In this document: in pieces, positions 1-64,000 of the stretch
Position numbering within the stretch: the stretch's first letter is position 1
Layout of the letters: every line of letters begins with the position of its first letter
From: Capsaspora owczarzaki ATCC 30864
Lineage: Eukaryota > Opisthokonta > Filasterea
Direction of reading: 5' to 3'
DNA: 64,000 bases
Assembly (NCBI RefSeq): GCF_000151315.2
Contig: NW_011887293.1
Coordinates: 604,693-668,692 of the forward strand
Made by a program: the position numbers and the translations under genes
The notes under the pieces: model-generated
The model's input: the letters and a program-made list of their open reading frames with translations, nothing else
Database searches by the model: none
Told to the model about the DNA's origin: nothing

Positions 1-669
1 CCGAACGAGTCGACGGTGCGGCTGGGGCATAGCTGACAGTCCACTCGACAATCTGTGCAGAGAGCCCGGCAGACACGAGGCGTGTGTCCCGAGACCCAGA
101 CCATCGACTCGACGCTCATGTTGTCGCCGCCCGGCAGTCTCTACGCCAAAAAGCCAAAAGCCAACAACCAATTTCACCATTCGCAATCCAGCGTGAGCCA
201 CCAAACGCCAAGCCCAAACAAAGCGAGAGAGAGAGAGAGAGAGAGAGTGAGAGAGATGGACTCGTGTGTCATAGGAGCTCCAATGCGGATCGATCCTCTC
301 ATCACATTGAAAAGCAACGACAGGGCGAGCACTTTTTATGCATGTCCATGGTATGAGTGTGTGTGAATGTATGTGTGTGTGTGGTTGGTTGGTTGGTTGG
401 TTGGTTGGAGTGAGCTTTGACCAGCACAGTGGTCAGCTTGGTTGCATTGGACGGACCACATGGACCTCTCTCTCTCTCGCTCTCTCCGATCCCGCTTTCC
501 GTCGGTCTCAGAGACTTACGCGCTCCAGGTGCCAGCCGTTGGCCACGTTCCAGATCTCAATGTCGCCGTCTGCGCGCGCCACGGCGAGCAGCTGGCCGGA
601 CGGACTGAACGCGAGCCCGTGCACTGCCTGTGGCGCGTACTCAAAGAAGCGGCAGCGATGCACTTCCAT
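1..669 (-). CDS. UTP4: UTP4/cirhin-like WD40 protein, 5' part only
   Basis: UTP4 is a WD40 protein of the t-UTP subcomplex of the small-subunit processome, acting in pre-18S rRNA transcription and processing in the nucleolus. Exon 1 is 669-520 and starts at the ATG at 669-667. Its 50 residues begin MEVHRCRFFEYAP and contain ARADGDIEIWNV, closely matching the start of animal UTP4. The donor GTAAGT follows at 519. Exon 2 runs from about 140 to the window edge after an acceptor ending at 141. It starts LPGGDNMSVESMVW in phase, then the family match (DTRLVSAGLSAQIVEW) continues in another frame from about 88-90. It returns to the first frame near 37-42, ending in TVDSFG. The two shifts cancel. 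The rest of the gene lies left of the window. Identity is recalled homology; the splice sites are clear. Confidence 0.72.
224..257. repeat. (GA)n microsatellite
   Basis: An alternating GA tract lies in intron 1 of the UTP4-like gene. It reads as CT on the gene's sense strand. Confidence 0.9.
382..408. repeat. (GGTT)n tetranucleotide repeat
   Basis: About six tandem GGTT units follow a short GT run, inside intron 1 of the UTP4-like gene. Confidence 0.9.
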
Positions 670-1194
670 TGGGAAAAGAAAAGCAAAGGAAAGAAAAGGA
701 ACAAAAGGACTGCTGAGCAACTCTGAGACAAAAAAAAATAAATAAATGAGGGAGCAAAAAAGAAATAGTACAGCATGAGCGATGGAACAGAGAAAGAGAG
801 AGAGAGAGCGGGAGAGAGAGAACGGGATTGCAGCCAGCTCACCGGCAAAACCGTCATCTAATGCACAGTACTGCATCAAGCATCAAGCATCACGTATGCA
901 AGTACAAGGAACACCCCTCCCCCTTCTTCCCTTTTCAGATTCCAGCCAAAAAGCTCAATGTTGCGCCAAACGCTGGATTTCCACTCAAAATCCACTGGCT
1001 TGAGCTTCTCGTTTGGACCAATGCAAAATTCAACAACAGGATTATGCTTTGAATTAAATCGCAGTCTCAGTCTCAGTCTCAGTCTCTATTTCGACCGACG
1101 ATTTTGCCAAACCAGTCGGCTGACTCAGTACTATTCACTCTTTTCAAGCAAAAAAGCACTCTTTCTCTCTCTCTCTCGTTACCCTCCATCATCC
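670..1194. promoter_or_regulatory. Divergent intergenic region, UTP4-like / AAAP transporter
   Basis: These 525 bp separate two genes transcribed away from each other and should hold both promoters and 5' UTRs. The region carries a GA-rich tract near 795-820 and short TCTCAG repeats near 1061-1085, plus CT tracts just before the transporter ATG. No open frame resembles a protein and no confident core-promoter element was recognised. Confidence 0.4.
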
Positions 1195-4100
1195 ATGAAG
1201 CGGTTATTCCAGCGGGAGAACAGCGAGTACCGGCGACTGCGCACGCATGACGGCGTTGAGGACGCAGCGTCGTTCGGCTTTGGCGAGGATGTCGAGCAGC
1301 CGCTCCTGATGCACGCCACCCCCGGCAGCCAGTTTGGCAACAGCAGCAACAGCAGCAGCAGCAACAACAACAACAGCAGCACCAGCAGCAGCAACAACAA
1401 CAGAGACGACGGCAAGCGCGGATTGCTGTCAAAGTTTGGCGGCTCGTCCGACGGCGCGTCCTCGCCCTCGCCCCAGTCCCAGTACCGCGACGGCACCGAG
1501 TCGTCTGCCTTCCTGTCGAGCTCCATGTCTGGCTCTGGCTCTGGTGGTGTCTCGTCCGGCGGTCACGGTGGTCTCGGCGGGCTCGGTGGCACCGGCTCGT
1601 CCAGTCACGAGCACCATCACCACCACCACTCGAGCAGCGCCGTGCTCAAGCCACCGCTCGACGACGCCTCGGCATCGGTCAGCGCGTCGTACTTTAACCT
1701 CGCCAACACCATCCTCGGCTCGGGTGTTCTCGCGCTCCCGTCAGCCATCCGCATGTGCGGCGTCGTCCTCGGGCCGCTCCTCATCTTCCTCGGTAAGGCA
1801 ACCCCACTCACGCGCTCTGCACTCTGCTTTAGGGAGAAGGGTTTGTATTATGATGCATTGTGCTGCATTGAATTCCGGTTCCGAAGGCTGGTCATCGTCG
1901 TCGTCGCGTCCTTCCATCAATAATGCTGCATCGCATTGCATTTCTCGTTCAGAACGCCCGTCATCGTCGCTCATGAAACTGAGCATGGCTGAAGCGCGTG
2001 GCCAAAGTGCATCCGTGTCCACTCAATTCAAGTTGTGGAATAATTTCACAGGGGCTGGGGTGGGGTGGCAACGGCTGAAGAAGAGTCAGGCTCTCTCAGA
2101 CCTCTGCTATTATTTTTTTTTCTCAGACCTCGAGGGGGCGGGGCTGCTTTTGCAGCTTCCTTCGGTGGAGCTTGGACAATATTGTACATGTCTTGTTTCG
2201 TTTTTTTTTTTCTCTAATGCTCGAATACCTGCAAACCTAGGCGCAATCGCTTCAAGCTTTGGACTTCAGCTGCTGGTCGAGTGCGCAAGACGCACCGGAC
2301 AGGTCAATGCGTCGTACTTTACGGTCGCCAAGCACACCTACCCCAAGGTTTGTAATGCATCGTGGAGCACTCGAAGCGGGGGAGTGGCATTTTGCTCTTG
2401 GACAAGCTGCTTACAAGTTCACCTGCAATCGTTATCATAGGCTTCCAAGCTAATCGATTTGGCAGTCGCTCTCAAGTGTTATGGCGTGGCTATCTCGTAC
2501 CTGATTGTCGTCGGTGACTTGCTCGTGGCTGCCATGGTGAGTTGTCTCGTCAAAACGCCTGCTCGTCCAAAAAAAAAAACAAAAAACCTACCCTCACACA
2601 ATGATTTTGTTTGCCTTTTTCCTCACCCTCACTCACTTCCTTGTTTCTTTCTGTCGCCAGCTTTCCTTGTTCGATGTCAGCTCCGACAGCGTGGTGGCTG
2701 ATCGCCGCTTTTGGATTGGAATGGCCATGCTCATCGAGCTTCCACTCTCCATCCAAAAGCATCTCAATTCCCTGCGTTGGGCAAGTGTTGCCGCCCTGGC
2801 GACGGTCATCTACCTCACTGGTCTTGTGTGCGGCAATTACTTTGCTTCTGGCGTGGATGCCAGTGCCGATGCGTTTGAGCTCGAATACTGGCGTTCCGAT
2901 GTCGATGTCATTACAGCGCTCCCAATCATCGTTTTTGCCTTTACCTGCCACCAGAATGTACGTATCGAACGTGATTCGATTCTTGTCGTGCTGTGTTGTG
3001 TCAGCTGCAGAGTTTTGCTCCCCGTTATCCCGTCTTCCTCATCTCACTTGATTTCATCGCCGTTAGATTTTTACGATATATGGCGAACTCCGAAATCCAA
3101 CCGCGGAACGCATTCACAAGGTGATCAACTTGGCCATCAGCTCCTGCTTGTTCATCTACTTTACCGTTGGCATTTGTGGCTACCTCACCTTCCGATTGAT
3201 AACGCGATCCAACATCATTCTCAACTGTACGGTGCTCTTGTTGCCTTCATCATGTCTGCTCGTCGTATCATCATTTGCTGATCTTTTTGAGCAATGATTT
3301 CTGTTGGTAGATACTCGAGATGAGCTACAAATCTGGGCCAATATTTGTCGCTTGGCTGTCGCTGTGCTGGCCCTCTTCTCGTACCCTCTGCAAGTCCACC
3401 CTTGCCGCACGAGCATTGAAAACCTGCTGTTCGCCAGCAGTCCCCTTCACAACGCCGACCGTCGTCGTGTCATTGAGACTCTGGTGTTGTGCTTGACGAC
3501 CTTCCTCATTGCGTTTTTCGTTTCCGATCTCGATATTGGTAACCTACGGCTGCCTGCCTCTGTCTTTTTTAAAAGGGGAGAGGCGGGGGAGAGGCGACGG
3601 GCGGCTTCAAGATTCGTGGTCGAATGATGGAAGACAAAAACATTTGTGCTCACCACTGTGACTTTTTGTCGCGCTTTTTTTTTTTTTTTTTTTTTTTTAC
3701 CTGCAGTTCTTGGCTTTGTCGGAGCAACCGGCTCTACCACTCTGTGCTATCTCTTGCCCGGCCTGTTTTATCTCAAGCTTGAGGCCAATGCCTCGAAATG
3801 GCACTGGAGGCGCATCGGAGCTCTGATTCTGGCCGTTGTCGGCGTTATTATGATTTTTGTCGCAAACACGGTCACCATCATGAAAGCGGTCGACCCGGAC
3901 TCGCTTCCGAATGAGCCGGCAATTCCAAACTATTCGACATCTTCGTCTTTCGAGGCGTCTACTTCGTTCACTCCTGCGACATCGACGATCGACGTTTCGT
4001 CAACCATTTTTGGCAGCACTGCGACCTCAAGCTCGACAACGTCGACCATCCTTTCGTCCGGAACGCCCTCCGCCCTGGATACGTCAACCGTGCTTTCGTC

Positions 4101-4329
4101 CGCAACGCCCTCCGCCCTGGATACGTCAACCGTGCTTTCGTCCGGAACACCATCCGTGACGCTCGATTCAAGTGCGACGCTGGATGTTAGCACCACTGCG
4201 ACAGACCTGTTGACATCCAGTGCCTTGGGCACTGATACTAGCGCTCTCGCGTCAGAAAGTGCTACATCTGTTATCGACACTCTGCTTTCAATCTTTACAA
4301 GCACAGACGCTCCTCAGTCCACGGCTTGA
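1195..4329 (+). CDS. AAAP-family amino acid transporter with mucin-like C-terminal tail
   Basis: This is a probable amino acid/proton or sodium symporter of the AAAP (SLC38/AVT) family at the plasma or vacuolar/lysosomal membrane. Seven exons fit: 1195-1792, 2241-2347, 2441-2536, 2661-2957, 3067-3226, 3311-3538 and 3707-4329, with GT-AG junctions and matching phases, giving about 702 residues. The first membrane segment carries the family hallmark SYFNLANTILGSGVLALP (about residues 163-181). Later exons contain ALKCYGVAISYLIVVGDLL and ELPLSIQKHLNSLRWAS, typical of SLC38-like carriers. The first 160 residues are low complexity (poly-Asn/Ser, Gly-rich, a six-His run). The last 150 are Ser/Thr-rich with 14-residue repeats. 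Both make it longer than the usual 450-550. The ATG was chosen because upstream sequence in the frame is T-rich and not protein-like. The substrate cannot be read from sequence. Confidence 0.85.
4051..4155 (+). repeat. 42-bp tandem coding repeat in transporter tail
   Basis: Two full and one partial copies of a 42-bp unit encode a 14-residue Ser/Thr-rich repeat (LSSGTPSALDTSTV and variants) in the transporter's C-terminal tail. The copies differ by only a few bases, suggesting recent or homogenised duplication. Confidence 0.85.
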
Positions 4330-4554
4330 GTTTGAGCAAGTCTTGTGTTTGGTTGTTTGGTGTCTTTGTGTTTTTTTGTGTGGTTGTTGTTGTTTTGCAT
4401 GATAGTGGCTAGCCACGTAATTAATCCATTAATGCACTGTTCAGTACCAAGCAGACAACCGAAAAAAAAAAAAGCAAGAATGTAGCAGGAGCAGAGTCCC
4501 ACTACATCACCGACGACCTTCGTCAACACAACACGCACGGCCTAGACAATCCCC

Positions 4555-6843
4555 TCACAAACACCGCTGCAAAATGGGAATGACCTGGTCAAACGCTGGA
4601 CGCTTTTCCGGACTTTCTTGCCAGCAGATGGAAATCAGCTGCTGGAAATGTCGTGGCACCGACTCTGGAATGACCGGGCGAAGCTGCTCCAGAGCAACCT
4701 TCATGCCGATTTGCATGGCATTCATGTTGTCGTAGACGAGGCGTCGGGCAAAAATTTCGTACATGACAATGGCGAAGCTGTACATGTCAGCCTTTTTGCG
4801 ATCTGTGCTTTCAGCCTTGAGAACTTGAAATGCGCAAAGTGTAACCAAAAAAATAAAAGCACAAAAGTCAGTGTTGATGCAGGTACCGCGTCTGAGGCGC
4901 ACAGCAACATTCGTGACCGTTACCTTCTGGCGCAATCCAATGCGGCTTGAAAAGTTGCAACCGCTTTTCGAACGTGCGGCGGAATTCAGAGTCTGCGACG
5001 TTCACACGAGCAACGTTCTCCTTGTCAATCTGCATTGACCACAAGCGAGTTGCAGTGAGTGTTGGAGCCAAACCAGCGCGCGCTCTCTCTTGTTCCCACA
5101 CCCCTAAAAGAGAGGGGACATGGGAACCAGTCGAATGCCACGGCACACAGATCAGCAAAACAGGTCAACATACAAAAATAGAATGACTGGTCAGGTCAAA
5201 GTAGGGCATGCCGGGAGGAGTTAGGCCGTGCAGGTAGTTCAGGGCATTCGCAATGCCCAGGGCCCACTGAACCTGGGTCTGCGTATCAATAGACTTGGAA
5301 GTATCGTGCACCTGCTTGTAGAGCGATCCATCGGGCAGGAACTCGGAGACAAGGCCGAGATGGGGCGCAAAGGCCACGTAACCGAGCAGCGGCAAAAGAT
5401 TCTCGTGGTTGAGTCCGCGCAATACCTGAGCCTCGGCAAAGAAATCGTTAAGTTGCAGCTTGGTGACGTTCTGATCGTGGAAGGTTTTGAGGACAAGCTC
5501 GTGCTTGGTGTTCCACCTGACACGAGCAACCTCGCCGAGATGGCCTTGGCCGAGCGAGCTGGGCTGCTCCAACAGGCGCCAGTCAAACTCGAACTTGGCG
5601 GGACCGAGTGCCGACAAGACCTGCTTGCTCGTCGATACGACCACCTTGGTGACCTTGAATGGAATCGGGTCGAGGGTTTGCCCCGCGGACATGGCGAGCG
5701 ATTTCATCGCGTCTCCCAGCTGCTTTCCAGCTCGTGTGAGTGGCGTCTCGCCGTACTTGTTGCTCTGTGCGACAAGAGCTCCGCGCTCCACGAGCAACTG
5801 CGTGACAAAAAAACAAACACCGAGGCAAAAATCAGCGGACAGCGCAGGATAAGGCGAAAAAACAAAAACCCAGTAATTTCGCTCAGTTCACTCACCACCG
5901 CAAGGTCGTTGAAGCGCCAAAATGTCGCATAATGCAACGGTGTGTTTCCATGCTTGTTGGGCACGTTGACATTTGGCTGGCACGCCAGCAGCTGCCCGAT
6001 CAAAGACAAAGGACGAAAAGCAAGCCAAAAAAAAAAAATGTTCAGCAACGACTCGTACGACTCTCCTCTCCTTCTCCAGCCCTCCGTCTTCCCAGTCCCT
6101 GATCTCATGGCCTGTACCATCTGAACCACATCGAGGTGGCCTTCGGCAATGGCGTAGTGAAGCGGAGTGTCGCCAATCTCGTTGACCGCATTCACGTTCG
6201 CCTTCTTGGCAATCAGCGCGGCCACAGTGGCGACTCGATGCTTGCGCACTGCCCAGTGCAGCAGCGTAAAGTTATGCACGTCTCTGTTTGTCGTGATACA
6301 AGTTCAACAAGCAAAGTGAGCAAAACAAAAAAGCCAGTCAAAGGGAAGATTTAATCTAAAAAAAAAAAAAAAAAAAAGCATAACAGATTCTGTTGTACTG
6401 CGTTTTTGGCTGAGAGTGGAAGAGAGATGGAGAGAGACAGAGCGAAAAAGCCCTTGTTTGAAGCAAGTGTGTGCGTTTCAATAAGAGAGGAGAATGAGGA
6501 AGTTGTCGCTGCACTGCCCTGATCAAAAAAAGCAAAAAAAAAAAAAAAAAAAGTTGCCATTTCTCGCTTTTTTTTTTGTTTTTTTTTTTTTTTTTTGTAT
6601 TGTGCTTCTCGTTGTCGCTTTGCTTCCGTTCGAGTGACAGCATTTTCGTTTGTGAGGATGTGTAGGATTGGACAGCGACAAATCAACCCCCCCCCCTCCA
6701 CCCAAACGAGAGAGCAAGAGAGAGAGACGGGAGCGACAGGCTTACAGAATGTCGACATTGCCATTCGAGTACGATTCAATCCATTTGAGGACTTTGGCTT
6801 CCTCGCCATTGATGATTTCGTCGTGCGGCTCGATGGTTGCCAT
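4555..6843 (-). CDS. ILK: Integrin-linked kinase (ILK), pseudokinase with ankyrin repeats
   Basis: ILK is the scaffold of the ILK-PINCH-parvin complex at integrin adhesions. Six exons join in phase: 6843-6746, 6283-6118, 5991-5896, 5797-5174, 5029-4924 and 4823-4555. They encode 452 residues, the same length as human ILK as I recall it. Residues about 33-160 form ankyrin repeats (GDTPLHYAIAEGHLDVV, HGNTPLHYATFWRF, NKYGETPL). The kinase-like domain follows. It has an intact glycine loop GQGHLG (203-208) and the ATP-site lysine in ELVLK (K224). YFDLTSHS stands in place of HRDLKPEN, with an Asp (D321) where human ILK has Ala. DSE (D341) replaces DFG. The C-terminal lobe (KKADMYSF, IGMKVALEQLRPVIP) is strikingly ILK-like and would bind parvin. 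It lies head-to-head with FAM32A. A UTR intron just upstream of the ATG is possible. Confidence 0.93.
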
Positions 6844-7112
6844 TTTCTGCAGTTGATCAGAAGAAGGAAAAAAAAAAAAACGAAATAGAAAATAAAGAAT
6901 GAACGAAGCAGGAAAAGGCAGGAAATTGAAAAATCTTCGAAAAAATCTTGGGCCATGCATTGAGATTGTGCTCGACAGCGATCTGGCAGCGGCTTGACTG
7001 GAACATTGCTCGTGAATGCACCATGGCAATCTGTAGACGCTCGAGTAAACCCTTATGGAGACATAGACAAAAGGTAGGTCAGTCTCATTGAACAAAAACC
7101 GAACCGAGCACG

Positions 7113-7760
7113 ATGGCCGATATCGATGACTTTGAGGTTCCACGAGGTGCGCTCCGCATCAAGGGCGGAGCAATTGGCGGCGTCAAGAAGTAAGCAATCA
7201 AAGAAAGCTGAGACCATCCGAATGCAGAGTGGCTCGCGCTATGCCATGCGATACGAAACTTAGCGAGCTGCGAGTATCTCACGTCGCACGCTCGCCCCTG
7301 TCCCCGCGGCCTCCCGCTTCCTTTTTCTCCCCCACTGACAGAGCCAAGAGCAAGAAGCCAGCCCCATCCGAAAGCACAAACACACAAGCGCAAGGCGTAG
7401 TCAGCTCCGTGCTCGCCGAACTGGCAGAGGGCAGCACGCCCGACGACGCTGCTTCGTCCACCCAAGCTGCACCAAAGGCCGACTTGCGAACGCCTGCTCA
7501 AAAGAAGGCTGATGCTTTGCGAGAGCGAAGGGTAAGGCGTCTGTTGCTCCAGTGCAGAGCGAGTGTGTGTGTGTCTGACTGACCCTCGTTCTCCAATGGT
7601 TTCGCTTCTTCTGCTCAACCCCTGCCTGCTGCTCCAGGAAGCCGAGCGCATTCTTAAACAAGCCTCGGTCAGTCACAAGGATCGCATTGCTGAATTCAAC
7701 AAAAAGCTGGACGAGCAATCCGAGCATTACGATGTGCCCAAAATCAGTTGGACAAAGTAG
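7113..7760 (+). CDS. FAM32A: FAM32A-like spliceosomal factor
   Basis: FAM32A is a small basic nuclear protein that stabilises docked exons in the human catalytic-step-2 (C*) and P-complex spliceosome. Three exons (7113-7189, 7342-7531, 7638-7760) encode 129 residues, slightly longer than the 112-residue human protein. The C-terminus is diagnostic: RILKQASVSHKDRIAEF, then HYDVPKISWTK at the very end, the part that reaches the spliceosome active site. The N-terminus has the family's short hydrophobic/basic start (PRGALRIKGG) and a Lys-rich linker. All junctions are GT-AG and in phase. It starts 269 bp from the ILK ATG on the opposite strand. Confidence 0.9.
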
Positions 7761-9740
7761 CTCGTCCTTTCCAAGTTCGTGTCTTCGCTTGCACTTTTGT
7801 CGCTTGTTTTTCCGCCCCCTAGCTTTTGTTAATTTCATTTCTATTTCCCCCCCCCCCTCCATTCATTACTCGTCCAATTTTGTACATCCACATGTCTGGG
7901 GTTTTTTGCGCGTGCATTGTCCGATCGTTAAGGAAACCGTTTCTTTTGAGCTTTTGGTTTTTTTGTTTTTTTGAAACTTCGCTTCCCTGCCGTTTTCCCT
8001 TCTCTCCACTGAAAATACGTTCCATTAACAACAACCCCCCCCCCCGTAATAAATTGTCTGTTTTTCTGTTACAAATGCTCGTGTATTTGATTCATGGCTC
8101 CCTGTGTCCTATTGTGACCTTGTCTCATTCTTCCGTTTCGCGCTACAACGCGGCAAAAGAAAAAAAAAAGCAAGTAAAACGCTCGACTTTTTTCTTTTTT
8201 TTTTTCCAAGGCTCGCTAATATGGTGAAGCGTGCTGCTTGCGAAGGGGAGGGGTGCATCAACGGCAGCAAGTGCAGGCAACGTTCTTGTGGGGCGGGTGG
8301 CTCTGCGCGGAGAGTACAGGGCGCAGAGCGCAGAGCCTTGAGCGGTGGGAGTCACGAAAAGCGCCAAAGGCGTTTGTTTCGTGTGGCTTTTTCGGGCTCA
8401 GTTTCGCGCCAACGCCGCAGCCGCTGCCACTCCTTGCCGCGCCCCGTCTGCCGTCGACCTACCCGTATGGCAGCTCTGTCACACGCGGTGGGCGGCCAGG
8501 GGGACCGACGGCGGCGACGAGCAGGCGGCGTTTTGCTGGCGCGCCTGTGCTGCAAGTTGCGAGAATGGGCGATTGAGACATGAAACAGATACTGCAGTAT
8601 TGAAACGGCGCTTGAATTTTCTTACATCGTTCCGCATACGAAATTGTTAGCCAGCATTTGACAAAAAAAAAACCAAAACACGACATCAACCCCCTCAACG
8701 CTGCTCGAGCTGTGCGCTGCCGCACTGCTGCCCCTCATGCTGACCTTGCATCCCGCATCGCGATGGGCTCGCTCTGTGGCATTGAAAACTGCGGCCCCCC
8801 TGGGCCTCTGGGCGGAGGCTCGAGAAGTGGGGTTTCACAGCGTTTCGTTTTTTTTTTTTCGTTTTTTTTTTGAATTTTTTTTTTTTTGAAAAACTCGTTT
8901 TTTTTTTTTTGGGACTTTGGAAGCTTTGCCCAATGGTGATGCTGTGAAGTGAGTGCCATGTCGGGTGTGTACGCTGGGTGTAGGATTTGTTCTGAACTGA
9001 CTGGCACTCCTTGTGACAAGCTGAGAGGAAGACGTTCGTCAATGCATCCAAAACAAAAAAAAAACAAAAAAAAAAAAAAAACGGTTTGTCTTGGCAGTTG
9101 GACTTTTTGGCTTTGGATTTGGCTTTGAGAGTTTTTTTTTTCCTTTTCTTTTCTTTGATTTTTTTTTCTGCCAATTTTTTTTTTTTTTTTTTCCCTTCTT
9201 GTTTCAGTTTTTCGTTTCAAAACCCCATTTCTGTTGACCTTCCCGTCCAACCTTTCCCCGTTAATTCCTGAAACGGAGGACGTGGTCGTGTTTCGCTCCA
9301 ATCGATACCGTCTCTAATTTGCGCATGTTGTGAAATTCATTTTTATGTCTCGAAGCGCAGGCGCTAACAATTGAATTTGATTTTCTGGTGTTTTTATTTG
9401 GTTTCGCAGATTTCCCCATTTCCCCCCCCCCCCCACCTTCTCGCATTCGGAAGTTGGACTCTGTCTTGACGCCTTGAATCTGCTGTGCCCAATTCGCTGT
9501 TGAGACTCTTCCGCAACCCCTTGTCTCGCAAATTCTATTTTCGGTCGAGTTCCCTCGGGATCAGCCTCCCAAGCCACATACATCTTTTGAACAAATTTCG
9601 TTTTGCCCGTCATTCGCACTTGGCTCAACTGCGTTTCGTGAGATAATTACCCGCTCTACTATACCTGGTGCGCATCTCAAGCCCTCGACCACAACCAACT
9701 GCCCGCCACTCGGCCACTCGGCAAAATCACACCTCGCAAG
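7761..9740. other. 2-kb interval without a convincing gene
   Basis: This includes the FAM32A 3' UTR and the next gene's 5' region. It is dominated by T and A homopolymers (for example around 8850-8915, 9052-9080 and 9170-9192) and C runs. A GC-rich island at about 8221-8590 contains a 10-bp perfect inverted repeat (8299-8308 with 8328-8337). Open frames here are arginine-rich and look like chance frames in GC-rich DNA. No spliceosomal snRNA, 5S, SRP or tRNA signature was recognised by eye. Confidence 0.5.
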
Positions 9741-12482
9741 ATGACTGCCGTTGTTGCCGTTTCACCGAGCCTCTCCGCGTCCGATCCAGACGAACCACAC
9801 TTTGACCATCGCGAGCACAGCGGAAGAGACACGGACGATGCTCGGTCTGGTCGGACGCCACACCGAACATCCTCGGCCCATCGCCAGGGCCACAACGAGG
9901 GCGAGGCGCCAAGTAGTGCCGGGCGCTCATCCAAGAAACCCAGCACTTCGTCCAAGCGAGCACCAGCCTCCTCCTCCTCTTCAGCCGCACAAGAACCACC
10001 AATGCCAAGCCAACAACAACAACAACCACCACAACCACCACCAGGCGACATGATGATGGCACCTGCGTTCCGCTACCCCATGTACCCGCCATTCATGCCG
10101 ATGAATATGATGCAGATGCCACAACCTGGCCCGCCAATGATGATGTCATACGCCACCTCGCCGCGCGGCATGCCAAACATGGGGCCGTCAGTGGTTGGAC
10201 AGTCGCCCTCGTCATCGACAAATAGCGAAGCAGGGTCTGTGCGGCCGCGCCCACGGAACTCTGCCAATGCCATCGCAACCAACTTGTTTGGAGCGCCAGC
10301 CAGCGCACGAAAAGGGCGGCCGGAGCAAAGCGACGCCGAGGACGCCGCGTCGAGCGACCCCCGCGCGCCCAGCAGCACTATTGACTATGGCGAGGACGAC
10401 GAGCTTGAGCTGGAGGATGACGCGCTGCCTGGAGACGAGGAAGAAGGCGAATTGAACAATCTTAGCAACATGGCGCCCGTTTCCGCCAAGATGGTCCGCG
10501 ACAAGCTCACAACCCTCCAAGCCATCATCACCGAGCGCATCAAAGACATCCAAGTGAACACTGTCTATGAGATTCTCAACTGGATTGGCTATCCCGTGCA
10601 AGTCATGTTTTCCAACATTCACTCGGCGAACGGCGAATTCTACATGTCGACGCGTTCGATTGGTGAATTCGTCCTGCACCTGCTCCATGCTTCCATGCCC
10701 GTCAAAACGAACGTCACGACAACCATCGTGCGAAAGTTCAAGTCCCTCGACCAGAACGTGTCCGACTATGGCCTCTTGGTCAAGACGGTTGGCCAAAAGC
10801 CCGAAAAGGTCTACATGGTGCAGAAGATTCCAATCGGCTCCCACGACCTGCCCCAAACGCCACAGCGTGGGCGAGGCTCTCACACCAACTCTCGCGGCAC
10901 GACCTTCTACTGGCCCGTCGCGTACATTCCCCGCATTATGCTTTCGCTCGTGGCCACTATCAACCGTTCGCGAGCATTCAAAGACATCCAGCCCTTGTCC
11001 ACCGGCGAGACGGAAGTTGTTGCCAGGACAAGCACACCCTCGAAGAGTTCAAGTTCCAACTCGGCAGCCGCTGGACGGACGAAAGGGCAGACCACCCCGA
11101 TCAAGAACGCCAACGTCCTATCGGTCAACAAGGGGAGCGTCGCTGTGATCAAGTCTGCAGCTGCGGGCAAAAGTTCGTCCTCCGCCAAGTCACCAGCTTC
11201 AAAGTCGCAACAGTCCTCTTCTCGCCCGCCCCCAATGTCGCCTCTATCTGCCGGCGGCCCGCCGTATCCGGGCATGATGCCGCAGATGATGATGCCGATG
11301 GGACCTGGCATGCCCCAAATGATGATGGGTCCGATGGGAATGCACATGGGCATGATGGGCGTCCCAGTGATGGGCGGCATGGTCCCCATGGTGATGGCTC
11401 AGCAGCAGCAAGCAGCAATGCAAGCTATGGGCCAGCACTACCCACCAGCGCCACACCAGATGCAGCAGCAGCAGCAACACCAAACACATCCGCAACAGCA
11501 ACACTCAAGTGCTCAGCAGCAGCAGCGGTCTAGGCAACAAACGCAAGCGGGAGGCCGCTCCTCGGTCAAGGAGCCCTCTGCCGCGTCTCAACATGAATCG
11601 CAAGGGCAATCAGAGACTCGCGATCCCTTGGCTGCCAGCGATGAAGATGTTGCCTCCGTGCAGGACGAGTCCGAGCACCATGATGACGACCAGGACTGGC
11701 ATGGCGAGCAGGACAAGGACGGCGAGGGTGATGATTATGCCGAAAGGGCACCGTCGCCTGCCTCCCTGTTAGCTCATGTCGCCGTGAATGCCATGTCAAA
11801 CACAACTCCCCCGTCATCGGCTGCCAAGCGTTTCGCCGGCCAAGCCGAAGGCGAGCCTGAGGGCTCGCGGCCTGCCAAGCGGTTTGCTCTGGACCGCGCT
11901 GCTGGTGGCCCCGAAGACGAGAACGATCGCACGTTGCTGGCCAAGCTCGGCGAAGAAGAGGAGCATTCGGAACGAGTGGGCTCCATCTTTCAAGAGGCTG
12001 CAGGCCATCGCGAGTCCTCCATGGCACAGAGCGTGCGTGGTGATGACGATGTGAGCAGTGACTACTCGTCCAATCCGGCTCGCGCAAAGCGACACCGGAA
12101 CGAGACGAGCGAGGAAACGGCCAACCGTCAACTTCTCGAAGAGGCCGAGGGGACCATGAGCGACCCTGACTCTGAGCTGTTTGATGAATCATCCATCACG
12201 CAAGCGCGAGCGTTGCGGCACACGATTCGCGAAAAGAAGCAGCGGCTGAATGAGTTGCAGCAAGCGCAACGCGCGTGCCAGAAGCGCCTGCTCGACCTCG
12301 AGAACGAAATGAAGGAGCAGCACGTCAACATCACCGGCCTTGTCTTTGAAATTGCCGAGTCCAAGGTGGAGTTGCACAAGCTCCGTGCCGACAACAAATC
12401 GCCCGCCGAGCTCGAAAATGACGACGACGAGGAAGAAGAGACGGATGCTCCGGTTGAACTCCCTGACGTTGATGCCCAATGA
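9741..12482 (+). CDS. Unrecognised 913-residue Q/M-rich protein with coiled coil
   Basis: A single uninterrupted frame begins at the first in-frame ATG and is preceded by an A-rich leader. I do not recognise the family. Residues 1-110 are hydrophilic and Ser/Pro-rich, and about 110-150 are Met/Pro-rich. An acidic patch follows at about 213-240. A more globular stretch spans about 243-420, with ordinary hydrophobic pattern (VYEILNWIGYPVQVMFSNI, STRSIGEFVLHLLHASM). Then come a Met/Gly/Pro tract (about 508-555), a Gln/His tract (about 553-610), a long acidic and Lys/Arg-rich region, and a predicted coiled coil (about 820-885) before an acidic end. The composition suggests a nuclear or RNA-granule protein, but that is inference. 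The frame's length and the structured block make it a credible gene. Confidence 0.75.
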   Translation: MTAVVAVSPSLSASDPDEPHFDHREHSGRDTDDARSGRTPHRTSSAHRQGHNEGEAPSSAGRSSKKPSTSSKRAPASSSSSAAQEPPMPSQQQQQPPQPPPGDMMMAPAFRYPMYPPFMPMNMMQMPQPGPPMMMSYATSPRGMPNMGPSVVGQSPSSSTNSEAGSVRPRPRNSANAIATNLFGAPASARKGRPEQSDAEDAASSDPRAPSSTIDYGEDDELELEDDALPGDEEEGELNNLSNMAPVSAKMVRDKLTTLQAIITERIKDIQVNTVYEILNWIGYPVQVMFSNIHSANGEFYMSTRSIGEFVLHLLHASMPVKTNVTTTIVRKFKSLDQNVSDYGLLVKTVGQKPEKVYMVQKIPIGSHDLPQTPQRGRGSHTNSRGTTFYWPVAYIPRIMLSLVATINRSRAFKDIQPLSTGETEVVARTSTPSKSSSSNSAAAGRTKGQTTPIKNANVLSVNKGSVAVIKSAAAGKSSSSAKSPASKSQQSSSRPPPMSPLSAGGPPYPGMMPQMMMPMGPGMPQMMMGPMGMHMGMMGVPVMGGMVPMVMAQQQQAAMQAMGQHYPPAPHQMQQQQQHQTHPQQQHSSAQQQQRSRQQTQAGGRSSVKEPSAASQHESQGQSETRDPLAASDEDVASVQDESEHHDDDQDWHGEQDKDGEGDDYAERAPSPASLLAHVAVNAMSNTTPPSSAAKRFAGQAEGEPEGSRPAKRFALDRAAGGPEDENDRTLLAKLGEEEEHSERVGSIFQEAAGHRESSMAQSVRGDDDVSSDYSSNPARAKRHRNETSEETANRQLLEEAEGTMSDPDSELFDESSITQARALRHTIREKKQRLNELQQAQRACQKRLLDLENEMKEQHVNITGLVFEIAESKVELHKLRADNKSPAELENDDDEEEETDAPVELPDVDAQ

Positions 12483-12898
12483 AAGGGAGGGGTTGTTCAC
12501 TCGTGGCTCTGTTTACTTTCAATCTCGCGTTTTCTTTTTCACTTGTGTGGCTTGCTTTCGTTCTCGTCACAAACCCCAGTTATGATCTCCAAAACCTTGC
12601 TTTTCTGTTTGTCGAGCGAGACTTTATCTTATCTTGTCGTTCTTAATTTTTTTGCTCTGTCCCATGTATTTTTTTTTGGGTGTGTGTGTGTGTGTCTTGT
12701 ATTATTTGTGTGCCATGGATGTTGTTGAAGTTGAGGGTGCGGGACTCTTTGTGTTGCCTGTTGAGATGTAACGACCAGCATCGCCCAATACATTGTATTT
12801 AATCTTCCATTCAAATCAATCCATCTCAATTTTCCATCCATCTAGATCTAAAACAAATCCAAAAAGAAAGCTGCCACGCAGTCAGAAAAAAAACAACC
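12483..12898. other. Intergenic, orphan gene 3' UTR / SPT2 promoter
   Basis: 416 bp, T-rich, with a short GT run near 12681-12694. No gene was seen. A degenerate duplicated CCATTCA/CCATC motif precedes the SPT2 start. Confidence 0.4.
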
Positions 12899-13568
12899 AT
12901 GGTCAAGGGGGACGAGACCAAGAGCAAGCGTCCAGCGCCTGCTGCCGAGCAGGAGGAGTTTGAAGAGACGCCGCTGCGCACTGCCATCTGGACGTACTTG
13001 GGCTATGCCATCCTGATTCTCTTTGGCCACTTCCGCGACTTTCTGCGCGACTGGGGCATCGAGAAGACCAAGTTCAAGCGCGAGACGGGCATGCAGGTAC
13101 AAAACAGACAGACAGTTAGCGAACTGTTGGATGAAAAGCGCTTCTTTTTTTTTTTTTTTTTTTTTTTGTTTGATTCAGTCGTCCTGCACTCACTGCTGCG
13201 GTGGGCTGAGCGGTGAGACGGGATGTAGATCAGTTGTGCAGCCAAGTCCGCTTCCGCGTTGCTCCTCTTTGCTTTCCTTCCCTTTTGCTGCAACCACAGT
13301 GTTTTGGAGAGCGAAGCGGTCCTTTTATTTTATTTTATTTTATTTTTTTATTTTATTTTATTTTTTATTTTATTTCATTTTATTTTTTCATCGTTTTTTA
13401 TTTTTTCAATCTCATCGCGTTTCGTGGCTCGGCTCGGGTGAAGGGCAACTAGCGTTCAACTCGCTCCCTGTGGATGAAAATGCATGTGGATTTCGGCGGA
13501 CTTGCTTTGTGGACGCAATCCCCCCCCCCTCCAAAGAAGAAAGCAATCGGCATCGTTTTGGGATTCAG

Positions 13569-13603
<35 letters not shown>

Positions 13604-15386
13604 AGCCACGTCGACCACTTCCATCCCAATGCAAAATCCCAATGCAAATCCCAGTGTGCAAACTCCAATCATCGCACGTCCGAGATGGAGGTCGCATGAC
13701 CACACTTCACTTTGTCAAATCGTTGTTTGTCTGACTTCTGAATTGCTTTATTGGCTTTGTTTGATCTTGGATTGATTTGGATTTTTTGGTTTTAGGGCTT
13801 TGTTCCGCTGTTTGCCGATTTCGAGGCCTTCTACACGCGAAACCTGTACATGCGCATCCGCGATTGCTGGAACCGCCCGATTAGCTCGGTGCCTGGAAGC
13901 CACTTTGACGTGCTTGAGCGCGCGACCGACGACTACAACTGGAACTTCCGCATGACGGGCCGCAAGATCCCGCTGCTCAATCTGGGCTCGTACAACTACC
14001 TGGGCTTTGCGCAAAACGAGGGACCCTGCGCTGACGCTGCCGCCCAGGCAATCCGCGAGTATGGCGTTGCTTCCGCCTCGTCCCGCACCGAGCTCGGCAC
14101 CTCCGAGCTCCACGTCAAGCTGGAGAAGCTCGTCGCCGAGTTTCTCGGCAAGGAGGACGCTGTGGTGGTCGGCATGGGCTTTGCCACCAACTCGACCATC
14201 ATCCCCATTCTGTGCGGCAAGGGCTCGCTCGTGATTAGCGACGAACTCAACCACGCCTCGCTCGTGCTCGGCTGCCGTCTCTCCGGAGCGTCCATCCAAG
14301 TGTTCAAGCACAACGACATTGAAGCGCTCGAGCGCCTGCTCAAGCGAGCTGTCGTCGAAGGCCAGCCCCGCACCCATCGCCCCTGGAAGAAGATTGTTAT
14401 TGTTGTCGAAGGCATTTACTCGATGGAGGGCAGCATTTTCCGACTTCCCGAGTTGATTGCTCTGAAGAAGAAGTATAAGGTATGGTGGGGGGGGAGTTTT
14501 CCAGGTTGTGCATGTTCCTGCTCGTGCGACTGGTGCTGATACGTTTGTTTGTTTTTGTTTTTCGTTTTGTTTGCTTGTTTGTTTGTTTGTTTGTTTGTTT
14601 GTTCTCTCCTTGTGCTAGGCTTATCTTTGGCTCGACGAGGCTCACAGCGTTGGCGCTCTGGGAGCTCACGGCCGTGGTGTGACCGAGTTCCACAACGTGG
14701 ATCCTGCAGACGTCGACATTATGATGGGCACGTTTACAAAGTCGTTTGGCTCGGCGGGAGGTTACTGCGCGGGATCGAAGGAGATTATCAACCACATGCG
14801 CACGCACGCCCACAGCTCATTCCACGCCACGTCCATGTCAGCACCAGTCGCGCAGCAAATCATCAGCTCCATGACTGTGATTATGGGCCGCGACGGCACT
14901 GACGACGGCCAACGCCGCATTGCGCAGCTGGCCGACAATGCGCGCTTCTTCCGCACAGAGCTCAAGAAGATGGGCTTTATTGTCTACGGCAATGATGCCT
15001 CCCCGATCGTGCCCTTGATGATTTTCCAAGCCTCGAAGATTGCGTATGTTTGTTGAAAGTTTTCAGGGGGGCGGAGGGTATCATATGTCGATCGTCATTC
15101 GGTGCATCTGACGTTGATGGTGCTTGAATTTGCTTGGTGTGTGTCTGTTTTCGTGTTCATTTGCAGTGCATTCTCACGAGAGTGCCTCAAGCGTGGTGTT
15201 GGCATTGTCGTTGTGGGTTTCCCAGCGACGCCAATCATCACCTCTCGCGCACGGTTCTGCCTCTCTGCTTCTCACACTCGCGAGGATCTCGAGAAGGCCC
15301 TGGCGGTCATTAGCGAGGTTGGCAATCTGCTGGGCATGAAGGTGTCGCAGAAGACTCCCAGCCGAGACTACGTTCTCCGTCGCTGA
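12899..15386 (+). CDS. SPTLC2: Serine palmitoyltransferase catalytic subunit 2
   Basis: This PLP enzyme condenses L-serine with palmitoyl-CoA to 3-ketosphinganine, the first step of sphingolipid synthesis, in the ER with an LCB1-type partner. Four exons (12899-13096, 13796-14479, 14619-15043, 15167-15386) give 508 residues. A hydrophobic segment near residues 31-46 fits the N-terminal membrane anchor. The core has [41 protein letters not shown] and the PLP-lysine motif [12 protein letters not shown] (K335). The lysine marks this as the catalytic LCB2 type, since LCB1 lacks it. Intron 1 is 699 bp and unusual: it holds a 22-T run, an ATTTT array and a 34-A run. Junctions are GT-AG and phases agree. 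Confidence 0.95.
13321..13411. repeat. ATTTT-type simple repeat
   Basis: A tract of TTTTA/TTTA units lies inside intron 1 of the SPT2 gene. Confidence 0.9.
13569..13602. repeat. Poly(A) run of about 34
   Basis: A pure A run lies on the sense strand of SPT2 intron 1. Its exact length should be treated as uncertain. Confidence 0.85.
14541..14602. repeat. (GTTT)n repeat
   Basis: GTTT/GTTTTT units fill most of SPT2 intron 2, up to the acceptor. Confidence 0.85.
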
Positions 15387-15887
15387 ACACGCTCAACGGG
15401 CCAATGTCGGGCCAACGAAAACAGCTCGACTGCCTTTTTTGTTCTTTCTTGCATTCATCTCCCTCCTTTAACTCTTTCACTCTTTCCGCTCTTCCGATCT
15501 TCCTCTGCTTCCGTTTTTTTTGTGCCTGCTGTCCACTTGTACTTGTTTCCGTTTTCCAGAAAATGTACAACTTGTTTTGATTCCACCCCCGTATGTATTC
15601 AAAGCCGTGTGTTCTTTCCATTTCTGGAGGCCTGTCTGGTACATGGACATGCTCGACCTTGAATTCTTTTCGTGTCACACTGCATTCCGGGGCAAAAGCT
15701 GTGCCCAAATGCTCGTTTTCGCCCCTCTTTGCCAAAGCACTCTTCCGCCGCCATTCTCTTTTCGTCCTTGTGAGTTGTTCATAACAGGGGGTCGGGGGAG
15801 TCGGGATTTAGCTGAAATCACCCCTTCCAATAGCAACATTTTTTTTTGAAACTTTTTTTTTCATTCTTTTTAGCGAGTTCATTCTTA

Positions 15888-15918
<31 letters not shown>

Positions 15919-15936
15919 GTTTGCTCGTCGTTTGGC
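15387..15936. other. Intergenic, SPT2 3' UTR / I-BAR gene promoter
   Basis: 550 bp. The distal part is T-rich, ending in a run of about 27 T just before the next ATG (15891-15918). No open frame resembles a protein. Confidence 0.4.
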
Positions 15937-18601
15937 ATGGGTTCGGACGACCACGAAAGCCCGCTTCGCTCTGCGGCACTCGAAGTGCTTGAGGCGCTGA
16001 AGGAAAACCAGGCGCCGATGGACGAGGCGTTGAAGGCCGCGTACCGATACGCGACGTCGCTCAAGCAGACCCTGGCGCTGTCTGCGGCATTCCTCGACTC
16101 GATGCAGGCCATCGCTGACGCTGCGCAGCGAACCAAAGGGCAGACGCCGCGGATTGGCGCGTCGCTGACCGAGCTGATCAACGCGCAGCGCCGTGTCGAG
16201 GCCAAGCGCAACGCATCGTGCTCGCTCATCACGACCGCCTTCATCATGCCCGTGCGCGAGCGGATGGGCAACGACCTCAAGCAGTTTGGCGTCCTCGAGA
16301 AGGAGTACGAGGCCATGACCCGCAAGGCCAAGTCCACCCTCAAGAAGGCCGCCGTCAACTCGGTCCGCATGACCAAGAAGGTCAAATCCGGCAAGGACGC
16401 CTCCACTGCCCTCGACTCGGCCATGCGCGAGGTCTCCAAGGCAGAGAAGCTCTTTGACGATGAGCAGCGCAAGACTGTAAGGGCGCAAAAAAAAAAAAAA
16501 AAAAAAAAAGTTGACTGTTGTATTTCAATACTCAGCAATGAGGGGGAATGGGGGGGGGACTGGGGGACTGTTTTTGCTTTGCGTCGAGTATGGGCTGCTT
16601 CTGGGCATCGCAACGTGGTTGGACGCGGAAGGGGGCGACGGCAGAGGGTTGAGATCTGGAAGCAAGCCCTTTTTATTATTATTATTATTATTTATTTTTT
16701 TTTTGAACTTTGCTTTTTGACTTTGGCATGGTGAAACCGCAACGCGAACTGTGGCTTTCGTGGGCGAACTGCTGCAGTGGCTCTCCGCGGGTGGTGTGGT
16801 CATGGTCGTGAATGCACAGACAAGGTGTCGCTTGGCCTGGGTGTCGACGACATCCAAAAAAACGTGCAGATGTGGACGAAAGTGAAATTCGGGCGTGAAA
16901 ATTCAAAAAAAAAAAAAAAAAAAAGCCAAAACAACGTTTCGTTTCACTCTTTCACTCGCGCTCCGGTCGCGGGTCGGTCGATGGTGGGTTTATGGAGGTG
17001 GGGGGAGCTGCCTCGCTGCGACGTAAGGTCTGCCAGACGTTGCATGTTCGCAAACCCCTCCCCCCTCCTTTGCTTTGGCCTGCGCTTTCCCGCCCGTTGC
17101 CGTTCCATTCACATGGCCGGTTTGTTGTTATCTCAAATTGATGCTTTATTTTTTTTTTTTTCCTATCCACCGTTGGTTTTTTTTTTCTTTCTCTTTCTCC
17201 TTTGCTCCTCCCCCCCCCCAAGGGCATCCTGTATGTGTGTGTGCGCGCGCGCGTTCCTGCGACGCTCATCTTGCAGTGATGATGGATGGCCACACTCCTC
17301 GTTGCGACTGTTTATTTTGTTTTTGTTTTTGTTTTGGGTTTTGGTTATTTTTGTCCTTTTGATTTTCAGCCAATCGCTCTGCTCGGGATCCGAAGCGGCA
17401 GATATCTGGCGTTTTTGACTCACTCACGGCGGGAAGAGATTGCGGGGTGGGATGTGGCGAAGAGAGATGCTGTTTCGTTTGATGAAACTGAAAATATCAA
17501 AAACCACTTCAAAACAACAAAGAGACACAGTTTTGAGCCACAGTTGTGGATTGAACTCGGCACTGCTACTGCTACTGTTACTACTGCTACAACTGCTACT
17601 ACTGCTACTACTGCTACCTCTACTGTTTGCGTTTTGCGTCAACGTGCCAACTCACAACCTGCATGCCTTTCTGTGTGCCTGCACCAACACCCCAACAGCT
17701 GAAAGAGTTCTTGACGGAAGAACGAAAGCGCTTCTGCTTCCTCGTCTCGTCGTACAGCGCGATCGTCAGCTCAGAGTACGATGAACACTACGAAGGCATT
17801 GCCATCGACCCCAAGATGCGCGTCTGCCTGGAACAGGCACTTTATCCCGACACGCTGCCAGAGGACTCGCTCAAGTACGTCGAAAGCATCCAGTCGATGA
17901 AGTCAGGCGCGTCCGAAACCAACCTCGCGAGCGCGTCTGGCGGCAGCGGCGCGTCGTCCCTCCACTCGATTCCGGAGGCTACGGCGGCAGCGGCATCCAG
18001 CTCGAGTGCCATGCCCCCTCCGCCCGCAGCGGCCACTCTGGACAAGAAGAAGCGCATGTCGTTCATCCGTAAGAAGGACGACTCGGAGAAGGCTGACAAG
18101 AAGGCCGCCGAGAAGGCAGAAAAGGAGCGTGAGAAGGCTGAGAAGGAGCGGGAGAAGGCAGAGAAGGAAGCCGCCAAAAAGGGCCTCGCCTCCACCTCCA
18201 CTTCTTCGTCCTCCTCTTCTGCACCCCCGCCTCCACCACCTCCATCTGCCGGTGGCGCCCCGCCTCCCCCGCCACCGCCTTCTGCTGGCGGTGCCCCGCC
18301 TCCGCCGCCGCCGCCGCCGTCCGGTGGTGCATCGATGCCTCCGCCGCCCCCACCACCAGCCGCAGGTGGAGCGATGCCCCCTCCGCCGCCTCCCCCGTCC
18401 ATGGGCGGAGGCATGCCACCGCCACCACCACCGCCGGCAGCTGTCAAAGCGGCTGGACCACCACCACCGCCGCCACCGCCGCCGCCGCCGGCAGACGACG
18501 ACGATCTGCCTGACGCGTCCAACAACCCGATGCTCGCTGCCTTGCAAAAGAAAAAGCTGAAGGCTGCCTCCACGAACGACCGATCCGGCCCGCAGCTGTA
18601 A
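15937..18601 (+). CDS. I-BAR (IMD) domain protein with poly-proline tract and WH2-like motif
   Basis: I-BAR proteins bind PI(4,5)P2 membranes and promote outward protrusions such as filopodia. Exon 1 (15937-16476) and exon 2 (17699-18601) give 480 residues, with a 1,222-bp intron. Residues 1 to about 230 match the MTSS1/ABBA I-BAR domain: AFLDSMQAIADAAQRTKG, then RIGASLTELINAQRRVEAK and EERKRFCFLVSSYSAIV. The junction falls within a segment contiguous in animal MTSS1, supporting the intron. A Lys/Glu-rich stretch (about 300-345) precedes proline clusters (about 355-445) like a formin FH1 region, able to bind profilin or SH3 domains. NNPMLAALQKKKLKAA (about 455-470) resembles a WH2 actin-binding motif. 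There is no SH3 domain, so it is nearer MTSS1 than IRSp53. Confidence 0.87.
17565..17622. repeat. (ACTGCT)n-type repeat in I-BAR intron
   Basis: Imperfect ACTGCT/ACTACT hexamer and trimer repeats lie about 75 bp upstream of the intron acceptor, where they also serve as pyrimidine-containing sequence. Confidence 0.8.
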
Positions 18602-18976
18602 CTTAATTAGTTTGTGTTTTTTTTTTTTCTTCTTCTTCTTTTGTTCTCCTTGTTCTCCGTTCCGCGCAATGCTGCCAGGCTCGTGAGCAGTCAACGCGAA
18701 TCTCGGTGCAACCCACCCATGTGCTCGCCGTGTCGTGTCTTGTGGATTGGGATCCGTTTGTATTGAATTTGTCAAAGGTTTGATATTTGATTTTTTGTAT
18801 ACTTTTTTTGCGTTTTTTTTTTTTCCTCCTCCCCCCCCCCAAATGCCCACTCTCTGAGTGGTGTGCTCAATAAACAAGCATTCGTCTCACCCTCCTCGGA
18901 CTACAGTATCAGGCACCGTATTTCTCAGCGAGCTTAGCTTCCAGTCCCCTTTTTGTTATCGTTATCATCAGCGCCA
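18602..18976. other. Intergenic, I-BAR 3' UTR / ACADSB-like promoter
   Basis: 375 bp, tandem orientation. T runs lie at 18619-18629 and 18815-18824 and a C run just after. No gene was seen. Position 18868-18873 has AATAAA, a possible poly(A) signal for the I-BAR gene. Confidence 0.4.
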
Positions 18977-20770
18977 ATGCTTTCCACTGTCGCGCGCCCA
19001 TTGCTTCGCGCCTCGCTCGCATCCGTGCCTCGTCGCATGCCAGTCGCAGCGGCCACGGCAGCCACTGCATCTTACTCAACCAAGCCGCAGCCGCTGACCA
19101 TCCTGACCGAAGACGAGCAGATGCTGGCCTCGACTGGTGAGGCCACATGAACAGCAGGATGGATGCGCTTTGATCACGATCACCGTCTTCTTGACTCACA
19201 GTGCCGCCTCACCAAAACACCCATCTGCAACAACGACTGATTCGAAATGCGATTGTTGTTGCAAAATCATCATCATCGACAGTTGCCCGCTTTGCGGAGG
19301 ACAAGATCCGACCTCGCGTGCGCCAGATGGACGCGGTGGGCAAGATTGACGCCGACATCCTGAAGGGCCTGCACGAGCAAGGCGTAAGTTGTGCAGCTAT
19401 ACTGTATAGCTGTATAGCTGTTTTGTTTGAGAATGGTGTGAATAGTGGTGGTTTGCAAATTCAATACTCTCATAATCCGACCTTTTGTTTTTGGGTTTTT
19501 GGGTGGTACAGCTGATGGGTGTTGAAATCCCGGCCGAGTATGGCGGCACGAACGCCAGCTTTATGAGCGCGTGCTTGGACTGGCCAAGGTCGATCCGGGC
19601 ATCAGTGTCATTGTCGATGTGCAAAACACTTTGATTGACAAACTGATCATGCATCACGCATCACGGCACCACTGCCCAGAAGGACAAGTACCTGCCGCGA
19701 CTTGCCACCGACATGGTAAATCAGTTCAATAGCACATTGGGAGGAAGAACAAAAAGCAATGCATCCACTCGGTGCTTAGCATTTGCTCGGGTGTTGCTGT
19801 AGGTCGGAAGCTTCTGCCTGTCGGAGGCTGGCAGCGGAAGCGATGCCTTTGCTCTGCAAACCAAGGCGGAAAAGAAGGGCGACGACTACATCCTCAACGG
19901 CACCAAGATGTGGATTACCAACGCTGCCGAGGCCGGCGTTTTCCTGGTCATGGCCAACGCCGACTTTTCCAAGGTGCGGAGTTGCTCGAGTTGAGGTTGG
20001 GGATTGTCATAGTTTCTTTCTTCCTTTGCTGTCGCTGGTCTCACGCTCTTTCCCCTTCTTCCTCCTTCTCAGGGCTACAAGGGCATCACTTGCTTCATCG
20101 TCGACCGCGACACCCCCGGCCTGGAGATTGGCAAGAAGGAAGACAAGCTCGGCATCCGCGCATCGTCGACCTGCTCGGTCAACTTGACCGACGTGCGTGT
20201 TCCGGCATCGAACATTCTCGGCAAGTTCGGTCAGGGCTACAAGTACGCCATCAGCATGCTGAACGAGGGTCGCATTGGCATTGGCGCACAGATGCTCGGC
20301 CTCGCCCAAGGTGTGTTTGACGTGACCATGCCTTACCTGCATCAGCGCAAGCAGTTCGGCACCATCATTGCCGAATTCCAAGGCATGCAGCACCAGATTG
20401 CGCAAGTCGCCACTGAAATCACGGCTGCTCGTCTGCTGGTCTACAACGCTGCGCGTCTGCAGGAGGCTGGCCGCCCGGTCGCTCAAGAAGCCGCGATGGC
20501 CAAGCTGTATGCCTCCCAGGTTGCTGAGACCAGCGCCTCCAAGTGCATCGAGTGGCTTGGCGGTGTGGGTTTCACCAAGGACTTCCCTGCAGAGAAGTAC
20601 TATCGTGGTATGTGTCCGAGCGACATTTTTGTTGTCGTGCAAGTGGAGATGGGTGAAGAATGCTCACTCTATGCTGAACAGATGTCAAGATTGGCAAGAT
20701 CTACGAAGGTACCTCCAACATTCAGCTGTCGACAATCGCCAAGTCCATTTCTGCGCAATACCGCAGCTAA
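18977..20770 (+). CDS. ACADSB: Short/branched-chain acyl-CoA dehydrogenase, frame broken in exon 3
   Basis: This FAD enzyme of mitochondrial isoleucine/valine catabolism oxidises 2-methyl-branched acyl-CoAs. Exons are 18977-19136, 19283-19383, 19512-19715, 19803-19973, 20073-20607 and 20682-20770 (about 420 codons). The start is rich in Ala and Arg, like a mitochondrial presequence. Matches to ACADSB are strong: [46 protein letters not shown]-like [16 protein letters not shown] and the catalytic-Glu motif [16 protein letters not shown]. Exon 3 does not read through: a base seems missing near 19569, and a 7-bp unit (GCATCAC) is doubled at 19651-19664. The second restores frame, but a TGA intervenes as written. 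Either the sequence has local errors or the gene has recently decayed. The start ATG is the first after a GTTATC-rich leader. Confidence 0.85.
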
Positions 20771-20944
20771 AAACAGCTCGTTTGGAGGCAAATGCGTTCA
20801 ATAATAGTCCATCTTTGTTCGTCTGCCTCCCTCCACGATCTCACCATCTTGATTGCCACATCTCCCAACCGTAATTGAAGAGCACCAAATAGGGGCAATG
20901 GGATGTATTGTATTGGGAGAGACAAGGGCTCTTTTTTTTTGTTT

Positions 20945-21830
20945 TCAGTAGATGCTCGACCAATCGCACTCTTTTTCAAGGGCTCGAACGATGGGTTCAA
21001 GACCAGCTTGGTCTTCCTCGGTGAATCCGTCCTCTTGCTCACAGTCGAGGTCAAACACTCCAATGACATCCTGGAAGCGACAGACACAATTTTTTCACAG
21101 GTCACGATCGTGAGTGCTCGTGAGTGCAGCAAATTTTCAGTTTGTCTCGAAACATACTCCGGTGGGCGAAAAGAGTGGCAACACGAGCTCGGAATTGGAA
21201 TTGCTGGCGCTATCGCAGGCAATGTGATCTGCAAAATGATGGACGTTTGGGACCAGCTAACTCCCAGAAAGACAGTCGCGTCAATGACCGACGGGATGGG
21301 ATGGTTCCATCACGGAGAAAATCTGACACGCCGTTTCGCTGCCGATCGACTTGAAGCAAAGTCAAACAACCCGACGGAGTGTGCGTGTGTGTTGGCTTTG
21401 CGATGGATGCCTCAAAGTCTCACCACTGCTGCCTTGCGGACGACAGAGGCACCGCAGACGCCGCGGCCTGGCTTGATGCGAATGCACGCGACTTTGCCTT
21501 GGAACGGCCCCAGCACGAGCTCGCCCTTGCGCATGAGGTAGAATCCGACCCAGTTGTACGTCTTCTTGCCATGCAGCGACGATCCGTTCAGCGCATGGGC
21601 GACCAGCGACGACACGTTCGACAGATTGGCAATCTGAGGAGAGACACGAATCGACAGGGATTTATTGAGTTTCTCTCGGATGCTCAGATTTGCACTCAGA
21701 CATCAGAAATATCCTGCAAAGCTTTGCAAAAAGGTTGTCTATCGCTCACAGCATCATGCTCGCCGTCAATCACAGCTTTGGCTTCGGCGATCAAGTTCTC
21801 GTAAAAGGATGCTTTGTCGGCCGCTGTCAT
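20945..21830 (-). CDS. Free methionine-(R)-sulfoxide reductase (GAF domain)
   Basis: fRMsr reduces free methionine-R-sulfoxide using thioredoxin; the family includes yeast YKL069W and many bacterial proteins and is absent from most animals. Four exons (21830-21750, 21633-21424, 21256-21158, 21070-20945) give 171 residues, the usual size. The GAF core is clear: [49 protein letters not shown] and the C-terminal [16 protein letters not shown]. The three cysteines used in catalysis and resolution in the yeast enzyme are present (C77, C87, C111). It is convergent with the ACADSB-like gene, the stops being 174 bp apart. Confidence 0.92.
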
Positions 21831-21995
21831 TCTGATGCAGGTCTGAATCAAAAACGAAAGAAGACTGACTTTCGTACGTCTGAATTGTCGCAGGAAGGGC
21901 TCGAGTTCGCCACCGTGACTTTAGTCATGCAGCTGCGGCATCGTCACAAGCTCATACGTTTCCCGAGAGAGTTTATTGGCTACAACACTGACAAA

Positions 21996-23211
21996 CTAGG
22001 CATGGTCGGAGGATAGCCGTGGAGGAAACCGTTGGAAGATTTGCAATAGACCGTCGGGGTTGTCTGCATGCAGCCAATGCCCGGCTCGATCGAGCCGGTG
22101 GACACGCACAGTGTTATGCGTGTCGGCAACAGACTCGTGCCCGTCCTGTCGCTGCATGCTGTCTGTTGAAAGCAAGCGCGAAAGAAGCACGTCATTCCAG
22201 CGCTTGCTTTGAGCACCATAGACGAAATCAACGGTGGCGGGTGAGCCGGAAGCAGGCGGCAGTGGCGCGTCCAGCACGTTCCAAACATCCAGCTCCATGT
22301 AACTGTGTCGGAGCTCCTGAACGCCGTGCACATCAAAGCCCCAGCCAACTACGTGGTCGTTGGAGCCGACAACATTGTGCTTCTGGCGAACCGTCCGAGA
22401 TGTTAGCCACGCTGCTGTCGAATGCGAAAATCCAAACTCTTGCGCGAGACTGTGCACGGCCTTGCGTGAAGGGAATGGCCCAGGGTGGTGCTCGACAAAC
22501 GCAAACAGTCGTTGTGATGAATCAGGTTCTGGCGTCGTGTCCTTGGCAATTGGAGCGCCCAGTCCTGGCATGGCATCCAAAATCCAGAATTGCTTGCACA
22601 AGTCGGGGAAGAGTTGTTGGAAGCGCATCGCAACCTTCCCGCCCATAGAGTGTCCAATGATGACTGCAGGTGCCCTCCCGCTTTTCACTGCCAACTCGGC
22701 CAAGTCTTGCGCGCACGAGTCGATTGTGTTGGGTCGGCCTGAAGTCTGCGCGAAATCTCGCGATGCATCTGCAACAGGCAATTTGGGATTGATTTCACGA
22801 GGTGAGAAATGCATGGCATATTTGGCAGCAGCATCTACTGGGCATGTGAACACTGTTGGTTGGCGGGCTGCTCAGAGTCTGAGATTTTGTCCCGCATTTT
22901 GTTTCGTCTTCGTTGGCATGTCAAAGCGCTCAAAGTATCTCGTTCCCCTCGGTGACAACCATCTCCGCTTCGGCAGAGTTGGCGATCGAGACATGTCTCG
23001 GTTTTCACAACGCACCGTGACATCGCTGGTCGACCAGCACGAATGGCAGCTTGTCCCAGCCACGGCCCAGCGACGCAATCCGCTTTGAGAACGCACTCCA
23101 ATTGCGAGCGCACCCGAGGATTCCGTGCAGCACATAGACTGCCCCTGCATCAGCCACCGCGCTACTGGCAGTCACATTGGCCGCCGCCGCGATCACTTGA
23201 TGACTGAGCAT
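21996..23211 (-). CDS. Alpha/beta hydrolase, ABHD11-like
   Basis: Two exons (23211-23016, 22768-21996) encode 322 residues. The fold landmarks are present: the oxyanion loop YVLHGILGC (about 27-34), strand FVLVDQR, nucleophile elbow GHSMGGK (S106) and the catalytic His in AGHWLHADNP (H296). The order and spacing resemble ABHD11/YbfF-type esterases, some of which are mitochondrial. The Ala-rich N-terminus could be a weak targeting peptide. The junction makes CH-DASRD where relatives have NHGDS, so the exact donor (G at 23016) is slightly uncertain. The substrate is unknown. It begins 200 bp from the RAB5IF-like gene on the other strand. Confidence 0.85.
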
Positions 23212-23411
23212 GGTTGCTGTTCACCAAAGCGAGCAGAGTGAGGAAATCCAAGAAAACTGAGACTGAAAGCTGCGCCTGATTCACTCATGCAACCCGATCT
23301 GAGCCAGCTCGAATCATGCAGGTGCTGTTTTTTACAATTGACTCGTGCAATCACGCAATTCAGAGTACCAAAGAGGCTGAGTGAGTGGCAGTCGTCCTTT
23401 TTTTCAATCCA
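23212..23411. promoter_or_regulatory. Shared promoter region, hydrolase / RAB5IF-like
   Basis: Only 200 bp separate two divergent ATGs, so the 5' UTRs and promoters must overlap here. No specific motif is recognised. Confidence 0.45.
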
Positions 23412-24318
23412 ATGCAGCGAACTCAGGCTGGCGCCAAGGTGGCAGCAGCCGCATCCAAGGCATCCGACGCCAGCGCACAGCCATCATCATCATCATCAGG
23501 AGCATCGTCATTAGGAGCATCAGCGCCTGCACGATTGTTGTTTGGCAAAAACCTCGCAGAGAAGGTGAATCCACACATGCGTTGAGATCTCGCGTTTGCG
23601 ACGAGATGACGGATGAGCGGTTTCGCAGTGTGTCATGCTCCATACTATGAGCATTCCACTATGGCACCTTTGGCTGTTTTGGGGTGGTGGTGGTTGTTGA
23701 GGAGTGGGTTTCAGTGCAAAACGCACTCACTTCAAAGTTTCATTGAAGTTACATCGAAGCTTCAGCACATTGATCATGACCCATTGCATTGCTCACTTTG
23801 TAAATGTTGGTACCTTTGTAATGCAATTGACGTTGACAGGAAGGCGTGTTGGATGTGCTGTACTGGGCGCGTCAGATTGCCGCAATTTTGGTCGGCGTTC
23901 TGTGGGGTCTGTTTGGATTCACTGGCTTGGTCGCCATCATTGGGTAAAGGGTTTGATTTGTTTTATTGTTTTTTGGGAAGATTTCGAAACTTTGCGTTGA
24001 GAAGTGCAAGGATGAACGGGAGCTGATCGGGTGTGGTTGTCGGTTGTAACAGGTTTGGAATCGCGAGCACAGCAATCACAATCGCTTTCCTGGTGCAAAT
24101 CGTGCAAGTCGACGAAGATGAATTCGGTGGCCGCTGGGAGCTTGTCAAAGAAGGGTTTATGCCGTCCTTCTCGTTGTTTTTGGTACGTCGCCTTGGAGCG
24201 TTTCTGATGGTGGCGTTTATGGTTTAGCGGGTTGAAGGCTCACATTCACTGTTGCATTCTTCGGTGAACTCTCTATTAGGTATCCTGGATTGTTGCGTAT
24301 ACTGGTGTCCACTTTTGA
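23412..24318 (+). CDS. RAB5IF: RAB5IF/OPTI-like (EMC6-fold) membrane protein
   Basis: Human RAB5IF (C20orf24, OPTI/RCAF1) partners TMCO1 in the ER GEL insertase complex and was also linked to respirasome assembly. Exons 23412-23564, 23840-23943, 24053-24182 and 24280-24318 join in phase to 141 residues (human about 129-137). The first 40 residues are Ala/Ser-rich. Then VLDVLYWARQIAAILVGVLW, GLFGFTGLVAIIGFGIAST and the family signature VDEDEFGGRWELVKEGFMPS lead to SWIVAYTGVHF at the end. Three hydrophobic segments are visible. The ATG at 23412 was chosen because the frame upstream lacks an ATG. Confidence 0.92.
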
Positions 24319-24643
24319 ACAAATGCAACCTGCGTCTCTTTCATTGGGGGAGCGGGAGTTTACGCTGTATGGAATGAAACCTACATCAAACAAACAACCG
24401 GATGGCTCATCCTGTCCAAGACTTTATTGTGCCAGCACATCAGTTGAAGGTCAACAGGCGTCGTGCACAAACGCGCTTTGGAAAGGGCCAGCTGACCCAG
24501 GTCAGAGTTTTGGATGTTCGTTTTTTTGTTTTTTTGTTGTTGTTTTTTCTCCACGAAAACTTGGTCATGCAACAACAAAATTACGGCGACAGTGATCTCG
24601 TCCGCGGCGACGTACGTTCGTGTCGGTGCGCAACTGACACCGC
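24319..24643. other. Convergent intergenic region
   Basis: 325 bp between the stops of the RAB5IF-like and universal-stress genes, presumably 3' UTRs. A short plus-strand frame (from about 24402) is not supported by any family match. A poly(A) signal is not obvious. Confidence 0.4.
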
Positions 24644-26125
24644 TCAAATGGATTCTCGACGAGGGACCTCTGCAGACTGCTGCGCAGACTGCTGTTGCGT
24701 CTCTATGTTGCTTGGAATGACAAGGACGGGTCGCTTGCAGTTATGCACGACATAGTCACTGACCGAACCAATGAACAACCTGTGGTTTGAGAGAGAGGGG
24801 GGTGGATGGCACATCATGACAGTATCGTCAGCAGGCGAGAACGCAACGGTGGCAACAACTTGGCGTCGAGTTGACTACCAACCTCATCAGAGCGTTGCGG
24901 CGATGCGTTCCGACCACCAGGAACTTTGCTCTGGTTTGTTCGGCGATTTGGCAAATGCCACTCTTCGGCTCGCCTTCCCACGTCTTGACGAGGCACTTGA
25001 TCTGATGTTGGGGATGGGATACAAATCCAGTTAGTAAGCCTTTTTTTGCTGATCGGATTCACCACCAAATCCCCCCTCCCATGCAAGTACGTACGTTGCG
25101 TCGGTTGCACTCTGCAACATAGCGTTGCATCACTCGTTTGGCAATGCCTTTGTGCTGAGGAAGGGCAACAAAAACAGCAACGGATGAGTTTTCCAAACAA
25201 CCCTCGAGCCAGCACCTCAGCAGCTTGCGCCCCCCCCCTGTTTGCAAGATAGCTCATACCTCTTTCGACAGTGCATCAAAGATATCCGAGCTCACGTATC
25301 CTGTTGAGACGACCAAGACGAAAGCACAACAACCCGCCCAACTGAGGTCAGCGTTCAAGTGATTGTTTCGGGTTGAAACCTACCGAGTTTTCCTCTTCCA
25401 ACCCCCTTCCCACCTCCACCCCCTCCTGCGATTCATGGTCGGTCACAACTAGCATTTGCTTGTCTATCCATTCACCCATACTCACCCATCTCGTTGACGT
25501 CCATGTTCACAAAGGAGAACGGCTCGTAGACGTGCACCAAAACCAGCACATCGTTCTCAGCGAGCAGATTGTCGAGCACGTACTCGAACGCTGCCTGGCT
25601 TTCGGCCGAGTCGTCCAGCGCCACGACAATGGCAGACGACGTGCTGCTCAAAATCCCTGATGGAGGTGTCTGCGTCGCAGTGTCGGTCGAATTGTCGACG
25701 GACGATGACGGCGTTGACTTGGTTTCTGCGTAGTTCATCGCTGCCGAACGCTGCTGCTCATCCAGTGAGTGCCGCGCCCTGCGCTGCGAGTGCGAGTCTG
25801 AGTGGAGCTCGCGCTGGTGCGGATGAGAAGAAGAAGACTTTGAGTTGTTTGCACGGGCAATGTTGGTCGCGAGGTCTTCGGCGAGGTTGTAGCTGGTGGT
25901 GCTGTCGGTCGCGGTCAAGTCGCCGTGTGATTCTGTGGTATCTGCACTCGCTGGCGCGGAGGAGTTGTCAGTGGCTGGCATGGCCCCATTGTCGTCAATC
26001 GCAGACAGCTCTCCAATGAGGCTTCGGGCCCACAGCTTCTTTTGCGGCGAGTCGGTTCGAGCTTGAGGCTCGTTCGGAGCGTTGTTGTCGGCGTTGATGC
26101 TCAGCTGCTTGCTCTCGAGCGGCAT
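24644..26125 (-). CDS. Universal stress protein (UspA) domain protein with long disordered N-terminus
   Basis: Five exons (26125-25486, 25300-25260, 25154-25095, 25001-24883, 24779-24644) give 331 residues. Residues 1 to about 160 are hydrophilic, low complexity (Asn/Ser/Thr/Gln, His/Arg patches). The UspA fold starts at AIVVALDDSAESQAAFEYVL, continues VLVLVHVYEPFSF, RAKFLVVGTHRRNALMR and ends LFIGSVSDYVVHNCKRPVLVI. In ATP-binding Usp proteins the loop is G-2x-G-9x-G(S/T). Here the second Gly is replaced by Arg (GTHR), so nucleotide binding is doubtful. Function is unknown beyond the fold. Usp-domain proteins are common in plants and protists. Exon 2 is only 41 nt. All junctions are GT-AG and in phase. 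Confidence 0.87.
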
Positions 26126-26632
26126 GGTTTTTTTGTTGCTAGAGTTTGTTGTTGAAGTTAAAAGGACTGCCCTCAACTCAATATAATAAACGTTTAGCAG
26201 AGACAAGCAGACATGGCTTGAAAGTCTTTTGAGTCTTTGGTCTGGCGTTTTTGTCCTGTCAAAACCGTTCCATTGTCGCCACACGCAAACCTCCAACCCT
26301 CCTCTACAAGCAATTTGGTGTGTGTGAAGACCTCCTTTTCAATAATCCTCGCGCTTCTTGAGCATTGACCTCGGGACCAGACTTTGTTGGATTCATCACC
26401 ATGAGTCCTGTTTGGCGGAGATGATTCATTCCTGCCAGATCTGTGCACACCGCCTCTGCACAAACAAGTGCTGTAATAAACACTGCATGCCCCGCAGCAA
26501 TTCCCTACACCACGACGCGCGAGGCCAGCGTCCTCTGGTCCAACCTCGTAATCTGTATACAGTACAAAAAACAATCCGCAATCCAAATAAAAGTACAAAA
26601 ATGCTCCACTCTTTCTGTTGATTGTTTTGAAA
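26126..26632. promoter_or_regulatory. Divergent intergenic region, USP-like / DUF962
   Basis: 507 bp between two divergent starts; presumed promoters and UTRs. Position 26183-26189 has TATAATA on the plus strand, about 60 bp upstream of the USP-like ATG; it is a weak candidate at best. No gene was seen. Confidence 0.35.
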
Positions 26633-26995
26633 ATGGCTTCCACGCTGACCTTCAACAAGTTCTACCCGTTCTACCAGTCGCAGCACCGCGACCCCGTGTG
26701 CCGCCTGCTGCATGTGATTGGCACCACGATCGTTGTGAGCATTGTGGCTGCGGCCATTGCGACTGCCAACGCGCGCCTGCTCCTGTTCACGCCGCTGGTC
26801 GGCTACGGGTTTGCTTGGGTCGGCCACTTTTTCTTTGAGCGCAACAAGCCAGCGACCTTCAAGCACCCCTTCTACTCGCTCATGGGCGACTTTGTCATGT
26901 GGTTTAACATCATCCGCGGCGAGGAGACCATCTCATCGCCCTACGTCAAGCGCAACGGCAACTCCAATCTCAAGACAACTCGGCCGTCTCAGTGA
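26633..26995 (+). CDS. Mpo1-like DUF962 membrane protein
   Basis: The DUF962 family includes yeast Mpo1 (YGL010w), an ER Fe(II)-dependent dioxygenase for alpha-oxidation of 2-hydroxy fatty acids from phytosphingosine breakdown. This single-exon 120-residue protein shows the family pattern FYPFYQSQHRDPVCRLLHV, hydrophobic helices, VGHFFFERNKPATFKHPFYS and GDFVMWFNII. The histidines in QHRD, LLHV, VGHF and FKHP correspond to the conserved iron ligands. The start is the first ATG close to the conserved N-terminal motif. Whether it has the Mpo1 reaction or another DUF962 role is not known. Confidence 0.9.
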   Translation: MASTLTFNKFYPFYQSQHRDPVCRLLHVIGTTIVVSIVAAAIATANARLLLFTPLVGYGFAWVGHFFFERNKPATFKHPFYSLMGDFVMWFNIIRGEETISSPYVKRNGNSNLKTTRPSQ

Positions 26996-27419
26996 CGAGA
27001 GTTCAATTGGCCTGCTTTCCCGCTCTGTGAATGCGATCAAATCACAACCTGATGTGTGTCTCAAGTGCATTGCAATATACACAGACCAACTCAAAATGAA
27101 ATGCGCTGCAACGACTACAAAACAATCAACAGAAAAGAAAGAAAAAAAAAAAGAGATCAATCATTCACATTTCTTCACATTGAATGGACAAGGAACATGC
27201 AAACAAAACAAAGAAAAAAAGATACTCGGACAAGCAAAGTATACAAGAACAACAACAACAATCGAGCTGAGGCAGCAAAACAAAAAACAGCAAAAAATTT
27301 TAAAAAAAAAACCGAGTGATAAAGAAAAATAACAATGCGTGGAACAGGAGCACTGTTTTCTTTCAGTCTTTGTCATTTAGGTTTCAAGTAGAAACAAAAA
27401 GGGGGGGTGGGAAGATCGC
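26996..27419. other. Convergent intergenic region
   Basis: 424 bp of A-rich sequence between the DUF962 and septin stops, presumably both 3' UTRs. No gene or structured element was recognised. Confidence 0.4.
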
Positions 27420-29553
27420 TTAGAAAATCTTGGACACCTTCTTGTCCTTCTTGGGAGTGTTCTTGGCGGCCTCAAACTCCTTGCGCTCGTTCTCGAGCTG
27501 CTGCTTCTTCTCGTCGAGGTCCTTCTTTTGCTTTTCAAGTCGGCGAACCTCGTCCTCGTGTTTTTGTTGCATCTGCAGAGGATAAAGACAAAAGGAGGAG
27601 GGGTTGTTGGTGAGTGGCTTGAACGGGCAATCACAACTGCCAAAAAAAGCACAATGGCCCAAAAATGTACTGCCCCCAGCATCCAAAAAAACATTGTTTT
27701 CGTTTTTTTGTTTTTGAAACGAAAACAAACAATAAACAACTCACCTCGCGCTCGGAGAGCTTGAGCTTTTGCTCCTTCTCGGCAACCTTCATCTGGAAAA
27801 CTTGACGCATGTCGTCCTCCATCTTGGCCATCTTCTGCTCGTGCTCGCGCTTCTCTTCCTCGAACTTGGCAAGGGTCTTGTCGCCGCCGGGGAGGCTGCC
27901 GCCCATGCCGGTCAGCTTGAAGGCACGGTAGCTCTCGTAGAGAACGTCGTTCGTGTTGTCCTTCAGGTCTTGCATGTGCGTTCGGATGAGGAGGTTTCGC
28001 AGCTTGGTAAAGTCGCAGTGGTCCTCGTTCTCAACCTCAACAATGCCCCACGGGTACATGCGGCCGCGGACCTTCTTGCCGCCAATTTCGAGGACAGTGT
28101 TGGAGCCGACGACGGCGAACGGAACGGACGCCTGGAGCGATTGGGCCTCTCGGATGGCATCCTCCTCGTCGTCCGAGTCGGTGGCAAACTGGTAGATGCT
28201 AATGTCGTTCTCGGCAATCTGGGAGAGGATTTGGCGACGGAAGGACTTGATTTCGTCGGCAGTGAGGGTGTCGGCCTTGCCAATGACGGGGATGATGTTG
28301 ACCTTCTTGTGGAGACGCTTCATGAACTCAATGTCCAGGGGCTTGAGGCCGTGGCCGTTGGGAGCAATAAAGTAGAGGCAGCAGTGGACGCGGTTGTCGT
28401 TGGTCTTGGTGCGGTTGACGCGGAGCTCGTCGTTGAGGAACTCCTCAAAGCGCTCGTCAATGAAGGTGACAATGGAGGCCCACGAGTCCTGGTTGTTGAC
28501 AGCATCGCCGAAGCCGGGAGTGTCGACGATGGTGAGGCGCAGGCGGACTCCCTTCTCCTCAATCTCGACCGAGGTCGACGAGACCTTGACCGTCTTTTCG
28601 ATGCGCTCAGCCGCGCTAGGGTACTCGCGCTCGTTGTACAGGTCGGTAAGGAAGAGAGAGTTGACAAGGGTGGACTTGCCGAGGCCAGACTCGCCTGTGA
28701 ATGACAACAAAAAAAATAAGTGTCGAGCAGAAACAAAAAAAAAAAAAAAAAAAACATCCAAATCAAAAAACAGGACGGTTAAACACGTACCGACAACCAT
28801 CAGGGTGAACTCGAAGCCCTTCTTGACGGACTTTCGGTGGACTTGGTTGGGCAGGTTGGCAAAGCCGACATAGCCGCCGAGCTGCTTGGAGCTATCGCTC
28901 TACAGTGACAAGGGAAAAAGAAACGGAAAAAATTCGAAAAATAAAAACGGTGAGCGATTGATACAACCAAGATTGAGCACGACGCGAGATGTGGTTGGCT
29001 CGCAGAGTTGGAATCCGTTGTGCTGCATGCTGCTGGATGAATGTGGGATGAATGAGTCCCCCTTCCCCGGATGGGGTTGTGGATGGAAGCGCGGGGCGGG
29101 TCTCCAATCACAGTCCAAAGCCAAAAAGCACCAAAAAAAAAAAGTCAAAAAAAAAAAGAGAGAGATCGCGAGTTTTTGGATGGCCACCGCGAGAGCAGCG
29201 CGGAGGGATCACACTCGCCGAGCTTGTATGTCATGAAGAATGAATAGAAGTGGCCGCGAGCTTGGAGCGCGGGGATCGCCTCGAGTGCAAGTCAAACGAA
29301 TGAGGGAAAAAAAAAAACAGACAAAAAGAAAAAAAAAAAAAGCAGCGAAAAGCAAACAAAAAAATTTGAAGACAATATTTTTAAAAGCAATTGTTTGGAC
29401 AAAGACGTTCGACTTGTCGATGTTGCCCGACAGCGACAGGGATGGTGATGATGATGGCGATGATGGGAACGGAAAGCAACTGCGAATGAGGTGCTTGAGA
29501 CCATGTGGGTGACTTACATCAGCTGCAGGGAACGACAGGATTCAAGCCAAACG

Positions 29554-29585
<32 letters not shown>

Positions 29586-30025
29586 AAATTCCAAACACAC
29601 ACAAAAAAAAAAAAAACAAGAGGAGTCAGTTATTGGCAACTAGAAACGAGACCAAGGGTGAGCATTGGGAGGCTGGAGGGGGTCGGAGTGTGCTCCAACA
29701 GTGGACGTGTTAGCAGGACGACCGCACACTGTTCGGGCTGTGCAACGAAGGCAGCCAAAGATGGAAGAATTCAAAACAACGCAAAAAAAAAAAAAAAAGA
29801 GCGATCGCTGGTTTTGAAACCACAGAAACGCAAACCGCGACGAGTTGTCAGCCTCCCCCTGTTTGTCTAACGCTGGCTGGTCAAGATGCGCGAGTGCCAT
29901 GCGCAGGGGCGAAGGGGTTTTGCCGAAGGAGGCTGAAGCCAAGCGGGAGGGAGACGAAAAAGGAGCTGATCGCCAATGCACACAAACGAAAGATCGAAAA
30001 AAAAAAAAAAAAAAAACATACACAT
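27420..30025 (-). CDS. Septin GTPase (5' end through a probable 5-nt microexon)
   Basis: Septins form filaments at the cell cortex and division site. Clear exons are 28899-28791, 28694-27745 and 27572-27420. They contain [21 protein letters not shown]-loop [15 protein letters not shown] (G3), PVIGKADTL (G4), the septin unique element ([16 protein letters not shown]) and a C-terminal coiled coil ending DKKVSKIF. The first of these exons lacks an ATG and starts in phase 0. Upstream, ATG T at 30025-30022 is followed by GTATGT. A 5-nt exon CTGAT (29522-29518) sits between TTCCCTGCAG, itself behind a T-rich stretch, and GTAAGT. Joined, they give MSD then [10 protein letters not shown], in frame, for 406 residues total. 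The N-terminal model is inference; the septin identity is not. Confidence 0.9.
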
Positions 30026-30391
30026 TCTAAATTGATTTGGTGGAGAAAAATTTGAGGACTGGAAAAGAAGAACAAAGTGTTTATGTTGAATGAGCCTGAA
30101 AACGAAGAGGAAAGGGGGGGGGTTGTTGATTGGAATGGAGGAAGGTACCGTGGAAATGATGGGTGGAAGGGGGGATGGAACGCGCGAGAATTGGTTGCAT
30201 TTGCGAGAATTGGCGCGAATGGAAGATCACGCCGCTGGGCTGTTGATCTGACACTGCAAATTTGGATTGTTCATTGGTTGTTTGGTTTGGAACGATCGAG
30301 GTGCCACTGAACCGGCTGAATTGCGAGACAATTCGGGCAGGACCAAAAAGGACAATCTTCCTGTCACTCTTGATTCTTCATCGATTCATTC
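30026..30391. promoter_or_regulatory. Divergent intergenic region, septin / Afi1-like
   Basis: 366 bp between divergent starts, G-rich in the middle (30110-30180). It should hold both promoters. No motif is recognised. Confidence 0.4.
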
Positions 30392-33300
30392 ATGGCAGCA
30401 GCACCAGGGGGGCTTCCGGACCGCCGCCTCGTCCACCACATCCTCGTCTCCGAGTTTGACATTGACAAGGGCAGTGGGCTGGCACACCAGTACCCAACCC
30501 CGACCGGAGCCAGCGAGAGGTAGGCTTTGTGGGCTTTTTGCGGTTCATTCTTTGCTCAACCTTCATCGTCCAATCGCAAGACCGGCATGACACGCCGCCC
30601 ACCCCACCCCCACGCTTGTGGTTCCTTGTTGATCATGCCATTGCCCGTGGACGGGAGAGCGGACGAGGCGACCTGGAGACCGGCCGATTGCTCATTTCTG
30701 ATTCCCGTTTGTGATTGTTCGTCTTTTTTTTTTTTTTTTTTTTTCCCCTTCCAGTCTACTCGCCGAGCTCATGTTGCCTGACGGCGTGCACAACCGCGAG
30801 GAGGACTGGACCATTTTCTTCTTGAACCAGACTGCGCCCGAGGCAAGTGTCCAGAAGGGGGTTATTGTCGGCGGCGGTGAAGCGGTGTGTCTTGGACTTT
30901 TTGCATCCAATGCAAGCCTCTTCGGGTGGATTGACCTCTGGTTTGTTCGCCTGGTTGGTCGTCATAGCATGATTCGGCAAAGGGCAGCAAGTCAATGCCA
31001 TCGGACAACAAGACCCCGGCGTACGTCCAGGCCCTTGCATGCATTTCGATCTCAACCTCATCGACTCACATTTTGTCGACCTTTTGACTTCTTTCGACTC
31101 CTTTTCTTGACTCGTTTGGCGAGGACAGTGTGACATCGTTGGACGCCTTCGTCTATGAATTTACCGAGGCAACTCAAGGTATAATTGCTCGTGGGGCGAC
31201 ACGTGGGGAGGGGATTGCATGTCGCTGCTTGCATGTCGCTGATTGCCGGCACTCCACGGCTCACCTTGCACTCGTGCATTTCCGTGTCGCACAGGGTGGT
31301 CGCAACTTGGCACCGACACCATGAAGGTGTACTTGGAGCGCAATGCGTTGCGTATCGCTGGTCCGGACTTTTCCAAATCCCTGTACGAGGGCTTGATGCT
31401 TGGTGTTGTTGTGAGTGTTTTGCAGAGCCGTCTCATCGCTCCCTCTCACCGTGTTCTTTTCTTTGACTGTGTAGACCGCGCGATGTGGAATTGCAACATC
31501 AGAGCATGGAGCCGTTGTTTCATTGTGTGATTGTTGGTGAAGCCGCTTTCGGTACGTTCCGCTCGGAGATTGCCGATGGTGATTGTCCTCCTCTAGTTCG
31601 TTCAGCGCGTCTCACCCGAGTGCTCTTGCAGGCTTTCGCTTTGCCGACCAGGTTGCTGAACTCACATTCGAGACGCATTGCGAAGAGTTGCGCAAAGAAA
31701 CACCCTGTACGAAGTTGTGTTTGCCATGATTGAAGCCCGTGTCGTGTTTGACCAGACTGCTCATTTTCCAAACACACCCCCGTTGCACAGCTGAAGTTTT
31801 CGAACCACCATCGCCAGCGCCTGCACCGGTGGTGGTGCCTTCCACCGAGAAATCTTCCGACAAGCCCTTCCTGTACGTCTTGAACGTCATTCGCAACAAG
31901 CGTGTCGAGAATGTGCGACGTGGTGCTGTCGTCAAAGCCCTTGCCATCTGCACACCCTATCGATGGCTGCATGTCTTCAAGGTACCGTCATCTGTTTCTC
32001 TGCGGTTTGTTTGTTTGTTTGTTTGTTCACTTTTGCCCGATGCAATGCCACCTCACTCGATGCTGCTGTTGCCACCACAGCCCGTTCTGTTGCTGGCTGT
32101 GGATCGCTACTTTAAAACCTCTGATGTGTCGGTGCTTGCCGAGTTGTACGATGCCATCAACGCTATGGACGTTTCCGGCATGCCAGATCTGACCCAGGCG
32201 CAAAAGCTCATGTTGCGCTCGGGCGGTGACAAGGAGAAGCAAATTTTCACCACCAGCATCCCCTACATGAAGATTAACATTCCTGTTCGCATTCCCATGA
32301 CCACGCTGGACGATGAAGTTGCTGATGTGAGTTTTGAGTTGGGAAAGGGACATTTCTCTCGTTCTTGGGCCATTTTTCTGTTTGCATTCTCACGCTGGGA
32401 CCGTTCTGTCTTGTTACCTTCAGGGATCGGTGAGCAAGCTCGTCACCACCTTTGCTCCTGGATTCATGACGCTCTACAACGCCCTCTTGCTTGAAAAGCG
32501 CGTCATCTTTGTCGGGTACAACCGGTCTGCCAGCGAGGTTGTCAACCTTGTACTCGCTGCCTGCCAGCTGATCTGCCCTCCAATCAGTGGGCTCATCAAA
32601 CGATGCTTCCCGTACACAAACTTGTCCAACATGACGTTCTTGGAATTGTAAGCCTTCCTGAGCGCGAGTTTGTCTTTTTTGTCTTGTTTGTCGTTTTGTT
32701 GTTTGTCTTTTTGTTGTTTGCTTGCTTGCCTGATTGCTTATTCTTAACTCACCTTGCTTGCTCGTGTGCTTGTATTATCGACTCGTGCTTATCCGATCTG
32801 GTAGCCGAAACTATGGCTACTTGGTGGGTGTGACGAATCCAATCTTCCGCGACAACACCGAGTGGTGGGACGTCCTTTGCAACCTCGAAACGGGCAAAGT
32901 GATTCACAATCCCAAGTTTCTGCCTCCGCCTGAAACCGAGCGACATGCAGCCAGTGATGCAGAGTTCCTTGCAGATGTATGTTTGCCTTGGCATTTCAGC
33001 GCTGCCGGGTGTTGCCCATATTTTTTTCTGTGGTTGCAGACCTTGTCCGGAGTTTGCACTTGCTGACGTGTTCTTCTTTTGAACCTTGCGCTGGACAGGT
33101 GCTGGCCAAGATTGAAGGGCATGTCGCTGAGGAATCCATCCGACAACTCTTTACCGACTATACACAACGAATCATGGACCTCGCTCTGAATGATGCCGAA
33201 TTTCCGGATGAGATTGCCAAGAAGAAAGAGTTGGAGATCAACCACGCGCGTGGTGAGCAGTGGAAGAAGACGGCATTCTTCCAACAGTATGCACAGGTGA

Positions 33301-33935
33301 GCAGTCAGACTTCCCCCTTCTGGTCGTGGACAACTTGGCCTGCGTCTAACTTGCAATTGTTTTTCGTGGCTCAATTGAAGGAACGCCATGAACGCCGGTC
33401 GCGACGAACAATCACGGCCATCGACACTGAGCGACACATTCAGAAACTACGAGTGCGGAAGGCTCTCTCCGCGCAGGAGATTTACTCTATTTTCAAGGAC
33501 TTCAACACTTGCATCACTACCGATGTGCAAATTCTTGAGGTGGGTGGGGCTGCCTTGGACTTTGTCAGGTTTTTTTTTTTTTTTTTTTTTTGGTTTGTCG
33601 CTCACACTGGTCGTTACTGCTGCTTTGCCGCCAATGATAGCTCCTCACCTACTTGCCAGAAAATCAAGGTGGATTGTATCCCATCGCCGTCAGCCTCGTG
33701 CATCCTTCAGAGAATGTGCGACGTGCAACCGCCGAGCTTTTCCATCGTATTTCACGCATCGAGGTTTGTTTGTGCAGAGTCTGCCCTTGGTTTGTGATTC
33801 CGCCTCTCACTTGCAAGGACATTTTGCTCTCTCGTCGATGCTCTTGTTCAACTTCAGGCGGGCCGGGAGCTGATCAATAATCTGAATGACTTTTTGCGGA
33901 CTGCGTACGAGCGTAGCAAGGCGCTATTGCGGTAG
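30392..33935 (+). CDS. Afi1/DENN-like protein (Arf3-interacting family)
   Basis: It resembles fungal Afi1-type proteins, which combine an N-terminal Arf-docking domain with a DENN-like region and act in polarity and vesicle traffic. Proposed exons: 30392-30519, 30755-30842, 30992-31020, 31129-31178, 31295-31410, 31475-31526, 31632-31738, 31791-31981, 32081-32326, 32424-32647, 32805-32976, 33099-33296, 33381-33539, 33641-33763 and 33858-33935, about 653 residues. Diagnostic stretches are SEFDIDKGSGLAHQYP, LLAELMLPDGVHNREEDW, RRGAVVKALAICTPYRWLHV, FMTLYNALLLEKRVIFVGYN, FPYTNLSN and GVTNPIFRDNTEWWDVLCNL. From 31791 onward the phases are clean. Intron 2 may use a GC donor (30843) and its acceptor is unsure. 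A one-base deletion is apparent near 31697-31700, where the coding pattern changes frame. Confidence 0.82.
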
Positions 33936-34064
33936 TCACTCAACAGTCGCTTCTCGCTGCATCCCGCCGTCAGTGTCGATTTTGTGCAGGCTTGTGCGTT
34001 TCTAGTACTTTGTTTATATGCGTCAGGTGGATCATCTCGAGTACATTGCGTAGCTGAGTTCTTG

Positions 34065-34224
34065 ATGAATGAAAGCATTCCACTTTTTCCCAGTGAAGTC
34101 TGTGGAGATGCGAGACGCCCTCCTTTGTCGAGTACATACGTGTTTCACCCATCTGCCATGAATATTGAAGGGGAGGGAGCGGAAAGGGACTCGTCTGGTG
34201 TGTTGCTGTGACACGATTCTTTTG

Positions 34225-34264
<40 letters not shown>

Positions 34265-34460
34265 TTTTTTTTTCTATATGCTGTTGGCTCTCAGCTTGTT
34301 GCTGTCATAGTCATACACTGTTTCCGCGTCCTTTGAATTGGCAGACTTCCAAAACCTACTGCACCATCTCAATCTCGAGCAAATCGCGCTCTTGCTGCTG
34401 TTGCTTTCAACATCTTTTACACTTGGTGTCGCCATCGTGATCTATCTCAGACCAAATTAA
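34065..34460 (+). CDS. Possible small tail-anchored membrane protein
   Basis: Two exons (34065-34197 and 34345-34460) join in phase to 82 residues. The N-terminal half is polar (MNESIPLFPSEVCGD to GEGAERDSS). The second ends in LEQIALLLLLLSTSF and TLGVAIVIYLRPN, a single strong transmembrane segment next to the stop. The donor is G|GTGTGT and the acceptor TTGGCAG follows a long CT/T tract. I do not recognise a family. The stop lies only 38 bp before the p24 ATG, so this could instead be part of that gene's 5' leader, or chance. An alternative is an extra 3' exon of the Afi1-like gene. Confidence 0.38.
34220..34272. repeat. (CT)n/T pyrimidine tract
   Basis: A CT dinucleotide array runs into a T run, within the intron of the possible small membrane-protein gene. 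Confidence 0.85.
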
Positions 34461-34498
34461 ACACTCGGTCAGTCCTCTCTTTGCCTTTTTAGTTCACG

Positions 34499-35589
34499 AT
34501 GATGATGATGATGCGGATGCAACGCACATTCGCCGTGCTGGCCGTGCTGATGGTTGCAGCGCCGTTGCTGTTCTCGCACCCCTCATCGCCCGCCTTTGCT
34601 GCAGCAGACACGTCGTCGCTCTCCACAATCATTGCACCTGGCACTGAGTTTTGTGTCTTTGTCGATGTCGAGCAACGCGTTCCAGCCAAAGTCTCCTTCC
34701 AAGTGAGTTCTTGTTGTGTTCTTCCCACTCGTTTCCTGTCGCCTCTCGTTCTTGCTGCAGTCGTGCTGCGTGATTGCAGCCATTCTCGCAAAAGGCGCAG
34801 CAATGCTCGGCACCCAGTGTGTGAGCAGCGGAGCAGACATGACCTGATGCTACAGTGCAGATTCTGTAGGATTGACCAGGGATAAGCCGTCTTACTGATC
34901 ACCTCGCGCTCCCATCAATGTTCATCAACGCGTTCATTGTGATTGGAGCTTTTGATATGAAACAATGTTGTGCGACGGTTGCGCGTTTGTGGTGGAGCTG
35001 TCTTTGGAGTGGTTTGAGTTGGGATTGACGCTACATTGTCAACTCGCTCACCCTTTGTGTGTCGTTTCGCCAAAAAAATGCTCATCCACAATGTCAGGTA
35101 TTCTCGGGAGGTGCCCTGGATGTCGATTTCTCATGGCACCGGGACAACGGAGTCGAAATCATGAGCGAGAGCAAGGTCAACCAGGGCAAGTACGCGCAAA
35201 ACCCAGACTTCAAGGGAACAACCAAGATCTGCTTCTCGAACAAGTTTAGCACGATGGCCGAGAAGGGTGTCTTTTTCGAGATTATTGTGGGCGCTCCGAC
35301 CCAGCAGTGGGCCAAGCTGACCTCTGCGGAGGCCAGCGCGCAGGACGCCGCTTCCCTCGACAGCATGCAGGCGTCGCTCCAAACCGTCCGAAACAACTTG
35401 CACGAAATTACCAGGTTGCAAACACAATTCCGGCACCGCGAAGCGCGTCACATGCACACGGCCGAGGATAACAACCACCGAGTCTTTTACTTTAGCCTGA
35501 TTGAGTGTCTCGTTCTCGTCGCAACATCCGTCGTGCAAGTGTTTTTCGTGCGCCAGTTGTTTGGCAGCACAAAGAAGGGTGGTATTTAG
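34499..35589 (+). CDS. p24/TMED family cargo receptor
   Basis: p24 proteins cycle between ER and Golgi in COPII/COPI vesicles and select cargo such as GPI proteins. Exons 34499-34702 and 35098-35589 give 231 residues. An N-terminal signal peptide (AVLAVLMVAAPLLF) follows five consecutive Met codons, so the true start could be any of them. The GOLD domain shows TEFCVFVDVEQRVPAKVSFQ, VFSGGALDVDFSW and the second disulfide Cys in KICFSN. A coiled-coil region (NNLHEITRLQTQFRHREARH) leads to a C-terminal membrane span and the short tail FFVRQLFGSTKKGGI. This carries the FF-type and di-lysine-like signals for coat binding. It looks most like the TMED3/7 or TMED2 group. Confidence 0.92.
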
Positions 35590-36477
35590 GTGTGGGAGAG
35601 TGTTTGTGTAGTGTGTTTGTGTAGATGTGGTGTTTGTGCATTTTGTTGATTTCAAGACAGTAGTTTGATATCCATTGATCATTTTTGAAACCTGTGAGAT
35701 TTTCAACCCCCCCCCCATCTACCTCAGTTGTCTCAACAGTAAAGCAGCGCTATGCATGTGTTTCTTGCTTCGTGAACTCAGGTAGAAGCCGAAAAGCTGC
35801 TTGAAGGTTGCTTTAGTTGCTGCCGTTGCATTGGAATGCACTGTTTCAACGGTTCATTCCAATGATATTGATGCTTGTGGTGTGTTTAGTGACCGGGGCA
35901 TGCCATAGTACGGATGTCATCCCTCGTACCTGAGTTCGCAGGCGAGGCGAATTCTTCAAGCAAGGATCCGCTCAAAACTAAATTTACATAACCATGCCAG
36001 TCTCGATCACAGCTCAATGTCTGTCCAGCCACACATCTGACGCTATAAAACATAAAGTCACATTGCATTCAATATTCTCTCAAAGTATGGCAAACCAGGC
36101 TGACCGGTACATGGACTTGCGAGGTGTCTAAAATTCTCACACACTAGTCACACGCAAGCACCGGCATCAAAGCACCCAAAAACAACGAGCACATGCAAAA
36201 ACATAAATTACACATGTTTGCACCATAGCGGCAGGTTGACCCAGCGTGTGCTCGTGCTACAGCGCGGCTGAATCGAGGGATTTGAACTCGGATTGTCAAT
36301 CTGTGTTGGCAACGCAAAAAGGGGAAAAAGGAAAACAGCTCTCCAATACACTGCCTCGCGCCTTGCAATACACACACGGTTGTTGTCAAGAAAACGGGCA
36401 TGCTCCGATGATCTGAGCAGACCCCAACCAATAAAAAAAAAAAAAAAAAAAACAGCAAAAATGCGACAAAAAAATTT
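35590..36477. other. 888-bp interval without a gene
   Basis: p24 3' UTR and spacer. It has a C run near 35708-35717, a TATAAA near 36043-36050 (plus strand) and several A runs. Short frames on both strands have no family features. No second tRNA could be folded. Confidence 0.45.
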
Positions 36478-36549
36478 ACCCAGTGCCCGGGATCGAACCG
36501 GGGTCTCTTGATTCAAAGTCAAGCGTCCTCACCGCTGGACGACACCGGG
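36478..36549 (-). tRNA. tRNA-Gln (UUG)
   Basis: On the minus strand a complete cloverleaf can be drawn without an intron. The acceptor stem is CCCGGTG with CACTGGG (one G-U pair), followed by U as discriminator, as in eukaryotic tRNA-Gln. The anticodon arm is CTTGA / CTTTGAA / TCAAG with anticodon UUG. The T arm is CCCGG-TTCGATC-CCGGG and contains the B box GGTTCGATCC. A box-like sequence lies in the D arm (GTCCAGCGGTGAGGAC). CCA is not encoded. A run of T follows about 5-12 nt downstream in sense (A run at 36468-36474), suitable for RNA polymerase III termination. Confidence 0.95.
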
Positions 36550-36959
36550 AAGGTGCTCCTATTTGGATGAGGGTCGAGGTGGGGCAAAGGCCATACGTAC
36601 AAGAAACATGGCCCCGAAAATGCAGAACAAATCTTTGGCGCTGAGTTTTTCTGATGGTTGCCCCTTTGGATTTGGTGCCCCTTTGTTTTTTTGATTTTTA
36701 ATTTTTTTTGGATGAATCTTGCTTCAATTCAGTAGCAGTTGCTGTTCGGGAGCTGACCTGGCAAACGGCGCTGAGCTGGCTGCAAAAGAAAAAAAAAAAA
36801 AAGAGAACAAAATCACATAAATTGAAAGGCTTTTCGCGTGGACCAATCAGATTGACGCACGTTGTAAACAGTTGAAAAAGACGACGCGTTCCAAATCAAG
36901 CACAACCTCAGTTCTCTTATTTTTTTCTTTTTTTTTCTTTTTCTTTTCATTTCTAATAA
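36550..36959. promoter_or_regulatory. Upstream region of BiP gene
   Basis: 410 bp containing the presumed BiP promoter. Position 36841-36846 has GACCAATCAG, a CCAAT box, about 115 bp before the ATG. It is followed at 36855-36860 by GACGCACG and at 36880-36887 by GACGACGCG. CCAAT plus a downstream CACG recalls the animal ER-stress element (CCAAT-N9-CCACG), but the spacing and CACG half-site are imperfect here. T/C-rich leader sequence precedes the start. Confidence 0.4.
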
Positions 36960-39433
36960 ATGCGTGTTGCGTACCTTGCGTCGCTCGCACTCGTTGCGCT
37001 CACTCTTGCGCTCGTCAACGCTGATGAGACCAAGCAGCGCGAATACGGCACCGTCATCGGCATCGATCTCGGCACCACTTACAGCTGGTAAGTTTTTTTT
37101 TTTTTTTTTTTTTTTGTGGGAAGCGTGCTTTTTTTTTTTTCTTTTCTATTTTCTCGTTCACTGTTCGGCGAGTGACGTGGCGCGACGGCGAGGCGTTCAG
37201 AGCTCGTGCATTTGCAGCCAACAACAAGAGTTCATTGCGTTCTCCATGCTTGGCGACCTTGCATTTGCCGAGCACATACATTTTCCCGCAGAAGCGCAAA
37301 GAAGAGGTGTCTCGCGATCTCTTTTTTTTTTTTTTTTTTTTTTTTCTGTTTCTGCCGTGTCCGTCGTCGTGCCACCTCATCCGATGCAACTGTTCCGTCC
37401 CCTGCGCGTTTCTATTGCCTTCCTTCCACTTGCTTCTTGCTTCTCGTCACGCGAGTCCCGGCACTCTGCTTTGCTTTTGCTTTTGCTTTTGCTGTACTTT
37501 GTTCCACAGTTCTTCTCGAAGTTTCGACTCACTTTGTTTTTCCATTTTCTATTTCCGTTTTCCTTCACTTTCTCTTCACCTTCTCCTTCACAGCGTCGGC
37601 GTGTTCAAGAACGGCCGCGTTGAAATCATCCCCAACGACCAAGGCAACCGCATCACCCCCTCGTATGTCGCATTCACTGACGACGGCGAGCGCCTCATTG
37701 GCGACGCCGCCAAGAACCAACTGACGGCCAACCCCTTCAACACCATTTTCGACGCCAAGCGCCTCATCGGCCGCGAGTTTAACGAAAAGTCCATCCAGGC
37801 CGACATCAAGCTCTGGCCCTTCAAGGTTGTCAACAAGAACGCCAAGCCCTACATCAAGGTGGCCACCAGCGCCGGCGACAAGGTTCTCTCGCCCGAGGAG
37901 GTGTCTGCCATGATTTTGCTCAAGATGAAGGAGACGGCTGAGGCCTACCTCGGCCACAAGGTCACCCACGCCGTCGTCACTGTGCCCGCCTACTTTAACG
38001 ACGCCCAGCGTCAGGCCACCAAGGACGCCGGCACGATCGCTGGTCTCACCGTCCTCCGCATCATCAACGAGCCCACGGCCGCTGCCATCGCATACGGTCT
38101 CGACAAGAACGACGGCGAGAAGAACATTCTCGTGTTTGATCTCGGTGGTGGCACGTTCGACGTTTCGCTCCTGACCATCGACAACGGCGTCTTTGAGGTC
38201 GTTGCGACCAACGGTGACACTCACCTTGGTGGCCAGGACTTTGACCAACGCATCATGCAACACTTTATGCGCCAGTACAAGGAGAAGAAGGGCAAGGACA
38301 TTTCCAGCGACGTTCGCGCCGTCCAAAAGCTTCGTCGTGAGGCCGAGAAGGCCAAGCGCGCCCTCTCCTCGCAGCACTCTGCCCGCCTCGAAATCGAGGC
38401 CTTCTTTGACGGCGAGGACTTTTCCGAGACGCTCACCCGCGCCAAGTTTGAGGAGCTGAACGCCGACCTCTTCCGCTCGACCCTTGCCCCCGTCAAGAAG
38501 GTCTTGGAAGACTCTGGCCTCCGCAAGGAGGAGATTGACGAAATTGTCCTGGTCGGTGGCTCCACTCGCATCCCCAAGGTCCAGCAGCTCGTCAAGGACT
38601 TTTTCAACGGCAAGGAGCCCAACCGCGGCATCAACCCCGACGAAGCCGTCGCGTATGGCGCCGCCGTCCAGGCTGGCGTTCTCGGTGGCGAGGAATCCAC
38701 TGGCGACCTTGTTCTTCTCGACGTCAACCCCCTGACCCTCGGTATTGAGACTGTTGGCGGCGTCATGACCAAGCTCATCCCCCGCAACTCTGTCATCCCC
38801 ACCAAGAAGTCCCAAATCTTCTCCACCGCCGCCGACAACCAGCCCACCGTCACCATCCAGGTCTTTGAGGGCGAGCGCTCCCTCACCAAGGACTGCCACA
38901 CCCTCGGCAAGTTCGATCTGACTGGCATTCCCCCAGCAGCCCGCGGCGTTCCCCAAATCGAGGTCACCTTTGAGATTGACGCCAACGGCATTCTCCGCGT
39001 CTCGGCCGAGGACAAGGGCACTGGCAAGTCTGAGAAGATCACCATCACCAACGACCAAAACCGTCTGACCCCCGAGGAGATTGAGCGCATGGTCAACGAC
39101 GCCGAGCGCTTTGCCGACCAGGACAAGAAGGTCAAGGAGCGTGTTGACGCCAAGAACGAGCTCGAGAGCTACGCCTACAACCTGCGCAACCAAATCAAGG
39201 ACGAGGACAAGCTCGGCGGCAAGCTCGACGAGGAGGACAAGGAGACCATCACCACCGCCGTCGACGAGACGATCGCCTGGCTCGACCAGTCCGGCGCCGA
39301 GGCCACCACCGAGGAGCTCAAGGAAAAGAAGGCTGCCTTTGAGAAGATTGTCCAGCCCATCGTTTCCAAGCTCTACCAGGGCGGTGCCGGTGGCGCTCCC
39401 TCTGGCGACGACGAGGGTCACGACGAGTTCTAA
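36960..39433 (+). CDS. HSPA5: ER HSP70 chaperone BiP/GRP78
   Basis: BiP is the ER-lumen HSP70 that folds secretory proteins and gates the translocon and the unfolded protein response. Exon 1 (36960-37087) encodes a signal peptide ([20 protein letters not shown]) and the start of the ATPase domain, [14 protein letters not shown], split by a 506-bp intron. Exon 2 (37594-39433) completes 655 residues. HSP70 signatures are intact: [48 protein letters not shown] and the linker [16 protein letters not shown]. The C-terminus is HDEF rather than KDEL/HDEL, still a plausible KDEL-receptor ligand. The opposite strand has a long open frame, a well-known artefact of HSP70 codon bias. Confidence 0.97.
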
Positions 39434-40583
<1,150 letters not shown>

Positions 40584-41219
40584 ATGGCCGCAGCAGCACT
40601 AGGAGCAGCTGGATCTGGCGCAGCGAAATCCGTGCTGCTAAAAGTCGTCATATTAGGCGACGGCGGCGTTGGCAAATCGTCGCTGATGAACCGCTTTGTG
40701 AATAACGAGTTTGACGCGCAGTCATTTCACACGATTGGCGTCGAGTTTCTCAACAAGGTGGTCGCGCTGAACAACGAGTCGTACACGCTGCAAATCTGGG
40801 ACACGGCTGGCCAGGAGCGATTTAAGAGCTTGCGGACGCCCTTCTACCGGGGAGCCGACTGCTGTCTCTTGGTGTTTGGCATTGACGACGAACAGAGCTT
40901 CCGAAACCTGACAATGTGGAAGAAGGAGTTTCTCTACTATGCAGACGTCGCCGACCCAGAACACTTCCCCTTTGTGGTTGTCGGCAATAAGATTGACGTG
41001 CGGGCACGTCAAGTCCGCTCTGAAGACGCCGAGGCATGGTGCAAGGCCAACGGCGGTCTTGCTTATTTCGAGACCAGTGCCAAGGAGGCCATCAAGGTCG
41101 AGCAGGCCTTCCTCGCCGCTGCCCAACAAGTGCCCAAATCGGACGGCCCTGTGGCGACCGACTACTCGAATTCTGTGAATCTCGCCGAGACGCCCGGGAA
41201 GCGAACCTGCTGCTTGTAA
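40584..41219 (+). CDS. RAB9: Rab9-type small GTPase
   Basis: Rab9 directs late endosome to trans-Golgi traffic of mannose-6-phosphate-type receptors. This is a single exon of 211 residues. GTPase motifs are intact: GDGGVGKSS (P-loop), HTIGVEF (switch I), WDTAGQERF (switch II), GNKID and ETSAKEA. Rab9-like features are SLMNRFVNNEFDAQSFHTIG, RTPFYRGADCCLLVF and WKKEFLYYADV. The tail ends RTCCL with two cysteines for prenylation, one residue from the end. The ATG at 40584 precedes the conserved core by about 15 Ala/Gly residues. Confidence 0.95.
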   Translation: MAAAALGAAGSGAAKSVLLKVVILGDGGVGKSSLMNRFVNNEFDAQSFHTIGVEFLNKVVALNNESYTLQIWDTAGQERFKSLRTPFYRGADCCLLVFGIDDEQSFRNLTMWKKEFLYYADVADPEHFPFVVVGNKIDVRARQVRSEDAEAWCKANGGLAYFETSAKEAIKVEQAFLAAAQQVPKSDGPVATDYSNSVNLAETPGKRTCCL

Positions 41220-41866
41220 TTGCGCATTTTTGAGCTCCCTCGCACCCAAGTCTTGGGTCGTACATTTTCTGTTTTCGTTTGTCTTGCTTGATTTTTGCCT
41301 AAATACGAGGTTTTTTTTTTTTTTTTTTTTTTTTTCCCTGTTGTTCCTCTGTGTTGCAGTTTCAGTTTGGTTTCGCGCCTTTTCTTTTCTTTACTCATTT
41401 TCTCGCTGCTCTCTCTCCCTTTGCCATCTGGAGATCTTTTGCCTGTTTTTTTTTTTCCATCCTTCTTCTGCGCTTCGAGCTCCAGCTCGTCAGAGTATCT
41501 GTGTTTGTGTCGATGAGCTCGATGAGCTCGCTCGTCTCAGTTGTTTCAGCCCGCCGTTTTCTCTGTCTGCCCTCAATCCCCCACCACTATTACTATTACT
41601 ATTGCTCTTGGATCATTCCGTTCACACAAAGCCAACATCCATTTCCCCCCTTCCAGTCTGATATCCTGTCATTCATTTCTCTTTTCTTATACTCTTTGGT
41701 CTCTGCTTTGCGTTTTTGGGCTTCAGCCACACGTGGACTGTTTCCATTGACTTTTCCATTGACTTTTCCACTGAACCGAAGTCCTCGACAAAGCAAACCA
41801 ACCAACCGGACCAACGAAGCCGACTCAAGCACAGCACTCAACGATAGAATCCAAAAAAGCAACACT
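41220..41866. promoter_or_regulatory. Rab9 3' UTR / MDN1 upstream region
   Basis: 647 bp, T- and C-rich, with a 24-T run at 41311-41335. The frame of MDN1 stays open here, with in-frame ATGs at 41513 and 41522. The encoded residues are low complexity (five Tyr in a row, Phe/Leu/Pro-rich), so it is better read as leader. Confidence 0.5.
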
Positions 41867-44800
41867 ATGGCGCTGCATGTCGACGGCGCTGCTCGGTTTG
41901 CGTTTGACGCGCTGCCTGGCGTGGAAGCGATTCTCGCCCACCTAACCTCAACTCCAGCCAATCTGGCCTCCACTACCACTTCCACTCGTCCTGCTGATGC
42001 AAGCACTCGCCATCATCGTCATCACCAGGCAATGTCGGGCGACGTCGCGATGATGGCCAATGCCGCTGCAGTGCATCCTCGCCAAGCCGAGCTCGACGCG
42101 GCGATCGCGACCTTGACCACCGCAGTCAACACATGGCGCACAGTGCAACAGTCGCGCCGGACGGACGCAGCGAGCGCACAGAAGAGCAGTCACACCAGCA
42201 AGCAATCCAACGATGATGGTGTCACGCCGGTTCACATTGTCAAGGACGTGCTCAACGCGCTCGTGGCGCTGCTGCTGTTGCCGTCGTGCACGCTGCTGAT
42301 CGCGCAGCACTTCCGGCCAGTCCTCGTGGACTTGGTCGAGCGCGCAGCTGCGTCCACACGCACATTCATGATGATGATGATGCCGTCTGCTGCAGCAGAT
42401 GCCCTGGCTGGCTCGGGTGCGCGGAGGCTCTCGCCATGGAGCAGGCACGAGCAGACGGGCATTGCGTTCAGCCAGCTGCTGATGCTCCAGCCATCGCTGT
42501 TGCCCGCCGTGCTCGACTACTACCGCACTGCACCGTCGTACTTTGTGCGACTATTGCACGCAGGCTCATCCCCGAGTGACGCCGAGCAGAATGAGAATGA
42601 TGCTGCTGCTGCTGCTGCTGATTTGTGTGCGTTGCTGGCAGCCGCCCACCGCTTTCTGCGATTCGATGCGTCGGCATTCCGAAATCTCTGGGACTGGAGC
42701 CCAGTGTTTGGCTTGCTGACAAGCAGGCATCCAGAGACGCTGTTTCACGCGACCTGCATCAATGCGCTGATTGCCTCGCACGATGACCTCGCGCTTGCCT
42801 TCCCCTCGGACGACCTTGGCACACAGCTCTTGCTGCAAACGCACTTGCACGATGCAGAACTGTGCGCCATCGACCAGGCGGCGGTCAACACGGCAGCGTC
42901 TGCTGTGGCCCACTCTTCCTCATCATCGTCCTCCTCGTCGTCAACTTCTGCCCCATTACAGCTGCTCGTCACTGGAGCACATCTCTCATCCTCCCTTGTT
43001 GACATTTGCTCCATCATTTTGCGACGAAACTCGCCTGCCGAGAGCGAGGACTTGCCATCAGCTCGGTTGCTCGACACAACAACAACAACCGACCCAGCCT
43101 CTCACTCTTCATCAGCCAACACAACGCTTGTTGCGACGCGCACAACCGCGCGAAACCTTCGCACTGTCGCCCTTGCAGTATCACAACGCGTCCCAGTTCT
43201 CCTCGAGGGCCCCATTGGTTGCGGCAAAACGGCCGTCATCACCCGCTTGGCCGAGCTCACCGGCCGCACGCGCGAGTGCGACTTGATTCGAATCCACCTG
43301 GGCGATCAAGCAGACAGCAAAACTCTGCTGGGCACGTACATGTGCACCGAAACACCTGGTGAGTTCCGATGGCAGCCAGGCGCGTTGGCACAGGCGGTGG
43401 AACAAGGTCGGTGGCTTGTGATTGAAGACATCAACCTGGCTCCGCTCGATGTGCTTTCGGTCCTCATTCCGCTGCTTGAAAAGCGTCAGCTGTTCATTCC
43501 TGGGCGTGGCGAGGTGCTTGCCGCTGCTCCTGGATTCCAACTCTTTGCCACCCGTACTACCGCCACGCCGAGCGCAACAACGGCCGTGTCTGCCGACCCC
43601 GCTACGGACGACCACGACGACGACACACTCCTAGCTAGCAGTTCCGGCAGGACCTCGACAGCAATGGGCGATGCGCTTTGGAGCAAGGTTCGCTGTCTTC
43701 CACTCGGCACGGAGGAGCTTCGCTCCGTCTTGTCCATCAAGTTTCCTGCCTTGCAGTACATTCTCGACACGCTCATGGACGTGTACGTCACCATGGTTGT
43801 GCGACCAGCGAGCTCGTCAAGCGCGAGTGCTGCTGGCGTCACCGCGTTACCCTCATCCTCATCCTCTCGCCCGCTTTCGTTGCGCGACTTGATGAAGTGG
43901 TGCACTCGCTTGTCGGCCCTGCAAGCGCGCAAGTCAGAGGCGCAACTCACCTTGTCACGCGAGGAGATTTTTAGTGAAGCAGTCGATTGCTTTTGTCTCA
44001 TGACTGCCAATCCCGATCGCCGACTCGCACTTCTCCGAGCTGTTGGCACTGCCATCGGCCTCTCGAAAGAGAGTGTCAAGTACTATGTCGAGTCGTTCAA
44101 ACCCGCCGTCCAGCAAACAGCCGCAGTGTTTTCGGTCGGGCGCGCCTTGCTTCCCGTGCTGCCCCCTGTGCCGGGCGCGCAGCAGACCTTTTATGCAACG
44201 TCACGCTTTGCCTTTACGCGCCATGCGCTCAAGCTTCTCGAAAGCATTGCGTCGTGCGTGTCTGCAAACGAACCCGTCCTCCTCTCGGGCGAGACGGGTA
44301 CTGGCAAAACCTCCGTTGTTCAGTTCCTCTCCGAGCAGCTTGGGCAACGTCTGTCTGTGCTCAACATGAGTCAGCAGAGCGATTCATCCGATTTACTGGG
44401 TGGCTTCAAGCCCGTCGATGTGCATGTGCTCTGTGCCCCGCTCAAGGAGCAGTTTGACCTGATCTTCCCGCAAACCTTCTCGCGCAAAGCAAACGCCAAG
44501 TTTATTGCCAAGGTTTCTGCAGTGTTTGCGGCCAAAGACTGGGACAAGCTCCTCAGTCTTCTTTCCAGCGCCGTCCAAATGGCACAAGCAAAGATGGACA
44601 AGGAGAATGGCGACCGCGAGTCCGGCACCAGCGATATCGCTCTGCCTGCACGCATCTTCACCCCTCAGCTTCGCACTCAGTGGACTGCATTCACCCATGC
44701 CGTGACCAAGTTTGAAAAGCAGCGAGAGCAACTTCGTCAAGGCAGCTTTGCTTTTGACTTTGTGGAAGGCACGCTGGCTGAGGCTGTGCGCTCGGGTCAA

Positions 44801-47800
44801 TGGGTGCTCCTCGATGAGATCAACCTGGCCAATCCTGAAACACTCGAGTGTCTCAATGGTCTGCTTGATGGCGAGCACGGCAGCCTCACCCTGACGGAGC
44901 GAGGCGATCTCGAGCCCATCCCGCGCCATCCCAACTTTCGCTTGTTTGCCTGCATGAACCCAGCCACCGACGTTGGCAAGCGCGACTTGCCTCCGGGCTT
45001 CCGCAACCGCTTTACCGAACTCTACGTCGACGATGTCACCGACAAGGAGGACCTGACCACCGTGGTCGGCAGCTACCTGAAGTCCATTCCCTCCATTTCT
45101 CCCAAGCTGATTGACGACACGGTCGCCTTTTACCTCTCCGTCCGCCGAGAGACGGCGGCCACGCTGGCGGATGGCTCTGCTCAGCGACCACACTTTAGCT
45201 TGCGCACGCTGTGCCGAGCGCTGGAGCACGCCAAGTCCGTTCTGCCCATTTATGGCTTGCAGCGCTCCTTGTACGAGGGCTTTTGCATGAGCTTTTTGAC
45301 TCAACTCGGCCGCACCAGCTTCCTTGCCGTGCACGCGCTCATTGAGCGGGCATTCGTCACTGGCGCACTGGGCGCTGGCCAAGCCGCCTCTGGCTTGCCC
45401 TCGTCGTACTCGTCCGCGACAGCGTCCACCACAGCCGTGGCCGCGTTCACGCGCGTCCCCGCAGAGCCCACTCCGCTCGGGTCGCATGTTTTGGTGGAAG
45501 GGTTTTGGGTTGAACGCGGCACAGAGCCCCTGCCCACTGGTCCGTTGCCCTACATTATCACTCCTTCCATTCGCGATAATCTGCGCTGCCTTGCCCGCAT
45601 TGCCACGACCCGTCGGCACCCCGTGCTCATCCAAGGCCCAACCTCGAGTGGCAAGACCAGTATGGTCGAATACCTGGCCATGTTGACGGGCCACCGATTT
45701 GTCCGCATCAACAACCACGAGCACACTGATTTGCAAGAGTATCTCGGCAGCTATGTCTCCGACGAGAATGGCCAGCTCCGCTTCCACGAAGGTGTCCTTG
45801 TGGAGGCTGTGCGCAAGGGCTACTGGATTGTCTTGGACGAGCTCAACTTGGCGCCCTCGGATGTGCTCGAGGCTCTCAACCGCCTTCTTGACGACAATCG
45901 CGAGCTCTATCTCACCGAGACGCAAGAAACCGTTCGGCCCCACCCGCACTTTATGCTCTTTGCCACCCAAAATCCTCCGGGTCTCTATGGTGGTCGCAAG
46001 GCACTCTCTCGTGCCTTCCGCAACCGTTTTGTGGAACTGCACTTTGACGACATTCCCGACACGGAGCTGGAGACCATTCTGTCTTCCCGCTGCGCCATCC
46101 CGCCATCCTACTGCACCAAACTGGTGGCCATCCTGCGCGATCTCCAAAAGCAGCGCCAAGGGACGAACGTTTTTGCGGGCAAGCAGGGCTTTATCACCCT
46201 TCGTGATCTCTTTCGCTGGGCAAACCGCCACCCGAACGGCTATCAGCAGTTAGCCGAGGATGGTTACATGATTCTCGCCGAGCGCGTCCGCAAGCAAGAC
46301 GAGAAGGAGCTGGTCAAGACTGTCTTGCAACGCCACTTGAACGTGACCATCGATTTGGAGCGCTTGTACTCTTGTGCCGCTCCGCGCTCACACCACAATA
46401 CAACCACCAAGCGCGGTAACGCGAGCGCTTTTGTCTCTGAAGACGATCTGTACGGCTCGGCGCTCTTCCACGACATGATTGCCAGGCTGCAGGCTGAGAG
46501 CACCACAGACGCTGACGCAGCAGATGATCCGCTTCTCGAGTTCCGAGCCCTGGTTTGGACTCGTGCCATGCGCCGCTTGTTTGTTCTTGTCGAACGCTGT
46601 TTGCGGAACAAGGAGCCGATTCTGCTTGTTGGCGACACGGGCACAGGCAAGACAACCATCCTGCAAGTGTTTGCTGGCATTCTGCGGTCTCGCTTGCACA
46701 TTGTCAACTGCCATCAACACACCGAAACGTCCGACTTTATTGGTTCCTTGCGACCCGTCCGTGGCAAGGAGCAAGTGACCGCCACGCTGCACCAGTTGCT
46801 GGCAGCGTACTATGCCACATCAGCTGCTGCTGCTGGGGCATCTGCTGACGCAGTGACCCAACCCCCTGCGTCCTGTGCCGAGCTAGTCCAATGGTTTGAG
46901 ACCCTCCAGGTGCCATCCGACACTGCAGAGGTCCAGAGCATCATGCAGCTGATTCCCGAGTACCGCGCCCTGTTTGCGTGGAGTGATGGTCCGCTTGTTA
47001 CGGCCATGCGCAGCGGAGACATGTTCCTCTTGGACGAAATTTCACTTGCAGACGACTCTGTTCTCGAGCGCTTGAACAGTGTCCTCGAACCAGGACGTCT
47101 GCTCGTGCTGGCCGAAAAAGTGGGCGGCAACAACTCGAGTGACCGCACCACCGGAGGAAACGAGCAAGGTACTGCTGCTTCCGACCTGGACGTCGAGGAA
47201 CTGGTCGCGCACGACGGCTTCCGCATTGCCGCCACCATGAATCCCGGTGGCGATTTCGGCAAGAAGGAACTCTCGCCTGCGTTGCGCAACCGTTTCACTG
47301 AAATCTGGGTCCCCCACGTCAACGATCGCGAGGACTTGAGCAACATTCTTCAGTCAAGTCTGCTCACGCTGCCCGACGCTCTCCATCAAGCGCAGTCGGA
47401 GCTCCAGATCTGGGCAGGTGCCTTTGCTCAACAGGAGCATCTGGAGGGCGCAGTGCGCTCCCATCTCGAGCAAGCGATTGCTGCCCTGCATTCTCTGGGG
47501 CTGCCAACCCTGATGCTTGACTTTGTGGACTGGTTCCGTTCGCAGCACAATCGCTCTGTCGTTAGTTTGCGTGACTTGTTGTCGTGGGTTCGCTTTATCA
47601 ACACAATGACCGTTCGCCACGTCGTGCAATCCCTGAACGGCGCTTCTGCAATGCTGACCGAAGCCAGCGAGCGCGCCGTTGCCTTCCAGTTCTTTGTGCA
47701 CGGCGCGTCCATGGTGTTTATCGATGCCATCGGCACTGGCGCCATTGCTACGCCAAACTCTTCTGCCGCCAAGGACGCTGCCGTTCGCTTCCTGCTGTCG

Positions 47801-50800
47801 CAAGCGCCTGCAAACCTCGGTCCGAGTGCCGCCCAATCTGCTGCAACGCGCATGATTCTGAATGTCGGCGATGGCAACAGCAGCAGCCTGGTCGACGACG
47901 AGCCCGCGTCCCAGCAAGCACCTGCCGCCACCACGACGTTCGGCGTCGATCCCTTCTACATTCCGCTTGCCGGCGAGCCACAGAAGGCAAACTTTACCGT
48001 TCATGCCGCCACCACCCGCCGCAACTTGATTCGCGTGCTCCGAGCGCTGCAACTGTCGCGCCCAGTTTTGCTCGAAGGCAGTCCCGGCGTGGGCAAAACT
48101 AGTCTGATTGTTGCGCTGGCCGCGCTTTCTGGCAATGCCGTGGAGCGCATCAACCTTTCCGAACAGACCGATGTCATGGACTTGTTTGGCTCGGACTTGC
48201 CCGTGGAAGATGGCGCGGGCGGCGAGTTTGCGTGGCGCGATGGCGTTTTTTTGCAAGCCATGAAGCAGGGCAAATGGGTGTTGCTGGACGAGCTCAATCT
48301 TGCCTCGCAAGCTGTTCTCGAAGGTCTGAATGCATGCTTGGACCATCGCGCAACCGTCTACATTCCCGAGCTCGACCGCTCGTTTGCATGCGCGCCGTCC
48401 TTCCGAGTCTTTGCCTGCCAAAACCCCCTGCAGCAAGGCGGTGGCCGCAAAGGATTGCCCAAGTCCTTCCTCAATCGATTCACCCAAGTCTACGTCGAGC
48501 CTCTCACCGACGCCGATCTCGAGTTTATCGCTATGCGTTTCCACGAGGCCATCCCGTCGTCCGTGCTCAAGAAGATGATTGAGTTCAACTCGCGGTTGCA
48601 CCACGAGACCATGGTGGCGCGGTCCTTTGGCCGACTCGGCGCTCCCTGGGAGTTCAATTTGCGCGATGTCTTCCGTTGGTGCGAGCTGATGCTTGCCCAC
48701 CAGGCGGACGGAGCATGGAATCCGGCCGTCTTTTTCGACGTCATGTACCTGCAGCGCTTCCGTTCTCAGGACGATCGCGTGAAGGCTACCGAACTGTTTT
48801 GCGCCGTTTTTGCGCAGCCACTCGCTGCCTCTTCGTCTACGCTTGATGCAACAACAGCCGAATCCGAGGCATCCGGCCATCCAGTGGATTGGGCAGCAAT
48901 CACGACCGCAGCTGCGAATGCCCTGACGATGAACCCGGAGCTGCAGCTCTGGCCAGACTCCATCACTCTGGGCCACGTTGCACTTGAGCGCGTCTCCATT
49001 GCCACGGACGAGGCAACGCCGACAACTGTTTCGGCGCTCGCGGCCGCCAACCACGCCGCTCGCCCAGTCGATCGCACGCTCGAGCACTTCCCGCTCCCGT
49101 TGACCGGTTTTCTGCGACCACTGAGTGCACTGATGACCTGTGTCAAGCATGGATGGATGTCGATCGTCTGTGGCGGGGCGTCTGTCGGCAAGTCCAGCTG
49201 CATTCGATGGCTCGCTGCTGCCACGGGTCACCCGCTGCACCAGTTCTCCATGAACTCGTCCGTCGATACCATGGAGCTCCTCGGTGGGTTTGAGCAAGTC
49301 GACATTGCGCCCCAGCGTCAACATCTGGTTGATGCCATTGCCCAAACCGTCCAGGTGGCCATGCAGCGACTCGTGCTCTTCCAAGCTTCCGTCCCAGAGA
49401 CGGATGTGGTGGGCCTCGAGGCCCTTGCCTCCACGCTTCAACGCATCTCTGGCGCCTGGGACAGCTGCATCACTCGTTTGGCTGCGCTCCGGGCTCAACA
49501 GCAGCAAGCCAACACTGCGAACGAGGCGGCAAACAGCAGCGCTCCATCCGAGCCATTGTACGAGGCGCTGTCCGCTTGTCTCAATCTGATCGAGGCCGCG
49601 ATGATGGAATTTGGCTGCGCACCCATCCCTCTTGCAGAGGTCCGCCAGACACTCGCGACCGTGCGCACTCTGGAGCAAGCCAATCTGAGTGGCCGATTTG
49701 AGTGGATTGATGGTCTTCTTGTCCAAGCCCTGCGAAATGGCCATTGGGTTGTCATTGACAATGTCAACTTTTGCAATCCGTCCGTTCTCGATCGCCTCAA
49801 CCCGCTCCTCGAAACGAACGGCGTGCTCGTCGTTTCCGAACGCGGCTGCAACGACAACAATGACGCCGGCGCAGAGGTCATCCGTCCCCACCCCAATTTC
49901 CGTCTCTTCCTCACCATGGACCCCAAGCACGGCGAGATTTCTCGTGCCATGCGCAACCGAGGTGTGGAAATTGTGCTGCTGGACGAGGCCCTGTCCTCTG
50001 CCGACGCCGCTGCCATGATGGCTTCCGTCGGACTGCACTTGGGTGTCCAGCTGGAGGAGGCCTTGGTGTCGTTCCATCGCGCGCTGCTGCACTTTGACCA
50101 ACCCGCCAACGACCTGAACAATGGCGGCGCAGGGTCTCTTCCTGCCTCCAAAGCGCTGGTCGATACTCTGCGGGGCGCTGTTTCGCCCTTGGCTCTGCCC
50201 ACTGTCGCACGTCGCGTGCACCACGCTTTGAGCATTGGGTTGTCCGACGTCCGCGAGTTGCTGTCCGCTGTTGTCGACGACGTCTACGGGCGTGCTGTTG
50301 CCGCCATTCCAGGGCAGCTTGCGCGCTACCGGCAGCTCAAGCAACGTCTGCTTGGCGGCTCGGGACTTGTTGGAGCGAGCGTCTGCTCTGGGCTTTCTGC
50401 CACGACATTGTCGCCAACCATGTCTGGTCAAGGCCGGTTGGCCCACTCTTCCTTGACTGGAGCGGCCGTGGACGGTGCTCATGCCTTTGTCGACTTGCAC
50501 CGTCGCTTGGCGGCGCTTTTGCTCTTGGCCATTCAGTCCTCGACCAAGCCACTCGATCAGACCATCCGTCAAATCCACGCACTGCTGCATACGTTTACTC
50601 CAGCTCAGCGGACGCGAGTGCTCTCTTTGCTGCCCTCCGAGCGAATGACCATGAATCAAGCTGCCGCCAGCATCGCCGCAGCGCTGTCATCAGACGACGC
50701 GGAATTCTTTGTCACATTCCACGCTCGACTGCTCGCATTGCTTGAAGGCATCAGCCCGAGTGCCCGCCGCGCCCGGATGCTTTGGCTCGGCGTGTTGCGC

Positions 50801-53800
50801 GAAACCATTGAACTCGTGTCCAACGTCTGCTCGATTCTACAGCTCTACCACGCACGGCTGGCTTCTTGGTGCGAACAAACAGTCGCAGCTATCGACGCAG
50901 CTGTAGGCGCAGCTACGTTGGTTCTCAACCACCCCATCTGCCAAGGATTTTGGGCATTCCGCGATTCTCTCGCAGCGCAACTTGCTCCATTGGTGGCCTC
51001 CACTGCATGGGGTGGAAATACAATGCTTCTTTTGGCTGCGTCTCACGCCGCGCTTGTGCCCACACGCTCTCCGTCTGTTCCGTTGGCTATTGCTGCTCGT
51101 CGCATGACGCGAAGCGATCTTCCTGCCGAGCAGCCGTCCGAGGCCGACAAGCAAGCCGTGTTGTTTGATGAAGCTTGCCGTCAACTGCTGCAAGTATACT
51201 TGCGCTATTGCTGGGATGCCACTGTGGACAAGCATCGTACATCGTCCACCGTCGCTTCCAGCAACGATGGGTTTGACGGCATCAGCCTGCTCGAGCAGTC
51301 ACGCCGACTTTTGCAAGGCTATGATGCTGGCCAGGGTCGTTATACTGGCGCTGTAACATACACGGCGCTGCAACTCGTGGCACCGTTTTTGGACACTGTT
51401 GAGCAGTATCTCACCGAAATGTTCCAGTCTTTCGGCACTGCTCTCGCTGTTGGTCAGACGTCACTTCCGGCGCAAGCACTCCTCGACCTGCGTCAAGTTG
51501 CTGGACTGCTCGAGTCGCGTCTCCGCCCCTGCATGTACCATCTTCGACGCTCGTTGTCGCAGTTCCCGCACCCCGACATTTCGACGCTCTTGCTGGAGTG
51601 GCGTTGGCTGCAAAAGTGCTTGCGACAGCTGATTCAATTCCCACTGCACGAAAGTCTGCAATCCTTCCGCGAGTCAGCGCAGACTGAAGCCAAGTTACAA
51701 CTGCTCCTGGACAAGCTGGGCGCTGCATTGCAGCTCTCTGACACGCAGTCTCCCATTTCAGCACTCTGGAAGCGTGGCGGTCATCCTGCGGCATTCCGTT
51801 CCAAGCGCGCAGCACACGTGTCCGCGGAGGTTGGACGGCTTTCCAGCGAACTTGCTGTGCCACTAGTGTCTTCCCACGACAGCTTGGTCACTGGCTCGCA
51901 AAAGTCCCTTCGAAGCAGCCACGGCTCCTCGGCGTTGCTGGAAGCGTCAGAGTCTTTCTCACGACTGGTGGAGGTTTCTGGGTGGGTCGGCGACCTCTCG
52001 GCTCTGCAAGTGACTCCACTTGCTGCTGGCGCCGAGCAGCGCAGCATGCTGGCTGAAGCGGGTGCGACTGTCGCACACGTCAGCGCCATGTACCAAGCCA
52101 ACGACCATTCGCGCAGCGAGCTCTTGCTTGCATCGGTGGAGCGCTTGGTTGCCAACGTCCAAGCGCAGCAAAAGGGTCGGTCTGCGGTTGCTGCTGCTGT
52201 GTCGAACGTCGAATCGTCGGGCATGGCGATGGAGTCATCCGCCGAAGACGAGCAGGCAGACTCGGCGGCAGTGTCTGACGAAGACCATCAACGACTGCTC
52301 CGAGACTTGGTCGCCAAAGTGGATCTTTGGCCGCTTTGTGACCATCGTGCCTTGGTGCTCGAGCAACAGGCAATCCAAGCTGCCCAGGTCGCGTCCGTCA
52401 TGTGCCGTGCAACCAACATCGACATGGACTTGGTCGAGCACAAGTGCCGACATTCGCTGGAACTGCTGGAAAAGTTTAAAGACTACTCTCTGCGAATGAC
52501 TCCTCGTGCTCCAGCCGACGTTGCCACCGTTCAAGTGCTGTTGTGGCAAAATGCGACTCTAGCAGCAATCCCGAATCCGTCCAAGCCCCGTTCTCACGAC
52601 CAGCGTCGAGCTCTGCTGGATGCCTTTGCCAGTTCGTTTGAAGCGGCGCGGGATGCGCTGCTCGTGTCGCACCATGCTCGTCTCGTGGCCAACACAAGCA
52701 ACGATCTGTCGTTTATTGACTTCAGATCCATTGTCGAGCAATTGGGTGCCGAGACTTCTGCGCTGCAACAGGGCAACCAAGCGACGCTTCCTTTTGCGAC
52801 TCGGGTTGAGAACGTGGCCAAACTTTCAACTGCCTGCTTGGCATCCAGCGGCAGCCCGCGTCTGCACCAGTCTTTGCAAACCGCTCACGTGGCTCCCATG
52901 CTCCAAAGCTTGCATGGTGTCGCGTTGCAGAGCGCGCCGAGCAAAATCGATCAACTCCGTCAACTCGAGCGTCACCTGGCTTCGGACGCTGACGTCCGTG
53001 TTGACCACTTGCTGCCGGAGACCTTGTCGCTTTGCGCCCTCTTGTGCAACACACTTGCTCCTTACAGTGTGGCCAGCGCGGAGCCAGCGCATGTCGCGTC
53101 GGCTCTGCTGCTATTGCAACAGATCACGCTCGATACGTCGACTGCGCCAGATGTTCTCCGTGCTGTGATTGAGCAGCTTACGCTTGCGCAACTCCCAGTC
53201 TCCGTGTCAGAGCACTTTGAGTCACTTTTGCTGCCGTTGGCCCACGCACTTTCCAACGCGCTCCAGTCTGCGCCGGCCACTTTGCCAAGCGACAACCAAC
53301 ACCACCAGACGCTTCACGAAGTGTCCAATGCAAAAGCATCGCTCTTGCTCGGCTCGCTTCGGTTGGCGTTACTTGTGCCGCGTGCCCCGGTCGATCCTGC
53401 CGTCAAAGCCGCCGTCAAGCTCGAGCATTCCCGGCTTGACATGGCTCTTCTGACTGTTGAGCGACAAGTTCATTCCGATCTGGAGCTCTTGCGCACTGGC
53501 AACTCGTCTTCGCCGCGCATTTCCGACCTGACCAGCCAGGTTGAGCTTGAGGTGCGGCGTTCCGACGAGCTGTCCCAGAATGTAGTGTTGCGCCCCGAGG
53601 TGCCGGGATTTGCCAGCCTCGTCGCCGAGTGGCAGCAGTTTGCCTCTACCATGCTTGAGGGTGCTCGCGTGCACGCCATGGTTGGCGGATTCGAGCAGCT
53701 GGCAACCGCTGCTGCCACCGCTGGCGGTGCTTCTCACCACGACAAGAAGCTGCTCGTCGGTCGGTTGCAGCAACTCCAGAGCCAGGAAATTGCGTGGCAG

Positions 53801-56800
53801 AGCAACTGCACTAGCTTTGTTTCACGTTCGCGTGAGCGCTACCCCTTGTACAGCGACGTGGTTTTGCCCATGTGTGCTGCAGTGTTTCTTGTGACGGACG
53901 GCGTTCGTCGTCTCGCGCATGTCGCTGCGACAGCGATTGCCAACGTCGAGATCGAAACGCAGCTCGTCCGAGCGTGGTCTGCATTCCCGCCTCAGGCGCT
54001 CGCCATCGCGCTCCCATCCGAGCTCGATCCTGCCACGGACGACGCCACTGCTCCGCACTCGATCCTTCTGCATGAGGCGCGCCACACTGTCCGTCGTTGC
54101 ATTGCCTTGCACCATTTGCACAGCGCGAAACCAGAGTACCAGCAGCTGCGTCTCGCAGCGCTCTCGGTCGGCTTGGCGCATCTCGTGGTTCACACTGAAA
54201 GCGCCCGAGCTGTGGACCCCCAAACCCTTGCATTCCTGCACGAGCTCGTGGACGAACATTCGCGTGCGTGGCGCGTTCACCGTGACGCTGCCAAAGAGCT
54301 TGCCAAGGTCGAGTCGAGTCTTTACCGCTTTGCCAGCATTGTGATTGGCGACGGCGCAAAGCGCATGGACGAGGAAGAGCGCGAGCGCGAGTTCCGTGCA
54401 CTCTTCCCCGATTTCGGCTCGGACTTTGCCCACATGGTCGACTCGGATGAGTTTGCTCCCATCGAACCGTCCGTCCCCGTTGTCCAAAACAACCCAGCCC
54501 AGCCGACCAAAGCGCCCTCCGCCGAGGCGATTCGCGTTGCACAGCTCGAACGCGACGTCTTGCCGCCTGCAGCCCTGCTCGCCGTGGCGCGATGCCACCG
54601 AGAGCTGTTTGAAGCCTGCACCCCGCACTCGCTGCTCAACGTGGAAAGCGACATGGTGGCTCCTGTCCATGCTCGCCACGATGCCAGCCGCATTCGTCTG
54701 TTCGAGGAGCGCTATCGCTCGTTGAGTCACGTCATGCAAATGCTGTCTCATCAACAAAACGACGGAGGTCGCACCGATGCGGATGCCTCGTCAGCGCACG
54801 TCCTCGCCAGTGCCATCATGCGATTGCAGCTCTCCAACTCTTCCGACCAAGCTCTGATGCGTGGTCTTTCTCCGTTGGATGCAGCCAGCTCTGGCGAGTA
54901 CATGTCGGACGATCTTTTGCGCGAGCTGGTCGCTGACTTTTCAAGCACCGATGTGCACAAGAAGGCGCGTGGCGGTTGGACCAAGCGTGCAGCCGCCGCT
55001 TCTGACGTGTTTGCGTCGGCCACCTACGACATTTATCGCGACCCCAATGTGATTGAGGTTCAACATGCGATCGAGGTGCTCAACGCCTTCATCAAGCGCA
55101 CCACTGACTTGCTTCGCATGTGGCCCGATCATCCCATTTTGCAGCACCTGCTGGCTGTGGCCACTCGTGTCCTGTCCTTCCCAATCACCTCGCCCTTGAT
55201 GCGAATCTTGAATGGTCTTGAAATTCTCTTCACCAAAGCGCACGAGTGGGAGAAGGTCGCTGCCAGGCACGTCTCGCTCTCCTCGCAGATTGATCGGCTG
55301 ACGCAGCTCATTCTGCGTTGGCGCCAGTTGGAACTCAAAGCGTGGCCTCTCGCGCTGCGTGCAAAGGAGCGCGACGTTCAAAACAAGGTTCTTGGCGCGT
55401 TCTGGTTGCATCTGTACGCATTGGTCGCGACTATCGCATCGGCTTCGTCCACATCGTTGCCACAAACGACCGTCCCTGCGGACTCTGAGTCCAAAGCCGA
55501 TGAAGACGACGACGACGACCATGACAATGATGACAGCGCTGACAAGGCCTCTGCTCCGATCGACGGATTTGCGCTTGTGCGTCAAGCGCAGACGACTCTG
55601 CAGGACTTGATCAAGGCTTCCTGCCTGGGTGACTTTGCCGTCCGTGTGCGCATGCTCCACGCCTTCTACTGTCACGTGTCCACCATGTGCAGCATGACCT
55701 TTGGCGCTGCGGACAAGCAACGCACACCGCTGCATGCGCTGCGCGACGCGCTCTTGCAATCGTTCTTGGTTTACGTTCAGTTTGTGCCCTCGGTGGTGGA
55801 TGAGCTCGACAAGTTGCGCCGTCCTGTCGTCGAAGAGCTTGACAACTTTACCAAGATTGCTCGTTGGAAGGATGTCAACTACTGGGCAGTCAAGGAGAGT
55901 GCCGAAAAGTCTCACCGAGCCCTGCACAAATTCAGCAAGCGATATCAGGATGCACTGACGACTCCCGCAGCGTCCATCTTGCAGGCAGGCCTCTCCAGTC
56001 TCTCCGCCGCTCGCGAAATCACTGACGCAGCCAACGTGGTTGGTGCGCACATCAGCAAGGTTGCACGTAAATTGGCCGCCAAACGCACTCGCGGTGCTGC
56101 TGGCCATGCTGCTGCTGCGGCAGGTGATCAGTCACTGATTGCGAATGAGCTCGAGAGCTGGGTGCCGCAACAGCTCAAGACGCGGTTTGCCGAGGCGGTC
56201 GCGCCCGTGACTGCTCGCATCCATGCCCTCGAGGCACGTGCGGCGCTTCAATCGACGTCGGACGACGTGATGATGGTTGTCGTCGACCAAGCTGGCGATG
56301 CCGGAACGAACACCAGTGGCAACACTGATGGAAATCTGCTTGCCCGCATCCCCGCATTGAGCGCACGACTCTCCAAGATTGCCTCGCGTGATATTTTCGA
56401 GATTGTTAGCAGAACAGCGACCCGGTCTCCGGGCTCGGTCATTGAGCATATTGTCGCCGTGGACGAGTTTGCTGTGGAGATTATCGCGCGTGCCAAAGAG
56501 TTCCGCGAGTGGGTCTATGTCCCGCCGCCGATTACCGACAAAGAGCGCATCAAAGAGCTCGAGTCGAAGGCTGTGAAACACCAGCGGCAGCTCAAGGGCA
56601 AGGCACTCGCCGCGCTGCTGCGCCATCTCCGCCTCGTTGGTCTGTCCGCCCGTGGCGCCATGAACGCCGCGACGGCAGATACAAGCCTGGAATCGCTCAT
56701 GGCTGCCCCTGCGTTTGCCCAAGTCGCCATGACCACTTTGGCCTCTGGTGATGGCGCCGTTGCCACTGTTGGCGCAAATGCCGGCCTCTACAGCATGCTG

Positions 56801-59800
56801 CGTCGCAGCGACGAGTACTTTGCGCTGCTGGTGGTGCGTGCCGATGTTCTCCGTCAGGCCTTGCTCAAGCCGGAGGCCCGCGACATTCCGATGGATGCCC
56901 TGCAGCGCTCGAGCGGTTTTGTTGAGCACTTGCTCTCGGTGATTGCGAGCGACAAACGCATGCTCACTCGTGTCTGGTCGGAGCGAAGCGCGCTCCACGA
57001 TCTGCTGCACATGTTTGCCTCCTGTGCCGTCTTCCAACCAGCTGAAGCCGCTGACAATGCTGCACCGCTCGCGTTGGACGTGCAGCGCTCTGATCGCCAC
57101 GATGCGCTTGTGCTCATGTCTCTCCTGGCAGCCGCGGGCAACATGCTCAATCAGGTTGACAACGTACAGCTGCTGCTGCGATTTGCGCTGCCAACGTCGC
57201 TGGCGCGCTCGCCCAGTGAGATGCAAGAAATTCAGGCTGCGCTTGCAAGCGTTCGCCAGATTCTCGTGTCCACGCTCACGACTCTGCGCTCGTGCTTGTC
57301 TGCGTTTGAGCCACTGCGACAAGCCGCGATTGCAGGAGCCTCGTATCGCCAGGTTCTCTTGCAGCTGCCGCTGCCTGGCACGGTCTCTGCGGCAGTTCTC
57401 ACCGGCAAGAGCTTGGTGAGCGCGATTCCTGCGCTGGTCTCCCGCTTGCAACACCTGCTCGTCCCCACACAAATTGGCCAGACGCTGGAAAACGCATGCC
57501 AGTCTCTCGTTCAAGCTGTCACTGCTGCAACGACCACCCAGCTGCCGGCACTTGCTCCAGCTTCCCACTCTGACCTCGAAGCGCAGATGGACGAGCTGGC
57601 CCGACACGCCTTGGTTGCAACTCAACGCATCAAGACAAGTGTGGATGCCTTGCACCAACACGCTCGCACTGCGCAGGCCGAGTCTGCATCCTCGTCAACT
57701 CAAGCTGCAGCAGCGCCAGACGCGGAAGCCTCTTCCACCACCACCCACTATGCGGACGAAGAGGGCGAGGACGACCACGACAGCCCGGCCGAGCTGGAGC
57801 CTGGCCACTTGATGCACGCCAGCCACCACTTCCGGGAAGCACTGGAAGGTGTGGATCTTGCTCTTTTGACGACGCGCCTGGTTCGTGTGGCGTCCCTGGT
57901 CGCCAGCGCTTCTAGTGCAGCAACTGCTGAAAACGAGCATGCCATGCTCGAGGCTCGCTTCTTGCAGGTGGTTCTTCTCGTGTCTCAGCTTGTTGGCGTC
58001 ATGGATGGCGTGCTTACCCAAGCCGTTGTCTTCCACAAGTCTCTGTGCAAACTGGAGCACGTTCTGGTCAACCTGACGCTCGATCTCACCACAAAGGGTT
58101 TCTGCACTCCAGCAGACAACTCCAAGGAGGGTGGCGAAGGCGAAGGCGACGGCGACCCTGCCAGCGGTAGCAAGTTCCTTGCTGACGGCACTGGCATCGG
58201 TGAAGGCGAAGGCCAGAATGATGTCAGCGATCAGATCGAATCCGAAGATCAAGTGCTCGGAACCAAGCAGGATGACAAGCGCGACGCGTCCAAGGAGCCT
58301 CTCGACAAGAAGGAAAAGGACACTGGCCTTGAAATGGATGATGACTTTGATGCCGAGCTGTACGACATGCCCGAAGGCGACAACGACGAGCAGCAGGACG
58401 ACGACGGCGAGCAAGACGAGCAGGACGACACTGACAAGCTTGACGAGCAGATGGGCGATCTCGACCAGAGCAAGGCTGACGTTGTTGACGAGAAAATGTG
58501 GGGCGAAGACTCTGATGACGAGGACAACGACCCAACCGGCGGCAAGGATGACAAAGTTGAGCGAGGCGCTTCGATGCAGGACGGCAACCAGGAATCCGAG
58601 CTGGCCGCCAAGTCTGATCCGAGCAGCTCAAGCAAGCCCGACAAGAAGGATCAGCAGCAAAAGTCGCAAAAGGAGGACAAGAAATCCCAGGCCGACAAGA
58701 AGCAGCCCCAACAGCCATCGGGCGAGGACGAAGAGGACCAAGCCGGCGAGGACCATCCGATCAACGAGGATACCGAGGACCGATACGAGGAAAACCACGG
58801 CATTCAGGTTGAGAAGCAGTCCAAGTTTATGGAGGACGAAGACGCTGGCGCCCCTGAAGAAGGCTCTGAAGATGGCGAAGACGGCTCCGAGGAGGAGGAG
58901 GAGGACGGCGACGACCATGACGACGAGCGCGATGCCGACCCCGACGCTGCCAAGCGCCTCCAAGAGCAACAGTACGGCACCGAAGATGGCCAGGAAGAAG
59001 GCGAAGGTGGCGAAGGCCAAGGCGAAGGCGCCGACCAAGAAGAAGAAGGCGACGAGCTGCCTGAAAACATGAACTTGGACGGCGACGACGAGGATGGCGG
59101 CGGCGGCGGCGAAGAGCCCATGCCCACTGGCGGGTTGGACGATGACCAGCCAGACGAAGGCGCCGACGGCGAGAATCCAGCCGACGCTGATGCGCAAAAG
59201 CAAACGACAGGCGAAGATGCAACCGACGAGCAGGAGCCTGCTGGCGACGACGAGGGCGAGCGCACGCATCAAGACGACCTTGGCGATGCTGACGAGTTTG
59301 CCGATGCCCCACAAGAGCAAGACCAGGCCACTGACATGGACGTCGACGAGCCGCAGAGCAATGCGAGCGCCGATCGTTCGTTCAACAACCGGAACTCTTC
59401 GGATCAGGGATCGACTGCGACGAGCTCCATGACGCAACCCGATGCCAACCATGGCAACGACCAGCGCAACCAGCAAAAGCAGCAAAAGCAGCAACGCGGC
59501 ACGCGTTCGTCCCAGCCCTCTGCCACGCAGTCCAAGTCGGCTGGTGGATCGGACGACAAGCGTGGCGAGGATGCCGAGCAGGAAGAGGAAGACCCGTCTG
59601 CCTCGACCAGCAAGAAGCAACCGCAGTCCGAGTCTTCCGATATGGCCCAAGACGATGTCGAGGAAGACGGGCAACAGCCAGAAAAAAGCAGCTCCTCCTC
59701 CAGTGCTCAACAAGACGCTTCGGCTGATGGCGAGTGGCAACGCCATCAGGCAGAGCAGACCCGCCAGCAGCAGCAGTACAAGAAGCGCAACGAGGTCAAT

Positions 59801-61444
59801 CCCAACCGTCAGCTCGGCGACTTGCTCAAGGCCTGGAAAGACCGTCTCAAGCTGCTCAAGCAGCAGGATGCTGATGTTGACGATGCAGCTGCCGATTCCA
59901 TGGATCTTCATGACGACGATGCCGAGACCGAGGCCGAGGACCAGACCGCTGGAGACGATGGCGAGCCCGACGACAGCGATGCCCAACTTGCTGGCGAAGC
60001 GTACGAGTTTGTTGGCAAGAACGAGCGAGCTTCGAGCCGCGACATGCAAGCGCTTGCTGCCGCCACCGAGTCCCAGCAATCGGCTGCTCAACCTGATGCC
60101 CGTGACTTGTCGGACGACGACGACGACGACAACATCAAGTCTGAGAACGAGCTCAAGGACGACGCCAACCAGCCCGAGCCGATGGACGTGGATGACGACC
60201 CCGCGGCATCACCAACCTCCGCCGCTCAGGATTCGACGAGCGCAAGCAAGCCCGAGCGCTCCGCCAAGCCGAGTCAAAAGCAGCGCCAGCAGCAACGCGG
60301 CCAAGGCGCCAACCCACAGCTCGATGAAGCCAAGCCCGGTACTGCTGCTGAAAACGACGACGGCGAGGGCGCCGTCGAAGACGAGCGCGGCTGGGGCGAG
60401 GTCGTTACTGCTCCGGACCAACAGGACGCCGATGACGAGGGCGACGATCTGGAGGCGCAACTCTTTACGGATCAGCCCGTGGTCGACCCCGAGCAGATTG
60501 CTGAGATGCGCGCGGCGCTGGAGGACGAATTGATGCGCTGGCGCAACGATCCCGAGCTCGCGCAGCGCGGCCAAGAGTTTTGGCAGCGCCTCGAGTCGCT
60601 CACTGCACCCTTGTCGCAGGAACTCTGCGAGCAGTTGCGCCTGGTCATGGCCCCAAGCTTGGCCACCAAGCTCAAGGGCGACTACCGCACCGGCAAGCGG
60701 CTCAACATGAAGAAGATTATTCCCTACATTGCCAGTCAGTTCAAGAAGGACAAGATTTGGCTCCGTCGCACCAAGCCCAGCAAGCGCGAGTACCAAGTCT
60801 TGCTCTCGATCGACGACTCCAAGTCGATGGACGACAAGCACTCTGCAGAGATGGCCTTCGAGGCACTTGCAGTCATTTCCAAGGCGCTCACCAAGCTTGA
60901 AATCGGCGAACTGGGCGTGCTCAAGTTTAGCGACAAGGTCACGCTCCTGCACCCGTTCGACGCACCGTTCACAGACACTGCTGGCGCGGACATTATCCAC
61001 CAGTTTACGTTCAAGGGTGAGGGTTCCAACTTCCGCCGTTTGATGGAGACCTCCGTCGAGCTGCTCGCGCAGGCCAAGCGCTCCACCAGCATGGGAGGCT
61101 CTTCTGGCTCTGCCGTCGAGTGCAATCAGCTGCAGTTTATCATTTCCGACGGTGTCTTGTCGCAAGACAAGCAGCTGGTTCGCAAACTGGTGCGACAGGC
61201 AGCCGAAGCCAACATTTTGCTCGTGTTTATCATCATGGATGCCAATGCCAACCAGGACCACTCCATTTTGATGCGCGAAACGCCAGAGTTCCAAGTTGGC
61301 GGAGGTGTCCGCATGGTCTCGTACATGGACTCGTTCCCCTTCCCGTATTACGTGGCTCTTCGCGACATTAATGCGCTTCCCACCATTTTGTCTGATGCCC
61401 TTCGACAATGGTTTGAGTTGATCAACATGCGGAACAGTTCTTGA
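41867..61444 (+). CDS. MDN1: Midasin (MDN1/Rea1), giant six-AAA dynein-like ATPase, single exon
   Basis: Midasin pulls assembly factors (Ytm1, Rsa4) off pre-60S ribosomes. From the ATG at 41867 one exon of 19.6 kb encodes about 6,525 residues, larger than the yeast (4,910) and human (5,596) proteins. Six AAA modules show Walker A motifs: GPIGCGKT (about 448), GETGTGKT (808), GPTSSGKT (1257), GDTGTGKT (1588), GSPGVGKT (2071) and GGASVGKS (2437). Walker B forms include DEINLA, DELNLA, DEISLA and, in AAA6, DNVNF, where the acidic pair is altered as in other midasins. A long alpha-helical linker follows. A Asp/Glu/Gln-rich tract spans about 5420-6200. The C-terminal MIDAS domain has DDSKS (D6316) and binds the UBL domains of the substrates. 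The ATG follows CAACACT and precedes ordinary protein sequence. Confidence 0.96.
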   Translation: MALHVDGAARFAFDALPGVEAILAHLTSTPANLASTTTSTRPADASTRHHRHHQAMSGDVAMMANAAAVHPRQAELDAAIATLTTAVNTWRTVQQSRRTDAASAQKSSHTSKQSNDDGVTPVHIVKDVLNALVALLLLPSCTLLIAQHFRPVLVDLVERAAASTRTFMMMMMPSAAADALAGSGARRLSPWSRHEQTGIAFSQLLMLQPSLLPAVLDYYRTAPSYFVRLLHAGSSPSDAEQNENDAAAAAADLCALLAAAHRFLRFDASAFRNLWDWSPVFGLLTSRHPETLFHATCINALIASHDDLALAFPSDDLGTQLLLQTHLHDAELCAIDQAAVNTAASAVAHSSSSSSSSSSTSAPLQLLVTGAHLSSSLVDICSIILRRNSPAESEDLPSARLLDTTTTTDPASHSSSANTTLVATRTTARNLRTVALAVSQRVPVLLEGPIGCGKTAVITRLAELTGRTRECDLIRIHLGDQADSKTLLGTYMCTETPGEFRWQPGALAQAVEQGRWLVIEDINLAPLDVLSVLIPLLEKRQLFIPGRGEVLAAAPGFQLFATRTTATPSATTAVSADPATDDHDDDTLLASSSGRTSTAMGDALWSKVRCLPLGTEELRSVLSIKFPALQYILDTLMDVYVTMVVRPASSSSASAAGVTALPSSSSSRPLSLRDLMKWCTRLSALQARKSEAQLTLSREEIFSEAVDCFCLMTANPDRRLALLRAVGTAIGLSKESVKYYVESFKPAVQQTAAVFSVGRALLPVLPPVPGAQQTFYATSRFAFTRHALKLLESIASCVSANEPVLLSGETGTGKTSVVQFLSEQLGQRLSVLNMSQQSDSSDLLGGFKPVDVHVLCAPLKEQFDLIFPQTFSRKANAKFIAKVSAVFAAKDWDKLLSLLSSAVQMAQAKMDKENGDRESGTSDIALPARIFTPQLRTQWTAFTHAVTKFEKQREQLRQGSFAFDFVEGTLAEAVRSGQWVLLDEINLANPETLECLNGLLDGEHGSLTLTERGDLEPIPRHPNFRLFACMNPATDVGKRDLPPGFRNRFTELYVDDVTDKEDLTTVVGSYLKSIPSISPKLIDDTVAFYLSVRRETAATLADGSAQRPHFSLRTLCRALEHAKSVLPIYGLQRSLYEGFCMSFLTQLGRTSFLAVHALIERAFVTGALGAGQAASGLPSSYSSATASTTAVAAFTRVPAEPTPLGSHVLVEGFWVERGTEPLPTGPLPYIITPSIRDNLRCLARIATTRRHPVLIQGPTSSGKTSMVEYLAMLTGHRFVRINNHEHTDLQEYLGSYVSDENGQLRFHEGVLVEAVRKGYWIVLDELNLAPSDVLEALNRLLDDNRELYLTETQETVRPHPHFMLFATQNPPGLYGGRKALSRAFRNRFVELHFDDIPDTELETILSSRCAIPPSYCTKLVAILRDLQKQRQGTNVFAGKQGFITLRDLFRWANRHPNGYQQLAEDGYMILAERVRKQDEKELVKTVLQRHLNVTIDLERLYSCAAPRSHHNTTTKRGNASAFVSEDDLYGSALFHDMIARLQAESTTDADAADDPLLEFRALVWTRAMRRLFVLVERCLRNKEPILLVGDTGTGKTTILQVFAGILRSRLHIVNCHQHTETSDFIGSLRPVRGKEQVTATLHQLLAAYYATSAAAAGASADAVTQPPASCAELVQWFETLQVPSDTAEVQSIMQLIPEYRALFAWSDGPLVTAMRSGDMFLLDEISLADDSVLERLNSVLEPGRLLVLAEKVGGNNSSDRTTGGNEQGTAASDLDVEELVAHDGFRIAATMNPGGDFGKKELSPALRNRFTEIWVPHVNDREDLSNILQSSLLTLPDALHQAQSELQIWAGAFAQQEHLEGAVRSHLEQAIAALHSLGLPTLMLDFVDWFRSQHNRSVVSLRDLLSWVRFINTMTVRHVVQSLNGASAMLTEASERAVAFQFFVHGASMVFIDAIGTGAIATPNSSAAKDAAVRFLLSQAPANLGPSAAQSAATRMILNVGDGNSSSLVDDEPASQQAPAATTTFGVDPFYIPLAGEPQKANFTVHAATTRRNLIRVLRALQLSRPVLLEGSPGVGKTSLIVALAALSGNAVERINLSEQTDVMDLFGSDLPVEDGAGGEFAWRDGVFLQAMKQGKWVLLDELNLASQAVLEGLNACLDHRATVYIPELDRSFACAPSFRVFACQNPLQQGGGRKGLPKSFLNRFTQVYVEPLTDADLEFIAMRFHEAIPSSVLKKMIEFNSRLHHETMVARSFGRLGAPWEFNLRDVFRWCELMLAHQADGAWNPAVFFDVMYLQRFRSQDDRVKATELFCAVFAQPLAASSSTLDATTAESEASGHPVDWAAITTAAANALTMNPELQLWPDSITLGHVALERVSIATDEATPTTVSALAAANHAARPVDRTLEHFPLPLTGFLRPLSALMTCVKHGWMSIVCGGASVGKSSCIRWLAAATGHPLHQFSMNSSVDTMELLGGFEQVDIAPQRQHLVDAIAQTVQVAMQRLVLFQASVPETDVVGLEALASTLQRISGAWDSCITRLAALRAQQQQANTANEAANSSAPSEPLYEALSACLNLIEAAMMEFGCAPIPLAEVRQTLATVRTLEQANLSGRFEWIDGLLVQALRNGHWVVIDNVNFCNPSVLDRLNPLLETNGVLVVSERGCNDNNDAGAEVIRPHPNFRLFLTMDPKHGEISRAMRNRGVEIVLLDEALSSADAAAMMASVGLHLGVQLEEALVSFHRALLHFDQPANDLNNGGAGSLPASKALVDTLRGAVSPLALPTVARRVHHALSIGLSDVRELLSAVVDDVYGRAVAAIPGQLARYRQLKQRLLGGSGLVGASVCSGLSATTLSPTMSGQGRLAHSSLTGAAVDGAHAFVDLHRRLAALLLLAIQSSTKPLDQTIRQIHALLHTFTPAQRTRVLSLLPSERMTMNQAAASIAAALSSDDAEFFVTFHARLLALLEGISPSARRARMLWLGVLRETIELVSNVCSILQLYHARLASWCEQTVAAIDAAVGAATLVLNHPICQGFWAFRDSLAAQLAPLVASTAWGGNTMLLLAASHAALVPTRSPSVPLAIAARRMTRSDLPAEQPSEADKQAVLFDEACRQLLQVYLRYCWDATVDKHRTSSTVASSNDGFDGISLLEQSRRLLQGYDAGQGRYTGAVTYTALQLVAPFLDTVEQYLTEMFQSFGTALAVGQTSLPAQALLDLRQVAGLLESRLRPCMYHLRRSLSQFPHPDISTLLLEWRWLQKCLRQLIQFPLHESLQSFRESAQTEAKLQLLLDKLGAALQLSDTQSPISALWKRGGHPAAFRSKRAAHVSAEVGRLSSELAVPLVSSHDSLVTGSQKSLRSSHGSSALLEASESFSRLVEVSGWVGDLSALQVTPLAAGAEQRSMLAEAGATVAHVSAMYQANDHSRSELLLASVERLVANVQAQQKGRSAVAAAVSNVESSGMAMESSAEDEQADSAAVSDEDHQRLLRDLVAKVDLWPLCDHRALVLEQQAIQAAQVASVMCRATNIDMDLVEHKCRHSLELLEKFKDYSLRMTPRAPADVATVQVLLWQNATLAAIPNPSKPRSHDQRRALLDAFASSFEAARDALLVSHHARLVANTSNDLSFIDFRSIVEQLGAETSALQQGNQATLPFATRVENVAKLSTACLASSGSPRLHQSLQTAHVAPMLQSLHGVALQSAPSKIDQLRQLERHLASDADVRVDHLLPETLSLCALLCNTLAPYSVASAEPAHVASALLLLQQITLDTSTAPDVLRAVIEQLTLAQLPVSVSEHFESLLLPLAHALSNALQSAPATLPSDNQHHQTLHEVSNAKASLLLGSLRLALLVPRAPVDPAVKAAVKLEHSRLDMALLTVERQVHSDLELLRTGNSSSPRISDLTSQVELEVRRSDELSQNVVLRPEVPGFASLVAEWQQFASTMLEGARVHAMVGGFEQLATAAATAGGASHHDKKLLVGRLQQLQSQEIAWQSNCTSFVSRSRERYPLYSDVVLPMCAAVFLVTDGVRRLAHVAATAIANVEIETQLVRAWSAFPPQALAIALPSELDPATDDATAPHSILLHEARHTVRRCIALHHLHSAKPEYQQLRLAALSVGLAHLVVHTESARAVDPQTLAFLHELVDEHSRAWRVHRDAAKELAKVESSLYRFASIVIGDGAKRMDEEEREREFRALFPDFGSDFAHMVDSDEFAPIEPSVPVVQNNPAQPTKAPSAEAIRVAQLERDVLPPAALLAVARCHRELFEACTPHSLLNVESDMVAPVHARHDASRIRLFEERYRSLSHVMQMLSHQQNDGGRTDADASSAHVLASAIMRLQLSNSSDQALMRGLSPLDAASSGEYMSDDLLRELVADFSSTDVHKKARGGWTKRAAAASDVFASATYDIYRDPNVIEVQHAIEVLNAFIKRTTDLLRMWPDHPILQHLLAVATRVLSFPITSPLMRILNGLEILFTKAHEWEKVAARHVSLSSQIDRLTQLILRWRQLELKAWPLALRAKERDVQNKVLGAFWLHLYALVATIASASSTSLPQTTVPADSESKADEDDDDDHDNDDSADKASAPIDGFALVRQAQTTLQDLIKASCLGDFAVRVRMLHAFYCHVSTMCSMTFGAADKQRTPLHALRDALLQSFLVYVQFVPSVVDELDKLRRPVVEELDNFTKIARWKDVNYWAVKESAEKSHRALHKFSKRYQDALTTPAASILQAGLSSLSAAREITDAANVVGAHISKVARKLAAKRTRGAAGHAAAAAGDQSLIANELESWVPQQLKTRFAEAVAPVTARIHALEARAALQSTSDDVMMVVVDQAGDAGTNTSGNTDGNLLARIPALSARLSKIASRDIFEIVSRTATRSPGSVIEHIVAVDEFAVEIIARAKEFREWVYVPPPITDKERIKELESKAVKHQRQLKGKALAALLRHLRLVGLSARGAMNAATADTSLESLMAAPAFAQVAMTTLASGDGAVATVGANAGLYSMLRRSDEYFALLVVRADVLRQALLKPEARDIPMDALQRSSGFVEHLLSVIASDKRMLTRVWSERSALHDLLHMFASCAVFQPAEAADNAAPLALDVQRSDRHDALVLMSLLAAAGNMLNQVDNVQLLLRFALPTSLARSPSEMQEIQAALASVRQILVSTLTTLRSCLSAFEPLRQAAIAGASYRQVLLQLPLPGTVSAAVLTGKSLVSAIPALVSRLQHLLVPTQIGQTLENACQSLVQAVTAATTTQLPALAPASHSDLEAQMDELARHALVATQRIKTSVDALHQHARTAQAESASSSTQAAAAPDAEASSTTTHYADEEGEDDHDSPAELEPGHLMHASHHFREALEGVDLALLTTRLVRVASLVASASSAATAENEHAMLEARFLQVVLLVSQLVGVMDGVLTQAVVFHKSLCKLEHVLVNLTLDLTTKGFCTPADNSKEGGEGEGDGDPASGSKFLADGTGIGEGEGQNDVSDQIESEDQVLGTKQDDKRDASKEPLDKKEKDTGLEMDDDFDAELYDMPEGDNDEQQDDDGEQDEQDDTDKLDEQMGDLDQSKADVVDEKMWGEDSDDEDNDPTGGKDDKVERGASMQDGNQESELAAKSDPSSSSKPDKKDQQQKSQKEDKKSQADKKQPQQPSGEDEEDQAGEDHPINEDTEDRYEENHGIQVEKQSKFMEDEDAGAPEEGSEDGEDGSEEEEEDGDDHDDERDADPDAAKRLQEQQYGTEDGQEEGEGGEGQGEGADQEEEGDELPENMNLDGDDEDGGGGGEEPMPTGGLDDDQPDEGADGENPADADAQKQTTGEDATDEQEPAGDDEGERTHQDDLGDADEFADAPQEQDQATDMDVDEPQSNASADRSFNNRNSSDQGSTATSSMTQPDANHGNDQRNQQKQQKQQRGTRSSQPSATQSKSAGGSDDKRGEDAEQEEEDPSASTSKKQPQSESSDMAQDDVEEDGQQPEKSSSSSSAQQDASADGEWQRHQAEQTRQQQQYKKRNEVNPNRQLGDLLKAWKDRLKLLKQQDADVDDAAADSMDLHDDDAETEAEDQTAGDDGEPDDSDAQLAGEAYEFVGKNERASSRDMQALAAATESQQSAAQPDARDLSDDDDDDNIKSENELKDDANQPEPMDVDDDPAASPTSAAQDSTSASKPERSAKPSQKQRQQQRGQGANPQLDEAKPGTAAENDDGEGAVEDERGWGEVVTAPDQQDADDEGDDLEAQLFTDQPVVDPEQIAEMRAALEDELMRWRNDPELAQRGQEFWQRLESLTAPLSQELCEQLRLVMAPSLATKLKGDYRTGKRLNMKKIIPYIASQFKKDKIWLRRTKPSKREYQVLLSIDDSKSMDDKHSAEMAFEALAVISKALTKLEIGELGVLKFSDKVTLLHPFDAPFTDTAGADIIHQFTFKGEGSNFRRLMETSVELLAQAKRSTSMGGSSGSAVECNQLQFIISDGVLSQDKQLVRKLVRQAAEANILLVFIIMDANANQDHSILMRETPEFQVGGGVRMVSYMDSFPFPYYVALRDINALPTILSDALRQWFELINMRNSS
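58120..60480 (+). other. Asp/Glu-rich low-complexity tract of midasin
   Basis: About 780 codons are dominated by Asp, Glu, Gln, Gly and Lys with many GAC/GAG/GAA repeats. It corresponds to the flexible acidic tether between the linker and MIDAS domain in midasins. The opposite strand reads as a false Leu/Val-rich membrane protein. Confidence 0.9.
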
Positions 61445-61795
61445 GAATGTCTGCCCTTATTTTGAATCTTGTACTTTTATTGATGTTTGTATTTTCGTGT
61501 TGTTTTGTTGTTGTTTGTTTGTTGTTGTACTTTTACCTGTGATGTCTTGAAATCCCATGTTTTCATTTGTTTGTTTGTGTTTTTTTGTTTGTTCGTGTAT
61601 ATCAATGCAGTATTAGCACACTGAAGCTGAGCGTACGCTGTACTTTGAGTTGAACAAGCAATAACAACACCACAATCAAAGCAGAGCGACAAAAGAATGA
61701 CAGCAACACTCCACACACACACACAAAAAGCAGACCAAATACGAATTAACAAAAGACTTTGCGAAAACAGACACGCATGTATCGGGGGAAATTGC
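61445..61795. other. Convergent intergenic region
   Basis: 351 bp between the MDN1 and COMMD10 stops, rich in GTTT repeats (about 61500-61600) and a CA run (61713-61723). Presumed 3' UTRs; no gene was seen. Confidence 0.45.
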
Positions 61796-63050
61796 TCAAG
61801 ACAATTGATCCAGTTGTTCTTGGATGATTTCAAGATTGTTATAGAAGGCAAAGAGTTCGTCATGCGAGAACTCGACGTGAATTCGCTCCGTCTGCAACAT
61901 CACATAGCAAAACAAAAACAAATAGGTGGAAAGAGCAGAACAGGGGTGGAAGGCATGCGAAATGGACGTGAGCAACAATCAACCAGAAATTTTGCCCCGC
62001 ATTTGATGGCTGCTCGTCTCTGCCCTTGCAATATGCAACGAAAACGCGACATCCACCACAGTGGTTGTTGCATGTACGATCTTCCACCACCAAAAGACCA
62101 TGCTGTGATTCTCAGCACAGCAGCAAATGACTGAACGTTCGACATTTTCTACCCCACTTTTTCAGACCGCGCGGCTCTGCCCTTGCAGTCTGCAACGAAA
62201 ACACCACTGGTTGTTGCATGTACGATCTTCCATCCACATCATGCTGTGATGCTCAGCACAGCAGCACAATCACTTGGAAAAACTGCTAGCGAGACTGCAA
62301 ACTTACTGGTCGCTTTGGAGTCGAGTCGTGGGCGACCTGGAGCTCGAGGATGGCCGAGGTGGCCTTGACTTTTGCCGCGGATGCCTGAGCCATTTGCAGA
62401 TGGAGCGACCAGTTGACTGCATCGACCTTGTCCGGGTGCAGCGAAAAGTCTCGCAGGCGCGTGACAATCTGGGGTCCTTCCTTGCGCCAGACGGCAATGA
62501 ACGCCTCGACCTTGTCGTCGTCGAGCTCGATGGCACGCAACTGCGCTGCGAGTGCGTCGGGCTTGGCTGCGTGGTAGGCGCTCTGCTCCAGCACGAACGC
62601 AGACGTCTCCAGCAGCAGCGCAATGGACTCGGCGCTCAGTCCCAGTGCCTCCTGCAGCTGCTGCTCCTCAATCTCAGTGAAGCTCTTCACGTCCTGTCGA
62701 GCGCACAAGACAAACGTAGATGGACATTATTTCAAGTGAGTGAAGTGAGAATGAAGCGAGTGAGTGAGTTTGACCTCGAATCTCAATGGCTCTCAATGGA
62801 GCTCAATGGAGATTCAGCCAAAAAATCTCGAGATCTCAAACCCAGCACTCCCACGATAGAATCCACACTCGGTGATGATGATGATGATGATGATGACGAT
62901 GGAGAACGAAGGACGCTTGCTTGCCTTGAGATGGAGCTTCTGGCTGACGCGGAGCAGGATGCGCGGGAACTTGGACGCGTCGACCTGGTTGATCGCGAGC
63001 ACTGCCTTGCGCAGGTTTGGCGTCAGAGTGAACTGCAATCCGCTCGACAT
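61796..63050 (-). CDS. COMMD10: COMMD10 (COMM-domain Commander subunit)
   Basis: COMMD proteins form the ring of the Commander complex, which with retriever recycles endosomal membrane proteins. Exons 63050-62925, 62693-62307 and 61891-61796 encode 202 residues, the length of human COMMD10 as recalled. Matches include the start (LRKAVLAINQVDASKFPRIL, VSQKLHLK), FVLEQSAYHAAKPDALAAQL, the COMM-domain tryptophan segment VNWSLHLQMAQASAAKVKA and the C-terminus HVEFSHDELFAFYNNLEII to QEQLDQLS. Intron 1 begins AAG|GCAAGC and is best explained as a GC-AG intron; the next exon is then in phase. Intron 2 (415 bp) carries a duplicated element. Confidence 0.94.
62018..62128. repeat. Intronic repeat, copy 1
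   Basis: First of two similar copies of about 100-110 bp inside COMMD10 intron 2. It shares with copy 2 CTCTGCCCTTGCA, GCAACGAAAAC, GGTTGTTGCATGTACGATCT and the hairpin GCTGTG-N8-CACAGC (62102-62121). Confidence 0.8.
62175..62270. repeat. Intronic repeat, copy 2
   Basis: Second copy, same orientation, about 46 bp after copy 1. It is slightly shorter. The hairpin GCTGTG-N8-CACAGC (62243-62262) and a TTGCA/TGCAA stem near 62182-62194 are kept, although the loops differ. Confidence 0.8.
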
Positions 63051-63170
63051 TTGCAACTAGGAAATGGAAGAAATGATAAAAATGAAGAGTGAAGGGTTTT
63101 GGTCACACGTTCACAATGGAAATGGAGAATGGGTGGTCGTCTAGGAATAAGATTTTGGGATGTTGAAGGG

Positions 63171-64000
63171 TCAAACACGGCGAGCGACAGCAAAGACAGC
63201 TTGGGTCACGCAAAAGTCGGCGTGAGACAGCTTCTCGATCGCTTCGAAATGGTCATCTTCGGGGCAGTACACAAACTGGGTCTTGTCCGTAATGTTGCCG
63301 CGGTGCTGTACGAGATTGTCGTGAAACTCGCGAGATTGGCGTCGGAACTCCTCAGGGTCGTGCCGACCAACGGCAACGATGACATGAATGTCGTGAGGAA
63401 TGGATGCAAGAAGGAGGAGAGGCGAAGCCACTTGAGCATCTACAATAGTGCAATGAAATAAGCGGTGAGTGCAAAACGATGTGTTGCGGGTTTTCGCAAT
63501 CTAAAACTGGAGCCCGCCCAAAGATCTCACCGGCCATTGTCAACCTGACAGCATCATTGACGGAAGGAACCATTGTGATTGGTCGCAGATCAAAGACGCC
63601 CGAAACCAGTGTAGCGCTTCGAATCCAGCCAGCAGGCACTCCGTACTTGGCTTGCCACTCTTCCGCCGAAGTCGCGATACACATGGCTGCTAGGTGTCCA
63701 CCAGCGGAATGACCAATCAAGTGTGCTGTAGTCCCGGGGCACAACTGGTGGGCCAAGGCCACTCCGAGCCGCGTGTGATGAATAATCTCGAAAATGTTGG
63801 CTAAGAAAAGCAGAGCAGCGGCAAATCGATTGGGAACAGAACCCTCAGAGTTGTCAGAATGGGACGTGCAGTAACAAAAGCGTGCTTGTCCAAGGGCCTT
63901 CTTGGTCGAAAGCACTGTTTGCTGGCGAGAAAATACCGCGCGCAACGAAAAAAAAAAAAACAACAACAAAAAAAAACCAACAACAACAAACTCTCACCTG
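63171..64000 (-). CDS. AFMID: Kynurenine formamidase (arylformamidase), 3' part
   Basis: Arylformamidase hydrolyses N-formylkynurenine to kynurenine in tryptophan breakdown. Only the C-terminal part is in the window: the last 3 nt of an exon (64000-63998, followed by GTGAGA), then 63800-63531 and 63439-63171. The alpha/beta-hydrolase elbow GHSAGGHLAAM holds the nucleophile Ser. SGVFDLRPI and LTMADAQVASPLLLL follow (the latter spanning the junction, like the family LTxxDAxxxSP). The catalytic Asp lies in AVGRHDPEEFRRQS and the His in CPEDDHFEAIEKL. The oxyanion motif HGG would be upstream, outside the window. Spacing to COMMD10 is 120 bp, same strand. Confidence 0.88.

Follow-up and report, generated by a model that had tools for sequence, protein, structure and literature searches.

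The window analysed here, 64,000 nucleotides of contig NW_011887293.1 from Capsaspora owczarzaki ATCC 30864, carries a minus-strand gene at 4555-6843 that was modelled with six exons and five introns, all GT..AG. Its coding sequence of 1359 nt comprises 452 codons plus a stop codon, with a GC content by codon position of 0.61/0.36/0.68. The gene is called ILK below, and its exons are as follows.

6746..6843, minus strand: exon 1, residues 1-32 and part of 33, start codon 6843-6841 (gene model with GT donor, human ILK alignment)
6118..6283, minus strand: exon 2, up to residue 88, ankyrin repeats (gene model and Pfam Ank/Ank_2/Ank_4)
5896..5991, minus strand: exon 3, residues 89-120, ankyrin repeats (gene model and alignment)
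5174..5797, minus strand: exon 4, residues 121-328, ankyrin end, linker, kinase N-lobe and catalytic loop (gene model and alignments)
4924..5029, minus strand: exon 5, residues 329-363 and part of 364, including DSE (gene model and alignment)
4555..4823, minus strand: exon 6, C-lobe and stop codon (gene model and alignment)

The end of exon 4 is supported by the global protein alignment to human ILK, which runs without a gap across the exon 4/5 junction (SIF before and IDKENVARVNVAD after the junction, opposite SVMIDEDMTARISMAD in human ILK), and a wrong exon 4 end was therefore rejected. Intron 1 (6284-6745, 462 bases) contains long runs of A, T and C, and the other four introns are far shorter (98-144 bases). 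A small gene at 7113-7760 (+) is divergent from ILK, and the two ATG codons lie ~270 bases apart. When its exons were joined by eye it matched Pfam FAM32A at 31.2 bits (cut-off 22), and the two genes may have a promoter region in common. Elsewhere in the window, a reading frame that runs uninterrupted for 6713 codons (41303-61444, +) stands out against the intron-rich ILK gene; its first half matches the AAA domains of midasin/MDN1, and a Pfam search at E 0.001 gave no match for the second half. Two further long frames matched HSP70 (37028-39433, +; 845.7 bits) and septin (27631-28899, -; 399.6 bits).

Pfam placed ankyrin repeats (best stretches within residues 18-110) N-terminal to one TKL-type kinase domain (PK_Tyr_Ser-Thr, 199-446), the arrangement expected of an ILK orthologue and present in human ILK (PDB 3KMU/3KMW, 3F6Q). 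The human ILK reference sequence used throughout agrees with chain 3KMU bar three construct differences and was matched to 3F6Q by score. In a phmmer search of solved structures, the kinase domain matched human ILK best, at 183 bits, followed among non-ILK proteins by CTR1 at 129 bits; the intact TKL kinases CTR1, ZAK/MLT, TNNI3K and B-Raf, compared as PDB matches only, have the kinase fold in common with it. The ankyrin region matched human ILK as a single segment (13-170, 128 bits), and repeat-rich ankyrin proteins outscored human ILK there in summed score. Global alignment of the two ILKs gave 38.5% identity over 441 aligned columns (ankyrin 41.8%, N-lobe 29.8%, C-lobe 41.8%). The identical length of 452 residues, which the initial annotation had counted as evidence, is a coincidence, since 11 residues of each protein lie outside those columns, and it was discarded.

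A maximum-likelihood tree with 15 further Capsaspora kinases grouped Capsaspora ILK and human ILK as a clade of their own, with support of 99/97; human ILK was the sole animal ILK in this tree, several of the 15 paralogues were long-branched and five fell into a separate group. Among known kinases, the Capsaspora protein was closest to animal ILK as a clade, with human ILK representing animals. A search of the Capsaspora genome with the ILK kinase domain returned two pieces of the gene itself first (314.8 and 187.2 bits) and a third at 64.0 bits, with non-ILK kinases at 87.4 bits and below. No second ILK was found among the 85 matches listed (145 of 161 candidates scored). The reverse, exon-wise search with human ILK was topped by another kinase encoded in one exon (93.7 bits), which outranked the ILK pieces (82.0 and 57.1 bits) because introns split the ILK gene. 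It is very improbable that the protein is another TKL-group ankyrin kinase merely resembling ILK: ankyrin repeats occur in other TKL kinases too and ankyrin matches are numerous in the genome (150 scored), but the clade with human ILK, the lead of human ILK over the next structure, identity spanning ankyrin, linker and kinase, and a Ser that both ILKs have at the metal-binding Asn site (see below) all speak against it. Collectively, these comparisons support the assignment of the gene as an ILK orthologue. Scans for further ILKs elsewhere confirmed none, with 4 stretches matching the pattern in a protein scan of viral contigs, 18 matching in an alignment scan of viral contigs, and 29 matching the pattern in a protein scan of bacterial and archaeal genome contigs.

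The active-site residues of Capsaspora ILK were located by alignment to human ILK.

5534..5551, minus strand: glycine loop GQGHLG, residues 203-208, opposite human NENHSG 200-205 (gene model and alignment)
5486..5488, minus strand: K224, the beta3 ATP-site Lys, opposite human K220 (alignment)
5432..5434, minus strand: E242, the alphaC Glu, opposite human E238 (alignment)
5195..5197, minus strand: D321, codon GAC, in YFDL (319-322) at the HRD Asp position, opposite human A319 (two alignments)
5180..5182, minus strand: S326 at the position of the PKA metal-binding Asn171, opposite human S324 (alignment; human role from PMC3014569, in excerpt)
4985..4993, minus strand: DSE, residues 341-343, opposite human DVK 339-341 (alignment)

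D321 lies opposite human A319 both in phmmer and in the global alignment, anchored by the flanking P..L.S.S. A chance alignment was rejected, since the two aligners concur and the flanks are conserved. The global alignment also placed G203 and G205 opposite human N200 and N202, V210 opposite L207, D341 opposite D339 and E363 opposite E359. In human ILK the glycine loop is not canonical and the HRD Asp is missing; Capsaspora ILK has both in their canonical form. Each of the two proteins keeps its beta3 Lys, its alphaC Glu and the Asp of DFG. Both have lost the catalytic-loop Lys (T323, human N321), the metal-binding Asn, and the Phe and Gly of DFG (S342/E343, human V340/K341); the roles of these positions in ILK and PKA are taken from the available parts of PMC3014569 and PMC4718504. 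Human residues identical in Capsaspora ILK include K220, E238, G205, D339, E359, H203, R211, H99, M402/K403 and S324.

With T323, S326 and the DFG Phe/Gly losses sitting beside canonical residues, the site has a mosaic character. PMC9403797 (in excerpt) lists the VAIK Lys, HRD Asp and DFG Asp as the catalytic residues, and all three are there (K224, D321, D341); four further residues of a canonical kinase are replaced (T323, S326, S342, E343). Neither is the site of the human ILK type, as its HRD Asp is present and the human ATP contacts Asn200/Asn202/Lys341 are G203, G205 and E343. Across 11 positions, human ILK is without six and Capsaspora ILK without three. This list was drawn up here, in PKA numbering, as G50, G52, G55, K72, E91, D166, K168, N171, D184 and G186 together with the APE Glu; a review that used its own list also found human ILK without six of eleven (PMC3014569, in excerpt). 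The Pfam Pkinase profile scored 113.8 bits for Capsaspora ILK, 84.2 for human ILK, whose match begins only at profile position 21, and 165.1 for an intact Capsaspora kinase. With PK_Tyr_Ser-Thr the gap between the ILKs was small (138.3 and 133.6 bits; 195.7 for the intact kinase). The initial annotation had proposed that this protein retains more canonical kinase residues than animal ILK. This holds in the comparison with human ILK, and the annotated glycine loop, K224 and D321 in YFDL were all borne out. Its DSE in place of DFG was also correct but told part of the story, as the losses at T323 and S326 went unnamed, and so did the minus strand of the gene.

The 15 other kinases of the genome were used to judge which states are older. 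Twenty loci were fetched out of the 85 matches listed, 17 of these were non-ILK, and two (L029 and L033, <230 residues) were dropped. Counted from alignment columns, these paralogues have the kinase fold in common with Capsaspora ILK and mostly its HRD Asp (13/15); they differ from it in the metal-binding Asn (15/15), and in most of them the catalytic Lys (12/15) and an intact DFG (13/15) are present. Because all four states are prevalent in this set, we take them to be the older ones. Two of the paralogues, L021 and L027 on other contigs, have HRN and HLN for HRD with DFG intact and are candidate pseudokinases. Animal ILKs are described as lacking the HRD Asp (PMC9403797, in excerpt), confirmed here for human ILK only. 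Most simply, then, the Asp and the glycines would have been retained in Capsaspora ILK and lost towards animals. The loss of the metal-binding Asn would, again most simply, be older and shared, since both ILKs have the same Ser there (S326/S324). The remaining shared losses could be independent, since the residues differ (T323/N321, S342/V340, E343/K341). This order is parsimony on two aligned ILKs, human and Capsaspora, and one published sentence (PMC9403797, in excerpt), and it is on these that the earlier suggestion of a less degenerate stage stands as a plausible reading.

Counting against this order, the HRD Asp is absent in 2/15 and the catalytic Lys in 3/15 of the other kinases. D321 could also be a functionless regain, or drift in an already dead kinase, and not ancestral: the catalytic residues near it are gone, and its codon GAC is one base from the Ala codon GCC. 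Yet Capsaspora ILK is also canonical at the two glycines that human ILK has lost, so that three separate regains would be needed, and most of the outgroup kinases (13/15) have the Asp. We therefore regard a regain as unlikely and prefer retention.

How such a site would handle nucleotide was considered next to what is published for human ILK, which contacts ATP in an unusual mode through the side chains of N200, N202 and K341 (PMC4718504, in excerpt). Because all three are replaced in Capsaspora ILK, ATP binding, if any, should differ in mode from that of human ILK, in keeping with the initial annotation. The change from K341 to E343 reverses the charge, and this Glu in the Lys position could repel the ATP phosphates. 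The same annotation had raised ATP hydrolysis or kinase activity, for which the case is weak, since the catalytic-loop Lys, the metal-binding Asn and the DFG Phe/Gly are lost and parvin occupies the active site of human ILK (PMC3014569, in excerpt). Phosphotransfer by Capsaspora ILK is unlikely on these residues, and the protein is probably no longer a working kinase.

One could instead suppose a weak but real kinase, perhaps Mn-dependent, that phosphorylates while also scaffolding and for which one metal ligand is enough. K224, E242, D321, D341 and the GxGxxG loop are all there for it, and plant proteins offer a precedent. Plant ILK1-6, Raf-like MAP3K ankyrin kinases, resemble Capsaspora ILK by description in the ILK name and in a mosaic loss of catalytic motifs, and ILK1, whose DFG is replaced by GFG, is active and prefers Mn (PMC9403797, PMC5376563, both in excerpt). 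Even human ILK is reported by one group to have an Mn-dependent activity (PMC2932980, in excerpt). The plant pseudokinase ILKs, again by description in the available text, have lost the DFG Asp because GFG replaces DFG, whereas Capsaspora ILK keeps it. Against a weak kinase are the replacements T323 (catalytic Lys), S326 (metal Asn), S342 (DFG Phe) and E343 (DFG Gly), the metal Asn kept in every one of the 15 other kinases, and the parvin that sits over the human ILK site. We judge this reading quite unlikely. We give equally little credence to its evolutionary form, in which Capsaspora ILK would be a living intermediate, a catalytically competent and perhaps Mn-dependent kinase already within the PINCH-parvin scaffold. 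If that were true, the scaffold role preceded the loss of activity, which faded only towards animals.

The residues through which a scaffold would act lie in the two best conserved stretches of the protein.

4704-4699, minus strand: M404/K405, opposite human M402/K403, in the best conserved 17-residue stretch (alignment)
5952-5950, minus strand: codon of H102 in exon 3, opposite human H99 (alignment)

The best conserved 17 columns form the parvin-side stretch MQIGMKVALEQLRPVIP (human 398-414), with 14/17 identical; it contains M402/K403, which we take to be parvin-binding residues. A shuffle test of the kinase columns only reached 14/17 in 190 of 10000 rounds. In the ankyrin part, the best stretch has 12/17 identical and holds H102, whose human counterpart H99 is presumably PINCH-binding. 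In the Capsaspora genome assembly (27.46 Mb, 29 contigs) we found a PINCH gene, one parvin match, and six matches to integrin-beta, which lie at four places (C2, C3, C6, C8). Capsaspora PINCH keeps F42, R56, D62 and L66 and has Glu at both Q40 and H61, and Capsaspora parvin keeps F271; exon pieces of both were joined crudely, and we assume all seven to be ILK-contact positions. On this incomplete residue list, the contacts with PINCH LIM1 and parvin CH2 are conserved in ILK (H102, M404, K405) and in its partners, save PINCH Q40/H61. The PINCH tail keeps its actin motif in part: F307 is replaced by Ile, L311 by Ser and K312 by Arg, and K313 is retained (human residues from PMC6203859, in excerpt). 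Human V386/T387, a published paxillin site (PMC7949147), are F388/A389 in Capsaspora ILK in the global alignment. The human ILK-PINCH-parvin complex bundles actin in cells, and MgATP on ILK tunes the bundling (PMC6203859, in excerpt). Expression of the ILK-PINCH-parvin genes rises when Capsaspora is in its aggregative stage (PMC3870316, in excerpt). Together, the conserved contact residues and the presence of both partner genes in the same genome support a scaffold role older than animals, as the initial annotation had suggested.

The explanation that we consider likely is an ILK-PINCH-parvin scaffold whose mosaic site decayed stepwise, with nucleotide as a structural cofactor and little or no phosphotransfer. 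Capsaspora ILK would be the central scaffold of the complex, its ankyrin repeats holding PINCH LIM1 and the C-lobe of its kinase fold holding the parvin CH2 domain, and the complex would link integrin tails to actin. Nucleotide is probably still bound, through the glycine loop instead of the Asn/Asn/Lys side chains used in human ILK, and would serve the structure with little or no phosphotransfer. The first losses, of the metal Asn, the catalytic Lys and DFG, may have preceded the split of filastereans and animals, and those of the glycine loop and the catalytic Asp would have followed on the line to animals. The gene, its homology, its residues and the partner genes enter this explanation as observations; partner binding, nucleotide use, lack of catalysis and the order of losses are what it proposes.

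The adhesion machinery of Capsaspora was reportedly described in 2010. Its ILK gene is already known, and the ILK-PINCH-parvin gene set has been published (PMC3870316, in excerpt). Among the papers listed, none describes the mosaic active site of Capsaspora ILK, though unlisted or subscription papers could do so. Because the Lys/Asp/Asp triad is kept, residue counting would class the protein as a kinase, and sorting kinases from pseudokinases by the triad alone would label it active, which calls for caution. A non-animal ILK that has the catalytic Asp, the glycine loop and the triad together with conserved scaffold surfaces is a concrete protein that can be expressed, and it makes testable the question of whether scaffold use came before the loss of catalysis. 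Its less decayed active site may help to date the turn of ILK from enzyme to scaffold.
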